Origin: Thalassobaculum sp. OXR-137
GTDB taxonomy: Bacteria; Pseudomonadota; Alphaproteobacteria; Thalassobaculales; Thalassobaculaceae
Reading direction: 5' to 3'
DNA: 64,000 nt
NCBI RefSeq assembly: GCF_034377285.1
Contig: NZ_CP139715.1
Coordinates: forward strand, 1,596,001-1,660,000
The position numbers and the translations under genes were made by a program. Below are positions 1-64,000 of the stretch, piece by piece. Every line of letters begins with the position of its first letter. Position 1 is the first letter of the stretch. The notes under the pieces were generated by a model that saw only the letters and a list, made by a program, of their open reading frames with translations, ran no database searches and was not told where the DNA came from.

Positions 1-1848
1 CTCCTCCCAGGGGGTGAGCTGCGAGAACGAGATCAGCTCGGTGACGGCGCGGGAGCCGACGATCACGAAGTAATGCTCGACCTCCGGAATCTTGTTGAGC
101 ATCGCCTCGAACTGCTCGGCGTAGCGGCTGGTGAAGGTGACGGTGGAGCCTTCCGGCGCGTTGCCGGCGGTGAACAGCACGCCGCGATCCTCGATCGGCG
201 CCAGCTCCGACTTCAGCCCGGTCAGCAGCACGTAGCTGCAACCCGCCACGCCCACGGCCAGCAGGATCACCAGGGGCCGCACCTTCAGGCTCAGGGTCAG
301 CAGGCGGCGGTAACCATTGTTCAAGCCGTTCAGCCCGCGCTCCAGCACGTTGTAGAGCGTGCCGTGCTTCTCGTGGTTCTTCAGCAGCCGCGAGCACATC
401 ATCGGGCTCAGCGTCAGGGCGACGAAGCCCGACACCAGGACCGAGCCGGCCAGCGTGAGGGCGAATTCGGCGAACAGCGTGCCGGTGCGACCGGGGGTGA
501 AGGCCACCGGAATGTACACCGCGGCCAGGGTTAGGGTCATGGCCACGACCGCGCCGGCGATCTCCTTGATGCCGACGATGGCCGCGCGGATCGGCTTCAG
601 CCCGTTCTCCACGTGGCGGTGGATGTTCTCCAGCACGACGATGGCGTCGTCCACCACCAGGCCGATGGCCAGCACCATGGCCAGCAGGGTCAGGGTGTTG
701 ATGGAGAAGCCGAGGATGCTCATCAGGGTGAAGGCGCCGATCAGCGAGACCGGGATGGTCACCAGCGGGATCAGCGTCGCCCGGAAGGAGCGCAGGAAGA
801 AGAAGATCACGATCACCACGAGGCCGATCGCCTCCAGGATGGTCTCGTAGACCGCCTCGATGGAGCGGTCGATGAACACCGACTTGTCGTAGGCGATCTT
901 GACCGCCATGCCCTGGGGCAGGCTGTCCGTCAGCTCCGGCATCACCTCGGACATGGCATTGGACACGTCGAGCGGATTGGCCGTGGCCTGCTTGACGATG
1001 CCGAGGATGACCGCGTTGTCGCCGCTGAACCGGGTCACCCGCCGTTCGTCCTGCGGGCCGAGCTCGACCCGGGCGACGTCGCGCATGCGCACTGGGAAAC
1101 CCTCGACGTCGCTGATGACGATGCGCTCGAACTGTTCCGGGGTGACCAGGCCGGTCTCCGACAGGACGGTGAACTCCCGGTCGATGCTCTCGATCCGGCC
1201 GGCGGGCACCTCCACGTTCTGCTGGCGCAGGGCGTCCTCGATGTCCTGGGTGGTCAGCCGGTAGGCCGCCAGACGGGCGCGGTCGACCCAGATGCGCATG
1301 GCATAGCGCCGCTCGCCGAAGATCCGCACCTCGGCCACGCCGGGCAGGTTCTGCAGTCGGTCGCGGACGTAGCGGTCGGCATAGTCGGAGATCTGGATCG
1401 GCGAGTGCCGGTCGCTGGTGAAGGCGAGGTAGATGATCGCCTGGGCGTCGGCCTCGACCTTGGCGATGACCGGCTCCTCCACCTCGTCCGGCAGCCGCCC
1501 GCGGACGCGGGAGACCCGGTCGCGCACGTCGCTGGCCGCCACGTCCGGATCGACGCCGAGGCGGAAGCGCACGGTGATCTGGCTCTGCTCCGGCTTGCTG
1601 GTCGAGGTCAGGATCTCGATGCCCTCGATGCCGGCGATCGAGCCTTCCAGCACCTGGGAGACCTGGGTCTCGATGATCTGCGCACTCGCCCCCGGATAGT
1701 CGGTCCGCACGGAGACCACGGGTTCGTCGATATTGGGATATTCGCGCACGGTGAGCTGATTGTAGGAGACCAGCCCGACCAGGGTGACGATCAGGCTGAC
1801 GACCGTCGCGAAGACCGGGCGGCGGATGAAGAACTCGAATGCGCCCAT
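1..1848 (-). CDS. RND multidrug efflux permease (AcrB/HAE1 family), 3' end cut by window
   Basis: Inner-membrane proton-driven pump that exports drugs or hydrophobic compounds through a tripartite envelope channel. The visible 616 codons are the N-terminal 60% of a family that usually has about 1,030-1,050 residues. The protein opens with the typical GAFEFFIRRPVFATVVSL start and a first membrane helix near residues 12-30, followed by the porter-domain motif EYPNIDEPVVSV. The paired aspartates of transmembrane helix 4 (AIGLVVDDAIVVLENIHRH, D400/D401), which relay protons in this family, are intact. ATG lies one base after the stop of the upstream adaptor gene, so the two are translationally coupled. 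Substrate cannot be read from sequence. No outer-membrane channel gene is seen in the window. Confidence 0.93.
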   Translation of the reverse strand, partial: MGAFEFFIRRPVFATVVSLIVTLVGLVSYNQLTVREYPNIDEPVVSVRTDYPGASAQIIETQVSQVLEGSIAGIEGIEILTSTSKPEQSQITVRFRLGVDPDVAASDVRDRVSRVRGRLPDEVEEPVIAKVEADAQAIIYLAFTSDRHSPIQISDYADRYVRDRLQNLPGVAEVRIFGERRYAMRIWVDRARLAAYRLTTQDIEDALRQQNVEVPAGRIESIDREFTVLSETGLVTPEQFERIVISDVEGFPVRMRDVARVELGPQDERRVTRFSGDNAVILGIVKQATANPLDVSNAMSEVMPELTDSLPQGMAVKIAYDKSVFIDRSIEAVYETILEAIGLVVIVIFFFLRSFRATLIPLVTIPVSLIGAFTLMSILGFSINTLTLLAMVLAIGLVVDDAIVVLENIHRHVENGLKPIRAAIVGIKEIAGAVVAMTLTLAAVYIPVAFTPGRTGTLFAEFALTLAGSVLVSGFVALTLSPMMCSRLLKNHEKHGTLYNVLERGLNGLNNGYRRLLTLSLKVRPLVILLAVGVAGCSYVLLTGLKSELAPIEDRGVLFTAGNAPEGSTVTFTSRYAEQFEAMLNKIPEVEHYFVIVGSRAVTELISFSQLTPWEE

Positions 1849-1849
1849 C

Positions 1850-2938
1850 TCAGCTCGCTCCGCCGCCGAGGACGTCGACCGCGCCCTTGTCGCGGACCTT
1901 CTCGTGACCGGCGGTGATCACCACGTCGCCGGCGGCGAGGCCCTGGGTGATCTCCACCTCTCCGGGCCGGCGCTGGCCGAGCTCGACCTGGGTCAGGGCA
2001 GCCTTGCCGTCGATCACGCGAAAGACATACTGGCCGCCGCCGCGGGCGAAGACCGAGGATTCCGGCACCAGCACCGCGTTTTCGCGCTGGGCGGCCAGGA
2101 TCTGGACGCGGGCGAACAGGCCGGGGAACAGGATGCCCTCGGGATTGGGGACCTCCGCGCGCATCCGGATGGCGCGGCCGTTCTCGTCCACCACCGGGTC
2201 GATGGCGTAGACCGTGCCGTCGAACTCGGTCCCGGGGACGGCGTCGACCAGCACGCGGATCGCCTGGCCCCGGCGGATCTCCGACAGCACCAGTTCCGGC
2301 ACCCGGAAGTCGACCTTGATCGGGTCGATATCGGCCAGTTCCACCAGCGTGTCGCCCGGGGTGACATAGGCGCCGACGCTGACCGTGCGGAAGCCGAGGA
2401 TACCGGAGAAGGGCGCTTCGATCGTGGCCTTGCCGAGCCGGGCGCGGGCCAGCTCGCGATCCGCCTGGGCGACCCGGAAGGCGGCGACCGCCTCGTCGCG
2501 GGCCCGCAGGGTGCCGGTGCCCTGCTTGGCCAGGGTCATCGCCCGCTCGCGGTTGGCGTCCGCCAGGGTCATGTCGGACTCCGCCTTGGCCAGTTCGGCG
2601 CGCAGGATCTCGGAATCCAGCTCGACCAGGACGTCGCCCTGCTCGACCCGGTCGCCTTCGTTGAAGCCGATCCTGGCGATCCGGCCGGCGATCTCGGGCG
2701 AGACGACGACCGCTTCGTTGGCCCGCAGGGTGCCGACGGCGTGGATCGAGTCGACGACCGTGTCGACGGACACCTCGGCCGCCTCGACGGCGGTCGCCCG
2801 GTCCTTGGTGACGGTCTGCGCCTTGGCGGCGGGGGCGGGTGAGACATCGATCCGGCCGGTCTCCACCAGCCAGAAGGTGCCGGCGCCGACTGCGGCAACA
2901 GCGAGACTCAGCGCGATCCAGAACGACCGTCTACCCAT
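1850..2938 (-). CDS. RND efflux periplasmic adaptor (membrane fusion protein)
   Basis: Adaptor that links the RND pump encoded just downstream to an outer-membrane channel. It has 362 residues. An N-terminal membrane anchor or signal covers residues 5-23. The first half of the lipoyl domain (GRIARIGFNEGDRVEQGDVL) is near 85-104, a coiled alpha-hairpin follows at about 110-160, and the second lipoyl half with beta-barrel and membrane-proximal domains follows. I chose the ATG directly before the hydrophobic anchor. An in-frame TTG 66 bases upstream would add a non-homologous looking leader. The leader carries an inverted repeat immediately before the start. Family assignment is secure; substrate is unknown. 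Confidence 0.92.
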   Translation of the reverse strand: MGRRSFWIALSLAVAAVGAGTFWLVETGRIDVSPAPAAKAQTVTKDRATAVEAAEVSVDTVVDSIHAVGTLRANEAVVVSPEIAGRIARIGFNEGDRVEQGDVLVELDSEILRAELAKAESDMTLADANRERAMTLAKQGTGTLRARDEAVAAFRVAQADRELARARLGKATIEAPFSGILGFRTVSVGAYVTPGDTLVELADIDPIKVDFRVPELVLSEIRRGQAIRVLVDAVPGTEFDGTVYAIDPVVDENGRAIRMRAEVPNPEGILFPGLFARVQILAAQRENAVLVPESSVFARGGGQYVFRVIDGKAALTQVELGQRRPGEVEITQGLAAGDVVITAGHEKVRDKGAVDVLGGGAS

Positions 2939-2951
2939 TGCGGCAACCCGA

Positions 2952-2973
2952 TTTCCGAGGAAAAACTCGGAAA
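2952..2973 (-). promoter_or_regulatory. Inverted repeat in the leader of the efflux operon
   Basis: TTTCCGAG and CTCGGAAA form a perfect 8-base inverted repeat around a 6-base A-rich loop, ending 14 bases before the adaptor ATG. It could be a repressor operator or an RNA hairpin controlling the efflux operon. No regulator gene is adjacent, so the binding partner is unknown. Confidence 0.4.
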
Positions 2974-3092
2974 AAAGGTACAGCCGAACCACAAACCCCC
3001 GCAAGCCGACAAACTTTCGGTCGCGATATCTTCATCTACTCGAAAATGCGGCAGAACGGCTCGGTCGGGGCGACGGATCCCGGGGTCAACAC

Positions 3093-3129
3093 GGGGGAGG
3101 GGACGGCGTGGGGATATGCCCCCTCCCCC
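3093..3129 (-). terminator. G/C-rich stem-loop downstream of the beta-trefoil gene
   Basis: GGGGGAGGGG and CCCCTCCCCC are perfect 10-base arms around a 17-base loop, lying between the stop of the trefoil gene and the start of the efflux operon, both on the minus strand. There is no clear T tract, so it may be a weak or factor-dependent terminator or an mRNA-end stabiliser. Confidence 0.4.
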
Positions 3130-3183
3130 GGTCGACGGAGCGGGCGCCTAGGGATCGGGCGCCGCCGGCCGTCTAGTCGCCCT

Positions 3184-3639
3184 CTAGCCGAGGAGGCGCC
3201 AGTCCCACCTGGCTTCCTCTCCTGCCTTCACGGGGCCGGCACCCAGGGCGCCGGTCCGGCCGGGAGGATTCGGATCGTAGAGGTACACGCCGTACATCCG
3301 GTTCAGCAGGCGCACGGCGCCCGGCCGGCCCGGCGCGCGCTCGATGCTCCAGTACTGGTCCGGATAATCGCTGCCGTTATGGGCGAGGATCTCGCCGCCG
3401 GAATTGGCGATGACCCAGTTGTCGTACTTCTGGTTCCGGATCTTGAAGTAGTTCTCCTGGTACTGCAGGAAGAACCAGCGTGTCGGTCCGCCGATCACGT
3501 CGCCGGCATAGGCGCAGAGCCCGTTATCATAGGACCAGTCGCCGCTCCGGGCGATGTGATGGCCGGTGCAGACGTTCTGGATCATGGCGGGAAGTGCGGC
3601 GGACAGCCCGCCGGTCACCGAGAATTCTGACAGAGCCAT
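3184..3639 (-). CDS. Small beta-trefoil (ricin-B-like) protein of unknown role
   Basis: A 151-residue protein without a signal peptide or membrane segment. Three spaced tryptophan motifs (TRWFFLQ, DQYWSIE, ARWDWRL), each preceded by short Gly/Asn/Tyr-rich strands such as MYGVYLYDPN, match the threefold QxW pattern of ricin-B-type beta-trefoil folds. Such folds usually bind sugars or other ligands, but no ligand can be named here. The start was chosen at ATG because GAGGGGGAAA lies just upstream; a longer frame has no ribosome site. It stands alone, divergent from the Amt-kinase gene. The fold call is by pattern only and needs a profile search. Confidence 0.7.
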   Translation of the reverse strand: MALSEFSVTGGLSAALPAMIQNVCTGHHIARSGDWSYDNGLCAYAGDVIGGPTRWFFLQYQENYFKIRNQKYDNWVIANSGGEILAHNGSDYPDQYWSIERAPGRPGAVRLLNRMYGVYLYDPNPPGRTGALGAGPVKAGEEARWDWRLLG

Positions 3640-3978
3640 GTCGCGCTTTCCCCCTCTGTGTGTCCGTCGCCAGCCCCCTGCCTGTCGCCGAGCCTCTGGT
3701 CGCCGAAACTCTGCGCGTATCGACGCCACCGGTCCTGATAACGATCCGAAAAAAACCTGAAATCTCGTCGGCTTCTCGCGGGGCGAGATGCGGGCGCGGA
3801 TCCCGGCCGCTACAGGAGGGCGAGTCGCAAGCGCGGTGTCCGAAAACCATTTCGATTAATCCGGAATACCAATAAGGTCATCGCCGGGTGTTGCAGTGCA
3901 AAACGCCGGAATCCACGCGTGCAGGCCGGACCGGGCGCGCGGCGGCTCGGGCCAGACAGAGTCTCTGCGGGGTGGTTG
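3640..3978. other. Divergent intergenic region (trefoil gene / Amt-kinase)
   Basis: About 340 bases without a gene. It must hold both promoters. The most notable element is a perfect 11-base palindrome TTGCAGTGCAA at 3891-3901, about 78 bases before the Amt-kinase start, in a locally AT-richer stretch. I could not identify a convincing sigma-54 (-24/-12) promoter or NtrC site, which might be expected for an ammonium-related gene. Confidence 0.5.
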
Positions 3979-6030
3979 ATGAATGTAGACGTGATCTGGC
4001 TGGTGTTCTGCGCAGGGCTCGTCTTCGTCATGCAGCCCGGCTTCGCCTGTCTGGAAAGCGGTCTGGCCCGGTCCAAGAACAGCATCAACGTCGCCACCAA
4101 GAACGTCGCCGACTTCATCGTCTGCACGTTCTTCTATCTGGTGATCGGCTTCGGCCTGATGTTCGGCGACAGCCATTACGGGCTGTTCGGCGGAAGCCTT
4201 CTGTTCTTCAACGCCCAGAGCGCCGATCTCGTCGCGTTCTTCATGTTCCAGCTCATGTTCTGTGGGACGGCGGCGACGATCATCTCCGGCGCCGTCGCCG
4301 AGCGGATGCCGTTCAAGGCGTATCTGCTGGTCGCGGCACTGGTGTCGCTGATCATCTACCCGATCTTCGGCCATTGGGCCTGGGCCGGTCCGGTTTCCGA
4401 CGGCCGGGGCTGGCTCGCCGAACGCGGCTTCGTCGATTTCGCCGGGGGAACCGTGGTGCATTCGGTGGCCGGCTGGGTCAGCCTGGCGGCGGTCATCATC
4501 ATCGGCCCCCGGATCGGCCGCGAGGGACGCAGCCGGGTCGCCTTCCGCAGCCACAGCCTGCCGCTGGCGACCCTGGGTATGTTCCTGATCTGGTTCGGCT
4601 GGATCGGGTTCAACGGCGGCAGCCTGCTGACCGCCGACGAACGGGTGCCGCTGGTCGTCCTCAACACCATGGTCGCCGGATCCATGGGCGGGCTCGGCGC
4701 CATTATCGTGGGCTATTGGCGCGGCGGCCGCGTCGAGGTGGCGGACCTGATCAACGGCTGCCTCGCCGGCCTTGTGGCGATCACCCCGGCGGCCCATTGC
4801 GTCAGTGTGGCCAGCGCCGCCCTGTTGGGCTCCATCGGGGCGGTCTTCTGCCTGTTCGCCTGCGAGGTGATCCGGAAGATGGGGATCGACGATGCGGTCA
4901 ACGCCTTCCCGGTGCACGGCGTCTCCGGAATCTGGGGCACCCTGGGGGTGGCGATCTTCGGCGATCTGGCGCTGATCGGTACCGGGCTCGACCGGTTGGA
5001 GCAGTTCGGCGTCCAGTGCCTGGGCATCTTCAGCGCCTTCGTCTGGGCCTTCGGCCTGGGCTACGTCCTGCTGCGGCTGGCCGACAAGGTGGTGCATCTG
5101 CGGGTGCCGGAGGCCTGGGAGCGCATCGGCCTGAACGTCTCGGAGCACGGCGAGTCCACCGACCAGCTCGATCTGCTGCGCCGGATGGACCGCCACCGGC
5201 GCACCGGGGATTTCACGCGGCCCATCGAGGTCGAGGCGGATTCCGAGGTTGGCGACATCGCCCGGCAGTACAATCTGGTGCTGGAGCGGCTTTCCGCCGC
5301 CAAGGCGGAGGCGGAGGCGGCCAATGCCAGCAAGTCGCGCTTCCTGGCCTCCATGAGCCACGAGCTGCGCACGCCGCTCAATGCGATCATCGGCTTCTCG
5401 GAGATGATGACGAAGAAGTATTTCGGCGAGCTGGGTTCGTCGAAATACGACGACTATGCCGGCGAGATCCATCGCAGCAGCACGCACCTGCTCGACCTGG
5501 TGAACGAGATCCTGAACATCTCCACCATCGAATCCGGCGGTTACACTCTCAGCAAGTCTCTGGTCGACCTGAAGGCGATCGCCCGGGAAAGCGCGCGGGT
5601 CGCGAGCCAGTCGGCACGGGAGAAGAGCCTGAAGCTGGTGGTGATCGGCGACAACGACGCCCCGCCTCTGGAGGCCGATCCGCGGGCGATGCGGCAGATC
5701 GTGTTGAATCTGGTGTCCAACGCCATCAAGCACACGCAGAGCGGCGGATCGATCACCATCGAGGTCAGCATCGTCGCCGACGTCCACATCCTGTATGTGC
5801 GCGACACCGGCGAGGGGATCGCACCTGACTGGCTGCCGCGCCTGACCGACGCCTTCGCCACCTCCTCGTCCAACCCCTATCTGGCGGAGGGCGGGGTCGG
5901 GCTCGGCCTGTCCATCGTGAAGATGCTGGTGGAACTCCACGGCGGCACCCTGGAGATCGCCAGCACGCTCGGCGAGGGGACGGAGGTCAAGGTGTCCATC
6001 CCCAACACCTGGACGGGAACCATGGTCTGA
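3979..6030 (+). CDS. Ammonium transporter-sensor histidine kinase fusion (Amt-HK)
   Basis: A 683-residue fusion. Residues 1-385 form a full Amt/Rh ammonium channel with the twin pore histidines (H161 in GGTVVHSVAG, H313 in FPVHGVSGIWG), a phenylalanine gate (F94, F211) and the conserved Amt tail GLNVSEHGE. A short linker (400-450) leads to a HisKA domain with H461 in SMSHELRTPLNAIIGFSEMM and an HATPase_c domain with the N box (NLVSNAIKH) and G boxes (DTGEGIAP, GGVGLGLSIVKML). The family is known to sense ammonium through the channel and signal by phosphorylation. ATG was preferred over an upstream in-frame ATG because GCGGGG precedes it and it fits the Amt N-terminus. No response regulator is adjacent, so its target is unknown. 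Confidence 0.93.
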   Translation: MNVDVIWLVFCAGLVFVMQPGFACLESGLARSKNSINVATKNVADFIVCTFFYLVIGFGLMFGDSHYGLFGGSLLFFNAQSADLVAFFMFQLMFCGTAATIISGAVAERMPFKAYLLVAALVSLIIYPIFGHWAWAGPVSDGRGWLAERGFVDFAGGTVVHSVAGWVSLAAVIIIGPRIGREGRSRVAFRSHSLPLATLGMFLIWFGWIGFNGGSLLTADERVPLVVLNTMVAGSMGGLGAIIVGYWRGGRVEVADLINGCLAGLVAITPAAHCVSVASAALLGSIGAVFCLFACEVIRKMGIDDAVNAFPVHGVSGIWGTLGVAIFGDLALIGTGLDRLEQFGVQCLGIFSAFVWAFGLGYVLLRLADKVVHLRVPEAWERIGLNVSEHGESTDQLDLLRRMDRHRRTGDFTRPIEVEADSEVGDIARQYNLVLERLSAAKAEAEAANASKSRFLASMSHELRTPLNAIIGFSEMMTKKYFGELGSSKYDDYAGEIHRSSTHLLDLVNEILNISTIESGGYTLSKSLVDLKAIARESARVASQSAREKSLKLVVIGDNDAPPLEADPRAMRQIVLNLVSNAIKHTQSGGSITIEVSIVADVHILYVRDTGEGIAPDWLPRLTDAFATSSSNPYLAEGGVGLGLSIVKMLVELHGGTLEIASTLGEGTEVKVSIPNTWTGTMV

Positions 6031-6039
6031 TCGCGGGCT

Positions 6040-7839
6040 TCAGCGTCCGGCCGCGTAGCCCTGCATGCCGCGGGCGTTGGCGGCGGCCTTGAGCACATCG
6101 CCGTCCTTGGCCGCGGCGGTCAGCCGTCCCTCGCTCCAGTCGCCGCCGACCTGGAGCTTGTGTCCCTGGGCTTTCAGCGTGTCGATCGTGCGGGCACCGA
6201 ACCGGCCTTCGATGGCGAGCTTTCCGGGATTGCGCGCGCGCGGCCAGAACGATCCCGGGAAGTGCTCGGAATGGAAGGCGGGCGTGTCGATCGCCTCCTG
6301 CAGGTTCATGCCGTGCTCGACATGGTGCAGGAACAGCAGCAGGGACCACTGGTCCTGCTGGTCGCCGCCGGGGGTGCCCCAGACCATGTAGGGGTCGCCG
6401 TCGCGCATGGCCAGCGATGGGGACAGGGTGGTGCGCGGGCGCTTGCCCGGCGCCAGCGAGGTCGCCGCATCGCCGTCGAGCCAGAACATCTGGCCGCGCA
6501 CGCTCATGCAGAAGCCCAGCTCCGGGACCACCGGCGCGCTCTGCAGCCAGCCGCCGGAGGGGGTGCAGGAGATCATGTTGCCGTCGCGGTCGATCACGTC
6601 GATATGGACCGTGTCGCCGCGTGCCTCGCCCATCGGGGTGACCGTCGGCTCGCCCAGGCTCCAGTAGTGGCCGATCTCGCCCGGATCGCCGTCGGCGGCC
6701 AGGGCGGCGGCGATGTTCGGGTTGCGGCCCAGCGGGCTGCCCGGCCGCAGATCGAGCGACGCGGTGTCGCCCATCAGCGCGCGCCGCTCCTTGGCGTAGG
6801 CATCGGACAGCAGCATGTCGGCCGGCACGTCGGTGAAGTCCGGGTCGCCGTACCAGGCCTCGCGGTCGGCGAAGGCGAGCTTGGCGGCTTCGACCACCGT
6901 ATGCACGAATTCGGGGCCGGTGGCGTCCATCTCGGACAGGCCCATGCCGCGCAGCAGGGCGAGCTGCTGCAGCAGCACCGGGCCCTGGCTCCAGAACCCG
7001 CATTTGCACACGGTGTAGCGGCCGTAATCGAGGGTCACCGGATCCTCGTAGCGGGCACTCCACCGGGCGAGATCGTCGCCGGTCATCAGCCCGCTATGGG
7101 CGCGGCCGGAGGAATCGAGCAGGGTCTCGGTGCGGTAGAACCGGTCGATCGCGTCGGCGACCCAGCCCTTGTACCAGATGTCCCGGGCGGTCTCGATCTG
7201 CCGCAGCCGGTCGCCGGACGACGCCTCGGCCTCGTCCAGAATGCGGCGGTAGGTGGCGGCCAGGGTGCGGTTGGTCATCCACTCGCCGACGGCCGGCGGA
7301 TTGCCGTCGTTCAGGTATACCGCTGCGGAGGTCGGCCAGTGGTCGCGGAACAGCGGGGCGACCCGGCGCGCGAACTCGGCGATCTTCGGCAGGACCGGCA
7401 CGCCCTTCTCGGCATACTCGATGGCGTAGGAAAGAACGTCGCGGAGCGACAGGGTGCCGTAATCGGCCAGCAGCTTCAGCCAGCCGTCGAAGGCGCCCGG
7501 CACCACCGCCGGCAGCAGACCGGAGCCGGGGATCAGGTCGAGGCCGAGCTTCTGGAACGCCTCGATCGTGGCACCGGCGGGAGCCGACCCCTGGGCGCAG
7601 AGAACCTGGGGACGGCCGTCCTTGTTGGCGAAGAACACCGCCGGCAGTTCGCCGCCCGGACCGTTCAGGTGCGGCTCGGCCACCTGCAGGGTGAAACCGG
7701 CGGCGATGGCCGCGTCGAAGGCGTTGCCGCCCTTCTCCAGGACCGCCATCCCGGCGGCCGAGGCGAGCCAGTGGGTGGTGGTCACCATGCCGAACTTGCC
7801 CTGGAGTTCCGGGCGGGTGGTGAAGGCGAGCTTGGCCAT
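6040..7839 (-). CDS. Gamma-glutamyltransferase-like Ntn hydrolase, probably cytoplasmic
   Basis: A 599-residue member of the gamma-glutamyltranspeptidase family, which autocleaves at a threonine to expose the catalytic N-terminus and then transfers or hydrolyses gamma-glutamyl groups. The likely nucleophile is T410 in RGDTVHIDVIDRDGN. The small-subunit loops follow in CTPSGGW and GTPGGDQQDQW. There is no signal peptide, so it resembles the cytosolic YwrD-like branch rather than periplasmic GGT. It starts 28 bases after the TRAP permease stop and is the last gene of that operon, which suggests it processes the imported substrate. Substrate specificity (glutathione, other gamma-glutamyl compounds or an unrelated amide) is not determined. 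Confidence 0.88.
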   Translation of the reverse strand: MAKLAFTTRPELQGKFGMVTTTHWLASAAGMAVLEKGGNAFDAAIAAGFTLQVAEPHLNGPGGELPAVFFANKDGRPQVLCAQGSAPAGATIEAFQKLGLDLIPGSGLLPAVVPGAFDGWLKLLADYGTLSLRDVLSYAIEYAEKGVPVLPKIAEFARRVAPLFRDHWPTSAAVYLNDGNPPAVGEWMTNRTLAATYRRILDEAEASSGDRLRQIETARDIWYKGWVADAIDRFYRTETLLDSSGRAHSGLMTGDDLARWSARYEDPVTLDYGRYTVCKCGFWSQGPVLLQQLALLRGMGLSEMDATGPEFVHTVVEAAKLAFADREAWYGDPDFTDVPADMLLSDAYAKERRALMGDTASLDLRPGSPLGRNPNIAAALAADGDPGEIGHYWSLGEPTVTPMGEARGDTVHIDVIDRDGNMISCTPSGGWLQSAPVVPELGFCMSVRGQMFWLDGDAATSLAPGKRPRTTLSPSLAMRDGDPYMVWGTPGGDQQDQWSLLLFLHHVEHGMNLQEAIDTPAFHSEHFPGSFWPRARNPGKLAIEGRFGARTIDTLKAQGHKLQVGGDWSEGRLTAAAKDGDVLKAAANARGMQGYAAGR

Positions 7840-7867
7840 GGGGGGCTCCGAGGGTCGGTTCAGGCGG

Positions 7868-9826
7868 TCAGGCGGCAGCCCGTGCGGCACGGGCACGCCA
7901 CCAGTTCCAGGCGGCGAGAGCGATCACCACGGCGAGCGAGACCATCTCGATCTGGACGTTCCAGTAGAGCAGGCCAAGAGCCGCGACGGCGAGGATCACC
8001 CGCTCGAGGATCGAGATCCGCTGGAAGATCCGGCCTTCCAGGGCGCAGTTCAGCGCACCGGTGGCGATCAGCGCCTGACCGACGGCCACGAGCTGCGCAC
8101 CGAGGTCGCCGCCGATGCCGAGAATCTCCGGCTCGAACAGGAACAGGAACGGCATCAGGAAGCCGGGCAGGGCGAGGCGGACGGCGTTGAAGGCCGTCCC
8201 CCAGAACTTCGCCTTGGCGATGTTCGCCCCCACCAGCGCCGCGACCGCGACCGGCGGTGTGACCGCCGACAGGTTGGCGAAGTAGAACACGAACATGTGG
8301 GCGGCGAGCAGCGGGACGCCCGTCTCCACCAGCGCCGGCGCGCCGAACAGGGCGACGATGAAGTACGACGCCGAGGTCGGCAGGCCGAGACCGAAGACCA
8401 GGCAGGACACTGCCACGATGATCGACAGGGTGAACAGCGAGCCGTCCGACAGGTCGAGCATGGCGAAGGACAGCTTCTGGGCGAAGCCGGTGACCGTCAG
8501 CAGCTCGATCAGCACGCCGATCACCGCGATGACGGTGGCGACGGCGGCACCGGCGCGCGCACCCTCGACCAGCCCGTTGACCACCCGGCCGAGCGCCTCG
8601 CGGAAGGCGGCGAAGCCGAAGCGGCCGATCACGACGGTGATCAGCGCGTCGAGGCCGAGCAGCAGCAGCACCGAGATCAGGGCGGCGGTTCCGGCCGGCA
8701 TGCCGCCGACCAGCAGCCAGACCAGCACGAACACGGACACCGCCAGGTGCCACTGGCGCTTGGCCGCCTGGGCCAGGGTCGGGCCGCCGTCCAGCACGTC
8801 GGACTCGCGGGCATCCAGGTCCAGGTTGATGGCGCGGAGCTGCACCGAGAACATCAGATAGGCGTAGTAGATCAGCGCCGGCGCGATGGCGGCGACCATG
8901 ATCGAGTTGTAGGGCAGGCCGGTCATGCCGACGATCAGGAAGGCGGCGAGACCCATCACCGGCGGCATGAGCTGGCCGCCGGTGGAGGCGACCGCTTCCA
9001 CCGCGCCGGCGAACTCGCCCTTGAAGCCGTAGCGCTTCATCAGCGGGATGGTCAGCGCGCCGGTGGAGGCGACGTTGGCGACGGTCGAGCCGGAGACCGT
9101 GCCCATCAGGCCGCTGGAGATCACCGCGACGAGGGCCGGTCCGGCCCGCGACTTGCGGCCGACGGTGAAGCCGAGCTGGACGATGAAGTCGACGGCACCC
9201 GTCGCCTTCAGCGCGCCGCCGAACAGCATGAACATGAAGATCGTGCCGGCGGACAGGCTGGTCAGGCCGCCGAGCAGCCCCTGGAAATACGGAATGGACG
9301 TGTAGCCGAGCAGCCGCTTGGGCGCGATGCCGCCATGGAAGAAGATCTCGCCGGGGAGCAGGTAGCCCCACAGACCGTAGGCGATGCCGATCAGCGCCAG
9401 CGCCGGGATCGTCCAGCCCCACTGGAAGCCGGACAGGATCAGCGCGGCCACGAGCAGCAGAACGCCGACCGCGACGTCCTGCGCGTTCGGCAGGAAGCTG
9501 CGGACCTGGGTCAGCGCCTCGTATTCGACATGGATATACGCGACCAGCGCGACGGTCAGGGCCGAGAGCGCCCAGAACAGTCCCCGCAGGAGCTTCCGTT
9601 CCGGCGCGGTCTGCTCGATCAGGGCGAGGAAGCCCAGCAGCATCGCGAAGCCGAGGTGGAAATTTCGGAACTGGCCCGACGGCAACGTGTAGGTCGCCAT
9701 CTGCATGAAGTGAATGCCGAGCATGACGAGCGCGGCCACGAGCAGGAGGCCCGTGGCCGTGCGCGACCGCGTGTCGGCGGCACCGGCGATGTCTTCGAAC
9801 CGCCGGTGCGTCTGGTCTGTTTGTGT
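7868..9826 (-). CDS. TRAP transporter fused permease (DctQM 4TM/12TM type)
   Basis: A 652-residue polytopic membrane protein with the small (DctQ-like) and large (DctM-like) permease parts joined, as is usual for TAXI-type TRAP systems. It uses a sodium or proton gradient for uptake. The DctM signature regions GLMGTVSGSTVANVASTGAL, GGQLMPPVMGLAAF and FGLGLPTSASYF are present. I prefer the TTG start 25 bases after the binding-protein stop because GGCGGGGA lies correctly upstream; longer frames overlap the preceding gene. It works with the TAXI binding protein encoded upstream. The ligand is not known. Confidence 0.92.
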   Translation of the reverse strand, partial: TQTDQTHRRFEDIAGAADTRSRTATGLLLVAALVMLGIHFMQMATYTLPSGQFRNFHLGFAMLLGFLALIEQTAPERKLLRGLFWALSALTVALVAYIHVEYEALTQVRSFLPNAQDVAVGVLLLVAALILSGFQWGWTIPALALIGIAYGLWGYLLPGEIFFHGGIAPKRLLGYTSIPYFQGLLGGLTSLSAGTIFMFMLFGGALKATGAVDFIVQLGFTVGRKSRAGPALVAVISSGLMGTVSGSTVANVASTGALTIPLMKRYGFKGEFAGAVEAVASTGGQLMPPVMGLAAFLIVGMTGLPYNSIMVAAIAPALIYYAYLMFSVQLRAINLDLDARESDVLDGGPTLAQAAKRQWHLAVSVFVLVWLLVGGMPAGTAALISVLLLLGLDALITVVIGRFGFAAFREALGRVVNGLVEGARAGAAVATVIAVIGVLIELLTVTGFAQKLSFAMLDLSDGSLFTLSIIVAVSCLVFGLGLPTSASYFIVALFGAPALVETGVPLLAAHMFVFYFANLSAVTPPVAVAALVGANIAKAKFWGTAFNAVRLALPGFLMPFLFLFEPEILGIGGDLGAQLVAVGQALIATGALNCALEGRIFQRISILERVILAVAALGLLYWNVQIEMVSLAVVIALAAWNWWRARAARAAA

Positions 9827-9851
9827 CAAAGCGTCCCCGCCAGAGCCGGTG

Positions 9852-10859
9852 TCAGCCGTGGATCTTGAGCTTGTCGTTCCACACGCCCTGTTCCTTGAAG
9901 TACTTCGCGGCACCGGCGTTCACCGGATAGGCGGGCATCAGGAACTCGACGGCGAACTGCGGGTTGATGTCCTTGAGCTGGACGCCGCCGCGCTGCTTCA
10001 CGAACTCGGCGTTGTCATAGACCGCCTTGGTCACGTTGTAGCCGACTTCCTCGGAGATTTCCGGGCTGGCGGCCAGCACGCCGCCGAAGGAAACCATGCG
10101 GGTCGGCTCCTTGAGGCTTGCCCAGGTGTCCGGCGACACCATGGCGCTCTTCACGCCCGGGTTCATCTCGGCGGCCTTGTCGACCAGCTCCTGGCTGATC
10201 GGCAGGATCTTGAGCTCGTGGGTGGTCTCCAGGCGCTGCATGACGCCCGACGGGTTGCCGGCGGTCAGCAGCGAGGGGATGCAGTCGACCGCTCCGGAGG
10301 CCAGGGCGTCGTATGTCTCGCCCCAGGAGCCGTAGGTCCACTCGACCTTGTCCTTGATGCCCGCGGCTTCGAACAGGGTGTCCCACAGGCCGGTCGTGGC
10401 ACCGCCGGCGGCCGCCGGCATCACCCGCTTGCCGACCAGATCCTCCAGGGTCTCGATACCGGAATCGGCGCGCACCATCGGGGTGCACTGCCACACCGTG
10501 TAGGAGAACATCTGCACGGCGTTGACCGGCTTGCCCTCGTAGCGGCCGAGGCCGTTGATCGCCGGGTACCAGTCGGTGGTGGTGGACTGGCCGAAATCGA
10601 GGATGCCCTCGCCGATCAGGGCCATGTTCTCGGCGCCGCCGGCGGTCGACAGGGAGGCGTGGCGGCCGTCGGAGAACTTCGAGGCGGCGGCCGACAGCAC
10701 GGTGATGATCTGGTAGCCCGTCGACCCGAGGCTCGAGGAGCCCCACTGGTAGATCTTGCCGGCGGCCTGGGCGCCGCCGCCGAGAAGCGGTGTCATCGCT
10801 GCGGCACCGGCCGCGCCGCCAAGCCCCTGAAGAAGCGTTCTTCTGGTCAGAATGGACAT
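9852..10859 (-). CDS. TAXI-family TRAP transporter substrate-binding protein
   Basis: A 335-residue exported binding protein that delivers substrate to the fused TRAP permease encoded next. The N-terminus SILTRRTLLQGLGG followed by an Ala-rich stretch ending AQAAGK looks like a Tat signal peptide. The mature part has TAXI hallmarks: WGSSSLGSTGYQ at the start, GGAENMALIGEGILDFGQ and LEDLVGKRVMPAAAGGA. AGGGGG lies a few bases before the ATG, supporting this start over an upstream in-frame ATG. Characterised TAXI proteins bind glutamate, glutamine or dicarboxylates; the gamma-glutamyltransferase gene in the same operon would fit a glutamyl-type ligand, but that is inference. Confidence 0.92.
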   Translation of the reverse strand: MSILTRRTLLQGLGGAAGAAAMTPLLGGGAQAAGKIYQWGSSSLGSTGYQIITVLSAAASKFSDGRHASLSTAGGAENMALIGEGILDFGQSTTTDWYPAINGLGRYEGKPVNAVQMFSYTVWQCTPMVRADSGIETLEDLVGKRVMPAAAGGATTGLWDTLFEAAGIKDKVEWTYGSWGETYDALASGAVDCIPSLLTAGNPSGVMQRLETTHELKILPISQELVDKAAEMNPGVKSAMVSPDTWASLKEPTRMVSFGGVLAASPEISEEVGYNVTKAVYDNAEFVKQRGGVQLKDINPQFAVEFLMPAYPVNAGAAKYFKEQGVWNDKLKIHG

Positions 10860-11025
10860 GGAAAACCCCCTGGTCACTGAAACGTTTGAAGGACCGCCAG
10901 GCGGCGGCAGAGGGGGGAGGTTAGTGGGCACTGCACCATGCGGCAACCCGAAGAAAGGCGGTTTCGCCCTGGTGCGGAATGAATGGTTGAGTGCTGCGGG
11001 GGATTACTCTCCCGTGCGCCAGGCC

Positions 11026-11071
11026 GTCCCCTCCCCGCGGCGTCTCTGCGGTGTCTCTGCGGGGAGGGGAC
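11026..11071 (-). terminator. 13-bp inverted repeat at the end of the cys operon
   Basis: GTCCCCTCCCCGC and GCGGGGAGGGGAC pair perfectly around a 20-base loop, starting only five bases after the stop of the DUF934 gene. The stem is strong but no T tract follows on the minus strand, so it may end transcription with help or protect the mRNA end. Confidence 0.55.
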
Positions 11072-11075
11072 GGGA

Positions 11076-11639
11076 TCAATAGGCCCACAGCGCCGCGACG
11101 CTGTCGTCGGTCCGGGCGACCTGCACGACAGGCTCGTTGCGGGCGGGGGACGCGATCTCGGCCGCGTCTTCCTCCTCCTCGTCGAGCGCCGGCTGGTAGT
11201 AGCCGCTGAAGCGCTGGCGCGCGGCCAGCCACGGGGTCAATGCCCGCGTGTCCTCCACGGCGACGGCGTCGAAACCGCTGCGCTGCATGAACAGGAACAG
11301 ATCGCGCACGATGTGGCCTGTGGCGCGGATCTCCCCGATGAAGCCGTAGCGCTCGCGCAGCAGCCGGGCCTGGGAGAAGGCGCGGCCGTCGTTGAACTTC
11401 GGAAAGGACAAAGCGACCAGATCCAGGTCGGGCAGGAACTCGACGATCGATTCCGCCGCCTCGTTCGGGGCCAGGGCGATGCCGACCCGCTCGAACCGGG
11501 CGGCGGCGGCACGGCCGATCGTGTGCCATTCCTCAAGGCTGAGGAGAACGCTCTCGCTGGAACAGATCTCGGTCAGGTCGCGTCCGTTCAGCGGGCGCCA
11601 GACATCCTCGATCACGCAGTCATGCTTGACGATCGGCAT
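11076..11639 (-). CDS. DUF934 protein associated with sulfite reduction
   Basis: A 187-residue soluble protein of the DUF934 family, which is almost always encoded directly after a CysI-type sulfite/nitrite reductase and is thought to assist assimilatory sulfate reduction. Conserved stretches include FPKFNDGRAFSQARLLRERY, GFIGEIRATGHIVRDLFLFM and ARQRFSGYYQPA. The ATG overlaps the end of cysI by 20 bases, so translation is probably coupled. The acidic run DEEEEDAAE near residue 155 is followed by a variable tail. In many relatives cysH comes next; here a stem-loop and an unrelated transporter operon follow instead. Biochemical function is unknown. Confidence 0.88.
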   Translation of the reverse strand: MPIVKHDCVIEDVWRPLNGRDLTEICSSESVLLSLEEWHTIGRAAAARFERVGIALAPNEAAESIVEFLPDLDLVALSFPKFNDGRAFSQARLLRERYGFIGEIRATGHIVRDLFLFMQRSGFDAVAVEDTRALTPWLAARQRFSGYYQPALDEEEEDAAEIASPARNEPVVQVARTDDSVAALWAY

Positions 11640-13278
11640 AGAGAGCCTCCTTGAACGGGGTAAGACCGGTGCGCCTCACGGTCGCGACGAAGGGCTCGCC
11701 CGCCGTGCGGACGTGCCGGTAGGTTTCGATGATGCGTTCGACGGTCTCGGTCACCTTGTCGAAGGGCACGGCCGGGCCGACGATGGAGCCGACCGCCGCG
11801 TCGTCGCCGGCGGAGCCGCCCAGGGTGATCTGGTAGAACTCCTCGCCCTTCTTATCGACGCCGAGGATGCCGATATTGCCGACGTGGTGATGGCCGCAGG
11901 CGTTGATGCAACCCGAGATGTTCAGGGTCAGCGGGCCGATCTCGTTGGCCAGCTCGCTGTCGGCGAAGCGTCGGCTGAGGGCCTGAGCCACCGGGATCGC
12001 CCGAGCGTTGGCAAGGTTGCAGTAGTCGAGGCCTGGGCAGGCAATGATGTCGGTGATCAGCCCGATATTGCCCTCGGCCAGACCCTCGCCCTTCAGCAGG
12101 GTCCACAGCTCGAACAGGTCGGCCTCGCGGACATGGGGCAGGACCAGGTTCTGCTCGTGGGCGACCCGGATGTCCCCCAGCGAATAGCGCTCCGCCAGAT
12201 CGGCGATGGCGTCCATCTGCTCCGCCGTGGCGTCGCCCGGGATGCCGCCCGCCGGCTTCAGGGACACTGTGACCAGCACATGGCCCGGCACCTTGTGCGG
12301 GAACAGGTTGGTGCGGCACCAGCGGGCGAAGTCGCGATGCTCCAGCTTGGCCGCCGCATAGCCCGCATCCGGCTGGCGCGGTTCCAGGGACGGCGGCGCG
12401 AAGTGCCGCTCGATCCGGCGGATCTCCGCCTCGGTCAGGGTCAGCGCCCCGTCGCGGATGCGCTCCCACTCCTCCTCGACCAGCCGGGTGAACTCCTCCA
12501 CCCCGGTCTGCGCCAGCAGGATCTTGATCCGCGCCTTGTAGAGATTGTCGCGCCGGCCCAGCAGGTTATAGGTCCGCAGGATGGCTTCCAGATAGGAGAG
12601 CAGGTGCTCCTTGGGCAGGAACGAACGGATCGTCTCGCCGACGATCGGGGTGCGCCCCTGGCCGCCACCGACGATGACCTCGAAGCCGACCGCGCCCTCG
12701 GCATTGCGCCGCATGCGCAGCCCGATGTCGTGGAACTTCACCGCCGCCCGGTCGGTCTCCGCCCCGGTGATGGCGATCTTGAACTTGCGCGGCAGGAACG
12801 AGAATTCCGGGTGCAGGGTCGACCACTGGCGCATGATCTCGGCCCAGATCCGGGAATCCTCGATCTCGTCGGCGGCCGCCCCGGCGAACTGGTCGGCGGT
12901 GACGTTGCGGATGCAGTTGCCGGAGGTCTGGATGGCGTGCATCTCGACCTCGGCGAGCGAGTCGAGGATGTCGGGCACGTCCTCCAGCTTCGGCCAGTTG
13001 TACTGGATGTTCTGGCGGGTGGTGAAATGGCCGTAGCCGCGGTCCCAGCGCCGGGCGATCTCCGCCAGCTTGCGCATCTGCCGCGACGACAGGGTGCCGT
13101 AGGGGATGGCGACCCGCAGCATGTAGGCGTGGAGCTGCAGGTACAGGCCGTTCATCAGCCGCAGCGGCTTGAACTCGTCCTCCGTCAGCTCGCCGGCAAG
13201 ACGCCGGGCCACCTGTTCGCGGAACTCCGCCGAGCGGGCCCGCACGAAGGCGTGGTCGAAATTGTTGTACTGGTACAT
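11620..13278 (-). CDS. cysI: Ferredoxin-type nitrite/sulfite reductase (CysI-like)
   Basis: A 552-residue sirohaem/[4Fe-4S] enzyme that makes the six-electron reduction of sulfite to sulfide, or of nitrite to ammonia. The four cluster-ligating cysteines are visible as C414/C420 (ACPGLDYCNLA) and C457/C461 (SGCINACGHHH). The N-terminal half has the substrate/sirohaem motif HFTTRQNIQYNW and QTSGNCIRN. Its neighbours (sirohaem synthase, DUF2849, DUF934) are the standard assimilatory sulfite reduction set, so sulfite is the likelier substrate. It starts 3 bases after the DUF2849 stop. No flavoprotein subunit is encoded nearby, so a ferredoxin or diffusible reductase is presumed. Confidence 0.92.
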   Translation of the reverse strand: MYQYNNFDHAFVRARSAEFREQVARRLAGELTEDEFKPLRLMNGLYLQLHAYMLRVAIPYGTLSSRQMRKLAEIARRWDRGYGHFTTRQNIQYNWPKLEDVPDILDSLAEVEMHAIQTSGNCIRNVTADQFAGAAADEIEDSRIWAEIMRQWSTLHPEFSFLPRKFKIAITGAETDRAAVKFHDIGLRMRRNAEGAVGFEVIVGGGQGRTPIVGETIRSFLPKEHLLSYLEAILRTYNLLGRRDNLYKARIKILLAQTGVEEFTRLVEEEWERIRDGALTLTEAEIRRIERHFAPPSLEPRQPDAGYAAAKLEHRDFARWCRTNLFPHKVPGHVLVTVSLKPAGGIPGDATAEQMDAIADLAERYSLGDIRVAHEQNLVLPHVREADLFELWTLLKGEGLAEGNIGLITDIIACPGLDYCNLANARAIPVAQALSRRFADSELANEIGPLTLNISGCINACGHHHVGNIGILGVDKKGEEFYQITLGGSAGDDAAVGSIVGPAVPFDKVTETVERIIETYRHVRTAGEPFVATVRRTGLTPFKEALYADRQA

Positions 13279-13281
13279 GGC

Positions 13282-13596
13282 TCAGGCCACCTCGACGGAA
13301 GCGGGAAGATCGGTGCCGACGGTCGGGCCGGCCGACCGGATGCGTTCGCGCTGGCCGAGCGGCTCGAGGCTGCCGTCGCTCCCGACGGATACCGCGAACA
13401 GGTAGGCGCCGACGACGATCCGGCCGCGCACGGCTTCCAGGGTGGTCGCCTCGAACCCGGCCAGTTCCGACGGAACGTCGCTGGCATGGGCATCGGCGAA
13501 GCGGTCCGACCAGGTGTGGGACAGGGTGAGATAGACCACCGCGCCGTCGCTCAGGCGGTTGGCGGTCATCACTTTCGATACGCGGGTATCGCTCAT
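13282..13596 (-). CDS. DUF2849 small protein of the sulfite reductase operon
   Basis: A 104-residue soluble protein of the DUF2849 family, typically found between sirohaem synthase and sulfite reductase in alphaproteobacteria. It contains the family pattern KVMTANRLSDGAVVYLT followed by an acidic/aromatic middle and VVGAYLFAVSV. No catalytic motif is visible and there is no signal peptide. It sits 14 bases after cysG and 3 bases before cysI. A role in reductase assembly or electron transfer is only inferred from context. Confidence 0.88.
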   Translation of the reverse strand: MSDTRVSKVMTANRLSDGAVVYLTLSHTWSDRFADAHASDVPSELAGFEATTLEAVRGRIVVGAYLFAVSVGSDGSLEPLGQRERIRSAGPTVGTDLPASVEVA

Positions 13597-13610
13597 CGGG
13601 CGCTCCGGTC

Positions 13611-15032
13611 TCAGACGGCGAGCCGCTCGGGCACCGGGGTCGGTGCCGTGCGGGGAAGGGGAAAGGGCAGGGCGTTGGCGGCGGCGGTCACCTCGCCGAT
13701 CACCAGCAGGGCCGGGCCGCGCACTGACTGCGCCTCGACCAGGTCACCCAGGCCCGCCAGGGTGCCGCGCAGCACGCGCTGATCCGGCTGGGTGGCGCGC
13801 TCGATGACGGCGACCGGGGTGGAGGCGGCACGGCCTGCGGCGATGGCCCGCTCGGCGATGCCGGCGGCGACCGACACGCCCATGTAGACCACGATGGTGT
13901 TGCGGCCCTCGGCCAGGAGTCCCGGCTCGATATCCAGGGCGCCGTCCTTGCCGTGGCCGGTAATGAAGGTGACGGAGGAGGCGTGGCGCCGGTCGGTCAG
14001 CGGGATCGCGCAGCTGGCGGCGGCTCCCAGGGCGGCGGTGACGCCGGGCACGATCTCCACGGCGATGCCGTGCCGGCGCAGATAGGCCAGCTCCTCGCCG
14101 CCCCGGCCGAACACGAAGGGATCGCCGCCCTTCAGCCTCACGACGCGTTTGCCGGCGCGGGCGTGGGTCAGCAGGATCTCGTTGATCTCGTCCTGCTGGA
14201 CGCTGTGCTTGCCCTTGCGCTTGCCCACGTCGATCCGGTCGGCGTCGCGGCGCACGCAGTCGAGGATACCGTCGCCCAGCAGCGCGTCATGCACCACCAC
14301 ATCGGCATCCTGCATCATCCGAAGCGCCTTGACCGTCAACAGGTCCGGATCGCCCGGCCCGGCGCCGATCAGGGCGACGGAGCCGACGCGCTCGGCGCGG
14401 CGGTCGTCGTTGATCGCCCGCAGCATGGCCTCGCTGGCGCCGGCCTCGTCGCCGGCCAGCACCTTGCCCGCGATCGGGCCGTCGAAGACGCTCTCCCAGA
14501 ACAGACGGCGGCCCTCGCCTTCGGTGATGGAGGCGGTGACCGCGCCGCGGAAGCGGCCGGCGAACTTGGCCAGGGCGCCCAGCCGCGACGGCAGCAGGGC
14601 TTCGATCTTCTCGCGCAGCCGGCGGACCAGGACGGGGGCGGACCCGCCGCTGCCGATGGCGACCAGGATGGGATCGCGGTCGACAATCCCGGGGACGATG
14701 ACGGTAGAACTGGCCGGGCGGTCGATCACGTTGATGGGGATGCCGGTGGCGCGGGCGGCGGCGAGGATCGGATCGATCTCCTGGCTGCCGTCATCGGAGA
14801 CGACGAGCAGGGCGGCGCCGTCCAGATCCTCCGGGTCGAAGGTCCGGTTGACCAGATCCAGCGCGCCGGAGGCGGCGGCTTCGACGATCTCGGTCTCGGC
14901 CCGAGGGGCGACGACCAGGATCCGGGCGCCGGTCTTGCGCAGCAGACGGATCTTGCGCGTGGCCTCGACGCCGCCGCCGATAACGACGACGCGCCGGCCG
15001 TCCAGATCGGCAAAGAGGGGGAAATATCTCAC
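13611..15032 (-). CDS. cysG: Sirohaem synthase CysG (fused dehydrogenase/ferrochelatase and SUMT)
   Basis: Trifunctional enzyme converting uroporphyrinogen III to sirohaem, the cofactor of the adjacent sulfite reductase. The 473 residues show an N-terminal Rossmann domain (VVVIGGGVEATRK) for precorrin-2 oxidation and iron insertion, and a C-terminal methyltransferase domain with VALIGAGPGDPDLLTVKALR, VRLKGGDPFVFGRGGEE and EIVPGVTAALGAAA. The GTG start was chosen because GGAGA lies six bases upstream and the protein then begins VRYFPLFADLDGR, matching the family; the longer frame has a non-conserved leader. First gene of the operon. Confidence 0.93.
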   Translation of the reverse strand: MRYFPLFADLDGRRVVVIGGGVEATRKIRLLRKTGARILVVAPRAETEIVEAAASGALDLVNRTFDPEDLDGAALLVVSDDGSQEIDPILAAARATGIPINVIDRPASSTVIVPGIVDRDPILVAIGSGGSAPVLVRRLREKIEALLPSRLGALAKFAGRFRGAVTASITEGEGRRLFWESVFDGPIAGKVLAGDEAGASEAMLRAINDDRRAERVGSVALIGAGPGDPDLLTVKALRMMQDADVVVHDALLGDGILDCVRRDADRIDVGKRKGKHSVQQDEINEILLTHARAGKRVVRLKGGDPFVFGRGGEELAYLRRHGIAVEIVPGVTAALGAAASCAIPLTDRRHASSVTFITGHGKDGALDIEPGLLAEGRNTIVVYMGVSVAAGIAERAIAAGRAASTPVAVIERATQPDQRVLRGTLAGLGDLVEAQSVRGPALLVIGEVTAAANALPFPLPRTAPTPVPERLAV

Positions 15033-15060
15033 GGGCGATCTCCATTCGGTCCGACTGGGC

Positions 15061-15080
15061 CCACGGGCGATCACCCGTGG
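15061..15080 (-). promoter_or_regulatory. Hairpin in the cysG leader
   Basis: CCACGGG and CCCGTGG pair perfectly around a 6-base loop, about 28 bases before the cysG GTG. It could be a leader hairpin or a symmetrical protein site. I could not match it to any known riboswitch. Confidence 0.35.
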
Positions 15081-15186
15081 CGCTTTAGCGGTTGGTGACG
15101 CGGTCGCAAGCTGCCCTTCAAATCGCCGCGGCCCGTTGGACGGGCTGGAGCCTTGTCGGCCCCTTCCTGGCGAAGATAAAAAGATC

Positions 15187-15265
15187 GTTCCCTATTGGAT
15201 AGATGGGGGACTCTAAATAGAACGGGACGGTCCTAATGAGTTCTGATATGAAACGAACCGTTCCC
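15187..15265. promoter_or_regulatory. Cluster of GTTCCC/GGGAC half-sites between cysG and lrp
   Basis: Within 80 bases there are GTTCCC (15187-15192), GGGGGAC (15205-15211), GAACGGGAC (15220-15228) and GTTCCC (15260-15265), i.e. one motif in both orientations. The divergent genes are an Lrp/AsnC regulator and the cys operon. Arrays of degenerate half-sites are typical where Lrp-type octamers bind, so this may be an autoregulatory operator. Inference only. Confidence 0.35.
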
Positions 15266-15284
15266 AAATGCGGTGGAGTGCGGA

Positions 15285-15734
15285 ATGGATGATACAGACC
15301 GTCGGATCCTGCGGATCCTCCAGACCGACTGCAGTGCGCCGGTATCGGAGGTCGCCCGTCAGGTCGGCCTGTCGGCCTCGCCCTGCTGGAAGCGGATCAA
15401 CCGGCTGCAGGAGTCGGGCGTGATCCGGGAGCAGGTCGCGGTGCTGGAGCCGGAGGCGCTGGGGTTCGGGCTGACCGTGTTCATGTCCATCAGCACCGGC
15501 GAGCATTCCGGGGAATGGCTGCGCAAGTTCGCCGAATTCGTCAGCGCCATGCCCGAGGTGCAGGAGTTCCACCGGATGGCCGGCGAGATCGACTACATGC
15601 TGAAGGTTGTGGTGGCGGACATGAAGGCGTTCGACGCGTTCTACAAGCGGCTGGTCGATACCACGCCGCTGACCGAGGTGACCTCCCGGTTCTCCATGGA
15701 GACCATCAAGCAGACCACGGCCCTGCCGGTCTGA
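15285..15734 (+). CDS. Lrp/AsnC family transcriptional regulator
   Basis: A 149-residue regulator. The N-terminal winged helix-turn-helix spans residues 1-60 (DDTDRRILRILQTD, VSEVARQVGLSASPCWKRI), and the C-terminal RAM/ligand domain covers 65-145 (EVQEFHRMAGEIDYMLKVVV). GGTGGAG is placed correctly before the ATG, so I prefer it to the GTG 12 bases upstream. It is divergent from the cys operon with a cluster of short repeats between them, and convergent with the LOV kinase. Family members respond to amino acids or their derivatives; the effector and targets here are unknown, though the neighbouring sulfur genes are candidates. Confidence 0.92.
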   Translation: MDDTDRRILRILQTDCSAPVSEVARQVGLSASPCWKRINRLQESGVIREQVAVLEPEALGFGLTVFMSISTGEHSGEWLRKFAEFVSAMPEVQEFHRMAGEIDYMLKVVVADMKAFDAFYKRLVDTTPLTEVTSRFSMETIKQTTALPV

Positions 15735-15753
15735 TCTCCGGCGTGGGGACGCC

Positions 15754-18285
15754 TCAGCAGACTTCCAGCGAGTTGTCCCGGTTGCTCTTGACCCGGTTGC
15801 CGGAGGGCAGCCAGATCGAGGCGACGGTGCCGCCCTTGGCGCCGTTGGCGATCCGCAGCCAGCCCTTCTGCTTCTCGATCAGGCTCTTGGTGATCGCCAG
15901 ACCGAGGCCCGATCCCTCCTGGCTGTTGGAGGTGAGCGGATCGTCATGCCGCAGGAACGGCTCACCGACACGGTCGAGGATCTTGGCCGGCACGCCCTCT
16001 CCCTCGTCCTCGATGACGAAGCGGACGCCCTGGTTGTCCCGGTGCAGGCGGATGGCGACCCGGCTTTCCTCGGGCGAGAACTTGGCCGCGTTGGACATCA
16101 GGTTCAGCAGGCATTGCAGCGCCAGCCGGCGGTCGCACAGCACCGTGCCGACATCGCGGAAATCGGTCTCCAGGCCGATCGATTTCTTGGTGAAGGCCGG
16201 GCCGATCGTAGTCACCGCCTCCTCGATCAGCCCATAGGCGTCGGTCGGCTTGAGGGTCGCCTCCACCTGTCCGGCCTTCAGCTTCGACAGGTCGAGGATC
16301 TCGTTGATCAGGCTGAGCAGGTGTTCGCCGCTGCGCTTGATGTCATGGACATATTCGTTGGACCGGTCGCGCCCGAGCCGCTCCAGCCCGAGGGTCGTCA
16401 GCATGTCGGCGAAGCCGATGATCGCGTTGAGCGGCGTGCGCAGTTCATGGCTCATATGGGCCAGGAAATGATCCTTCGCTTCGTTCGCCCGATAGGCCTC
16501 CTCCAACTGGTCGCGCAGCCGGTCGGACAGCCGGACCAGTTCCTCGTTCGCCTGCACGATCTCCGACATGTCGTGGGCCGTGGCGGTGACCATGGGCTCG
16601 CCGCCGATCTGGTAGCGCGCCAGCGAGATCAGGGCCGGGAAGCTGCCACCGTCCTTGCGGCGGGCGCGCACGATGCGCAGCGCCGACATCGGCCCCGGCG
16701 CGGAATCGGGGTCGGCGATGTAGTTGCGGACCAGTTCCACATGCGCCTTGCGGGCGTTCACCGGCACGAGTTCGTGGATCGAGCGGCCGAGGATCTCCTC
16801 GCTGCTCCAGCCGAAGAGGCGGACGGCGGCGTCGTTGAAGCTGGTGATCCGCTGCCGGGAATCGACCGATAGGATGGCATCGGGTGCGGCCGCCAGGATT
16901 GCCTCGATCTGATCGCGGCCCTCGGCGATCACCTGCCGGGCGAGGACCTGTTCGGTGACGTCGTCCTGCACGCCGATGAAATGGGTGATGTCGCCGTTGC
17001 GGTCGCGGATCGGCGAGAGGTTCAGGGTGTTCCACAGGATCGTGCCGTCCTTACGCCGGTTGCGCAGGGTCACCGTGCACGGCTCGCCCGTGGCGAGGGC
17101 GCGTCGAACGATGTCGAGCTCCGGCTGGTCTTCCAGACCCGCGTTGAGAAAGCGGCAGTTCCGGCCCAGCACTTCATGGGGCCGATAGCCGGTGATCTCA
17201 GTGAAGGCGCTGTTGATATAGACGGTCGGATAGTCGTCCGCGGCCTCGGCGATCAGAACGCCGCACACGGCCGAATCCAGGGCGGCGCTGTTCAGCTCGA
17301 CCTGGCTCTGGAGTTCCTGCTCTCGGGTGACATCGATGTTCACCCCGATAAGGCGCCTCGAATCGACGTAGCCGTCGCTGCTGACGCAGAGTCCGTGGCT
17401 GCGGATATACCGCACCTCGCCGTCCGGCGTGCGGATGCGGAACAGGCTCTTGAACGGGGCCTGCGACCCGGCGGCGGCAGCCAGTTCCGCTTGCACCCGG
17501 TCGCGGTCTTCCGGGACCACCCGCTCCAGGAACGCGTCCCGGGTGCGGTCGAAACGATCCGGCGTCACGCCCATCAGGTCGTGTTGAACGGGATCCCAGG
17601 TGAGCTTGCCGGTGTCCACCTCGCTGACCCAGACGCCGATGCCCCCGGCCTGGCGGGCCAGGGCGGATGTCCGCAGGGTCAGGGCGTAGCGGTCGCGGTC
17701 GGCGCAGATCCGCTGAAGGAACTCGATGATCAGACCGAGCATGGTCACGCCGACCGTGTTGCCGATCAGCAGGACCGGCCAGTAGGTCTGCAACACCGTC
17801 AGTCCGGTTTCGACCGGCTGGCCGATGAAGAAGGCCGGCAGCGCAGCGGCGGTAGCGATCAGGGACAGGGCGAGAAATCCGAGCAGCCCTTGCCGCGTGT
17901 GGTTGCGCCGGCGGGCGATCTCCGCATAGACGGCGCCCGTCACGGCGAAGAGTACCATGCTGATCACGCCGCTGATCGCCGCGCCTCCGCCGACGACCAT
18001 CCGGGTCGCCGCGGCCAGGGCGGCGGCGACGAGGCCGCCGACGGGGCCGGCGAAGTAGCCCGCCAGAACCAGCGGACCGGCCCGCGTGTCGAAGGTCGCG
18101 CCGAAGGGGCCGTGGAGGGGGGCGGCGACGACGAGGATCGAGATGCTTCCCAGAAGGAGCCCGATCAGCAGCTGCCGTCGGACACCCTGCTCCGGAAAGC
18201 TGCGGTATTGGGTCAGAAGGATCAGCATGAGCGCGCCGAGGCTGAGAAGCCCGATATTCTTGATCACCGAGAGCGCGAGGATCAT
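15754..18285 (-). CDS. Membrane histidine kinase with a LOV (blue-light) domain between two PAS domains
   Basis: An 843-residue sensor kinase. Residues 1-190 are a 5TMR-LYT type membrane module (LHGPFGATFDTRAGPLVLAG). A PAS domain covers about 205-320. Residues 335-445 are a LOV domain: the photoactive cysteine C377 sits in GRNCRFLN, flavin contacts N409 and N419 lie in RNRRKDGTILWNTLN, and Q440 in HFIGVQDDVTEQ. A further PAS covers about 455-575. HisKA has H613 in AHMSHELRTPLNAIIGFADM, and HATPase_c has NLMSNAAKF and GSGLGLAITKSL. All residues needed for flavin adduct chemistry are present, so blue-light sensing is expected. No receiver domain and no adjacent regulator are seen. Confidence 0.93.
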   Translation of the reverse strand: MILALSVIKNIGLLSLGALMLILLTQYRSFPEQGVRRQLLIGLLLGSISILVVAAPLHGPFGATFDTRAGPLVLAGYFAGPVGGLVAAALAAATRMVVGGGAAISGVISMVLFAVTGAVYAEIARRRNHTRQGLLGFLALSLIATAAALPAFFIGQPVETGLTVLQTYWPVLLIGNTVGVTMLGLIIEFLQRICADRDRYALTLRTSALARQAGGIGVWVSEVDTGKLTWDPVQHDLMGVTPDRFDRTRDAFLERVVPEDRDRVQAELAAAAGSQAPFKSLFRIRTPDGEVRYIRSHGLCVSSDGYVDSRRLIGVNIDVTREQELQSQVELNSAALDSAVCGVLIAEAADDYPTVYINSAFTEITGYRPHEVLGRNCRFLNAGLEDQPELDIVRRALATGEPCTVTLRNRRKDGTILWNTLNLSPIRDRNGDITHFIGVQDDVTEQVLARQVIAEGRDQIEAILAAAPDAILSVDSRQRITSFNDAAVRLFGWSSEEILGRSIHELVPVNARKAHVELVRNYIADPDSAPGPMSALRIVRARRKDGGSFPALISLARYQIGGEPMVTATAHDMSEIVQANEELVRLSDRLRDQLEEAYRANEAKDHFLAHMSHELRTPLNAIIGFADMLTTLGLERLGRDRSNEYVHDIKRSGEHLLSLINEILDLSKLKAGQVEATLKPTDAYGLIEEAVTTIGPAFTKKSIGLETDFRDVGTVLCDRRLALQCLLNLMSNAAKFSPEESRVAIRLHRDNQGVRFVIEDEGEGVPAKILDRVGEPFLRHDDPLTSNSQEGSGLGLAITKSLIEKQKGWLRIANGAKGGTVASIWLPSGNRVKSNRDNSLEVC

Positions 18286-18640
18286 GCGAGCCTATCCCTC
18301 CTGCATGGCGCCGACGCCGGTCCCTAAGACGGGCGACAATCCGCGCAGCGGTGGGGCGAACGGTAGCGGACAGGCGCTCAAGCCCTGGGAGCAGGCATAT
18401 GGCATCTGCTCTGAGTGCAGGCGGTCCACCGTTCGTCTCCTGCTTGTGGCAAGCTTAACGCGAGTTAGTGCAGTCAAGAATCATTTTAATTGGTAAAAAA
18501 GTTCTTAAAATATTCTTCAAAAATGAACGTGACCATGGGATCGGTCGCTGCGAGCCGCGGATCCCGCCGGGAACCGTCCAGCCAAAGAAAAAGACCGGGC
18601 CGCGATGGCCCGGTCTTCTCCCGATGGTTCGGCGATCCGC
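18286..18640. other. Intergenic region: ahcY terminator and LOV-kinase promoter region
   Basis: About 355 bases without a gene between ahcY and the LOV-kinase gene, both on the minus strand. It holds the ahcY terminator at 18584-18617, then a distinctly AT-rich stretch around 18475-18530 that is the natural place for the kinase promoter. A TTGACT hexamer on the minus strand (plus AGTCAA, 18473-18478) could be a -35 box, but no -10 box at good spacing is clear. Confidence 0.5.
18584..18617 (-). terminator. Rho-independent terminator of ahcY
   Basis: On the minus strand an 11-base perfect stem (AAGACCGGGCC / GGCCCGGTCTT) with a 5-base loop is followed directly by TTTCTTT. It lies 23 bases after the ahcY stop and is a textbook intrinsic terminator. 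Confidence 0.88.
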
Positions 18641-19936
18641 TTAGTAGCGGTAGGTCTCCGTCTTGAACGGGCCGTTGGTGGTCACGCCGATATAGGCCGC
18701 CTGCTCTTCCGACAGCTTGGACAGGTTGGCGTTGATCTTCTTCAGGTGAAGTTCCGCAACCCGCTCGTCCAGCTTCTTCGGCAGAACGTAGACCTGCTTG
18801 TCGTACTTGCTGTGGTTCTTCCACAGCTCGATCTGCGCCAGGGTCTGGTTCGAGAACGAGGCGCTCATCACGAAGCTGGGATGGCCGGTGGCGCAGCCCA
18901 GGTTCACCAGCCGGCCCTCGGCCAGCAGGATGATGCGCTTGTCGTCCGGGAACACGATCTCGTCGACCTGCGGCTTCACGTTCTCCCACTTCATGTTGCG
19001 GAGACCGCCGACCTGGATCTCGTTGTCGAAGTGGCCGATGTTGCAGACGATCGCCCGGTCCTTCATCGCCCGCATGTGGTCGACGGTGATGATGTCCTTG
19101 TTGCCCGTGGCGGTGACGAAGATGTCGGCGCGCGGCGCGGCCTCTTCCATCGTCACGACCTCGTAGCCTTCCATCGCCGCCTGCAGGGCGCAGATCGGGT
19201 CGATTTCGGTCACGATGACGCGGGCGCCGGCGTTGCGCAGCGACTGGGCGGAACCCTTGCCGACATCGCCGTATCCGGCGACGCAGGCGACCTTGCCGGA
19301 GAACATCACGTCGGTCGCCCGGCGGATGCCGTCGGCCAGGCTCTCGCGGCAGCCGTACAGGTTGTCGAACTTCGACTTGGTGACGCTGTCGTTCACGTTG
19401 ATGGCCGGAACCATCAGTTTGCCCTTCTTGGCCATCTCGTAGAGACGGTGCACGCCGGTGGTGGTCTCCTCCGACACGCCCTTCACGTCCTTCATGAGCT
19501 CGGGAAATTCCTCGTGCATCATGATCGTGAGGTCGCCGCCGTCATCCAGCAGCATGTTCGGGCGCCAGCCGTCCGGACCCTCGATGGTCTGGCGGATGCA
19601 CCACTCGTATTCCTCTTCCGTCTCGCCCTTCCAGGCAAAGACCGGGATGCCGGCGGCGGCGATGGCCGCGGCGGCCTGATCCTGGGTCGAGAAGATGTTG
19701 CACGACGACCAGCGGATCTCGGCGCCGAGCGCGATCAGCGTCTCGATCAGCACGGCGGTCTGGATGGTCATGTGCAGGCAGCCCGTGATCCGCGCGCCCT
19801 TGAGCGGCTTCGACGGCCCGTACTCCTCGCGGATGGCCATCAGGCCCGGCATTTCGGTCTCGGCGATCGCGATCTCGCGGCGGCCCCAGCCGGCCAGGGA
19901 AATGTCGGCGACCTTATAGTCGGTGAACTCGGCCAT
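18641..19936 (-). CDS. ahcY: S-adenosylhomocysteinase
   Basis: Hydrolyses S-adenosylhomocysteine to adenosine and homocysteine, relieving product inhibition of methyltransferases in the activated methyl cycle. The 431-residue protein has the substrate-domain motifs [20 protein letters not shown] and [17 protein letters not shown], the NAD-binding loop [14 protein letters not shown] and the family C-terminus ending KTETYRY. Length and ends match the family. GACAGGAGACGAGG precedes the ATG. It is monocistronic with its own terminator. A short hairpin lies in the leader, but I could not recognise an SAH riboswitch. Confidence 0.97.
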
Positions 19937-20076
19937 GAATGTCCTCGTCTCCTGTCTAACAGAGCGTGCTCAGGCGGCTATGGTGCCCGCGCCCGAGCGT
20001 CTCGCTCGCATCGATGTCGGCCTCGCCGCTGCGTATAACAAGGCCCGGCGGGATGGGCAAGGAGAGGGGGCGGTCC

Positions 20077-20559
20077 TCAGGCCGGCCGCATCGATTTCGC
20101 CATGTCCATCGAAGTCGGCTCGCTGAAGCCCGGATGCGCCTTGCGGCCGGTCTCCGCGTAGCCGAGATGGCGGAACAGGGCGATGTTGTCGGTCAGCAGC
20201 AGGCGCACCCCGAGGGTCACCCGATCGTGATCCTGGGCCAGGCCGAACGCTTCAACCGCCTCGATCAGGGCCCGGGCGATGCCCTTGCCGGTCAGCGCCG
20301 GATCGACGGCCAGCCGGTCGAGATAGAGCGATCCGTCCGCCTTGGGATCTGCACACACCGCGCCCACGATCTCCCCGTCCAGGCGCGCCACGAACACCGC
20401 CCCGCCCCGGTCGAACCGGGCGGCGAGGGTTTCGGGCGTCTCGTTCATCGCAGCCGAAGGCGGGTCGATCCGGCCGGTCAGGGTGGCGAAGGCGCGGTGG
20501 ATCACCGCAGCCGCCTCGAACAGATCCCGCGGTGCCGCCGCCGCGACCCGTACCGCCAT
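20077..20559 (-). CDS. GNAT family N-acetyltransferase
   Basis: A 160-residue acetyl-CoA-dependent acyltransferase. The acetyl-CoA binding region is visible as YLDRLAVDPALTGKGIARAL (near residues 79-98), followed by the beta-bulge and FRHLGYAETGRKAH, typical of GNATs. A run upstream in the same frame belongs to a shadow of the cytochrome gene; the real start is fixed by AGGAG five bases before this ATG, 8 bases after the cytochrome stop. Acceptor substrate is unknown. Co-transcription with the multihaem cytochrome is likely from spacing, but no functional link is evident. Confidence 0.88.
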   Translation of the reverse strand: MAVRVAAAAPRDLFEAAAVIHRAFATLTGRIDPPSAAMNETPETLAARFDRGGAVFVARLDGEIVGAVCADPKADGSLYLDRLAVDPALTGKGIARALIEAVEAFGLAQDHDRVTLGVRLLLTDNIALFRHLGYAETGRKAHPGFSEPTSMDMAKSMRPA

Positions 20560-20567
20560 GCCGTCTC

Positions 20568-23500
20568 CTATTGCACCCGTAGCGGCCGGGCGTCCGCGCC
20601 GACCTCGATCTTCCATCCCTCCATCATCGTTCCCTTCAGGTTCAGGTGGGAAGCCAGATAGAACAGCCGGTCGGTCTCCGGCGTGTTGTAGCCGTTCTGC
20701 TTGGCCGTATTGGCCAGCTCGAAGCGCTGGTAGAACCAGGCCGGCTGGAAGGATTGGTAGTAGAAGCGGGCGGTGACGGATTCCACCGACTTGCCCTCCA
20801 GCGCCGCCTTGGCGATCCGGTAGCGCAGGCGGTCCGTGCCGGCATTGGGGCTGGCCTTGAAGTCCGGATCGTCGCCGGTGCCGGTCGGTTCGGTCGACTG
20901 CATGAACTGGTACAGCAGGTCGCCCTGGTCGGCGATGCCGGCATTGGGGCTCTTGCCGGCGAACTCTGCCGCCGTGACCCAGCCCGCCGGCATCAGCCGG
21001 TTGTCCTTCACATGCTCGACCCGGTGGACGAAGGAGGTGGTGAAGGCGCCCTGGGCGTTGCGCACCAGCTCCTCGTAGATCTGCACCTGGGTGTCCTCGG
21101 TGATCTCCTGGTAATGCGGCTGGTAGTCGGTGCCTTTCAGAAGCTCGGTGTCGAGCACGATGCCGTGGGTATCGGTGATCAGCCCGCCCTCGTTCGGCCG
21201 GCCGGAGGCCCAGATCAGCGAGCCGTCCTCGGCCCAGACCTCCAGCGCGACCCAGGCCCGGCGGAAGGCGACCCCGCTCGGCAGGCGGTGGCCGGTGGTG
21301 TTCGTAACCTCCACGTCCACGACCAGATCGCCGTCCGCGTTCATCTCGGCCGACTGCACGGCGACGGTGCCGACCCGTCCTTCGCGGATCGAGGTCGCCA
21401 TGGCGTTGATCGCCAGATCCGCGCCGGTTTCGGCTCCGGTCTCGTAATCCGTGCTGTCGACCCCGAGGACGTTCGGGAACTGTTTCACCATTTCGATCAT
21501 GAACCCGTTCAGGCCCACCAGTTCGTGCCGGCTGTAGTCCGCGCGGTGCGGCACCGTGATGTCCTCCGGCGGGAGCTGGTGGTCGGCGGCGGTATAGTCC
21601 GCGTCCTGGATCGTCGCGATCTGGCTGACCAGCGGCTTGATCTCGTCGGTCAGGTTGCCGTCCGCGTCCACCGTCCTGAAGCGGTTCGGCATATGGCAGT
21701 CCTGGCAGCTCGCGAAGTCCGGTCCCGGTTTGTTGTGTTTGCCCGGGCCGAATTTCGAGTTCAGCCATTCCAGATAGGTCGCCTGCTCGATGCTGTGCGG
21801 GATGCCTTGGAAATGTTTGTTCGGCTCGATTGCGGTCAGGATGGGATACTCGTCCTTTGTCGCGCCGATATTCGGCAGGTTGATGGTGTGGCAGGTGCCG
21901 CACATCGCCGAATCCTTGGTGAAGGGAGGTTTGCCCTCCCTCATCGGCGGGGCGACCTTCGGAGTGATCCCCATGGCGTTGCGCATCGGTTCGGGGACGA
22001 TATCGGCCAGCGGGCCCAGCAGCTCGTCCGCTTCGGAGCGTTCGTAAAGTCCGGTGTTGTTGTTGGCGGTGAAGTACAGGAAGGCGTCCGACCAGAGATT
22101 GTCGGTCCGGCTGCCGAGCCAGGCCGGGTGGTCTTTCTCGGTCTTTGTCGTCCAGTCCTGAACCGTCTTCTGCGAGGCCGGCGCGATGTGGTGGCAGACC
22201 GTGCAGCTGATGCCTTCGCGCGCCAGCTCGCCATAGGCGGCGTCGCCGATGGGGTGATAGGCGGTCGGCGGGATCGGCTGGTTCGGAAAGGGGGTGAAGG
22301 GCGGGTTCTTCTCCTGCGCCTCGGTCAGCGGCCGGGTCAGATAGAAGATCTCCGGATTGAACTGCGGGTTCAGGATGCCGTCATGGGGCAGGCTGTGCTT
22401 CGCCTTGGCGTTCTGGTCGAGCCCCTTCTGGCGCAGGCCCATGGCGCCGTGGCAGCGCAGGCAGGTGTCGGTCAGGGCCTGCTGGGTCGTCTGAACCGCC
22501 GCGGGTCCGGGCTTGCCGTCCTTCAGGGCGCCGTTCTCCTCCAGCAGGATGATCAGCTCGCTCTCGAGCTGGGCGTGGAAGATCGGGTCGCGGCCGGCCA
22601 GCCCCATGGGCGACCAGCGCCATTCCCCGAAGGGCGAGATGTTGTAGCCCTCGCCGTACTTGCTCCCGGTGGAGACGAACATCGACACGCCGGACGGCGC
22701 GCCGCCGAGCCCGCCATGGCAGCCCATGCAGTTGGACGAGGTCAGATAGTGCTGCGGATCGGAGCTCGGATAGACGTTGTCCGAATATTCAGACGGAAGC
22801 GAGAAGCGCGGAATCTCCGCCGGGTCGGGATCCGCCTTCATCCGCTTCAGATCCTGGAACGCGGCAATGAACGCCCGGTTCGGCTTCGGCAGGGGCTTGT
22901 CGTGCCGGGGCGCGTCGGCGCGGACGGCGTCCGGCTTGTGCTCGTCCTTGATCGGGGCTCGCGGCGTGAAGAAGGGGCGCTGCTGCGGCGGCAGGTTGAG
23001 GGTGGCGAACAGCGCCGTGCGTTCGGCCTCCGGCGCGCCCTCCATGTGCTTGGCGATGATGTCCCAGACCGGTGCGGAGGCACCGCCATCCGTCACCGCC
23101 CCCACCTTGGCCTGGGTCAGGTAGTCCTTTGAGCGCCAGGAATTGTCGACCTTGAACTGCAGCGGGATCTCGGCCGGGTCGAAATTGTTTTGCGAGGCGA
23201 AGGTGTTGGCGTTCTCGGCGGAGGCGTGGCAGCGGATGCAGGTGCCCACGCCGAAGCCGGAGACCGGCACGCCCTTTCCATCGTCCACGTTGGACGCCCC
23301 GTCCGGCTTGTCGAAGGAGTACCCCTTGAACGGGCCGGACCAGAACCAGCCGTCCTTGGAGTCGCCGCCCGTGTCCTGGATCATCAGGGTCCAGCCGACC
23401 AGCAGATCGTCGAGCAGCGCCTCGTAGCGGGCCGGATCGCTCTTCAGATAGGGGGTCTCGGCGAGGACGGTATAGAGGGCCGCCGGCGGGGTGAACATTT

Positions 23501-23849
23501 CCTTCACCAGGATCGCGCCCTGGGGCACCGGGCCCTCGCGCCCGCCGTCGATCCACGTCACGGCCTCCGGCGAGTAGTGGATGCGGACCGCCGGGTGGGT
23601 GCCGTAATAGTCGCCGGCGATGAACGGCCCGGTGTCGCGCACCTTGGTATCGACCTTCCAGCCGGGGAGGCCCGCGTAAGCGCGCTGCACAACCCAGGGA
23701 TAGAGGATGTTCACCTCGTAATCCTGCAGCGGCATGGTGCTAGGCAGGGCGGGAAGCGGCTGCGGGTCGGCCGAGCCGGCGCTCGGCAGGAGCGCCAGTC
23801 CGAGGACAAGGCCGGTTATCGTTCCGAGCAACCGTGATTTGCCAACCAT
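20568..23849 (-). CDS. Six-haem c-type cytochrome with an N-terminal cytochrome P460-like domain
   Basis: A 1,093-residue exported protein with signal peptide (residues 1-27). Residues 45-225 resemble the cytochrome P460 family (VTWIDGGREGPVPQGAILVK, KDGWFWSGPF) and end in the first haem site C204-IRC-H208. Five further CXXCH sites follow at 374 (CMGCH), 463 (CLRCH), 549 (CTVCH), 650 (CGTCH) and 715 (CQDCH). The C-terminal 300 residues lack CXXCH and carry a beta-rich domain with VTNTTGHRLPSGVAFRRAW, common at the end of multihaem redox enzymes. GGGAGGAAC precedes the ATG; a perfect TTGACA hexamer lies upstream (23901-23906, complement). The reaction is unknown; nitrogen-oxide or hydroxylamine chemistry is possible by analogy to P460. 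Maturation needs a Ccm system. Confidence 0.85.
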   Translation of the reverse strand: MVGKSRLLGTITGLVLGLALLPSAGSADPQPLPALPSTMPLQDYEVNILYPWVVQRAYAGLPGWKVDTKVRDTGPFIAGDYYGTHPAVRIHYSPEAVTWIDGGREGPVPQGAILVKEMFTPPAALYTVLAETPYLKSDPARYEALLDDLLVGWTLMIQDTGGDSKDGWFWSGPFKGYSFDKPDGASNVDDGKGVPVSGFGVGTCIRCHASAENANTFASQNNFDPAEIPLQFKVDNSWRSKDYLTQAKVGAVTDGGASAPVWDIIAKHMEGAPEAERTALFATLNLPPQQRPFFTPRAPIKDEHKPDAVRADAPRHDKPLPKPNRAFIAAFQDLKRMKADPDPAEIPRFSLPSEYSDNVYPSSDPQHYLTSSNCMGCHGGLGGAPSGVSMFVSTGSKYGEGYNISPFGEWRWSPMGLAGRDPIFHAQLESELIILLEENGALKDGKPGPAAVQTTQQALTDTCLRCHGAMGLRQKGLDQNAKAKHSLPHDGILNPQFNPEIFYLTRPLTEAQEKNPPFTPFPNQPIPPTAYHPIGDAAYGELAREGISCTVCHHIAPASQKTVQDWTTKTEKDHPAWLGSRTDNLWSDAFLYFTANNNTGLYERSEADELLGPLADIVPEPMRNAMGITPKVAPPMREGKPPFTKDSAMCGTCHTINLPNIGATKDEYPILTAIEPNKHFQGIPHSIEQATYLEWLNSKFGPGKHNKPGPDFASCQDCHMPNRFRTVDADGNLTDEIKPLVSQIATIQDADYTAADHQLPPEDITVPHRADYSRHELVGLNGFMIEMVKQFPNVLGVDSTDYETGAETGADLAINAMATSIREGRVGTVAVQSAEMNADGDLVVDVEVTNTTGHRLPSGVAFRRAWVALEVWAEDGSLIWASGRPNEGGLITDTHGIVLDTELLKGTDYQPHYQEITEDTQVQIYEELVRNAQGAFTTSFVHRVEHVKDNRLMPAGWVTAAEFAGKSPNAGIADQGDLLYQFMQSTEPTGTGDDPDFKASPNAGTDRLRYRIAKAALEGKSVESVTARFYYQSFQPAWFYQRFELANTAKQNGYNTPETDRLFYLASHLNLKGTMMEGWKIEVGADARPLRVQ

Positions 23850-23958
23850 CCGCCGTTCCTCCCTTATTTCGGGAAATATGGCATCAGGTCAGTCGCGTGC
23901 TGTCAACTGTGGGTGGTCAAGGCTTTCTACTGGAAGAATAAAATATTACTCGGCCGCT

Positions 23959-25131
23959 TCAGACCGCCCCCCGCAGGCGGTCGCCCAGTTCGCCCATGCG
24001 CTCGGCTTCCAGATTGGCGAAGGCGAGGCGCAGATACGGATCCTGGCCGGGGCCGAACACCGTGCCCGGCAGGGCCAGCACGCCGTGTTCCTGCGCCAGC
24101 CGCTTGGCGACCGCATGCGCGGTCTCGCCGTCGAAGGGGTGGCGCACATAGGCGAAGTAGGCGCCGGTGGAGACCAGGTCGAAGGCGAGATTGCCAGACG
24201 AGAACACGTCCAACAGTGCCTGGCGGCGGCCGGCCATCATCTCGCGCTTCTCCGCCGCCCACCCCCACAGGTGCTGCAGGGCGTAGAGGGCGCCGTCCTG
24301 GCCGATCCGGGCGGCACAGATCGACATGGTGTCCATCAGCTTCGCCACCTGCTCGATGAAGCGCGGGCCGGCGATGATCGAGCCGACCCGATAGCCGGTC
24401 AGGCTGAACACCTTGGAGAAACTGTAGAGCTGGACCACCGTGTCGCCCCATTTCGAATCGCTGAACAGGGTGTGGCGCGGCTCCGACGGGTCGAGGAAAT
24501 CCTTGTAGGTCTCGTCCAGCACCAGGGCGATGCCGCGCTCGGCGCAGAGGTCGCGGAACCGGGCGATGACCTCCGGCGGCACCACGGCGCCGGTCGGGTT
24601 GTTCGGGCTCACCAGCACCAGGGCGCGGGTCCGCTCGGTGATCAGGGTGGCGGCCTCGTCGGGATCCGGCACGCCGCCGCGATCGGCGCGGAACGGCAGA
24701 TGCACGCCGGTGACACCGAGGGAGTCGAGCCACATCTGGTGGTTAAAGTAATAGGGCAGGGGCAGGATCACCTCGTCGCCGTGCCGGGCCAGGGCCATGA
24801 TGGCGAGGCAGTAGGCCTGGTTGCAGCCGGCGGTGATCTGCACGTTGGCCGGCGCCACGCTGCCGCCGTAGAAGCCGCTCATATGCTCCGCCAGGGCCGA
24901 TTTCAGCGCCGGGGTGCCGGTGATCGGGGCGTATTGCGCGGCCTCGAAGGTGCGGGCCCGCTCGGCCAGATGGGCGCGCAGGGCCTCGTCCGGCGGATAG
25001 CTCGGCACCGCCTGGCAGCAGTCGAGCAGCGGCTTGCCGGGGATCGGCGGGCGGCCGTCGACCCAGGCACGGGCTTCGGCGATCGGCGGCTCGACGACGG
25101 AGACGACGTCGGGATTGACGGTGAAGGTCAT
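23959..25131 (-). CDS. Class I/II PLP-dependent aminotransferase
   Basis: A 390-residue fold-type I aminotransferase. The PLP Schiff-base lysine is K240 in SFSKVFSLTGYRVG, the ring-contacting aspartate D206 is in LVLDETYKDF, and SPNNPTGAVV gives the conserved asparagine loop. The start is the ATG beginning MTFTVNPDVV; 13 extra upstream residues in frame look non-conserved. It is preceded by a palindromic repeat element and followed, 109 bases on, by the cytochrome gene. Amino-acid specificity cannot be assigned from sequence. Confidence 0.9.
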   Translation of the reverse strand: MTFTVNPDVVSVVEPPIAEARAWVDGRPPIPGKPLLDCCQAVPSYPPDEALRAHLAERARTFEAAQYAPITGTPALKSALAEHMSGFYGGSVAPANVQITAGCNQAYCLAIMALARHGDEVILPLPYYFNHQMWLDSLGVTGVHLPFRADRGGVPDPDEAATLITERTRALVLVSPNNPTGAVVPPEVIARFRDLCAERGIALVLDETYKDFLDPSEPRHTLFSDSKWGDTVVQLYSFSKVFSLTGYRVGSIIAGPRFIEQVAKLMDTMSICAARIGQDGALYALQHLWGWAAEKREMMAGRRQALLDVFSSGNLAFDLVSTGAYFAYVRHPFDGETAHAVAKRLAQEHGVLALPGTVFGPGQDPYLRLAFANLEAERMGELGDRLRGAV

Positions 25132-25223
25132 GGCAGGGCGTCCGGAACAGCGATCCCGCCCCTTTAGCACGGCGGCGGGTCCAGTCGAAGAGGCCGACTG
25201 CGGGGCTTTATCTGACCATTCCT

Positions 25224-25330
25224 CCCTTCCCGACTTCCCGGACGCCCCACCGGGGCGATCCAGGACCCAATGGCAAGGTTCGGAACAGGGTCCTGGATCA
25301 CGCTGCGCGCGTCCAGGAAGTCGGGAAGGG
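25224..25330. repeat. Nested palindromic intergenic element
   Basis: Two inverted repeats are nested. Outer arms 25224-25245 and 25309-25330 match at 21 of 22 positions; inner arms GATCCAGGACCC (25257-25268) and GGGTCCTGGATC (25288-25299) match perfectly. The whole would fold into a long cruciform. It fills the gap between the aminotransferase start and the 3' end of the TPR gene and looks like a mobile palindromic unit or REP-type element rather than a terminator. Confidence 0.65.
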
Positions 25331-25351
25331 GTGGGAACTGGACTGCGCCGA

Positions 25352-27037
25352 CTACGCCACGGCGATCGGCTTTCCCCGGCAGCAGCAGGCGGCGGTGACC
25401 GGGAAGTCGGTGCGCGCCTGGGCCAGGGTCAGGCGCTGGCGCAGCATCTCCGCCTCCGCGGTCCCGCCACGCCGCTCCACGCATTCGAGCAGACCGTGCA
25501 GCGCCCAGACATTGTCCGGATGGCGGCAGGGGCGTGGAACCGTTGGATCGAGCCCCAGATCGGCCCGGTAGACGGCCTCCGCCTCGGCATGGAGACCCTG
25601 TTCGGCCAGCAGCGCGCCCAGCGCGTGGCGTGGCGGATGCATCCAGGCCCAGGGCTCGGTGTAGTTCAGGGCGTCGTTGCGCTCGACGGCCGCGCGTAGA
25701 TGGTCGAACGCCTCCTCGAAGGCGCCGCGGCGATAGGCGATCTCGCCGGCCAGCATGGCCGCCCCGACGCCCAGCGTGTCGCGCACCGTGTTGCTGAGGA
25801 AGATCGCGTCCTCGGCGAAGCCGTCGCGGGCGGCGTGAAAGGCGTCGGCCTCGCGGTCCGCCGCGTCGAGCTCGCCCAGGGCGGCATGGGCCACGCCCTT
25901 GGCGTAGTGGAACATGGCGGTCCGGATCGGCGCCAGGTCGGGGTCGGGCGGCGGCGCCTCGCGGGTCAGCTCCCGCCATTTGCCGAACCGGACCTGCACA
26001 TGGCTGCGCATCCCGGAATAGCCGTCGAGGATCGAGCGCATGAAGGGCGCGCTGGCGGCCAGCAGGTCGCGGTGGGCGATCGCCCGGATCTTCTCGGCGG
26101 CGTGCAGGGCGGTGCGGTACTGGCCCAGCAGCATGGCGGCGTAGATGTAGAGATGCAGGTCGTGGCAGCGGGCCGTGGTGTAGAAGTTGGTGTCGCCGCC
26201 GAAGGCCAGATAGGCGTCGTCGGCGGCCACTGCCCGCCGGCTCTGCTCCACCGCCTCGCTGTAGCCGCCGCACAGCACGTAGATATGGGCCGGCATATGC
26301 TCCAGATGGCCGGCATCCGGCGCCAAGCCGCGCAGGCTGTCGGCACTGGCCAGGGCGCGTTCCGGCTCGGCCGACATCTCCAGGGCGTGGATGTGCATGT
26401 GCAGAACGCCCGGATGGACGATGCCGTCGCGGGCGCAGCGGGCCAGCGCCGTCTCCAGTACGTCGAGCGCCTCCACCGTCAGGCTCGCCGGATTGGGCGC
26501 GCCGGTGCGCAGGTCGAACAGCATCCGCGGGGTGCAGGTGACGGCGGCCTCGGCGAACAGGGCGGCGATGTCGAGATCGTCCGGATGGGCCGCGTGCACC
26601 GAGCGCATCGCATCGGCGAATTCCCGGTGCCAGCGGTTGAGCACGGCGCGGTCCCGTTCCGACGGCGACTGGTAGCGCAGGGCCACCGCGGCGATCAGCG
26701 CCCGTTCCGCCTCGGTGCCCGGCGCCGCAAGATCAGCGGCCTTCAGGGCCGCGGCGTGGCACACCGGCAGGGTGGCGGCGATCTCGGCGTCGGAGAAGCG
26801 GATCCAGGCGCGGTTTTAGAACGGGCCGCTGGCATAGGCGATGCCCCACCACGCCATCGCGCAGCCGGGATCGGCCTCCAGCGCACGGTGGAAACAGGCG
26901 ACGGCTTCCTCGTGGTTATAGGCGAACAGCCAGTTCAGACCCCGGTCGAACCAGGTCTGCGCGTCCGGCGGGGCGGTGGCGACCGGGCGCGTCCAGGTAC
27001 CGAGATCGAACGGATAGGCCGGATCGATCTCGGTCAT
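25352..27037 (-). pseudogene. TPR-repeat protein gene interrupted by one in-frame TAA
   Basis: One reading frame of 562 codons is broken only by TAA at 26816-26818. The N-terminal 73 codons (starting TEIDPAYPFDLGTWTRP) end AMAWWGIAYASGPF, and the frame continues after the stop as NRAWIRFSDAEIAATLPVCH and on to a normal stop. Relatives read GP-x-YN at this point, so the lost residue is almost certainly Tyr (TAC or TAT to TAA). The body is made of tetratricopeptide-type helices (HMPAHIYVLCGGYSEAVEQS, AMFHYAKGVAHAALGELDAA) and ends in a cysteine cluster TAACCCRGK. The ATG follows the ptsI stop by five bases. It may be a recent pseudogene, a sequencing error, or translated as two pieces by restart. 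Function unknown. Confidence 0.75.
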
Positions 27038-27042
27038 GGCGC

Positions 27043-28836
27043 TCAGAGACCGTCGTTGAAGTCGTCGAGCAGGACGGCGATCCGCCCCTCGTCGAGCTGG
27101 TCCATGATCGCGCGGGCGCGCTGGGTGGCCGGGGCCAGGGACAGGCGGCGGATCCGCTGCTTGACCCGGGGCAGGGCGGTGGCGGACATGGACAGCTCCT
27201 TCACCCCCATGCCGATCAGCAGCGGGGCGTAGCGCGGGTCGCCGGCGATCTCGCCGCAGATGCTGACCGGCAGTCCGTGGCGGTTGGCGGCATCGACGGA
27301 GAACTGGATCAGCTTGAGCACGGCCGGGTGCAGCGGGTTGTAGAGGTCGGCCACCTGCTCGTCGCCCCGGTCGATGGCCAGCGTGTACATGGTCAGGTCG
27401 TTGGTCCCGAGCGCCAGGAAATCGCATTCCATGGCCAGCGCGTCGGCGGAGAGGGCGGCGGCCGGCACCTCGATCATCGCGCCGAGCGGCGGAACCGGAT
27501 CGGCGATGGTCACCTTGCGGCGTTTCAGACGGCGCACGACCTTGGTAAGGATCGTGCGCACCGCGCGCACCTGGGCGGTCGAGGAGATCATCGGCAGCAG
27601 GATGCGCACCGGCCCATGGGCGCCGGCCCGCAGGATGGCGGAAAGCTGGGTCTCCAGCAGCTTCGGCTCGCGCAGGGACAGCCGGATGGCGCGCAGGCCC
27701 AGGGCCGGGTTCGCGCTGTCGGCGATGCGGTCGCCCAGCGCCGTCGCCAGCTTCTCGCCGCCGACGTCGAGCGTGCGGATGGTCACCGGCTTGCCGGCCA
27801 TGCCCTCCACCACCTGGCGCAGGGCGGCGTACTGCTCGTCCTCGTCGGGCAGCACGTCGCGGTTCATGAACATGAACTCGGTGCGGAACAGGCCCACGCC
27901 CTCAGCGCCCCGATCCGTGGCGATCTCCAGGTCGCGCGGCAGCTCCAGATTGGCCAGCAGGGAGATGGTCACGCCGTCCTGGGTGATCGCCGGCAGCGAG
28001 CGCAGGCGGGTCAGTTCCCGTTCCAGCCGTTCCCGCGCCGCCGCCCGGCGTCGGTACTCGGCCAGGGAGTCCTCGTCGGGGTCGAGCACGATCCGGCCGG
28101 TATCCCCGTCGACAATGATGGTCTCGCCGGACCGGATCGCCTTCGGCGCCACGGTGGCGCCCAGCACCGCCGGCAGGCCCATGGACCGGGCCATGATGGC
28201 GGTGTGGCTGTCGGTCCCGCCAAGGGCGGTCACGAAGCCGCCGATCTTCGCCGGGTCGAGCAGGGCGGTGTCGGCCGGGCTCAGCTCCTCGGCGATGATG
28301 ATGGCGCCCTCGGGGACATGGGCGAAGGCGTGATAGGGGGTCTCGGTGAGCTGGCGCAGGATGCGGTCGCCGACCTCGCGCACGTCCTGGGCGCGGGCGG
28401 CGAGATAGGCGTCGTTCACCGCGGACAGGCCGCGCACCATTTCGCCGACCACGACCTGAACGGCGGCCTCGGCATTGATGCGGCGCTCGCGGATCGTCGC
28501 GGCGACCCCGCCGGCGAGCCGCGTGGAGCCGAGCATCGCGGCATGGGCCTCCAGCAGCGGGCCGAGTTCGTCCAGCACGCCGGCCGGCAGGGCCTCGGCC
28601 TTGCGGCGCAGCTTGCGGACCTGCTTGTCGGCGCGGGCCCGGGCGGCCTCGAACCGCTCCACCTCGGTGACGAGCTGGCTGGTGGCCACCTGGTATTCGG
28701 GAACCTGGATCGACCCCGTATCGAGCACATGGGCCGGACCGATGGCGATGCCGGCGGAGACGCCGATTCCCTCCAACAGTCCGCGCTTGCCTCCCTTGTC
28801 CTGGCGCGCCCGCTTGGCCTTGTTAGTGGTCTTCAT
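27043..28836 (-). CDS. ptsI: PTS enzyme I (phosphoenolpyruvate-protein phosphotransferase)
   Basis: Transfers phosphate from PEP to its active-site histidine and on to HPr. The 597-residue protein has the N-terminal HPr-binding and phosphohistidine domains (H211 in GGTDSHTAIMARSMGLPAVLG split around the site) and the C-terminal PEP-binding barrel with GLFRTEFMFMNRD, LRAIRLSL and FLALGTNDLTMYTLAIDR. A basic leader (residues 1-18) precedes the domain. The ATG overlaps the end of ptsH by 14 bases. With no sugar-specific EIIB/EIIC in the operon, it feeds a regulatory phosphorelay. Confidence 0.95.
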   Translation of the reverse strand: MKTTNKAKRARQDKGGKRGLLEGIGVSAGIAIGPAHVLDTGSIQVPEYQVATSQLVTEVERFEAARARADKQVRKLRRKAEALPAGVLDELGPLLEAHAAMLGSTRLAGGVAATIRERRINAEAAVQVVVGEMVRGLSAVNDAYLAARAQDVREVGDRILRQLTETPYHAFAHVPEGAIIIAEELSPADTALLDPAKIGGFVTALGGTDSHTAIMARSMGLPAVLGATVAPKAIRSGETIIVDGDTGRIVLDPDEDSLAEYRRRAAARERLERELTRLRSLPAITQDGVTISLLANLELPRDLEIATDRGAEGVGLFRTEFMFMNRDVLPDEDEQYAALRQVVEGMAGKPVTIRTLDVGGEKLATALGDRIADSANPALGLRAIRLSLREPKLLETQLSAILRAGAHGPVRILLPMISSTAQVRAVRTILTKVVRRLKRRKVTIADPVPPLGAMIEVPAAALSADALAMECDFLALGTNDLTMYTLAIDRGDEQVADLYNPLHPAVLKLIQFSVDAANRHGLPVSICGEIAGDPRYAPLLIGMGVKELSMSATALPRVKQRIRRLSLAPATQRARAIMDQLDEGRIAVLLDDFNDGL

Positions 28837-29098
28837 CGAACTTGGACTCCACCAGATGGGCGATGGCGTTCATCGCCTCCCCCGCATCCGAGCCCTTGGC
28901 GCGAACCAGGATCGAGCAGCCCGGCGCCGCCGCGAGCATCATCAGACCCATGATGGATCGTCCGGAGACGGACTGTCCGTCCTTCTCCACCTCGATATCG
29001 GCGGCGTAGGCGCCGGCACATTTCACGAATTTAGCCGCCGCGCGGGCGTGCAGACCGCGCTTGTTGGTGATGAGCAGCTTGCGTTCTTCCGTCGCCAT
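28823..29098 (-). CDS. ptsH: HPr phosphocarrier protein
   Basis: A 91-residue phosphocarrier between enzyme I and EIIA. H17 in NKRGLHARAAAKFV is the PEP-dependent phosphorylation site, and S48 in GRSIMGLMMLAA is the site modified by HPr kinase, whose gene is in the same operon. GGGCAGG precedes the ATG; an in-frame TTG five codons upstream is less likely. It starts 11 bases after the EIIA stop and overlaps ptsI. Confidence 0.95.
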   Translation of the reverse strand: MATEERKLLITNKRGLHARAAAKFVKCAGAYAADIEVEKDGQSVSGRSIMGLMMLAAAPGCSILVRAKGSDAGEAMNAIAHLVESKFDEDH

Positions 29099-29109
29099 CG
29101 CCTGCCCGC

Positions 29110-29517
29110 TCAAGAGCCGGTCGCCCCCAGCACTTCGGAGGCGATCGATATGTATTTCCGCCCGGCATCGCGCGCCGCCACGCTGGCCTCGTGGAGCGAG
29201 GCGTTGGCGCGCACGCTGGCGAGCTTGATCAGCATTGGCAGGTTCACGCCGGCGATGACCTCGACCCCCGGGCGGTCGATGATCGAGATCGCCAGGTTGG
29301 ACGGGGTGCCGCCGAACATGTCGGTCAGCACGATGACGCCGTCGCCGGCATCCATCTCCTTGGCGCGATCCATGATCTCTCCGCGCCGCTGCTCCATGTC
29401 GTCTTCCGGACCGATGCAGACCGTTGCCAGACCGGTTTGCGGCCCCACCACGTGTTCCATCACCGCCTTGAGTTCATCCGCGAGGCGACCGTGGGTCACC
29501 AGAACAATGCCGATCAC
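29110..29517 (-). CDS. PTS EIIA component, mannose family (regulatory)
   Basis: A 135-residue EIIA-Man type domain that accepts phosphate from HPr on H9 (GIVLVTHGRLADEL). The second conserved region VLTDMFGGTPSNLA (about residues 62-75) lies near the active site. In alphaproteobacteria this protein is encoded between rapZ and ptsH without EIIB/EIIC partners and acts in regulation rather than sugar uptake; the same arrangement is seen here. Targets are not evident from the window. Confidence 0.93.
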   Translation of the reverse strand: MIGIVLVTHGRLADELKAVMEHVVGPQTGLATVCIGPEDDMEQRRGEIMDRAKEMDAGDGVIVLTDMFGGTPSNLAISIIDRPGVEVIAGVNLPMLIKLASVRANASLHEASVAARDAGRKYISIASEVLGATGS

Positions 29518-29539
29518 GATGTCTTCCGCGCTGTTTTGC

Positions 29540-30421
29540 TCATGTTGACGGCATGCCGCCCGTCTCGCGAGGCAGGTCGCGATGGCGGAGCGTGACAGGA
29601 GTTCCCCCGCTCTTCAACCACTCGGCCAGCCGCTCGGCCACATGAACCGAACGGTGCTTGCCGCCGGTGCAGCCGATGGCGACCGTCAGGTAGCTCTTTC
29701 CCTCGCGTTCGTAGCGCGGCAGCAGGGGGCCGATCAGATCGGTGAGGGACTGGAAGAACGGCGCAAAACCGGGATCGCCGGCGACGAAGGCGCCGACATC
29801 CGGGTCCCGGCCGTCGCGCGGCCGCAGATCCGGCATGTAATGCGGATTGGCCAGGAAGCGCACGTCGAACACCAGATCCGCCTCGCGCGGCAAGCCGCTG
29901 CGGAAGGCGAAGGACACGACGGTCACCGTCATCGCCCGGCCGACATCCAGGGCCAGGGATGAGATCAGGCTTTCCCGAAACTCCGAGAGATTGGACGAGC
30001 TGGTGTCGATCACCGCCGTCGCCAGATCGCGCACCGGGTCCAGCATCCGCCGCTCGATGGCGATGCCGTCGGCGATCGGCCGGTCGGTGGCAAGCGGGTG
30101 GCGCCGCCGGGTCTCGGTGAAGCGGCGGATCAGAACGTCGTCGTCGCAGTCGAGGAAGACGACGCGCAGGTCGACATCCGTGCGGGCCTCCAGCTCGGCG
30201 ATGGCGTCAGCGAGCGGATCGGTGGCGAAGCCCCGGGTGCGCGGGTCCACGCCGACGGCGATCCGGCCGGGAGCCTCCCGTGGCGCCAGCAGGGCCGGCA
30301 TGAGGCTGAGCGGCAGGTTGTCGACCGCCTCGTAGCCGAGATCCTCCAGCACCTTCAGGGTCGACGTGCGGCCGGCGCCGCTGAGGCCGGTGACCAGCAC
30401 GACGGAAAGGGGAGCGGTCAT
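29540..30421 (-). CDS. rapZ: RapZ-type nucleotide-binding adaptor protein
   Basis: A 293-residue P-loop protein of the RapZ/YvcJ family; E. coli RapZ directs RNase E to a small RNA controlling amino-sugar synthesis. The Walker A motif GLSGAGRTST is at residues 12-21, followed by LEDLGYEAVDNLPLSL. The C-terminal half has FAFRSGLPREADLVFDVRFL, YLTVAIGCTGGKHRSVHVAE. The ATG overlaps the hprK stop by four bases (ATGA). Whether RNA binding is conserved in this organism is unknown. Confidence 0.94.
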   Translation of the reverse strand: MTAPLSVVLVTGLSGAGRTSTLKVLEDLGYEAVDNLPLSLMPALLAPREAPGRIAVGVDPRTRGFATDPLADAIAELEARTDVDLRVVFLDCDDDVLIRRFTETRRRHPLATDRPIADGIAIERRMLDPVRDLATAVIDTSSSNLSEFRESLISSLALDVGRAMTVTVVSFAFRSGLPREADLVFDVRFLANPHYMPDLRPRDGRDPDVGAFVAGDPGFAPFFQSLTDLIGPLLPRYEREGKSYLTVAIGCTGGKHRSVHVAERLAEWLKSGGTPVTLRHRDLPRETGGMPST

Positions 30422-30837
30422 CGGGTACTCACCTGACGGACGGCCATGCGGACCTTGGCGGCGGCGGAGGCTTCGAGGGCGAAGAGCGAGATCACCGGGA
30501 CCGACACGCCGAGATGGGTCCAGCGGCCGGGGTCGGGCATTCGCGGAACCTGCTCCAGGGGGACGAGATCGATCACCAGGACCAGCGAGACGCGCTGCAC
30601 CGCCGGCACCGAGACGATGCCGATGCCGCGCACCTCCATCCGGCCCGACAGCGCTTCCGGCGCCCGGGCGATCAGGCTGTCCCCCTCGCGTGCCAGCTCC
30701 ACCCGGTCATCGGCGACCAGCGACGCCCCGCTGTCGATCAGCCGAAGCGCCAGATCCGACTTGCCGATACCCGACGGGCCGCGGAGCAGCACGCCCCGGC
30801 CATCGATCGACAGCACATTCCCCCAGATCGTCTCCAT
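30418..30837 (-). CDS. hprK: Short HPr kinase/phosphorylase (alphaproteobacterial type)
   Basis: A 139-residue protein that contains only the C-terminal kinase domain of HprK, as is normal in alphaproteobacteria. The P-loop GPSGIGKSDLALRLID (residues 20-35) and the following LVADDRVEL and MEVRGIGIVSVP segments match the family. It phosphorylates HPr on the serine seen in the HPr encoded downstream. First gene of the PTS operon, divergent from aconitase. In many relatives a ChvI/ChvG-type two-component system precedes hprK; it is not here. Confidence 0.93.
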   Translation of the reverse strand: METIWGNVLSIDGRGVLLRGPSGIGKSDLALRLIDSGASLVADDRVELAREGDSLIARAPEALSGRMEVRGIGIVSVPAVQRVSLVLVIDLVPLEQVPRMPDPGRWTHLGVSVPVISLFALEASAAAKVRMAVRQVSTR

Positions 30838-31029
30838 GGGCGGAGAATGGGTGCGCCGGGGGGCTTAGGCAATGGCCGATCCGCATCGATCGGCGCGGGT
30901 GCGGGATGTCGCGGCGCACTTGAATCCCTTTGCGTCGGCCGGTGTCGGAGATATAACGGCGCCAAACCAAGACGGGCATGGGCCCGCATATAGCCGACCG
31001 GGCCGAGGCGCACCTCGGACGGCCGCGCG

Positions 31030-31060
31030 GTCGAGAGACTTACTTTCAGTCGCGAGACTT
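31030..31060 (+). repeat. 12-base tandem direct repeat upstream of acnA
   Basis: GTCGAGAGACTT (31030-31041) and GTCGCGAGACTT (31049-31060) match at 11 of 12 positions with a 19-base period, about 46 bases before the acnA ATG in the 268-base divergent region. Two sites about two helical turns apart suggest binding of a dimeric regulator. The regulator is unknown. Confidence 0.4.
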
Positions 31061-31105
31061 CGCCGCCAACTGGCTGCTGCCATCATCATCGAGGAGAGAC
31101 ACTAC

Positions 31106-33793
<2,688 letters not shown>

Positions 33794-33832
33794 GCGGTTT
33801 CGCCTGGGCCACGTTAAAACGGGCCAAACAGC

Positions 33833-33860
33833 AACGGGCGCTCCCTTCGGAGCGCCCGTT
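33833..33860 (+). terminator. Terminator of acnA
   Basis: AACGGGCGCTCC and GGAGCGCCCGTT form a perfect 12-base stem around the tetraloop CTTC, 40 bases after the acnA stop. Only a short T run follows (CGCGTTTCG). It lies between convergent genes and may act in both directions. Confidence 0.78.
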
Positions 33861-33883
33861 CGCGTTTCGAGACGCGGTGACTC

Positions 33884-34708
33884 TCAGAACGTGTAGGTCA
33901 GGAACATGCCGCCGAAGATCTGGGTGGCGCTGCCGCGCTCGTCCACGATCGGGCTGTCGGCGAAATCGCCCATCAGCCGCGACACGCCGGCAATGGCGCC
34001 GATGCCGATCTCGCGGGTGACGGCAAAGCGGGCGGAGGCCTTCAGGCCGACGTCGCGCAGACCGTCGCCGGCGGAGAACTGCGACAGGCCGCTGGCCGAG
34101 GCCCCGGCCGCGTCGATGGTGTAGTAGGTCGTGGCGTAGTCGTTGTCGGCATAGGTCGCCGAGGTGCCGATCGAGAGCTGCAGGCGCCGGGTGGCCTGAT
34201 AGCCTTAGGTCAGGCCGAGGGTCGCCGTCGAGCCGTTGTCGTCGGTCGCGGCCCACATCGCCTCGACCTCGACGCCGAGGGAGTCCCGGTCGCCGAAGAT
34301 GCCCTTCTCGGTATAGCCGGCGAACAGGCCGACCCAGAGCTCGTCGTCGATCTCCGGAAGCCGGTCGACCACGTCGTCCTCCACGTCGGAGCGGCCTTCG
34401 CCGTAACGCAGGATCGGACCGAATTCGAACAGGCCGTGGGGCATCAGGTTGGCGCGCACGCCCGGCCCGTCCGTCTCGACGTACAGATTGTCGTACTCGA
34501 CCTTTACCGTCGGGAAAGGCTGGAACTCGTAGTCGTCGGAGCCCAGATAGTCGGGGTGGTAGATCGCGCCAGCCCCGAGCGTTACCTGCCAGGGGGAGTC
34601 CGGGCCGGTCTCCTGGGGCTTGTCGTCCGCCCGCGCCGCCGAGGGAAGGGAGACGACGGCGAGCGCCACCGCCATGAAATATCCGGTCCGAATCGAAGTC
34701 ATACCCAT
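33884..34708 (-). pseudogene. MipA/OmpV-family outer-membrane protein gene interrupted by one in-frame TAA
   Basis: The 275-codon frame encodes a signal peptide (residues 1-27, ending ARADDK), then beta-strand-rich sequence typical of MipA/OmpV (WQVTLGAGAIYHPDYLGSDD, FEFGPILRYGEGR). TAA at 34205-34207 interrupts it after TATLGLT; the frame continues as GYQATRRLQLSIGTSATYAD and ends with a barrel-type terminal strand FGGMFLTYTF before TGA. The family has an aromatic residue here (LxYGY pattern), so TAC or TAT to TAA is likely. The first 167 residues alone would lack the last third of the barrel and should not fold in the outer membrane. GAGAGG precedes the ATG, and the promoter looks intact. 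Confidence 0.75.
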
Positions 34709-34737
34709 TGAAACCTCTCCATGGCGATATTTACGTC

Positions 34738-34780
34738 GTCAATATCCGGTTAACGTGCGGGCGTCAATGCCAAATTGACA
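34738..34780. promoter_or_regulatory. Operator and promoter between mipA and its TetR regulator
   Basis: GTCAATgccaaATTGAC (34763-34779) is a perfect 6-base inverted repeat, and a further GTCAAT half-site lies at 34738-34743. On the minus strand TTGACG (34762-34767) and TATTGA (34739-34744), 17 bases apart, form a good promoter for mipA that overlaps these sites. On the plus strand a perfect TTGACA (34775-34780) could serve the regulator gene. The layout fits autorepression and mipA control by the TetR-type protein. Confidence 0.55.
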
Positions 34781-34809
34781 GCGAAAACATTCCGCCGATA
34801 GGGTGCGGA

Positions 34810-35448
34810 ATGGCATATCACCATGGCAATCTGCGGGAGGCGCTGGTCCAGGCCGGGCTCGACATCCTGGAAACGGAGGGGCTCGGCGCCCTGAGCCTGC
34901 GGGGCTGTGCGGCACGGGTCGGTGTCTCCCACGCCGCACCGAAGAACCACTTCCAGAATCTGGAACGGCTGACGGTGGCGATCTGTGCCGAGGGGCATCG
35001 GCGGCTCAGCGCCACCATGCGGGAGCGCCTGCGCGGCGCCCCGGCAGAGCCGCGCGCCCGGATCGCGGCGGCGGCGGAGGGGTATCTCGCCTTCGCGCTG
35101 GAGAACCCGGACTTGTTCCGGCTGATGTTCTCCCAACCCAGGACCGCCGCCTACGACCCGGACCTGCGGGAAGCCGGCGACGAGTCCCATGACATCCTGC
35201 GCGAGATCTGCGCTCCGCTGGCATCGCGGATCAACGGGGTTCCGGTGCCCCGCGCCGTGATCGAAACCATGGTGTGGAGCTATGTGCACGGCTATGCCTC
35301 GCTCGCGGTGAACAACCGGTTTCGGCGCCAGCAGGTCGCCATGGGCCGGATGCCCGGAATCGCCGAGGCGATGCCGGCTTTCGAGATCGAAGGCGAGGGG
35401 CTGCGTGCGCCCTGCCCGCCAGAGGTGGGAGCGGCGGAGGCGAAGTGA
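34810..35448 (+). CDS. TetR family transcriptional regulator with WHG-type C-terminal domain
   Basis: A 212-residue repressor-type protein. The N-terminal helix-turn-helix is at about residues 10-60 (LREALVQAGLDILETEGLGA, LRGCAARVGVSHAAPKNHF). The C-terminal region (AEGYLAFALENPDLFRLMFS, MVWSYVHGYASLAVNNRF) matches the WHG subgroup. It is divergent from the mipA locus with palindromic half-sites in between, so it probably controls that gene and itself. AGGGTG lies a few bases before the ATG. Ligand unknown. Confidence 0.9.
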   Translation: MAYHHGNLREALVQAGLDILETEGLGALSLRGCAARVGVSHAAPKNHFQNLERLTVAICAEGHRRLSATMRERLRGAPAEPRARIAAAAEGYLAFALENPDLFRLMFSQPRTAAYDPDLREAGDESHDILREICAPLASRINGVPVPRAVIETMVWSYVHGYASLAVNNRFRRQQVAMGRMPGIAEAMPAFEIEGEGLRAPCPPEVGAAEAK

Positions 35449-35515
35449 TATCCTCCCGGGATGCCTGCGCACCGTACGGTGTGCCATCGGAGCGGATGCT
35501 GGAGGGCCGCGCGCC

Positions 35516-36151
35516 ATGACCCGAGGACTGCTGTTCCTGCGATTGCCGTTCTTCCTGGCCGCCGCGCTCATGCTTTTCGCCGCCGTTCCTGCCTCGGCCC
35601 AGTGGCTGCACGACGCGCAGCCCGCCCCGGCCCAGCCTAACCCGGTCCACACCGTGCCGGCCGAGCCCTCCGTCCTGCCCGACCTGCGGGCCGATCTGCC
35701 GCCGTGGCAGCGCACCCTCTACAAGACCGTGACGTTCCAGGCGGTGGCGAATGCGACCGATCTGCTGCTGTTCGACACCCTGATCGGCGGGCACGCGGTC
35801 CTGCTCGGCGGTTTCGTGGTCGCCAATGCCGCGACCGCGGCCGGGCTGTACTACGGCTTCGAATATCTTTGGCAGCGCGAAGGTCCGACGCTGGCGGAGA
35901 CCGACGAGACCACGATCCTGAAGAAATCGCTGCTCTTCCAGTCGGTCAACGGCGGGCGGATCTTCCTGCTCGGCTACGGGCTGGGGGCGTCGGCGCCGGC
36001 GGCGGCGCTGCTCGCCGGGACCGTCTTCGTCACCGATCTCGCGGTGTTCTACGCCAACGAGTATGTCTGGGACGTCTTGCGGCCCCTGGAGGTCGGGAGC
36101 ACCGCCGAGCCGCCGATCACGGCGTCTTCAATTCCCGTGAGCTACCGCTGA
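35516..36151 (+). CDS. Exported/membrane protein with two DUF2061-like two-helix repeats
   Basis: A 211-residue protein with an N-terminal signal or anchor (LPFFLAAALMLFAAVPASA) and a proline/alanine-rich spacer (residues 25-55). Two similar hydrophobic modules follow: one starting WQRTLYKTVTFQAVANAT and ending YYGFEYLWQREGP, the other starting LKKSLLFQSVNGGRIF and ending FYANEYVWDVLRP. Each has the K-x2-x-F/Y ... two helices ... aromatic-E-x2-W layout of DUF2061 membrane domains. Function is unknown. It is separated from the DUF1223 gene by only 17 bases, so they are probably co-transcribed. Confidence 0.75.
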   Translation: MTRGLLFLRLPFFLAAALMLFAAVPASAQWLHDAQPAPAQPNPVHTVPAEPSVLPDLRADLPPWQRTLYKTVTFQAVANATDLLLFDTLIGGHAVLLGGFVVANAATAAGLYYGFEYLWQREGPTLAETDETTILKKSLLFQSVNGGRIFLLGYGLGASAPAAALLAGTVFVTDLAVFYANEYVWDVLRPLEVGSTAEPPITASSIPVSYR

Positions 36152-36168
36152 CGGGTAGTCTTCCCGGC

Positions 36169-36912
36169 ATGATCACCCGTCGATCCTTTACCCTCGCCGC
36201 CGTTGCGGGTGCCGCCGCGGCCGCGATCCCCGGCATTCCGGGCGCCGCCGCCGCGTCGCGGCCGGTCGTCGTCGAGCTGTTCACCAGCCAGGGCTGCAGC
36301 TCCTGTCCGCCCGCCGATGCCTATCTCGGCCGGCTGGCGGCGCGCGAGGACGTCATCGCGCTCGCCTATCATGTCGACTACTGGGACTATATCGGCTGGG
36401 CCGATCCCTTCGCCGACGCGACCTATACGACGCGGCAGCGCGCCTATCGGGATGCGCTGGGCAATCGGACCCTCTACACGCCGCAGATGATCGTCGACGG
36501 CGAGGCGGATGCGGTCGGCTCCGACAGTCGGGCGGTGGATGCCCTGATCCGCGAGCATCTGGAGGCCGCGGGAGATGCGCGTCCGGTGGTCCGGGTCGAG
36601 GCGTCGCTGTCGCGGGGCGAATTGCATGCCCAGATCCACGACACCGGCATGCCCGGTCCGGCCGACGTGCTGGCGGTCGCCTACGATACCCACCACAGGA
36701 CCGAGATCCGACGGGGCGAGAACGGCGGCGTCACCTTGGATAATTTCAACGTGGTGCGGGCGATCCGCAAGATCGGCGAGTTCCACGGTCCGGGTCGGAC
36801 GCTGAGCGTGCCGGCCAAGCCCTGGACCCAGGTCGAGGGCGGCATCGCCATCCTGGTACAGGGTGCGGAACACGGCCCGATCTGGGGGGCGACGAAAGTC
36901 CTCGTCGCCTAG
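36169..36912 (+). CDS. DUF1223 secreted thioredoxin-like protein
   Basis: A 247-residue exported protein of the DUF1223 family, distantly thioredoxin-like. ITRRSFTLAAVAGAAAAAI is a likely Tat signal. The mature protein starts VVVELFTSQGCSSCPPADAY, containing the family CxxC (GCSSC), followed by ALAYHVDYWDYIGWADPF and LYTPQMIVDG. A role in thiol chemistry in the envelope is inferred from fold. Its TAG stop overlaps the TAG stop of the opposing nitrile-hydratase accessory gene in the palindrome CTAG. Confidence 0.88.
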   Translation: MITRRSFTLAAVAGAAAAAIPGIPGAAAASRPVVVELFTSQGCSSCPPADAYLGRLAAREDVIALAYHVDYWDYIGWADPFADATYTTRQRAYRDALGNRTLYTPQMIVDGEADAVGSDSRAVDALIREHLEAAGDARPVVRVEASLSRGELHAQIHDTGMPGPADVLAVAYDTHHRTEIRRGENGGVTLDNFNVVRAIRKIGEFHGPGRTLSVPAKPWTQVEGGIAILVQGAEHGPIWGATKVLVA

Positions 36913-37304
36913 TCTTCCTCGTCTTCCGGCAGCAGGATCGGCTCGCCATGGGGTGCTCGCTGGGCGGCCCGGTCCCAGGCGTTCTTGCGCTTGAGAAGCT
37001 GGTCGACGGTCAGGTCGGTCTTGGCCAGGACCAGACCCTCCAGCGCCTTCAGCCAGTGCTGATAGTAGGTGTCGCCCAGATCCGGATCGCCGTCGGCCTG
37101 GGCCGCCTTGATCTCGTCGGACAGGGCGGTCGCCCATTCGTTCCAGGTATAGAGCCCGGTCTCGTGCAGCTTGACCGCGATGGCGAAGGCCTGCGCCTCC
37201 CACGGCTCGCGGAACACCGGCCCGTCATGGTCGACGGGGATGCGGGGCAGGCTGTCCAGATTGACGGTGGTGCCCAGGGACGGGGCTGAAGCGGTCGCGG
37301 TCAT
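36909..37304 (-). CDS. Nitrile hydratase accessory protein (P14K type)
   Basis: A 131-residue protein resembling the N-terminal part of the nitrile hydratase beta subunit, as do the P14K/NhlE activators that deliver cobalt to the alpha subunit and oxidise its cysteines by subunit exchange. Recognisable segments are FREPWEAQAFAIAVKLHETG, YTWNEWATALSDEI and TYYQHWLKALEGLV. It is the third gene of the operon; its ATG overlaps the beta-subunit stop by four bases. Cobalt-specific function fits the CTLCSC motif of the alpha subunit. Confidence 0.88.
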   Translation of the reverse strand: MTATASAPSLGTTVNLDSLPRIPVDHDGPVFREPWEAQAFAIAVKLHETGLYTWNEWATALSDEIKAAQADGDPDLGDTYYQHWLKALEGLVLAKTDLTVDQLLKRKNAWDRAAQRAPHGEPILLPEDEED

Positions 37305-37951
37305 GCCGGTTCCAGATAGGGTTCCCAGAGATCGGCATGCACGCTGCCGCCCTGGCTCTGCGGTCCCCACAGCTCGTCGGCCGCGAAGGAGACGTTGTAG
37401 AGGTGGTGGGCCGTCTTGTGGTCGCCGGTGGCGCTGGTGTCGGCGAAGACATGGGCGCCGTGATGCATCACTACCGTGCCCACATGGCCGCGCATGTAAC
37501 GCGGCGCGCGGGTATGGCCGGTCGGGTGGAAGGTCTTCACCCGCACCGTGCTGCCCACCGCGAACAGCGGCGCATTCGGCACCTCGCGGATATAGGGCGA
37601 GCCCTGCTGCAGCGCCTTGAACACCCGCTCGGCCGGGAGCGCCGGGATCTTGCCTGGGCCGGAGGCCTTGCCGCTCTCCAGCTCCTCCGGCGTGACCAGG
37701 CCCTTCTCGACCAGCATGGTCTCCACGCCGTGCAGCCACTGCTCGTAGTAGGTGTTGTCCAGGTACTGGGCCGGGGGCTGGCGTTCGCGGGCGTAGCGGG
37801 CCTCGTCGATCGACCATTGGCCGAGGCCGCCGCAGGCGAGCGTCAGGGCGAAGGCCTTCTTCTCCCAGTCGCCGTGGAAGAGGGGATGGACGGGCTCGTC
37901 CTCGACCGGCCCGAAGCCGTGCATCCCGCCCATGTCATGCGCGCCGTTCAT
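37301..37951 (-). CDS. Nitrile hydratase subunit beta
   Basis: A 216-residue subunit that pairs with the alpha subunit to convert nitriles to amides. It begins [19 protein letters not shown], the family N-terminus, and ends with the SH3-like barrel ([35 protein letters not shown]). The conserved arginine region near [14 protein letters not shown], which contacts the active-site cysteine sulfenate in this family, is present. ATG overlaps the alpha stop by four bases. Full-length beta argues against thiocyanate hydrolase, in which this subunit is split. Confidence 0.93.
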
Positions 37952-38634
37952 TGGGCCGCCTCCTGACGGGCGGGGTACTGCACCGTCTCCACGCCGATCA
38001 TCGAGTTGCGGGTGACGAGATCGGCCAGTTCCGCCTCGCTCAGCCCTTCGGTGCCGGCGGGGCGCTGGGGCAGGACCAGGTAGCGCATCTCGGCGGTTGA
38101 ATCCCAGACCCGGATCTCGACATCGTCGGGCAGGGTCGTGCCGAAATCGGCCAGCACGCCGCGCGGATCGTTGACCGCGCGCGAGCGGTAGGGGGCGGAC
38201 TTGTACCAGACCGGGGGCAGGCCCAGGACCGGCCACGGGTAGCAGGAGCACAGGGTGCAGACGACCATGTTGTGGGTTTTGTCGGTGTTCTCCACGACCA
38301 CCATGTGCTCGCCCTGGCGGCCCTCGAAGCCGAAGGACTTGATGGTGGTGGAGGGATCCTCCAGCAGCTTCTTCTTGAAGGCGGGATCGGTCCAGGCCTT
38401 GGCGACGACCAGGGCGCCGTTGCGCGGGCCGACCTTGGTCTCGTAGGTGTCGATGAACACGTCGAGGGCGGCGGGATCGACCAGCCCCTTTTCAACCAGC
38501 AGCGATTCCAGGGCCTTCACGCGAAGCTGAAGCTCGCTCAGCCGCGGATGCTCGTGGTCGTGGTCATGATCGTGGTGGTGATCATGATCATGGTGGTGGT
38601 CGTGGTGATGGTGGTCGTGATCGTGGCCGCTCAT
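37948..38634 (-). CDS. Cobalt-type nitrile hydratase subunit alpha with His-rich N-terminus
   Basis: A 228-residue catalytic subunit. The metal site [14 protein letters not shown] gives ligands C126, C129, S130 and C131; Thr after the first Cys is the cobalt-type signature (iron-type has Ser). Residues 4-29 are almost entirely His and Asp, with 17 histidines, an unusual extension before the family start [21 protein letters not shown]. It probably binds metal, perhaps cobalt for loading. GGGAGGAT is placed before the ATG, so the extension is translated. Order alpha-beta-P14K. No amidase or aldoxime dehydratase is nearby, so the physiological substrate is unclear. Confidence 0.93.
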
Positions 38635-38753
38635 GCCATCCTCCCGGGCGTTTCGCAGGAGGGTAGAGCAGATCGCTGGGAGAGGAAACGGGGTGCGTGG
38701 CGTCTGGCGGCTCCGTGGCGCCGGGTCCCGGCCCGCCCAGATATTCAAGGCTC

Positions 38754-38831
38754 CCGTCATCCCGAACTTGTTTCGGGACCTCATTGACTTCAGGCCCGGG
38801 CAGAGGTCCCGAAACAAGTTCGGGATGACGG
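38754..38831. repeat. Palindromic repeat element with perfect 28-bp arms
   Basis: Arms 38754-38781 and 38804-38831 are exact reverse complements (28 of 28), separated by 22 bases. The core CGTCATCCCGAACTTGTTTC is typical of palindromic elements scattered between genes in alphaproteobacteria. A 14-base piece of the same element (CCCGTCATCCCGAA) recurs at 44803-44816. It is best seen as a REP-like or mobile palindromic unit. Confidence 0.75.
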
Positions 38832-38887
38832 TTTGAGGCGCAAGCGTCCAGCGATCAAGTCGTTAATCGAACCCATTCGGCCAACGC

Positions 38888-38913
38888 AAAAAGCCGCCCG
38901 GTCCGGGGCGGCT
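38888..38913 (-). terminator. Rho-independent terminator of rpsU
   Basis: On the minus strand AGCCGCCC and GGGCGGCT form an 8-base stem around a 6-base loop, followed by TTTTTGCG. It lies about 50 bases after the rpsU stop. Confidence 0.82.
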
Positions 38914-38962
38914 CAGCGTCGGCAATGTCGGGGCGGTCGCTGGCGGACGGCCCGGCCGGGGA

Positions 38963-39166
38963 CTAGTAGCCCTCGCGCTCCATGCGCTTGCGCATGAGCT
39001 TGCGATAGCGACGGACCGCCTCAGCGCGCTCACGAGCCTTCTTCTCAGACGGCTTCTCGTAGTTGCGGCGCAGCTTCATCTCGCGGAAGACACCTTCGCG
39101 CTGCATCTTCTTCTTCAGCGCGCGCAGGGCCTGGTCGACGTTGTTGTCGCGAACGGATACTTGCAC
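38963..39166 (-). CDS. rpsU: 30S ribosomal protein S21
   Basis: A 67-residue, highly basic ribosomal protein that helps the 30S subunit engage mRNA. It begins [20 protein letters not shown] and ends in an Arg/Lys-rich tail ([16 protein letters not shown]), both typical. The start is GTG, set by GGAAAGGAG nine bases upstream; a longer in-frame reading (91 residues) adds sequence unlike S21. Single gene with its own terminator, divergent from def. Confidence 0.95.
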
Positions 39167-39335
39167 GGGTTTCGCACTCCTTTCCTCGTTGCCTCGGCAC
39201 AAATAAACGCCAGCACGATGGACCCGATACCGGATCAATCGGCCAGCACTTACGGTAAGTATACCTCAAAACGCCGTGCCGTTCCAGGGCCGCGTCCGCT
39301 GGACCGACCCCGATGGGCGCGCTATATGCCTCATC

Positions 39336-39917
39336 ATGAATGCGAAGTCCATAGTCCGTGCGGGAGATCCGGTCCTGCGTCGCGTGGCGGCCCCGGTGGC
39401 CGACCCCCGTGCACCCGAAATCGCCGAGCTGATCCGCGAGATGGAGGCCAGCCTGGCGGAAGCCGGCGGCATCGGTCTCGCCGCCCCGCAGATCGGCGTA
39501 TCGGAGCGGGTTATCCTGGTTTCCGTGCCGGCGACCCGCAAGACCGACGACCCCGAGGACGGTCCGCTGCCGCTGACCGCCCTGATCAACCCGGCGCTGA
39601 CGCCGGTCGGCGACGACATGGCGCTGGGCATGGAGGGCTGCCTGTCGATTCCGGGACTGCGCGGCGAGGTCCCGCGCTGGCTGCGGGTGCGGCTGACGGC
39701 GACCACGCCGGAGGGGGAGCCGGTCGACACGGTGATGACCGGCATGCGCGCCCGCGTGCTGCAGCACGAGGTCGATCATCTGAACGGTATCCTGTATCTC
39801 GACCGGATGACCGATTTCACCCACTTCGGCTATGTCGAGGAACTGATCGAGGCCGACATGCGCGACCGGCCCTCCCCATCGCCCCAGCCTGACGCCACAG
39901 AGGAACCGGTGACATGA
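39336..39917 (+). CDS. def: Peptide deformylase
   Basis: Removes the formyl group from nascent protein N-termini. All three motifs are present: GIGLAAPQIG, EGCLSIPG (metal-binding cysteine) and QHEVDHLNG (HExxH-type metal histidines and catalytic Glu). It has 193 residues from the ATG beginning NAKSIVRAGDPVLRR; an in-frame ATG 60 bases upstream would add a non-conserved leader. No strong ribosome site precedes either start. Its stop overlaps the COQ9 start (ATGA). It may be a paralogue, as it is not next to fmt. Confidence 0.93.
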   Translation: MNAKSIVRAGDPVLRRVAAPVADPRAPEIAELIREMEASLAEAGGIGLAAPQIGVSERVILVSVPATRKTDDPEDGPLPLTALINPALTPVGDDMALGMEGCLSIPGLRGEVPRWLRVRLTATTPEGEPVDTVMTGMRARVLQHEVDHLNGILYLDRMTDFTHFGYVEELIEADMRDRPSPSPQPDATEEPVT

Positions 39918-40615
39918 GCGCTGACCGCCTGGAGCAGCAGACCGGCCCGGCAGAGCCGCCCGTCAATCCGATGGACACGCTGCGGGACCGGATCCTGGAT
40001 GCCGCCCTTCCCAACGTGCTGTTCGACGGCTGGACCCGCCGAAGTCTGACCGACGGGGCCCGATCCGCCGGCCTCGTTCCGGAGGATGTGGATATCGCCT
40101 TTCCCAGGGGCGTGCGCGATGCGGTCGGCTACTGGCTGTCGCGGGCGGACGACCGGATGGCGGCCGACATGGAGGCCCATGGCCTCGAGGGGCTGAAGAT
40201 CCGCGAGAAGGTGGCGCTGGGCGTGCGCCTGCGCCTGGAGGCGGTGGAGCCGCACAAGGAGGCGGTGCGCCGCGCCCTGTCCTTCCTGGCGCTGCCGGGT
40301 AACACGGGTATGGCGGCGCGCAGTCTGTACCGCACGGTCGACACGATCTGGTGGAAGTGCGGCGACACCGCGACCGATTTCAATTTCTACTCCAAGCGCG
40401 GCCTGCTGGCGGCGGTGTTCAGTTCCACGCTGCTGTACTGGCTCGACGACACGTCGGAGGGCCATGCTGAGACCTGGGCGTTTCTCGATCGCCGGATCGG
40501 CGACGTGATGAAGGTGCCGAAGATCACGGCCCGGCTGAAATCGCTGGGCAACTTCCTGCCCAATCCGGGCCGGTTCTCCCGCGCCTGGCGGGCGGCCCGG
40601 GGCTCGTCCGTCTAG
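39914..40615 (+). CDS. COQ9 family protein (ubiquinone biosynthesis)
   Basis: A 233-residue soluble protein of the COQ9 family, which binds lipid or isoprenoid intermediates and supports the COQ7 hydroxylation step of ubiquinone synthesis. The N-terminal TetR-like helical part (LRDRILDAALPNVLFDGWTR) and the C-terminal COQ9 domain (LYRTVDTIWWKCGDTATDFN, FYSKRGLLAAVFSSTLLYWL) are clear. It overlaps def by four bases. A hairpin follows the stop. Confidence 0.92.
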   Translation: MSADRLEQQTGPAEPPVNPMDTLRDRILDAALPNVLFDGWTRRSLTDGARSAGLVPEDVDIAFPRGVRDAVGYWLSRADDRMAADMEAHGLEGLKIREKVALGVRLRLEAVEPHKEAVRRALSFLALPGNTGMAARSLYRTVDTIWWKCGDTATDFNFYSKRGLLAAVFSSTLLYWLDDTSEGHAETWAFLDRRIGDVMKVPKITARLKSLGNFLPNPGRFSRAWRAARGSSV

Positions 40616-40628
40616 CAGAGGTTCGACG

Positions 40629-40646
40629 CTCTCCCCGTGGGGAGAG
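40629..40646 (+). terminator. Short hairpin after the COQ9 gene
   Basis: CTCTCCCC and GGGGAGAG are perfect 8-base arms, 13 bases after the COQ9 stop. The loop is very tight (two bases, wider if the central C-G pairs open) and no T tract follows, so termination efficiency is uncertain. Confidence 0.4.
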
Positions 40647-40674
40647 TCTGTGCACGGAAATGCACTGATAGCGC

Positions 40675-40702
40675 TTGCCGACCGGTTCAAGCCGGTTATG
40701 CT
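40675..40702 (+). promoter_or_regulatory. Candidate promoter of the amino-acid ABC operon
   Basis: TTGCCG and TATGCT, 16 bases apart, resemble -35 and -10 boxes. The spacer contains ACCGG-ttcaag-CCGGT, a small inverted repeat that could be a regulator site. The operon's first start codon is about 40 bases further on. Confidence 0.45.
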
Positions 40703-40740
40703 GCTGCATTAGCTTTTTGTTGCAGCGCAAGGTGGGTTTG

Positions 40741-41568
40741 TTGCAAGTCGCCGCCGAGGCCCGGACCACGGGCAGTTCGACCGCCTCTCCGCCGATGCTG
40801 GAGGTCACCGACCTCCACAAGCGCTTCGGGTCCCTGGAAGTCCTGAAGGGCGTCTCGCTCTCGACAGCCAACAGCAACGTCATCTCGATGATCGGCGCCT
40901 CCGGATCGGGCAAATCGACCTTTCTGCGCTGCATCAACCTGCTCGAGATTCCCAATTCCGGGGAAGTCCGGGTCGACGGCGAGCTGATCCGGATGGAGCC
41001 GGGGCGCGGCGGCGTTCTGAAGCCGGCCGACACCAAGCAGGTCGACCGCATCCGCTCCCGCCTCGCCATGGTGTTCCAGAGCTTCAACCTCTGGACCCAT
41101 ATGACCGTGCTGGAGAATGTGATCGAGGCGCCCGTCCATGTGCTCGGCGTGCCGAAGCGCGAGGCGATCGACCAGGCGATGGCACTGCTCGACAAGGTCG
41201 GCATCGCCGACAAGCGCGACCAGTATCCGGCCCATCTGTCCGGAGGTCAGCAGCAGCGCTGCGCCATCGCCCGCGCGCTGGCGATGGAGCCGCGCGTCAT
41301 GCTGTTCGACGAGCCGACTTCGGCCCTCGACCCCGAACTGGTGGGCGAGGTGCTGCGGGTGATGCGCCAGCTCGCCGAGGAGGGGCGCACGATGATCATC
41401 GTGACCCATGAGATGCGCTTCGCCCGCGAGGTCTCGGACGAGGTCGTGTTCCTGCACCAGGGCCGGATCGAGGAACAGGGTCCGCCGTCCCAGGTGTTCG
41501 GCAATCCCGACTCGGAGCGTTGCCGCCAATTCCTCGCGACCACCGAAGGGATGGGCGTGGGGCAGTAG
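40741..41568 (+). CDS. Polar amino-acid ABC transporter, ATP-binding subunit
   Basis: ATPase of a HisP/GlnQ-type importer. Walker [17 protein letters not shown]-loop [17 protein letters not shown], signature [19 protein letters not shown], Walker [16 protein letters not shown] and the switch histidine in [12 protein letters not shown] are all intact. I chose the TTG start because AAGGTGGG lies just upstream; the first ATG (54 bases later, [11 protein letters not shown]) has no ribosome site but would still give a complete domain. First gene of an operon with binding protein and two permeases. Confidence 0.92.
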
Positions 41569-41625
41569 ACCCCCAAGAACCGGTGAAATCCGGATGGGGA
41601 CGTGTTCAACCAGGAGGACTTCACA

Positions 41626-42483
41626 ATGAAAAAGCTGACCACGCTGCTGGCGGTCACCGCACTGGCCGCCGGCGTCGCCACCGGCGCTTCGGCCGCCGAC
41701 TGGGGCAAGGGCTCGACGGTGCGGATCGCCACCGAGGGCGCCTATGCCCCGTGGAACTACACCGACTCCTCGGGCAACCTCGTGGGCTTCGAGGTCGATC
41801 TCTACAAGGATCTCTGCAAGCGCCTGGAGCTCGAGTGCACCCTGCAGCAGCAGGCCTGGGAAGGCATCATCCCGGCGCTGCAGGCGGGTAAGTACGACGC
41901 GATCATGGCCGGCATGTCGATCACCGAGAAGCGCATGGAGGTCATCACCTTCTCGCGTTCCTACGCCGCCACGCCGGGCGTCTTCGTCGTCAAGTCCGAC
42001 GGCCCCTACGCCGATCTGACGACCGACGTGGACGCGGTCACGATGTCCGATCTGGATGACGCCGAGAAGGCCGCCATCGCCAAGGTGAAGGAAGCCTTCG
42101 CCGGCAAGACCATCGGCGTGCAGATCGCCACCACGCACGAGAACTTCCTGAACGAGTTCATCGCCGGCGACGTGACGGTGAAGACCTACGACACCCAGGA
42201 GAACCTGGACCTCGACCTGCAGGCCGGCCGCGTGGACGCCGCGCTCGCCGCCCTGTCCTACTGGAAGCCGCTGCTGGAGAAGGACGAGGGCAAGGGCCTG
42301 AAGATCGTCGGCCCGGGCTTCACCGGCGGCCCGTTCGGCAACGGCGTGGGTGCGGGCATCCGCAAGGAGGACCAGGCCCTGGCCGACATGTTCTCCAAGG
42401 CGATCGGCGAGGCCATTGCCGACGGCAGCCTGAGCAAGCTCTCCATCGAGCATTTCGGTTTCGACGCCTCGGCCAAGGAATGA
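41626..42483 (+). CDS. Polar amino-acid ABC transporter, periplasmic binding protein
   Basis: A 285-residue family-3 solute-binding protein. A Sec signal (KKLTTLLAVTALAAGVATGA, cleavage after ASA) is followed by STVRIATEGAYAPWNYTDSS and GFEVDLYKDLCKRL, the classic amino-acid-binding start, then MAGMSITEKRMEVITFS. Histidine, ornithine, arginine or octopine-type ligands are usual for this branch; the ligand is not defined here. AGGAGG is eight bases before the ATG, so an upstream in-frame ATG is unlikely. A stem-loop follows the stop, as is common for highly expressed binding proteins. Confidence 0.93.
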   Translation: MKKLTTLLAVTALAAGVATGASAADWGKGSTVRIATEGAYAPWNYTDSSGNLVGFEVDLYKDLCKRLELECTLQQQAWEGIIPALQAGKYDAIMAGMSITEKRMEVITFSRSYAATPGVFVVKSDGPYADLTTDVDAVTMSDLDDAEKAAIAKVKEAFAGKTIGVQIATTHENFLNEFIAGDVTVKTYDTQENLDLDLQAGRVDAALAALSYWKPLLEKDEGKGLKIVGPGFTGGPFGNGVGAGIRKEDQALADMFSKAIGEAIADGSLSKLSIEHFGFDASAKE

Positions 42484-42510
42484 TCCTGGCCGGATAGACC
42501 TTTGGGGCGG

Positions 42511-42530
42511 GGACGGCCGACCGGCCGTCC
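42511..42530 (+). promoter_or_regulatory. Stem-loop between binding-protein and permease genes
   Basis: GGACGGCC and GGCCGTCC form a perfect 8-base stem with loop GACC, 27 bases after the binding-protein stop. Without a T tract it probably acts as an mRNA stabiliser or partial terminator giving more binding protein than permease. Confidence 0.5.
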
Positions 42531-42566
42531 TCGCATGCTTTTCGACTGTCGGGGGATGACGGGCGC

Positions 42567-43280
42567 ATGCCGGAATGGATGAGCCTGCTGGCCTGGGGAG
42601 ACTCGGGCTGGGGCGACGAGATGGTTCGGGGCGCCGGCTGGACGCTGCTGGTGGCGGTGCTGGCCTTCGCGCTGGGCATCGCGGTCGGTATCGGCGGCGC
42701 GGCGGTGAAGCTGTCCCGGGTCCCCCTGGTCCCGCTGCTCGGCGACGTCTACACCACCCTCGTCCGGGGCGTGCCGGACCTGATCACCATCTACATCATC
42801 TTCTTCGGCGGCGGGCAGGCGGCGATGGCCGTCGCTAAGCTGTTCGGATACAACGGCTATATCGAGTTCAACGCGCTGACGACGGGCGTCCTGGCGCTGG
42901 GCTTCATCTCCGGCGCCTACGCCACCGAGGTGATCCGCGGCGCCGTGCTGGCGGTACCCAAGGGCCAGATCGAGGCGGCCAAGGCCTGCGGCATGAGCCG
43001 CTGGGTGATGTTCCGCCGCATCCTGGTGCCCCAGGTCGCGCGCTACGCCCTGCCGGGTCTGGGCAATGTCTGGCAGCTCACCCTGAAGGACACCTCGCTG
43101 ATCTCCGTCGTCGGCCTGACCGAGATCATGCGCCAGGCCTTCGTCGCCTCGGGCTCGACCAAGCAGCCGATAGTCTTCTTCATCTCCGCGGCGGTGCTTT
43201 ACCTGGCGCTGACCTCGCTCTCCAACAAGGTGTTCCGCGAGGCCGAACTGGTCGCCAATCGCGGCGTGCGGAGGGCCTGA
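42567..43280 (+). CDS. Polar amino-acid ABC transporter permease (HisQ type)
   Basis: A 237-residue inner-membrane subunit with about five transmembrane helices. The first helix is GAGWTLLVAVLAFALGIAVG, and the cytoplasmic EAA loop that contacts the ATPase is AKACGMSRWVMFRRILVPQV (about 144-163). It pairs with the second permease encoded three bases later. The start ATG follows a GGGGGATGACGGGCGC stretch. Confidence 0.92.
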   Translation: MPEWMSLLAWGDSGWGDEMVRGAGWTLLVAVLAFALGIAVGIGGAAVKLSRVPLVPLLGDVYTTLVRGVPDLITIYIIFFGGGQAAMAVAKLFGYNGYIEFNALTTGVLALGFISGAYATEVIRGAVLAVPKGQIEAAKACGMSRWVMFRRILVPQVARYALPGLGNVWQLTLKDTSLISVVGLTEIMRQAFVASGSTKQPIVFFISAAVLYLALTSLSNKVFREAELVANRGVRRA

Positions 43281-43283
43281 GCG

Positions 43284-44018
43284 ATGGTCACCCTGTTCGA
43301 CCGCCCGGACAACACCTGGGAGCTGATCGCCAACGGGCTTCCCTGGACCCTGACGCTCGCCGGCTCGTCCCTGGCGATCGGGTTCTTCCTGGCGGTCGGG
43401 CTGGCGCTGGTCCGGCTGTCGCCGTACCGGCCGCTGCAGGCGATCGCCTATGCCTATGTCTACCTGTTCCGTTCCACCCCGCTGCTGGTGCAGATCTTCC
43501 TGATCTATTACGGGCTCGGCCAGTTCGAGGCGGTGCAGCAGAGCTTCCTGTGGCCGTTCCTGCGCGAGGCGCATTGGTGCGCTATCCTGGCGCTCACCCT
43601 GAACACCACGGCCTATACGTCGGAGATCATCCGCGGCGGCCTGCTGGCGGTCCCCTGGGGACAGGTGGAGGCGGCCAAGGCCTGCGGCATGAGCGCGGCG
43701 CTGCGCTTCCGCCGGGTGATCTTCCCCCAGGCGATCCGCCAGGCCCTGCCGGGCTACGGCAACGAGATCGTGCTGATGGTCAAATCCACCTCGCTGGCCA
43801 GCACCATCACCATCCTCGACATGACCCTGATCGCCCGCAAGGAGACCTCGGCCACCTTCAGCCTGGAGCCGTTGTTCATCGCTGCGGCGTTCTATCTGGC
43901 GATCAACTTCCTGGCGACGCGGGGGATCATGTGGCTGGAGTACCGGCTCTCTCCGGAGCTCCGCGAGGCGCGGACCGGCAAGACGCTGCCCGATCAGGAG
44001 GTCGCCGGTGTCCATTGA
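43284..44018 (+). CDS. Polar amino-acid ABC transporter permease (HisM type)
   Basis: A 244-residue partner permease. Typical features are NGLPWTLTLAGSSLAIGFFL (first helix), YLFRSTPLLVQIFLIYYGLG and the EAA loop AKACGMSAALRFRRVIFPQA. Arrangement and size match HisM/ArtM-like subunits. Its end overlaps the next GNAT gene by 11 bases, so that gene belongs to the same transcript. Confidence 0.92.
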   Translation: MVTLFDRPDNTWELIANGLPWTLTLAGSSLAIGFFLAVGLALVRLSPYRPLQAIAYAYVYLFRSTPLLVQIFLIYYGLGQFEAVQQSFLWPFLREAHWCAILALTLNTTAYTSEIIRGGLLAVPWGQVEAAKACGMSAALRFRRVIFPQAIRQALPGYGNEIVLMVKSTSLASTITILDMTLIARKETSATFSLEPLFIAAAFYLAINFLATRGIMWLEYRLSPELREARTGKTLPDQEVAGVH

Positions 44019-44523
44019 ACTCCTGCCCTTTCCGGCGGCGGAGGTGGACCTGCTGGAGACCTGGCTCGCCGCGCCGCATGTGAAGCGCTGGTGGAAGCCG
44101 CACTGGAGCGCGCCGGTGGTGGAGGCGTTCCGTGCCGGCACGCCGGTACCGGACTGGCTGCGGCCCTGGCGGATCGATCTGGATGGCCGGCCCATCGGCT
44201 ATGCCCAGGACTACGACGCGCTGCAGGACGGCGATGTCTGGCTGCAGGTCAATGGCGTCGGGCCGGGGACGCGGGGGATCGACCTGCTGATCGGCGAAGA
44301 GGACGTCGTAAACCGCAAGCACGGCCGTGCGGCCATCCGCGCCCTGACCGCAAAGCTCTTCGCCGAAGCCGGCTGCGACCGGGTCGTCGCCGATCCGCAT
44401 CCCGACCATTGGGGCGCGATCATCGCGTTTCAGAAGGCCGGATACCGCGAGCGCGGCCGCCACCGCTTCCCGTCCGGACAGGTGATGGTGGTGACCGCGG
44501 CGAAAGCGGTTTGGAAAGCTTGA
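44008..44523 (+). CDS. GNAT acetyltransferase, aminoglycoside 6'-N-acetyltransferase-like
   Basis: A 171-residue acetyltransferase. The layout WLAAPHVKRWWKPHW near the N-terminus, RPIGYAQDYDALQDGDVWLQ and GTRGIDLLIGEEDVVNRKHG followed by PHPDHWGAIIAFQKAGYRER resembles AAC(6')/siderophore-type Acetyltransf_8 proteins. The GTG start is supported by GGAGG a few bases upstream, inside the permease gene. Being coupled to an amino-acid importer, it more likely acetylates a small metabolite than an antibiotic. Resistance should not be inferred. Confidence 0.85.
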   Translation: MSIELLPFPAAEVDLLETWLAAPHVKRWWKPHWSAPVVEAFRAGTPVPDWLRPWRIDLDGRPIGYAQDYDALQDGDVWLQVNGVGPGTRGIDLLIGEEDVVNRKHGRAAIRALTAKLFAEAGCDRVVADPHPDHWGAIIAFQKAGYRERGRHRFPSGQVMVVTAAKAVWKA

Positions 44524-44586
44524 ACCTCGGCGACTTTTGAGGAACGTTACCAGACAGACGCCGTGCGCATCGCGACCGAGGGCTCT

Positions 44587-44787
44587 GTGGAAGATCTGGA
44601 AGAACTGAAACGCCGGCTCGCCGAACTGAAGACCGAACACCGGGATCTGGACGACGTGATCGCCCGTCTGATCGAGCATGCGCCTTTCGACCAGATCCAG
44701 CTTCAGCGGCTGAAGAAGCGCAAGCTCTCCCTGAAGGACCAGATGAGCCGCATCGAAAGCCAGCTCCTGCCCGACATCATCGCGTAG
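44587..44787 (+). CDS. DUF465 (YdcH-like) small coiled-coil protein
   Basis: A 66-residue charged protein predicted to be a helical hairpin: EDLEELKRRLAELKTEHRDL and LQRLKKRKLSLKDQMSRIES. This is the DUF465/YdcH pattern, common and abundant in alphaproteobacteria with no defined role. I preferred the second GTG because GAGGG lies six bases before it; a GTG at 44563 in the same frame would add eight residues (MRIATEGS). Confidence 0.85.
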   Translation: MEDLEELKRRLAELKTEHRDLDDVIARLIEHAPFDQIQLQRLKKRKLSLKDQMSRIESQLLPDIIA

Positions 44788-44802
44788 CTTCCCGTTCCCA
44801 CC

Positions 44803-44816
44803 CCCGTCATCCCGAA
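44803..44816 (+). repeat. 14-base fragment of the palindromic repeat
   Basis: CCCGTCATCCCGAA is identical to the outer left arm of the palindromic element at 38754-38831. It lies in the 44-base gap between two convergent genes and has no matching second arm, so it looks like a decayed half copy. Confidence 0.4.
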
Positions 44817-44831
44817 GTCGAGTGTGTGGCG

Positions 44832-45329
44832 TCAGCCACTCTTCCGGTCGTTATACTTCAGGATCACCTTGCGCAGGCCGCCGCGCAGCTCGGCGCCGAT
44901 CGGGCCGCCGTCGCCCTTGATCTTGGCCTGGCTGATCGCCTTCAGGGCGTCCACATGCATGCCCAACACTTCGGTTTCCGCCGCGCCGATCTGTTCCGAC
45001 AGGTCGATGAACTTGCAGGCGCTGTCGCCGACCTGGCTGACCAGCGGGTAGCCGAAGGTGCCGGCCTGGCCGCGCAGGTCGTGCAGCATGCGCCGGACCC
45101 GGCCCAGCGCCTCCTTGTCGGCGCCGTCGCTGGCGCGCACCGCCTCCATCTCCTGGCCCAGGGCCGGGATCGCGGCGGCGAAGATCTCCTCGAACTCGCC
45201 GGACAGTTTCTGCACCTGCTTGTCCGCGCGCCGGATCAGGTTCGCCGGATCGACCCCCTGCTCGATCCGGACCTTCTTGCGGATCGGGTTCGGGTTCTCG
45301 ATGAACTCGACCTTCGGATTGTCGCTCAT
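44832..45329 (-). CDS. HPt (histidine phosphotransfer) domain protein
   Basis: A 165-residue protein. A helical HPt-type segment contains H83 in RRMLHDLRGQAGTFGYPLV, matching HxxxGxAxxxG with the phospho-accepting histidine. A basic N-terminal section (RKKVRIEQGVDPANLIRRAD) precedes it. It starts 28 bases after a receiver-domain gene, so the two may exchange phosphate in a relay. No kinase gene is adjacent; the orphan kinases elsewhere in the window are possible but unproven partners. Confidence 0.82.
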   Translation of the reverse strand: MSDNPKVEFIENPNPIRKKVRIEQGVDPANLIRRADKQVQKLSGEFEEIFAAAIPALGQEMEAVRASDGADKEALGRVRRMLHDLRGQAGTFGYPLVSQVGDSACKFIDLSEQIGAAETEVLGMHVDALKAISQAKIKGDGGPIGAELRGGLRKVILKYNDRKSG

Positions 45330-45357
45330 CCCCGCGTCCTCGCGTCTCGGCCCGGTA

Positions 45358-45900
45358 TCACGCCTGGCTCCTCACATCGACATCCTTTCCGGCATCCATC
45401 GACCGGTCGTCGGCCCGTCGCCGCGGGCCCTTGTAGATCGGATCGAAGCGCCGCCGCCGGTCGGGACCGAAATAGGACCCGGTGCGCACGAACCGGCGCG
45501 GATTCTCGATGATGGAGACGATCCGGGCATAGATCGCGGCGGCCGAGACCGGCTTGGCCAGGAACTCGGTCATCCCGGTGTCGCGGGCCTGCAGCACGTT
45601 GCGGGCGATGGTATTGGCGGAGACGACGATCACCGGCGTGAGCGGATTCAGCCCGCGTTTGCCCCCGCGGACCGTCTGCAGAAGCTTGGCGCCGGACATC
45701 CCGTCCAACTCCCAATCCATGACGATGATGTCGGCGGCGTTGTTGCGAAGTTCCTCCAGCGCCTCCTGCCCGTCGCGGGCCTCCTGCACATGGGTCACGC
45801 CGAGTCCTTTGATGACGTTAACCAATATAGACCGCATGAATCGGTTATCCTCGACCACAAGGACCGAGATCGCGTCCAATGCATACGTCTTCATCGACAT
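45358..45900 (-). CDS. Single-domain response regulator with a basic C-terminal tail
   Basis: A 180-residue protein. Residues 10-130 are a receiver domain: acidic pair E17/D18 (LVVEDNRFMRSILV), phospho-acceptor D62 (IVMDWELDGMSGAKL) and K116 (TEFLAKPVSAAAI). The tail (FVRTGSYFGPDRRRRFDPIY, then GPRRRADD) is short, Arg-rich and shared by many alphaproteobacterial stand-alone receivers, without a DNA-binding domain. It precedes the HPt gene, implying a phosphorelay. Divergent from purE. Confidence 0.9.
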   Translation of the reverse strand: MSMKTYALDAISVLVVEDNRFMRSILVNVIKGLGVTHVQEARDGQEALEELRNNAADIIVMDWELDGMSGAKLLQTVRGGKRGLNPLTPVIVVSANTIARNVLQARDTGMTEFLAKPVSAAAIYARIVSIIENPRRFVRTGSYFGPDRRRRFDPIYKGPRRRADDRSMDAGKDVDVRSQA

Positions 45901-45971
45901 CAGCTACGCCTTTGATCACAAGAGTTTATTCTAACCGTCGCAACCTGCGATGTCAGCAAGGCTGGCTGTTC

Positions 45972-46000
45972 TTGAATGAGACCGGTCCCGTTCGTATAGT
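45972..46000 (+). promoter_or_regulatory. Sigma-70-type promoter of purEK
   Basis: TTGAAT (45972-45977) and TATAGT (45995-46000) are separated by exactly 17 bases and lie about 55 bases upstream of the purE ATG. A small GC hairpin follows. This is the clearest consensus-like promoter in the window. Confidence 0.65.
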
Positions 46001-46056
46001 CCGCGGCTTCGCGGCCACAGGCGGCTGCGGGCACAATCGACAACTTGGAGGCGAGT

Positions 46057-46548
46057 ATGCCCTCTCCCAAGGTCGGCGTGATCATGGGCAGCCAGTCCGA
46101 CTGGTCAACCATGAAACACGTCTGCGACGTATTGGACGCCCTCGGGGTCGCGTATGAAGCGCGCATCATCTCGGCCCACCGCACGCCGAAGCGGATGGTT
46201 GAGTACGCCGAGGCGGCCAAGGGGCGGGGGCTTCAGGTGATCGTCGCCGGCGCGGGAGGTGCGGCGCATCTGCCGGGCATGGTCGCCTCCCTGACCTCCC
46301 TGCCGGTGCTCGGCGTACCGGTCGAGAGCAAGGCGCTGTCGGGCTGGGACAGCCTCCTGTCGATCGTGCAGATGCCGGGCGGCATTCCGGTCGGCACCCT
46401 GGCGATCGGTAAGGCCGGGGCGACCAATGCGGGGCTGATGGCCGGATCGATTCTCGCCCTGTCCGACCCCAAGGTGGACGAGACGCTGGCCGCCTGGCGC
46501 AAGGCCCGGACGGACTCGGTCGCCGACGCTCCCTCGGACGAGGGCTGA
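46057..46548 (+). CDS. purE: N5-carboxyaminoimidazole ribonucleotide mutase
   Basis: Moves the carboxyl group of N5-CAIR to C4 in purine synthesis. The 163-residue protein has the family motifs [33 protein letters not shown] and [25 protein letters not shown] precedes the ATG. It is followed two bases later by purK, the usual class I PurE pairing. Confidence 0.96.
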
Positions 46549-46550
46549 GC

Positions 46551-47648
46551 ATGGCATCCCGCCGCCCCGGCCCGCTTCCCGCCAACGCGATCATCGGTAT
46601 TCTCGGCGGCGGTCAGCTCGGCCGCATGACCGCCCTGGCGGCGGCTCCGCTGGGCTATCGCTGCCACATCTACGACCCGGATGCCGAAGGCGGACCGGCG
46701 GCCCAGGTGTCCTTTGCCGCGACCTCCGCCGCGTGGGACGACTGGGCGGCCCTGGACGCCTTCGCCCAGGCGGTGGACGTGGTCACCTACGAATTCGAGA
46801 ACGTGCCGGTGGCCACGGTCGAGTACCTGATGTCGCGGGTTCCCGTGCGGCCCGGCCCCATGGCGCTGGAAGTGGCCCAGCACCGGGTCGAGGAGAAGAG
46901 CTTCGCCCGCGCCCAGGGACTGGAGACGGCGCAGTTCTGGGGCGTGACCACCCTGGACGAGCTGATCGACGGCCTGTCGGCGGTGGGCGTGCCGGCGATC
47001 CTGAAGACCTGCCGTCTGGGCTACGACGGCAAGGGCCAGATCCGGGTCGACATGGATTCGAGCCTGGCCACGGTCTGGGAGGATCTGGGCAGCGACGACG
47101 CGATCCTGGAGCGCATGGTCCCGTTCGTCACCGAGGTCTCGGTGATCGCCGCGCGCGGCCTGGACGGCGAGATCGCCTGCTTCCCGGTGACGGAGAACAG
47201 CCACGAGGGCGGCATCCTGCGCCGCTCGGCGGTACCGGCCCGGGTGTCGGACGAGATCGCCGAGGCGGCCCGCAAGGCGGCGGAGACGCTGATCGCCGCG
47301 CTCGACATCGTCGGCCTGCTGGCGGTGGAGATGTTCGTGACGGCGGAGGGCGAGGTGCTGATCAACGAGGTGGCACCCCGGCCGCACAATTCCGGTCACT
47401 GGACACAGAATGGCTGCGCCACCTCGCAGTTCGAGCAGTTCGTGCGCGCCGTCGTCGGTCTACCGCTCGGGCCGACCGACATCCTGGTGGAATCCGAGAT
47501 GCTCAACCTGATCGGCGACGACGTGGAGAAGGTGGCGGGCTATCTGCGCGATCCGGACGCCCATGTGCATCTCTACGGCAAGGCGGAGGCCCGCCCCGGC
47601 CGCAAGATGGGCCACGTGAACCGGCGGCTCAGCCCGCGCCGAGGGTAG
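46551..47648 (+). CDS. purK: N5-carboxyaminoimidazole ribonucleotide synthase
   Basis: ATP-grasp ligase making N5-CAIR from AIR and bicarbonate. The 365-residue protein shows IGILGGGQLGRMTALAAAPL at the N-terminus, the ATP-grasp region ILKTCRLGYDGKGQIRVD and the metal/ATP site LINEVAPRPHNSGHWT. It overlaps the 3' end of the opposing ccmI gene by 20 bases, so the last residues (RRLSPRRG) are encoded over ccmI. Confidence 0.96.
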   Translation: MASRRPGPLPANAIIGILGGGQLGRMTALAAAPLGYRCHIYDPDAEGGPAAQVSFAATSAAWDDWAALDAFAQAVDVVTYEFENVPVATVEYLMSRVPVRPGPMALEVAQHRVEEKSFARAQGLETAQFWGVTTLDELIDGLSAVGVPAILKTCRLGYDGKGQIRVDMDSSLATVWEDLGSDDAILERMVPFVTEVSVIAARGLDGEIACFPVTENSHEGGILRRSAVPARVSDEIAEAARKAAETLIAALDIVGLLAVEMFVTAEGEVLINEVAPRPHNSGHWTQNGCATSQFEQFVRAVVGLPLGPTDILVESEMLNLIGDDVEKVAGYLRDPDAHVHLYGKAEARPGRKMGHVNRRLSPRRG

Positions 47649-49041
47649 CCAGCCGCTGCTCGATGGCGTCGCGGATCGGTGAGCCTTCCGGCAGGCTCTC
47701 CAGCAGCCGGCTCCACAGCGCGCGGGCGGTATCGGTGTCGCCCTTGCGCTCCGCGATCATGCCGCCGAAGAACAGTCCTTCGGGATTTTCCGGCTCTAGG
47801 TCGCGCACCCGCGCCACGGTGTCGATGAACTCCTGCGGCATCGCCCGGTTGGCGGTGCCCGGCGGGAACAGGGCGCGGGCATAGTCGAGCTGAACATCGG
47901 CCCGGTCGGGTGCCCGGTCCGCCGCTTCCTTGTAGGCAGCGACAGACTTTTCCGCCTCGCCCAGCACCTGCCAGGACCGGCCGAGCCGCAGCCAGCCGTC
48001 GATGTCGCTGGGATCGGCTTCCAGCCGGGCCTGCAATCCGTCCACCATGCCGCGGATCATCGACAGCCGGTCGTCCGCCGACATGGACTGGGCGGCGGCG
48101 ACATCCTCCTGGCTGGGCCCGCGGGGACCGCCTGTTTCGGGCCGTTCGCCGCCGACCTGATCGCGCAGGGCGGCGAGGTCGAGGTTGTTTTCGGCGGCGA
48201 CGTCTTCGATCCGCTGCATCAGCCCGGCCCGCCAGGGGGCGTCCGGCGGGGTGTCGGCCGCCAGGGTCAGCCATTGCCGCAGCGCCGCCTCGGCATTGCC
48301 GGCCTGCAGGGCGCCCAGGGCGAGATAGTAGCGGGCGCGCGGATCGGCCGGCGCGATGTCCAGAACGTTCTCGAAGGCCCGGCGGGCATCCGAAGTGACG
48401 ATTCCCCGGTCGCGCCGGACCAGCGCCTCGGCCATTTCGCCGAGCGCATCGGCCCCGCCGCCCAGCTCGGCGGCGCGCTTGAAGGCCAAGGCGGCCGGCT
48501 CGAAATCCCCGAGCGCCAGACGGGAACGACCCAGGAGCATCCAGCCCTCCAGGTCGTCAGGCTGATCGCCCAGACGCTGCTCGAGGCTCTGCACCATGTC
48601 CATGATGCCCCGCTGACGCTGGGCGAGTTCGGCCATGCGGGTGCGTTCGTCCGCCCGTGCGGAGAGCGGCAGATCGGGCATGCCCGGGCTCCCCGCCCGG
48701 AGGTAGACCAGCCCGGTGGCGATCGGCAGGCCGAGGATCACGAGACCCGCGACCGTGAACCGCCGCCAGCGAGACGCCGCCGCGCTCGCGGCCGGTGCCG
48801 CCTCGTGCCGGTCCGCTTCGGCCAGAATCCGGCGTTCGACCTCGATCCGGGCCGCGTTGGCCTCGCTGTCCGCCAGCCGGCCGGCCGCGCGGTCGCGCTC
48901 GATCTCGGCCAACTGGTCCTTCAGCACGGCAAGCCCGTGCTCGGCCCGTGTGGCACCCGGCGCCTGCCGGCGGACCAGCGGCGCGATCAGGGCGAGCACG
49001 GCGGCGAGTGCCAGAATGCCGGCGACGATCCAGAACATCAT
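47629..49041 (-). CDS. ccmI: Cytochrome c biogenesis protein CcmI (TPR)
   Basis: A 470-residue apocytochrome chaperone for Ccm haem attachment. The N-terminal half has two membrane helices ([20 protein letters not shown] and [18 protein letters not shown] near 100-117) with a leucine-zipper-like cytoplasmic loop ([20 protein letters not shown]). The periplasmic C-terminal part is TPR repeats ([40 protein letters not shown]). Its start overlaps the ccmH stop (ATGA). Last gene of the ccm operon. Confidence 0.92.
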
Positions 49042-49517
49042 GCCGGCCTCCCCGTTCCGTCGTCATCCTCGTCGAGCAGGGCGTCGAGCCGCATCTGCTC
49101 CTCCGGCGTCAGGGGCGCCGGGCCGGCCGACCTGCGGCGCCGCGCGAAGGCGACGATCACCGCGATCGCCCCGAGACCGAGCAGGACGGCCGGGCCGTAC
49201 CAAAGGATCAGGGTGCTCTCCGTCTTCGGCGGCTCCAGCAGGACGAAGGGGCCGTAGCGGGCGACCAGGAAGTCTAGGACCTGCTGATCGCTGTCGCCGG
49301 CCAGCAGCCGTTCGCGGACCAGCAGGCGCAGGTCGCGGGCCAGTTCGGCGTTGCTGTCGTCGATCGACTGGTTCTGACAGACCAGGCAGCGGACCTCGGC
49401 GCTGAGCGTGCGCGCGCGGGCCTCCAGGGCTGCGTCGTCCAGCACCTCGTCGGGCTGCACCGCCAGGACCGGCGCGCTCGCCAGCAGCAGCAGGGCAAAG
49501 AGCAGGGCGCGGATCAT
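49038..49517 (-). CDS. ccmH: Cytochrome c biogenesis protein CcmH/CycL (thiol reductant)
   Basis: A 159-residue membrane-anchored protein that handles the CXXCH thiols of apocytochromes. Signal peptide at residues 1-19, redox motif [14 protein letters not shown] with C44/C47, and a C-terminal anchor [20 protein letters not shown]. Its ATG overlaps the ccmG stop by four bases. Confidence 0.95.
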
Positions 49518-50047
49518 TTGGCCAGTTCCTTCAGCAGCGGCACCAGCGTCGCCTCGGCCACCCGCTCTGTGACCTCGCCCACATGGCGATGGCGGATCAC
49601 CCCGTTGCCGTCGATGACATAGGTCTCCGGCACCCCATAGACGCCGAACTCGATGCCGGTGCGGCCGTCGCGGTCGACGCCGATGCGCTCGTACGGGTCG
49701 CCGAGATCGGCCAGGAAGCGGCGCGTGGCCACCGGATCGTCCTTATAGGCGAGGCCGTAGACCGTCACGCCGTCGCCGGCCAGCGCCTGCAGACGCGGGA
49801 TCTCGGCCCGGCACGGCGCGCACCAGGAGGCGAAGATGTTGACCAGCACCGGCTTGCCGGCGAGGTCCGACGAGGCAAGACCGGGGGCGCCTGGCTCCAG
49901 CCCCGGCAGGTCGAAGGCCGGCACCGGCTTGTCCAGGAGCACCGACGGCAGCTCCTGCGGGTTGCGTCCCTCCAGGATCGGCCAGGCGAGGGCCACGACC
50001 AGCGCGATGGCGGCCAGCAGCGGGATCAGGGCAAAAAGGCGGCGCAC
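49514..50047 (-). CDS. ccmG: Thiol:disulfide interchange protein CcmG/DsbE
   Basis: A 177-residue periplasmic thioredoxin-like reductant for cytochrome c maturation. N-terminal anchor ([20 protein letters not shown]), then the thioredoxin fold with C76/C79 in [17 protein letters not shown] and the cis-proline segment [18 protein letters not shown] start four bases after the ccmF stop. Confidence 0.95.
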
Positions 50048-50051
50048 GGGT

Positions 50052-52028
50052 TCAGTCGTCTCCGCCGGCTGCGGCGAGATCCATCCGGGCGCGGCGCGGC
50101 GCCGGGGCGCCGACGCGCAGGCGCCGGTCGGCCAGCGACACCAGCCCGCCCAGCGACATCAGGAAGCCGCCGACCCAGATCCACATCACCAGGGTCTTGT
50201 AGTAGACGCGGATGGTCCAGCGATCCCCGTCGGCCGGCTCGCCGAGCACGGTGTAGAGGTCGCCGGCCGGTCGCACCCGGATCGCGGCCTCCGTCGTCTG
50301 CTGGCCCTCGGCCGGGAAGAAGCGGCGTTCGGATTCCAGACGATGGCCGTCTTCCAGAACGAAACTGCCGACCTGGGCGTTGAAGTTCGGACCGGCGCGC
50401 TCGGTGACCCCCTCGAAGGTGAGGGTATGGCCGGCGATCTCAACCTTGTCGCCCGGTGCCGCGTAGCGCACGACCTCGGCGCTGAAATAGGTCTCACCGA
50501 CCGCGCCGACGATGAACACCGCCAGCCCGAAATGGGCGAGGGTCATGCCGTATGCGGAGCGCGGCAGACCGGCGGCGCGGGACAGGGAGGAGGACAGCGG
50601 CACCCGGAACAGGCGGACCCGGTCGGCCCATTCGGTGAGCACGGCGATTGCCAGCCACGCGGCAAGCGCCATGCCCAGGGCGGCCCCGACCGGCGCGCCC
50701 TGGAGCCAGGCCAGCGCCATGCCGACGCAGATCGCGATGATGGCCGCGGCCCAGAGATTGTGCAGGGCGCCGGCCAGATCGCCGCGCTTCCAGGCCAGCA
50801 TCGGGCCGATGCCGAGCGCGATGATCAGCGGCACCATCAGCGGCACGAACGTCGCCTCGAAGAACGGCGGGCCGACGGAAACCTTCTCGCCGGTCACGGT
50901 CTCCAGCGCCAGCGGATAGAGGGTGCCGATCAGGACCGTGGCGGCGCCGGTGGCGTTGAGCAGGTTGTTCAGCACCAGCCCGCCCTCGCGGCTGATCGGG
51001 CGGAACACGCCGCCCCCCTCCATCGTCGGCGCGCGCCACGCGTAGAGCGCGAAGGAGCCGCCGATGGCGATGGCGAGCAGAACCAGGATGAACATGCCGC
51101 GCTCCGGATCGACCGCGAAGGCATGGACGCTGGTCAGCACGCCGGAGCGGACCAGGAAGGTCCCGAGCAGCGACAGGGCGAAGGCGATCAGGGCCAGCAG
51201 GATGGTCCAGCTCTTCAGGGCGTCGCGCTTCTCCACCACGATGGCGGAGTGCAGCAGGGCGGTCGCCGCCAGCCAGGGCATGAAGCTGGCGTTCTCCACG
51301 GGATCCCAGAACCACCAGCCGCCCCAGCCGAGTTCGTAATAGGCCCAGCCCGAGCCCAGCGTGATGCCGGCGGTCAGGGCCACCCAGGCGGCCAGGGTCC
51401 AGGGCCGCACCCAGCGCGCCCAGGACGGATCGACGCGACCTTCCAGCAGGGCGGCCACGGCGAAGGAGAAGGTGGTCGAGAGCCCGACATAGCCGAGGTA
51501 GAGCATCGGCGGATGCAGGGCGAGGCCGATATCCTGCAGCAGGGGGTTCAGTCCGCGGCCGTCGATCGGCGCCGGGATCACCCGCTCGAAGGGGTTGGAG
51601 GTGAACAGGATGAAGGCCAGGAAGCCGATGCCGATCAGGCCCTGGATCGCGATGGTCCGCGCCCGCAGGCTTTCCGGCAGGTTGCCGCCGAAGGCCGCCA
51701 CCGCCGCGCCGAACAGCGACAGGATCAGCACCCAGAGCAGCATCGAGCCCTCGTGGTTCCCCCACACGCCCGAGACCTTGTAGAGCATCGGCTTCAGGGA
51801 ATGGGAGTTCTCGGCCACGTTGGAGACCGAAAAGTCGGAGGTCACAAAGGCGTGAGTCAGTGCGCCGAAGGCAAAGATCAGGGCGGCGAACTGCACCAGG
51901 GCGGCCGGCTGCGCCATCTCCATCAAGGTGGAATCACGCCGCGCTGCGCCGTAGAGCGGCACGACCGTCTGGAACACCGCGACGACCAGGGCGGCGGCCA
52001 GGGCCAGATGGCCGAGCTCGGCGATCAA
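50052..52028 (-). CDS. ccmF: Cytochrome c haem lyase subunit CcmF
   Basis: A 658-residue polytopic membrane protein that ligates haem from holo-CcmE to apocytochromes. The periplasmic WWD haem-binding motif is [20 protein letters not shown]. Other family segments are [20 protein letters not shown]-like ([17 protein letters not shown]) and [19 protein letters not shown] start, preceded by GGAGG, with a four-base overlap with the ccmE stop (TTGA). The longer in-frame reading upstream is a shadow of ccmE. Length fits the family. Confidence 0.94.
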
Positions 52029-52516
52029 GAGTCGCCTCCGGCGTTCGGGGCGGTCCCGGGAGCAGCCGTGCCGGGCGGCGGATCGCCCTCCTTCCAGTGA
52101 CCCTGTTTCTTCAGCGCGTCGGCGACCTCCTTGGGCATGTAGGTCTCGTCGTGCTTGGCCAGGACTTCGTCGGCCTGGAAAACGGCGTCCCGCAGGCGCC
52201 CCTGGGCGACGATGCCCTGACCCTCGCGGAACAGGTCGGGCAGGATGCCCACATAGCGCACCGGCAGGCTGGTATTGCCGTCGGTCACCACGAACCGGAT
52301 CTCCGCGTCGGCGGGCCCGCGCTCGACCGAGCCGCTTTCCACGAGGCCGCCGATGCGGATGCGCCGCTCCGGATCGGTCGGCTGCGCCTGCAGGTCGGTC
52401 GGACTGAAGAAGAAGACGACGCTGTCCTCGAATGCGGTCAGCACCAGCCCGGCGGCGATGCCGAGAAAGGCGAGGCCGCCGACGATCATGGCGATGCGCT
52501 GGTTCTTGCGGGTCAT
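52025..52516 (-). CDS. ccmE: Haem chaperone CcmE
   Basis: A 163-residue periplasmic haem carrier anchored by an N-terminal helix ([20 protein letters not shown]). H122 in [12 protein letters not shown] is the covalent haem site, with Y126 as axial ligand in this family. The OB-fold core has [11 protein letters not shown] and [19 protein letters not shown] overlaps the ccmD stop by four bases. Confidence 0.95.
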
Positions 52517-52710
52517 CGTCCGTCCTCCGCCCGGTCTTCGCCGGCGCGTCGACGGATATCGGCGCCGAGCTCGCGCAGACGGGCCACTTCCGCCTCTTGG
52601 CGGCGGGCACCAGTCCAGGAATGGATCAGGAGGCCGATCAGCACGAGCGCGGCGATGCCGTAGGACGGCCAGACATATGCCGCGTATCCACCCATCGAGA
52701 AATAGTCCAC
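52513..52710 (-). CDS. ccmD: Haem exporter subunit CcmD
   Basis: A 65-residue single-span membrane protein that helps release holo-CcmE from the CcmABC complex. The pattern is typical: [20 protein letters not shown] with the helix continuing [12 protein letters not shown], then a charged cytoplasmic tail ([14 protein letters not shown]). GTG start supported by GGGGAGA upstream. It is 141 bases after ccmC; nothing else is encoded in that gap. Confidence 0.9.
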
Positions 52711-52851
52711 GCCCGGTTCTCCCCGGTCTGTCACTCACGGGTCCCTGCGCACCCTTGTCCGTCAAACCTAAGGCGTCAGACCCGCTACGCCAAGCGTGAC
52801 GGCGGCCTGCGCCGTGCGGCCAATCGCATCACGGGGCGACAGGAATGTGGG

Positions 52852-53571
52852 TTAACGGGCCGCCGCGGCAAGCCGCATCTGGCGCAGGCGGCGTCCGGCA
52901 TAGAGGCTGCGCAGCCGGAGGATCATCATCACACCGAACAGCGAGAAATACGCGCTCGCCATCAGCATCAGCGGCAGCAGCATTTCCGGGGCGATGGACG
53001 GTCCGTCCATGCGCAGCACGCTGGCCGGCTGGTGCAGGGTGTTCCACCAGTCGACGGAGAACTTGATGATCGGCAGGTTGACCGCGCCGACCAGCGCCAG
53101 CACCGCCCCGGCCCGTCCGCCCCGGTCCTGGTCGTCGAAGGCGTTCACCAGCGCGATATAGCCCAGATACAGGAAGAACAGGATCAGCACGGAGGTCAGC
53201 CGGGCGTCCCAGACCCACCAGGTGCCCCACATCGGCTGACCCCAGAGCGACCCCGTGGCGAGCGAGATCAGGGTGAAGCCCGCGCCGATGGGTGCGGCCG
53301 CCCGGGCCGCGAGATCCGCCAGGATATGCTTCCAGATCAGGAAGGACGCGCCGGCCAGCGCCATGGTCGCGTAGCAGGCCAGGGCCGCCCAGGCCGCCGG
53401 CACGTGCACATACATGATCCGCACCGTCTCGCCTTGCTGGTAATCGGCGGGGCTGTCGAACAGCGCGTAATACAGGCCGGCGGCGAACAGGCCGGCCGAC
53501 ACCGCCCCCAGAACCGGCAGGAGGGCGTTGGCGATGCGGAAGAACCGGGTCGGGTTGGCGAAGCGGTGCAT
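52852..53571 (-). CDS. ccmC: Haem exporter protein CcmC
   Basis: A 239-residue membrane protein with six helices that presents haem to CcmE. The WWD motif is MWGTWWVWDARLTSVLILFF; flanking haem-ligand histidine regions are IMYVHVPAAWAAL and WWNTLHQPASVLRMDGPSI. It begins HRFANPTRFFRIAN 14 bases after ccmB. Confidence 0.95.
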   Translation of the reverse strand: MHRFANPTRFFRIANALLPVLGAVSAGLFAAGLYYALFDSPADYQQGETVRIMYVHVPAAWAALACYATMALAGASFLIWKHILADLAARAAAPIGAGFTLISLATGSLWGQPMWGTWWVWDARLTSVLILFFLYLGYIALVNAFDDQDRGGRAGAVLALVGAVNLPIIKFSVDWWNTLHQPASVLRMDGPSIAPEMLLPLMLMASAYFSLFGVMMILRLRSLYAGRRLRQMRLAAAAR

Positions 53572-53585
53572 GGGGTGGATATCGC

Positions 53586-54251
53586 TCAGTCGAGCGCCTG
53601 GCGCAAGGCGGCACCCGCGGCAAGCGGCGCCAGCGGGATGGAGGCGGCCAGGATCGCGCCAAGAAACAGCAGATGCACCCGAACCGACAGCCCGGCGCCG
53701 GACGCTTCCACCGCGGACACCGCGAAGATCAGTACCGGGATCAGCAGGGGCAGGACGATCAGCGCCACCAGGACGCCGGCCCGCCGCGCCCCGACGACCA
53801 GCGCGGCGCCCACCGTGCCGAACAGGCTGACCACCGGCGTGCCGATCGCCAGGGTGGCGACCAGGGTCCAGTAAGCATCGGCGGCGAGGTTCAGGCTCAC
53901 GGCCAGCAGCGGCGCCAGCACCAGCATCGGCAGCCCGGTCGTCAGCCAATGGGCGCAGGCCTTGGCCAGGGCCAGCAGCGACAGGGGCAGGCCGGACAGG
54001 GCGAGCTGCTCGAGCCCCCCGTCTTCGGAATCCTGCTGGAACAGCCGGTCGAAGGAGAGCATCGCGGCGAGCAGGGCGGTGACCCAGAGCACCGCCGGCG
54101 CGATCCGGGACAGCAGTTCCGGCGTCGGGCCGAGGCCGAGCGGGAACAGGGCGACCACGACCACAAAGAAGGCGAGGGTCATCGCGATATCGGTGCCCTG
54201 GCGCCGGGCGAGGCGCAGGTCGCGGGCGACGACGGCGAGAAACGGTCTCAC
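53586..54251 (-). CDS. ccmB: Haem exporter permease CcmB
   Basis: A 221-residue ABC-type membrane subunit of CcmABC with six helices. Conserved parts include FDRLFQQDSEDGGLEQLALS and LIVLPLLIPVLIFAVSAVEA. The GTG start overlaps the ccmA stop (GTGA) by four bases. A longer in-frame reading runs antiphase over ccmA and is not real. Confidence 0.94.
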   Translation of the reverse strand: MRPFLAVVARDLRLARRQGTDIAMTLAFFVVVVALFPLGLGPTPELLSRIAPAVLWVTALLAAMLSFDRLFQQDSEDGGLEQLALSGLPLSLLALAKACAHWLTTGLPMLVLAPLLAVSLNLAADAYWTLVATLAIGTPVVSLFGTVGAALVVGARRAGVLVALIVLPLLIPVLIFAVSAVEASGAGLSVRVHLLFLGAILAASIPLAPLAAGAALRQALD

Positions 54252-54937
54252 ACCAGGCCCTCTTGCGACATCTCGTCGAAGGCATCGGGCCTCCAGGCGA
54301 AGGCGCCCGGGTCCAGGGTCGCATCGCCCGGTCCGAGGTCGAGGGCGATGTGGGTGGCGGCGATCACCATGCCGCCGGCGGATCGGTGGCCGGCGATGGC
54401 CCGCTCGAGCGCGGCGACCGAGGCGGCATCGAGGCCGACCGTCGGTTCGTCCAGCAGCCAGAGCGGCGCCCCTGAGGCGACGACCCGGGCCAGGGCGACC
54501 CGGCGGCGCTGGCCGGCCGACAGCCATCCGGCCGGCAGATCGGCCAGCCGCTCCAGGTCGAGCAGGGCGAAGGCCCGATCCAGGGTTTCCTGGGAGCGCC
54601 GTCCGGCGACCGCCAACAGGGTTTCGGCATTCTCGCGCGCCGTCAGCGCCGATTTCAGCGCGTCCGCATGGCCCAGATAGGCGATGCGACGGCCGTGGGC
54701 GGCCGGATCGTCGCCGATCGGCGCGCCGTTCCAGTTCACCCGACCCCGCAGCGGCGCCAGCAGTCCGGCGACGACCCGCAGGACGGTGCTCTTGCCGCCG
54801 CCGTTCGGACCGGCCAGCCGTAGGGCGCCGCCGACGTCCAGCGCCAGGGACAGCCCGGCGAATACCGGGCGTCCGCCGCGGATCACCGCGAGCTCGGAGG
54901 CGGTCAGGGGGGCGGGTGCTGTGGAGAAATCGGCCAT
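54248..54937 (-). CDS. ccmA: Haem exporter ATP-binding protein CcmA
   Basis: A 229-residue ABC ATPase that drives release of holo-CcmE. Walker A RLAGPNGGGKSTVLRVVAG, signature GWLSAGQRRRVALARVVAS and Walker B LWLLDEPTVGLD are intact. The start is the ATG beginning ADFSTAPAPLTAS, with AGGAT upstream. First gene of the nine-gene ccm operon, whose promoter must lie in the following 300-base region. Confidence 0.95.
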   Translation of the reverse strand: MADFSTAPAPLTASELAVIRGGRPVFAGLSLALDVGGALRLAGPNGGGKSTVLRVVAGLLAPLRGRVNWNGAPIGDDPAAHGRRIAYLGHADALKSALTARENAETLLAVAGRRSQETLDRAFALLDLERLADLPAGWLSAGQRRRVALARVVASGAPLWLLDEPTVGLDAASVAALERAIAGHRSAGGMVIAATHIALDLGPGDATLDPGAFAWRPDAFDEMSQEGLV

Positions 54938-55243
54938 CGATCCTCTATAGCGCGGGACGCGGGCGATTTCACGGATTGCAGGGAGCGGGGAAAAAACCGG
55001 TGGAAGCGGCACCGCATCTGCGGGGGGAGGGGAGGGTGCGATGCCGCTTCCGAGGCAGTCCGGGAGTAAACTCCCGACCAGATCATGGCTCTTTGACTGG
55101 CCTTGAAACGGATATGGGAACGGTGGGCGGCGGTTTCGAGTCCATATGGGCGCTGCGACACTCCGCCGCATGACGTTTATTGCGAGGATTGGCGCACCTG
55201 CCGGTGTCGTCTAGTCTGCCCGCGCTCACAGGGAGGAAAATAA
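54938..55243. other. Divergent intergenic region upstream of the ccm operon
   Basis: About 306 bases without a gene. It contains an inverted repeat GGAAGCGGCA / TGCCGCTTCC (55002-55011 and 55042-55051) and a tight palindrome CGGGAGTAAACTCCCG (55061-55076). One or both may be operators for the ccm operon or the CoA-transferase gene. No confident -35/-10 pair was found. GGGAGG lies just before the CoA-transferase ATG. Confidence 0.5.
55002..55076. promoter_or_regulatory. Two inverted repeats upstream of ccmA
   Basis: A perfect 10-base inverted repeat with a 30-base loop is followed ten bases later by a perfect 7-base palindrome with a two-base centre (CGGGAGT-AA-ACTCCCG). The latter has the size and symmetry of a dimeric repressor site. 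Regulator unknown. Confidence 0.4.
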
Positions 55244-56440
55244 ATGCCGTTCACGCCCGCTTCAGACGCTTTGAAGCACATCAAGGTGCTCGACCTGACC
55301 CGCGTCCGGTCCGGGCCGACCTGCGTCCGCCAGCTCGCCGACTGGGGCGCCAATGTCATCAAGGTGGAACTGCCGGAGGCGCTCGAAGGCGGCAACCAGC
55401 TCGGCGGCAAGCGCCATGGCTCGGATTTCCAGAACCTGCACCGCAACAAGCGGGCGATCTCGCTGAACCTGAAGGACCCGGACGGTGTCGCGGTCCTGAA
55501 GAAGCTGGTGGAGAGCGCCGACGTGGTGGTGGAGAACTTCCGCCCCGACGTGAAGACCCGCCTCGGCATCGATTACGAGGCGCTGTCGGCGATCAATCCC
55601 CGCATCGTCTACGCCTCGATCTCCGGTTTCGGCCAGGACGGCCCGTACGAGAAGCGCCCGGGCTTCGACCAGATCGCCCAGGGCATGGGCGGGCTGATGA
55701 GCATCACCGGCCTTGTCGGCCAGGGCCCCGTGCGCGCCGGCATCCCGGTCGCCGACCTCACCGCCGGCCTGTTCGCCTCCATCGGCATCTTCATCGCCCT
55801 GCTGGAGCGCGGCGAGAGCGGCAAAGGCCAGTGGGTGCAGACCTCGCTGCTGCAGGCCATGACCTTCATGCTCGACTTCCAGGCCGCGCGCTGGACCATG
55901 GACGGCAACGTGCCCAAGCAGGCGGGCAACGATCATCCGACCTCGATCCCGACCGGCGTGTTCACCACCACCGACGGCCACATCAACATCGCCGTCGCCG
56001 GCCAGGCGATCTGGAAGCGGTTCTGCACGGCCATCGGCCGCGACGACCTGACCGATCATCCGGACTATTCCACCGGCGAGCTGCGCTCGGCCAACCGCCA
56101 CGCCCTGAACGCGATCATCGACGAGGTGACGCGGAACAAATCGTCGGAGGAGTGGGTCGACCTGTTCAACGAGGCCGGCGTTCCGGCCGGGCCGATCAAC
56201 ACCATCGACAAGGTCTTCCAGGACCCGCAGATCCAGCATCTCGGCATGCAGCGCGGGGTGGACTCCCCCAATGTCGGCCGCCGGATCGACCTGGTGGCCC
56301 AGCCGATCAAGATGTCGCGCACGCCGAGCGAGATCGTCGTCTATCCGCCGGATCCGGGCGAGCAGACCGATGAGATCCTGGCCGAGCATGGCTACAGCGA
56401 GGCGGAGATCGCGGACTTGCGCGCCCGCTCCGTGATCTAA
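55244..56440 (+). CDS. Class III (CaiB/BaiF family) CoA-transferase
   Basis: A 398-residue CoA-transferase moving CoA between carboxylic acids. The likely nucleophile is D171 in RAGIPVADLTAGLFASIG; other family marks are LDLTRVRSGPTCVRQLADWG, VVVENFRPDVKTRLGIDYE and ASISGFGQDGPYEKRPGFDQ. It is followed 39 bases later by an enoyl-CoA hydratase, suggesting a small acyl-CoA catabolic unit. Substrate not defined. Confidence 0.93.
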   Translation: MPFTPASDALKHIKVLDLTRVRSGPTCVRQLADWGANVIKVELPEALEGGNQLGGKRHGSDFQNLHRNKRAISLNLKDPDGVAVLKKLVESADVVVENFRPDVKTRLGIDYEALSAINPRIVYASISGFGQDGPYEKRPGFDQIAQGMGGLMSITGLVGQGPVRAGIPVADLTAGLFASIGIFIALLERGESGKGQWVQTSLLQAMTFMLDFQAARWTMDGNVPKQAGNDHPTSIPTGVFTTTDGHINIAVAGQAIWKRFCTAIGRDDLTDHPDYSTGELRSANRHALNAIIDEVTRNKSSEEWVDLFNEAGVPAGPINTIDKVFQDPQIQHLGMQRGVDSPNVGRRIDLVAQPIKMSRTPSEIVVYPPDPGEQTDEILAEHGYSEAEIADLRARSVI

Positions 56441-56479
56441 CTTCATCCGAACAGACAGAACGCAGGAGTTCCCCAGACC

Positions 56480-57283
56480 ATGGCTACAGCCGAAGCCTCC
56501 GAAAACCGTCTTCTCGTCGAGCGCCGCGGGCGCGTCGGCGTGGTGACCTTCAACAACCCCGCCAAGCACAACGCCATGTCGCTCGACATGTGGCGCGAGG
56601 GCCGCGAGGCGGTCGCCACCTTCGCCGAGGATGACGAGATCCGCTGCGTCGTGCTCACCGGTGCCGGCGACAAGGCCTTCGTGGCCGGCGCCGACATCTC
56701 GAAGTTCGAGAACGAGCGGTCCTCGGTCGAGCATATCGAGGTCTATAACGAGGCGGTTGCCGACTTCCACGACACCGTCCAGAACCTGCGCAAGCCGACC
56801 ATCGCGCGGATCAACGGCTACTGCATCGGCGGCGGCCTCGCCATTGCGCTGGACGCCGATATCCGCGTCTGCTCCGACGACTCGCGCTTCGCCGTGCCGG
56901 CCGCCAAGCTCGGCATCGGCTATGCCTTCGAGGGCGTGCGCCGACTGTACGACATTGTCGGCCCGCAGTTCGTCGCCGAGATCTTCTACACCGCCCGCCA
57001 GTTCGACGCCGAGGAGGCCCGGATCATGGGCCTGGTGAACCGGGTGGTGCCGAAGGCAGAGCTCGACGACGTGCTGTGGTCGATGGCCGACCGGATCGCC
57101 GGCAACGCCCCGCTGTCCGTCCAGGCGGTGAAGGCGTCGCTGATCGAGCTCGCCAAGCCGCAGGGCGACTGGGACCTGTCCCAGCCGGACGAGGCGGTGC
57201 GCAAGTGCTTCGGCAGCAACGACTACAAGGAAGGCCGCACCGCCTTCATGGAGAAGCGGGCCCCCAACTTCACGGCGACCTGA
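56480..57283 (+). CDS. Enoyl-CoA hydratase/isomerase family protein
   Basis: A 267-residue crotonase-fold enzyme. The oxyanion-hole segments KAFVAGADISKFE and INGYCIGGGLAIALDADIRV are present, followed by FAVPAAKLGIGYAFEGVRRL. The usual second catalytic glutamate position (EAxxxGLV) appears as FDAEEARIMGLVNRVVPKAE. AGGAG precedes the ATG. Likely works with the upstream CoA-transferase; whether it hydrates or isomerises is unknown. Confidence 0.92.
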   Translation: MATAEASENRLLVERRGRVGVVTFNNPAKHNAMSLDMWREGREAVATFAEDDEIRCVVLTGAGDKAFVAGADISKFENERSSVEHIEVYNEAVADFHDTVQNLRKPTIARINGYCIGGGLAIALDADIRVCSDDSRFAVPAAKLGIGYAFEGVRRLYDIVGPQFVAEIFYTARQFDAEEARIMGLVNRVVPKAELDDVLWSMADRIAGNAPLSVQAVKASLIELAKPQGDWDLSQPDEAVRKCFGSNDYKEGRTAFMEKRAPNFTAT

Positions 57284-57307
57284 CGCCGGAACCGGGAGAC
57301 GGGTGCG

Positions 57308-57982
57308 ATGACCGCATCCTTCGACGACCTCTACGCCCGTGCCGCCGCCCGCAAGGGCGGCGACGCGGCGCTCGAGGCGCTGCTGGGGACGCCGAAGAGC
57401 GCGGCCGAGCTGGCGGCCATCCCGGACGAACGGTGGCTCTCCGACATGACCCGGCGGATCTTCCAGTCCGGGTTCAACTGGAAGGTCATCGACGCCAAGT
57501 GGGACGGCTTTGAGGCTGCCTTCTGGGGCTTCGACGTGGGCCGCTGCGCTTTGATGAGCGACGAGGATTTGGACGCCCTGGTGTCCGACACAAGGATCGT
57601 GCGCAACGGCGCGAAGATCCGCTCGGTCCGCGAGAACGCCGCCTTCCTGCAGGATCTGGCCGCCGAATACGGATCGGCCGCGAAGTGCTTCGCCGAGTGG
57701 CCTGCCGAGGATTATGCCGGGCTGCTGGAGATGCTGAAGAAGCGCGGGTCGCGCCTCGGCGGCCGGGTCGGGGCGATCGCCATGCGGTTCATGGGCCGCG
57801 ACGGCTACGTCTTGTCGGAAGACGTGGTGACGGCATTGATCCGCGAGGGCGTGGTCGACAAGGAGCCGACCTCGCGCAGGGACGTGGCCGCGGTGCAGGC
57901 GGCGTTCAACGCCTGGGCCGCGCAATCGGGCCGCCCGCTGTCCCATATCAGCCGGGTTCTGGCCTTCGGGGTCGACGCGTAG
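57308..57982 (+). CDS. DNA-3-methyladenine glycosylase I-like protein
   Basis: A 224-residue protein of the Tag family, which removes 3-methyladenine from DNA. Matches include MTRRIFQSGFNWKVIDAKWD and FEAAFWGFDVGRCALMSDED, then IVRNGAKIRSVRENAAFL. It is longer than E. coli Tag and the zinc-binding N-terminal Cys motif is not visible, so it belongs to a divergent branch. It starts 24 bases after the hydratase and is followed by a bidirectional hairpin. DNA repair function is inferred. Confidence 0.82.
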   Translation: MTASFDDLYARAAARKGGDAALEALLGTPKSAAELAAIPDERWLSDMTRRIFQSGFNWKVIDAKWDGFEAAFWGFDVGRCALMSDEDLDALVSDTRIVRNGAKIRSVRENAAFLQDLAAEYGSAAKCFAEWPAEDYAGLLEMLKKRGSRLGGRVGAIAMRFMGRDGYVLSEDVVTALIREGVVDKEPTSRRDVAAVQAAFNAWAAQSGRPLSHISRVLAFGVDA

Positions 57983-58008
57983 ACGCGTCCGACTCTGTAT
58001 CTCTCAGC

Positions 58009-58035
58009 CACTCCCCGGCACTGGGCCGGAGAGTG
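58009..58035. terminator. Hairpin between convergent genes
   Basis: CACTCCCCGGC pairs with GCCGGAGAGTG with a single mismatch around a short loop, midway between the glycosylase stop and the end of the opposing envelope-protein gene. It probably serves as a bidirectional terminator, though T tracts are lacking. Confidence 0.5.
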
Positions 58036-58044
58036 CTTGAGCGA

Positions 58045-59214
58045 TTAAACAGCCCTGGCCGGCACGAAATCCATCACCCGCGGGTTCTCGCGCTGCAGCG
58101 GACCGACGCCGAACAGTTCCTGCCACATCACCTCGTGGAAGAAGAACTTCGTCGTGTTCACCACGACCTGCAGGATCACCAGCACGCCGGCCGCGAAGGG
58201 TTGGCCGATGAAGATGTAGTCGATCCCGGCATTGATCGTCGTCACCACCACCCGATAGGTGAAGGCCTTGTACCCAGCCACCGTCGCATGGGTCCAGGCG
58301 TTCTCCACCTTCGGCTCGATTTCGGCATCGATGATCGCCTTCTGGCGGGCGTATTCCTCAAGGCTGACCGTGCCGGATTCCCGCATCACCTCCAGTTGGG
58401 CGAGGCGCTGGGCCCGGTCGGTCACCTTGCCGGTGAAGATCACATCGTCGAACGGGCTGGCGAAGCTCGACCCGCTGGCCAGGGGCATGCGCAGCCCCTG
58501 TTCCACGGCGGGATAGATCGAACTGGCCCAGGCGGCGACCGACTGGACCTTGGCCAGCGGCTCGGGCGCGTCGGCGATGTTGGCGGGCAGCCAGGAGTCC
58601 ATCTCCGATCCGGTGATCGCCACCCCGTTGTCCATGGCGGCGAACTGGTATCGGACGTTCACCGCGTCGTAGCGGTTGGCGACCCGGAACCCGGCCTCCA
58701 CGAAGAGCGGCGGGACGACCAGATCCCGGGCGAGCGCGTAGCTCACCACCGCGTCGTCCACCGGCCGTGTCTTCTCCCCGAATCCGGTGGAGGAGGCGGG
58801 CTGCACCCACATGCAGGAGACGTCCCATCCGCTCTTGTACCGGGTCAGGGTGGCGTAGACGTCACTACGCGCGCAGTCGCTGGCAATGCCCCAGCCATCG
58901 GGATGGGGCAGGGTGTTGACCACGATTTCGACCGTGTCGGCGACGATGCCGTCCTCGGCGCGCACCAGGGTGATATGACGGATCGGACCGTAATCCTCGG
59001 GATTGACCTGGGGGCCGTAGGCCGGCTGGGAGATCTGGGCAAAGCCGATCGCGGCCACCGTGTGCGGTCCGGAGGGCAGCGGGACGTCCTTGCCGGAGAT
59101 GCGCAGCACGTCGTTCACCGTGTCGCCGACGGCGATCGCGGCGGCGGGAGCCGGTATCAGCGCCGCGGCGGCGAGCAGCAGGCCGGCAATGCGGGAGAAG
59201 GTCGGGCCGATCAT
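58045..59214 (-). CDS. Unrecognised exported protein B with DUF2061-like C-terminal membrane module
   Basis: A 389-residue protein I cannot assign. Signal peptide residues 1-26 (IAGLLLAAAALIPAPAAA), then a periplasmic region starting IAVGDTVNDVLRISGKDVPL and containing GWGIASDCARSDVYATL and a second Cys 20 residues on (WDVSCMWV). Later GFRVANRYDAVNVRYQF matches its neighbour. A helical stretch (YARQKAIIDAEIEPKVENAW) leads to a C-terminal two-helix segment (YKAFTYRVVVTTINAGIDYI, then VVVNTTKFFFHEVMWQ) resembling DUF2061. It is a tandem paralogue of the upstream gene, with a four-base start/stop overlap. Confidence 0.85.
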   Translation of the reverse strand: MIGPTFSRIAGLLLAAAALIPAPAAAIAVGDTVNDVLRISGKDVPLPSGPHTVAAIGFAQISQPAYGPQVNPEDYGPIRHITLVRAEDGIVADTVEIVVNTLPHPDGWGIASDCARSDVYATLTRYKSGWDVSCMWVQPASSTGFGEKTRPVDDAVVSYALARDLVVPPLFVEAGFRVANRYDAVNVRYQFAAMDNGVAITGSEMDSWLPANIADAPEPLAKVQSVAAWASSIYPAVEQGLRMPLASGSSFASPFDDVIFTGKVTDRAQRLAQLEVMRESGTVSLEEYARQKAIIDAEIEPKVENAWTHATVAGYKAFTYRVVVTTINAGIDYIFIGQPFAAGVLVILQVVVNTTKFFFHEVMWQELFGVGPLQRENPRVMDFVPARAV

Positions 59215-60395
59215 GACTTCGTCTCCACCGGACGTTCGATGTAGTCGAACTCCACCAGTTCCGAGCCGTCCTTGCGTTGACCGGCGATATAGGAATCCCA
59301 GGCCAGATCGTTGGCGATCTGCGCCATGGAATGGGTCACCACGATGGACGCCGTGATGTAGCCGGAAACCGCCGCACTCACGGTCACGATGTAGGCCAGC
59401 AGATAGTCGACCGAGACCCGAAACAGGTTGAACGAGATCATCTTGGCGACGAGGGTCTGGTAATAGTTCTCCAGCGTCGGCGGCGGTGCTGTGTTGTCCA
59501 CCGCCGCAAAATAGCTGGCCAGGTCGTCCTCGCGGATCACCCCCTCGGCGGCGAGCTCCTGCAGTGCCCGCTTGCGGGCGGCCTTGCTGGCCCTGCCGAC
59601 GGCGCTCGGGTCGATGGTGCCGGTCTCGAGCACCGCCAGAGGCTGGGGCACGGACCGGCCGTGCAGCTTCTCCGCCAGCCGGCCGCGCAGGCCGCTCTCG
59701 AACAGCTCCGAGGTGAGGCCCGCCCAGGCGTTCAGGTCGTTCACGACCGCGTACTTGTCCGGATCCGTCACCACCGTCTCCGGCGACCAGGTGGTCATCG
59801 AGGGGGCCAGGGTGCCGAGCTCCAGCCCGTCGAAATGGTACCGGGCGTCGAGAATGTCGTGGCGGTTCGACAGGCGGAAGCCGACGGTCAACCACTCCTG
59901 CGGCATGGCGTAGCCGCGCTCTGCGGTGAAGGCTTTCGCCGCCTTCCAGGCGTCCGTGCCTCCGGTGACGGGCTGGGCGGTCTCGGTCACGAAATAGCAG
60001 AAGCCGTCCACGGCGGTTCGGTACAGGTTCAGCTTGGCCAGCACGCCGTCGCGCAGGCAGGCATCCGTGGTGCCCCAGCCTTCCGTCACGGAAATGGTGT
60101 TGGTGTTGATCTCGACGATCCCGCGGGCCTTGTCGCCGTTGAACTGCAGCAGAACCGCGTTCTCGATGGTGCCATAGGCGCCGGCCACCCCGGAGACGAT
60201 GGTGTTGTTTCCGAGACCGGCCACGACCCACTCACCCTCCGGCAGGGGCACCTGGCGTCCCTGCAGTTCGGCGTAGCCGGTCAGCGTTTCTCCGACCTCA
60301 AGCGCCAGCGCCGGCATTGACCAGACGCAGAAGGACAGGGCGGCGGCCGCCGCCTGGCCGTGTCGCATAGTACCGTTTAGGCTTATGCGGAGCAT
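59211..60395 (-). CDS. Unrecognised exported protein A, paralogue of the downstream gene
   Basis: A 394-residue protein of unknown function. Signal peptide about residues 1-31 (ending WSMPALA), mature start LEVGETLTGYAELQGRQVPL. It shares with its neighbour the VPLPxG opening, GWGTTDACLRDGVLAKL with a second Cys exactly 20 residues after the first (DGFCYFV), and GFRLSNRHDILDARYHF. The C-terminus (KMISFNLFRVSVDYLLAYIV, then VTHSMAQIANDLAWDSYI) again looks like a DUF2061-type two-helix module. GTGGAG precedes the chosen ATG; a second ATG nine codons on has no ribosome site. Probably co-transcribed with protein B. Confidence 0.85.
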   Translation of the reverse strand: MLRISLNGTMRHGQAAAAALSFCVWSMPALALEVGETLTGYAELQGRQVPLPEGEWVVAGLGNNTIVSGVAGAYGTIENAVLLQFNGDKARGIVEINTNTISVTEGWGTTDACLRDGVLAKLNLYRTAVDGFCYFVTETAQPVTGGTDAWKAAKAFTAERGYAMPQEWLTVGFRLSNRHDILDARYHFDGLELGTLAPSMTTWSPETVVTDPDKYAVVNDLNAWAGLTSELFESGLRGRLAEKLHGRSVPQPLAVLETGTIDPSAVGRASKAARKRALQELAAEGVIREDDLASYFAAVDNTAPPPTLENYYQTLVAKMISFNLFRVSVDYLLAYIVTVSAAVSGYITASIVVTHSMAQIANDLAWDSYIAGQRKDGSELVEFDYIERPVETKS

Positions 60396-60435
60396 GGGTT
60401 TAACTCCACAAAGTTGAGTGGGAATCACGAAAGAA

Positions 60436-60460
60436 CCCATCGGACAACCTGTCCGATGGG
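60436..60460 (-). terminator. Stem-loop between the small membrane protein and protein A
   Basis: CCCATCGGAC and GTCCGATGGG form a perfect 10-base stem with a 5-base loop; on the minus strand it is followed by TTCTTTC. It comes six bases after the small gene's stop and probably terminates or attenuates transcription into the paralogue pair. Confidence 0.65.
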
Positions 60461-60466
60461 CCGATA

Positions 60467-60931
60467 CTACTGTTGCAGCATGACAACCGTGTTGGTGGTT
60501 TCCATCGGGCCGGTGGCCACCTTGTCGGGAGCCGGCTCGGAGAAGATGTACAGCCCGCTGATCAGGCCGAGGGCCATGCCGGTGACGGCACCGACCAGCC
60601 GCGGCTGCAAGACGGTGTAGGTGCCGGCGGTGGTCAGCGCGCCGTCGATGGCGCCCGCCGTCGCCGTGTATCCGGCCGCGACCGTCGCCGGTGCGGAGAA
60701 GACCGGGGTCAGCGCGCCGTTCACCGCACCCGCCGTGGCGGCATAGGCGGAGCCGACGGCCGGGGCCACGGCCGGCAGCACGTAGGGCAGGCCATAGGCG
60801 CCGATGATCGTGCCGGCCAAGGTGAGCGCGAAGGTCTGCGCCAGGGTGGTCGTGGTGTCGGCGGAGGCCGGTCGGGCAACGCTCAGAAGGGCGACAAGCG
60901 CCAAGCTGGAAACTGAAAGAGATCGCCGCAT
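60467..60931 (-). CDS. Small Ala/Gly/Thr-rich exported membrane protein, unrecognised
   Basis: A 154-residue protein without a recognised family. Signal peptide (SLSVSSLALVALLSVARPAS, then ADTTTT), a first helix TFALTLAGTIIGAYGLPYVL, a repetitive small-residue middle with an internal repeat (YAATAGAVNGAL and YTATAGAIDGAL), and a last helix VGAVTGMALGLISGLYIFSE near the C-terminus. Two ATG codons are adjacent; the second is better spaced from GGGGG. It is upstream of the paralogue pair on the same strand and separated by a terminator-like stem-loop. It could be a pore or scaffold partner, but that is speculation. Confidence 0.8.
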   Translation of the reverse strand: MRRSLSVSSLALVALLSVARPASADTTTTLAQTFALTLAGTIIGAYGLPYVLPAVAPAVGSAYAATAGAVNGALTPVFSAPATVAAGYTATAGAIDGALTTAGTYTVLQPRLVGAVTGMALGLISGLYIFSEPAPDKVATGPMETTNTVVMLQQ

Positions 60932-61085
60932 CATGTCCCCCAAAAATCTGGCCGTTCTGGCGCGCCGAGCAGTCCGTCACGACGCTATCCGGTGCTTTTT
61001 ACCAGTATGCGCGGAGGTTTGTCCGGGAGCAATTCAATTTGAGAATCGTCGCCACGGGCATCGGCAGCGCGGGGTCGCCTCCGGC

Positions 61086-63158
61086 TCAGGCCTCGGCGTC
61101 GAGAATAAGCTGGGACAGGGCACGCGGGGCGATGTCGGAATCGATCAGCGCCGGCGCCGCGGCGGTCAGCTGGCGCCGCAGATCCTCCGTCCTCTCCCGG
61201 TCTCGGGCGATGTCCAGGCATCGGGCCACGTAGTCCTCTGCGGAGGTGGCTTCGAGATCCGAGCGCATCCCCATGGCGATCAGCGGGGACAGCGTCACGC
61301 GCCCCCGCATCATGTCTGTCGGATAGGTCACCAGCGGCTGGCCGAGCGCCAGACTCTGCATCGAGGTGTTGCCGCCGTTGAAGTGAAGGGTATCGAGCAC
61401 GACGTCGGCCTGCAGCATCACCCCGAGATAGCGGTCCAGCGGCAGGCGCGGCAGCAGACGGATCTGATCCATGATCCGCGGCCGGTCCGCGTTGGCGCGC
61501 GCCAGCCTCTCGAGTAGCCCCTTGGTCATGTTGCTGTAGACACCCGGCGCGTCGAACAGCGCGAGGGTGCCGGCCGGATCCTGCTCCAGGATGTCCCCCA
61601 GCATCCGGTCGAAAGCCGGGTGCATCTTCAACGGCGTCTGGCCGCAGAGATAGATCGCGCCGCTCTCCGGAAGGCCGACTTCGCTTCGGGAAACGGGCGT
61701 GTGCCGGGTCCGCTCTTCGGCATAGGCGATGGCCAGACCGTCCACCAGGACCGGCGTCTCCGAATAGTGGTCGCGACAGTTGTCCGGCTCCATCCAGGCC
61801 GAGGTGAAGAACTGGTCCACCGTGTCGATGCCGGTGGTCACCGGATGTCCCGGCAGCACAATCTGCTGAGGAGCCAGCCGGGCGAAGGGCAGGAAGTAAC
61901 TCATCGCCGTCATGCCGATATCGGCGAAGACGATGCTGTCCAGTTCCATCTCGGCCAGCCGGGCACGGACGGTCTCCAGCACGGATGGGAGGACGACGAC
62001 TCGGTCCACCAAGCGCGCGATCTTGTCATGCATCGGCGGCGGCAGCGTCCCGATCTGTACCACCGTCACGTCGATCTCGTCCCGGTCGATCATCCGCAGA
62101 TGACCCTCGGTCATGTTGTAGATCGAGTGATCGCGGAAGAACTCCGACACGAAGGCGACCCGGCGCTTTCCCGGCCGCCGGCGCCGGCCGATATGGGGCG
62201 CCGTCATCGTCAGCATCGGGCAGGTGCGCCGGTAGAAGGCGCAGAGATCCATGAGCAGATCCCGGTCGTTGATGCCGTGATAGCCGAGCGCGAAAGGGAC
62301 CGTGCCCACCTCCTGGATCGGATCCCGGATCGGGGCGAAGCCCTCCCGCGTGCACAGATCGCGGATCCGTGCCCGGATCTGCCACATCTCGTCTTCGGAC
62401 ATGGTGATATGCGGCAGCAGGGTCGCGGCTCGGGCGGCGTGGCCTGCATCGCGCGGCCGCAGGATGGACGCCGCCTCGGCCATGTGCCGTGCTTCGTCGA
62501 AGTTCGACAGCCGGTAGGCGCTGACGGCGCCGGTAACCCAGGCCTTCGGATCGTGGGGGGCGGTCGCCAGGGCGCGGCGCGCCAGGGCCAGGGCCCGCTC
62601 GGGATGGCCGAGAGATCGGTGAACCTCCGCCAGAACCAGCGTCGCCTCATGGGCCATCGGGTTGATCACCGAGGCGCGCCGGGCGAGATCTTCCGCGCGC
62701 TCGATCTCGTCCCTGGCGAGCCGGCAAACCCCGGCGAGGACGAGATAGGCGGGTTCCACCGGCGCCAGGATGGCGGCCCGGACCCCGTTGTCCCCGGGCG
62801 AGCCGAGCGGCGCCGCCGCCAGGACGGCGTAGGCCCGCGCCAGATCGGGCTGCGCCGCCAGCGCACGCCGGATGCGCTGCGGCGGAATGCCTGCCTCCGG
62901 CGGCAGAGCGATGGCCTGGAGCACATGCTCCATTGTGTACGGATCGAGCGCGAAGACCTGGCGGAAATGGCGTCCGGCCGCTTCAAGGAGGCCGATTCGC
63001 CCCTCGATCGCCGCCAGAAGTTGAAGAGGGCCGACGGAGTCGGGCATCGCCAGAACGAGCCGCCGCAGATCGACGGCGGCCTCGGCCAGGCGGCCCTCAT
63101 TCAGGCGGCTTTGTAGCCGTCTGGCGACACTGGCGATGGGCAGCGCGGTTCCGCTCAC
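61086..63158 (-). CDS. TPR-containing OGT/SPINDLY-like glycosyltransferase
   Basis: A 690-residue protein. The N-terminal half is made of TPR-like helical repeats (LVLAEVHRSLGHPERALALA, AEAAVDLRRLVLAMPDSVGP). The C-terminal half is a GT-B domain like bacterial relatives of O-GlcNAc transferase: KRRVAFVSEFFRDHSIYNMT, QIVLPGHPVTTGIDTVDQFF and the donor-site segment DTLHFNGGNTSMQSLALGQP followed by LVTYPTDMMRGR. Such enzymes glycosylate proteins (for example flagellin or surface proteins) or surface polysaccharides. The GTG start follows GAAGGAAG. It is divergent from a sugar-aminotransferase-type gene, so a glycan locus seems to begin here. Confidence 0.85.
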   Translation of the reverse strand: MSGTALPIASVARRLQSRLNEGRLAEAAVDLRRLVLAMPDSVGPLQLLAAIEGRIGLLEAAGRHFRQVFALDPYTMEHVLQAIALPPEAGIPPQRIRRALAAQPDLARAYAVLAAAPLGSPGDNGVRAAILAPVEPAYLVLAGVCRLARDEIERAEDLARRASVINPMAHEATLVLAEVHRSLGHPERALALARRALATAPHDPKAWVTGAVSAYRLSNFDEARHMAEAASILRPRDAGHAARAATLLPHITMSEDEMWQIRARIRDLCTREGFAPIRDPIQEVGTVPFALGYHGINDRDLLMDLCAFYRRTCPMLTMTAPHIGRRRRPGKRRVAFVSEFFRDHSIYNMTEGHLRMIDRDEIDVTVVQIGTLPPPMHDKIARLVDRVVVLPSVLETVRARLAEMELDSIVFADIGMTAMSYFLPFARLAPQQIVLPGHPVTTGIDTVDQFFTSAWMEPDNCRDHYSETPVLVDGLAIAYAEERTRHTPVSRSEVGLPESGAIYLCGQTPLKMHPAFDRMLGDILEQDPAGTLALFDAPGVYSNMTKGLLERLARANADRPRIMDQIRLLPRLPLDRYLGVMLQADVVLDTLHFNGGNTSMQSLALGQPLVTYPTDMMRGRVTLSPLIAMGMRSDLEATSAEDYVARCLDIARDRERTEDLRRQLTAAAPALIDSDIAPRALSQLILDAEA

Positions 63159-63279
63159 CAGACATCTTCCTTCAAGTAGCGATCCTTCTTGGGGCGGCGG
63201 CCCGAGAAACCGGCTAGATTTAGCGGTGTCGACCGGAGTGATCACCGTGTCTACCACGACACAAAGTTCCAAGAGAACG

Positions 63280-64000
63280 ATGATGATGTTGCGTTTTCCC
63301 GTCGCGCGTCCCCGACTTGCAACCGCCGATGCGATCCTGCCCTATCTGCGGCAGATCGACGAGAACCAGTACTATTCGAATTTCGGTCCCCTCGCCGGCA
63401 CGGTCGAAGCCAGGCTCGCCGAAAGGTACGGCATCGACCCGGCTTGCGTGACGACGGTCTCGAACGCAACCGCCGGACTCACTGCGGCCCTGCAGGCCGA
63501 GGCGCGGGCACGCAAGCGCAACGTGAACGACGGAGCCGCCTATTGCCTGCTGCCGGCCTGGACGTTCGTCGCGACGCTGCATGCCGTGCTGGCCGCGGGG
63601 CTGGAGCCCTATCTGCTGGATGTCGACGAGGACTCCTGGTCGCTGACGCCGCAATCGGTCGAAAATGCCCTGGCGCGTATCCCGGGGGAGCCGGTCGCCG
63701 TGGTGCCGGTCTCCCCGTTCGGCCGGCCTTACGACATGGCGGCTTGGGACGCCTTCTCCCGCCGCACCGGGCTTGCGGTCGTGATCGACGCCGCCGCCGC
63801 ATTCGACAAGGGGGAGGTTGGCGCCAGCCCGGCCGTGTTCAGCCTGCACGCGACCAAGGTGCTGGCGGCGGGCGAGGGCGGCTTCGCGGTGTCCACCGAC
63901 GTTGACCTCGTCAACGAAATCCGAAAATGCATCAATTTCGGGTTCTTCGGAGATCGGGTGGCGCAGAGCCGCGCGATCAACGGCAAGATGAGCGAGTACC
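63280..64000 (+). CDS. DegT/DnrJ/EryC1-family sugar aminotransferase, 3' end cut by window
   Basis: About 240 visible residues of a PLP-dependent aminotransferase that aminates nucleotide-linked keto sugars. Family marks are DENQYYSNFGPLAGTVEARL, VTTVSNATAGLTAAL, AYCLLPAWTFVATLHAVLAA and the PLP lysine in FSLHATKVLAAGEGGFAVS (about residue 193). The start lies in a triple ATG preceded by AAGAG; a GTG at 63247 in the same frame, with GGAG upstream, is an alternative. It runs open to the window edge. Divergent from the OGT-like gene, it supports a glycan or protein-glycosylation locus. Confidence 0.9.
   Translation, partial: MMMLRFPVARPRLATADAILPYLRQIDENQYYSNFGPLAGTVEARLAERYGIDPACVTTVSNATAGLTAALQAEARARKRNVNDGAAYCLLPAWTFVATLHAVLAAGLEPYLLDVDEDSWSLTPQSVENALARIPGEPVAVVPVSPFGRPYDMAAWDAFSRRTGLAVVIDAAAAFDKGEVGASPAVFSLHATKVLAAGEGGFAVSTDVDLVNEIRKCINFGFFGDRVAQSRAINGKMSEY

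Follow-up and report, generated by a model that had tools for sequence, protein, structure and literature searches.

The genome of the marine bacterium Thalassobaculum sp. OXR-137 (5.65 Mb) contains a conserved, unstudied envelope gene set, composed of two ancient sister proteins and a small glycine-rich membrane protein. The genes, termed here C, A and B in their order on the minus strand, lie within the window, i.e., the whole stretch of 64,000 nucleotides that was analyzed (G000:C1:1596001-1660000), and their features are collected in Table 1. An earlier note, made from the letters of this DNA, had described a three-gene envelope cluster with tandem paralogs. This description holds: the three genes are present, and the order C-A-B was found in a total of eight genomes belonging to two families, in at least four different gene neighborhoods.

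Table 1. Features of the C-A-B locus and its surroundings (positions are those of the window).
Feature	Position	Strand	Remarks
TPR protein gene	61086-63272	minus	glycosyltransferase family 41 domain (Pfam, 48.6 bits); directly upstream of C
Candidate C promoter	61004-61032	minus	TTGCTC-17 nt-CATACT; read by eye, weak
Gene C	60934-60467	minus	155 aa; signal-peptide-like N-terminus; small Gly/Ala-rich membrane protein
Stem-loop	60462-60434	minus	between C and A; 13-pair stem; z -3.57
Gene A	60395-59211	minus	394 aa; signal-peptide-like N-terminus; Cys pair 113/133; divergent DUF2061 hairpin
N-terminal domain of A	59655-60305	minus	residues ~31-247, from the alignment with B
DUF2061-like hairpin of A	59298-59450	minus	residues 316-366; 18.3 bits, E 0.0032
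Gene B	59214-58045	minus	389 aa; paralog of A; Cys pair 114/134; DUF2061 hairpin
N-terminal domain of B	58480-59136	minus	residues ~27-245; possible Mog1p/PsbP-like fold, low-confidence model
SHOCT-like helix of B	58330-58407	minus	residues 270-295; 14.7 bits (cut-off 27), E 0.026
DUF2061 domain of B	58120-58269	minus	residues 316-365; PF09834, 38.6 bits, E 1.4e-9
Methyladenine-glycosylase-like protein gene	57308-57982	plus	PF03352; convergent with B
CoA-transferase family III and enoyl-CoA hydratase genes	55244-57283	plus	adjoining

Gene calls were made by a custom script, not by a standard gene finder. The end of A and the start of B share exactly 4 nt (ATGA), in agreement with the earlier note, and a 4 nt overlap was found in seven of the eight C-A-B loci, with an 11 nt gap instead in G383; these counts depend on the start codons that we chose (TTG in two). 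The B copy of Thalassobaculum litoreum DSM 18839, the nearest named relative, is 84% identical to that of the window. The dN/dS values of C, A and B, as determined against G002 and G003, were 0.10-0.24, showing purifying selection on all three genes. The stem-loop that had been noted ahead of the small protein gene is present, but it sits between C and A, so that A rather than C follows it. T. litoreum has a strong stem-loop as well (z -3.62), whereas the other five relatives compared gave no strong structure (z -0.14 to +0.64); a role as a conserved attenuator was dropped, as the structure recurs in one of the six relatives tested. Neither a terminator in the C-A-B region nor a promoter upstream of C came out of a pattern scan. 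The candidate promoter in Table 1 shows equal spacing in G002 and G003, as judged by eye. The TPR/glycosyltransferase 41 gene upstream of C is found in T. litoreum too and is absent from this place in G003.

A and B are 26% identical over 358 aligned positions (BLASTP, 109 bits, E 4e-31). Both begin, by reading, with a signal-peptide-like N-terminus, followed by the opening VG(D/E)T...VPLPxG, and both contain a GFRxxNRxD motif and a GWGxxxxC motif followed by 19 residues and a second Cys, so that the two Cys stand 20 positions apart; the earlier note had read all of these correctly. The Cys pair represents the sole Cys outside the presumed signal peptide in 15 of 15 A/B proteins (eight A and seven B, excluding the broken B of G026), and a periplasmic disulfide between them is plausible from this pattern. 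A C-terminal module resembling DUF2061 had been proposed for both proteins. B carries a genuine DUF2061 domain, whereas the hairpin of A falls below the Pfam gathering cut-off for PF09834 (23.1 bits). The hairpin ends with NDLAW in A and HEVMW in B. In 13 of 15 pairs the upstream gene has ND..W or YD..W and the downstream gene HE..W, a pattern that was defined only after the motifs had been inspected; the exceptions are G809c, with HE in both genes, and G216, with neither motif.

B also has a short helix before the hairpin that resembles SHOCT (PF09851) and misses the Pfam cut-off (14.7 versus 27 bits); it is followed by the membrane hairpin, whereas in SHOCT proteins the domain is C-terminal. 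One relative of the N-terminal domain, L092, has SHOCT above the cut-off (29.3 versus 27 bits). A SHOCT domain would hint at oligomerization, but according to its describers initial experiments do not support this (PMC3581485). C gave no significant match in Pfam or NCBIfam, and NCBIfam matched nothing meaningful in A or B either. PHROGs gave no match, the PADLOC models of known anti-phage defense families matched none of the three proteins at E 0.1, and neither a plasmid search with B nor a phage search with A yielded a match. The description of the proteins as unrecognized is thus valid for the N-terminal domain, which no library searched names, but not for B as a whole, given its DUF2061 domain above the cut-off.

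Gene C encodes the small repetitive membrane protein that had been noticed ahead of A and B. The protein is Cys-free, hydrophobic and rich in Gly and Ala, with a Sec-type N-terminus by reading, and its mature part has two strong hydrophobic stretches (residues 35-53 and 113-131). It also has an internal repeat, which is missing from the shorter C relatives. In G018, a second C-like gene is located downstream of B (L024, 6532-6852, minus strand), so that C stands on both sides of the pair. G307 has a C relative with expanded glycine repeats, without A and B (L128, 5540-6016, minus strand); this gene occupies the same site, with the same neighbors, as the C-A-B of G383, a genome of the same genus. 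A C match in G408 was taken as false, since it lies inside a 430-codon multi-helix frame read as an ion antiporter.

To describe the distribution of the gene set, we used profile A3, consisting of 14 rows of A and B. Nine of the 36 genomes of the order were matched: seven have A as well as B, and in the remaining two the match is confined to the DUF2061 part. The C profile matched the same seven of the 36 genomes, all arranged C-A-B, so that the co-occurrence check proposed in the earlier note gave a positive result. In one of the seven, G026, B is broken between two frames (L026, G026:C19:95227-96370), by either sequencing error or decay. Among 385 genomes sampled evenly from the class, A3 matched 49, many in the DUF2061 part alone; the full layout with DUF2061 was found in G000, G002 and G383 (C-A-B), in G086 as a single protein, and in G216 as a pair with degenerate ends. 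The C profile matched six of the 385, namely G000, G002 and G383, more weakly G307 and G086, and G408; the C-like gene of G086 is located elsewhere in the genome. Within the seven-genome family of G383, one genome has C-A-B and one has C alone.

In a third family, that of G086, 26 of 82 genomes were matched and 15 loci were read. G797, G808 and G809 each have an A-B pair whose genes overlap by 1 nt, and downstream of the pair lie two small exported-looking Gly/Ala-rich membrane proteins. The C profile misses these small proteins at its threshold, and hhalign gave a probability of 46% (p 0.0002) for one kind (sm2) against C and 1.6% for the other; they therefore correspond to C in layout, and a shared origin is at most hinted at. 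Of the 15 A-B pairs compared for the end motif, 10 are adjoined by small Gly-rich exported-looking membrane proteins. At five of the 15, a custom filter found no small low-charge exported-looking neighbor; it found none beside the two pairs of G823, the pair of G825 or the second pair of G809, and one G823 pair has a small protein of such kind one gene further away. Charged ORFs that the filter also passed, in G018, G797, G808 and G823b, were not counted. In G797 (L188), a tandem DUF2061 protein (6104-6622, plus strand) is divergent from a single A/B-like protein (4892-5842, minus strand). The earlier note had asked whether the homologs always occur singly and without the small protein; they do not, since C-A-B is found in two families and orthologous pairs stand with small proteins in a third.

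In a 24-row tree, the A proteins formed one group (100/100) and the B proteins another (98/99). When the third family was included, the G797 and G809 genes that lie upstream in their pairs joined A (98/95), and those lying downstream joined B (97/95). These separate, supported clades across three families indicate that an old duplication has been retained as a side-by-side pair. The G823 and G825 pairs form upstream and downstream clades of their own, and the G809c pair goes back to a local duplication that took place separately, so that pairing arose or was remodeled more than once. Horizontal transfer, considered for G383 on account of its grouping with Thalassobaculum in the 24-row tree (91/86 for A and 88/67 for B), was set aside, as the fork lost its resolution with the third family.

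The N-terminal domain had no match in any sequence library searched. Elsewhere in Alphaproteobacteria it often occurs without DUF2061, either on its own, in duplicate or combined with a SHOCT-like end, and at least once (G730) outside the class. Judged from these homologs, it is a member of a wider, unnamed alphaproteobacterial family. A structure of B predicted from the single sequence had a mean pLDDT of 35.8 and was discarded; a model from six aligned sequences reached a mean pLDDT of 49 and was used with caution. When matches to the latter model were realigned with VIA-align, PsbP and Mog1p chains came out on top, accounting for 14 of the first 22 rows, with photosystem II chain P counted as PsbP. 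The best match was a cyanobacterial PsbP (Z 7.9, 125 residues, 3.3 Å, B residues 34-238), with a Z below 8, the level that the tool calls trustworthy, and DcrB was aligned with Z 6.0. The Foldseek check suggested in the earlier note did return matches, with GntR effector domains first (best E 0.005), for this model of low confidence. Searches of the PDB by sequence found nothing for B (best E 1.4), and with profiles A3 and A4 the best E values were 0.22 and 0.054, over short stretches. For a relation to DcrB in sequence, hhalign gave a probability of 0.06%, against only three DcrB sequences. Taken together, a Mog1p/PsbP-like fold of the N-terminal domain appears to us somewhat better than an even guess from the model. 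To our knowledge, neither a DUF2061 anchor nor pairing is a feature of PsbP, Mog1p, DcrB or Eag chaperones. For the periplasmic protein PA1624, too, a crystal structure gave only a distant placement in the Mog1p/PsbP-like fold (PMC7716261).

The host genome has four DUF2061 sites above the cut-off, i.e., B, one short protein and two two-hairpin proteins. The single-domain DUF2061 proteins examined end with HER.W, and B resembles them in its HE..W, whereas A is divergent. The ordinary copy of the host is short, with no signal peptide seen, in contrast to A and B, which are exported-looking proteins of about 390 aa with an N-terminal domain, and which form an unequal pair. A PAPS reductase-like gene overlaps with its end the frame of this ordinary copy (L132, 1477-1680, minus strand; C1:665419-665574), which also lies near a ferredoxin reductase-like gene; both neighbors are named by reading, and the setting looks like one of sulfur assimilation. 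The two-hairpin proteins of the host (L134, 1126-1794, and L135, 1351-1911, both plus strand) are exported-looking, with two DUF2061-type hairpins in tandem, and are two of the 20 such proteins that were examined in the bacterial family. They are similar to A and B in their signal-peptide-like N-terminus and DUF2061-type hairpins, but have no N-terminal domain and carry two hairpins per chain, as compared with one each in A and B. The idea that the hairpins of A and B correspond to modules 2 and 1, respectively, of the tandem proteins held for A and failed for B: both hairpins score higher with module 2 than with module 1 (4/4 each), so that a split tandem was not borne out for B.

How these proteins might work together can be outlined as follows. 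We regard it as an evenly balanced question whether C-A-B forms an operon with translational coupling that encodes an obligate A-B heteromer, anchored in the inner membrane together with small glycine-zipper subunits. The constant order, the coupling, the asymmetry and the long retention of both copies suggest an obligate heteromer, and the recurrent small Gly-rich membrane proteins suggest a membrane partner. A and B would be exported, as their N-termini suggest, and oriented with the disulfide-closed N-terminal domain of each in the periplasm, whereas the inner membrane would take up the helical DUF2061 hairpin at the C-terminus. The two would be non-interchangeable paralogs acting as a heteromer, in which B keeps the HE..W end of the ordinary DUF2061 proteins examined and A, having lost it, may serve as a structural partner. 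The role of a small glycine-zipper membrane subunit, packing with the hairpins, may fall to C and, in other families, to its counterparts. By analogy with membrane-associated proteins of the Mog1p/PsbP fold, the periplasmic domains might keep the membrane part stable, assemble it, or bind a ligand at its periplasmic face. Points against a single A-B-C complex are the five of 15 pair loci at which no small neighbor was found, the C without A and B in G307, and the differing origins of the pairs (G823/G825 and G809c). The same holds for the failure of the split-tandem idea for B, the SHOCT score of B below the cut-off, and the low-confidence model behind the fold, for which Foldseek puts GntR effector domains first.

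The association with C-like proteins may also be explained by a role of A and B as periplasmic chaperones or adaptors. Eag chaperones, which share the Mog1p/PsbP-like fold, bind effector transmembrane segments, and two of them, 6xrf and 6xrb, came up when the model was realigned (Z 5.9 and 6.4, respectively). In such a case, the N-terminal domain would cradle the glycine-zipper helices of C at export or insertion, with the DUF2061 hairpin as a tether, which is consistent with the small exported-looking proteins adjoining 10 of the 15 pairs. However, the fold match is weak and not Eag-specific, the N-terminal domain is also found by itself, without a recognized small partner, and C is kept without A and B in G307; we consider the chaperone role, as well as this form of it, unlikely. 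The same G307 locus argues against C being a secreted glycine-zipper bacteriocin-like toxin or antagonist with A and B as immunity or docking proteins, which seems to us highly improbable, even though C is small, exported-looking, rich in Gly zippers and variable in repeat number (expanded in G307), and the immunity proteins Tsi3 and Tli4 are among the weak fold matches. The Cdz-type glycine-zipper bacteriocin of Caulobacter has a double-glycine leader, and type I secretion genes lie next to it. The N-terminus of C, in contrast, is of the Sec type, and the gene calls beside the cluster showed neither a type I secretion gene nor a toxin gene. In addition, the PADLOC models gave nothing at E 0.1, no toxin was recognized by eye beside eight N-domain relatives, and no type VI effector was recognized by eye beside these or the cluster.

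Alternatively, A and B may be redundant copies that stand beside C by descent, without joint action. Although their common layout, the confinement of the module to few lineages and the separate local duplication in G809c are compatible with this, the separate supported clades, the constant order and the asymmetric end motif are not what redundancy would lead one to expect, and small Gly-rich proteins are associated with the pairs in three families, in differing neighborhoods; we therefore give redundancy a minor chance. As for the fold, most of the best Foldseek E-values (0.005-0.02) belong to GntR effector domains, which would make the N-terminal domain UTRA-like and A and B membrane-tethered periplasmic ligand sensors. 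Structural realignment, in contrast, ranks PsbP/Mog1p chains at the top and GntR lower, and neither list has a value passing the stated reliability limits. We judge a UTRA-like sensor quite improbable.

Taking the heteromer further, C-A-B may be an undescribed inner-membrane machine of some Alphaproteobacteria, in which an unequal DUF2061 heteromer assembles glycine-zipper subunits. HE..W would be kept in one partner and lost in the other, each partner would have a Mog1p/PsbP-like periplasmic domain, and the gene for the glycine-zipper subunit would be replaced or doubled in different families. We regard such a machine, in each of these aspects, as conceivable but doubtful; if true, DUF2061 would for the first time be placed in an assembly of several subunits. 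The coupled pair, with HE..W kept in one member and lost in the other, and tied to glycine-zipper proteins, offers a genetic handle on DUF2061. The cluster further marks an unnamed, presumably periplasmic domain family spread across Alphaproteobacteria.

DUF2061 itself is not a characterized domain, and a full-text literature search found no function assigned to it. In the passages that mention it, it appears only as a label in lists of iron-responding or polymyxin-resistance-linked genes: the DUF2061 genes CC_0155 of Caulobacter (PMC3751524) and SO_4740 of Shewanella (PMC12442407) are listed in iron-response tables, and PA3237 is listed from a polymyxin screen (PMC12632274). Nothing connects these genes with C-A-B. 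As regards the iron or Fur link that such papers suggest, no Fur-box-like site was seen by eye above C. A Fur-like gene, named by eye, is located near the cluster in G007, G018 and G026.
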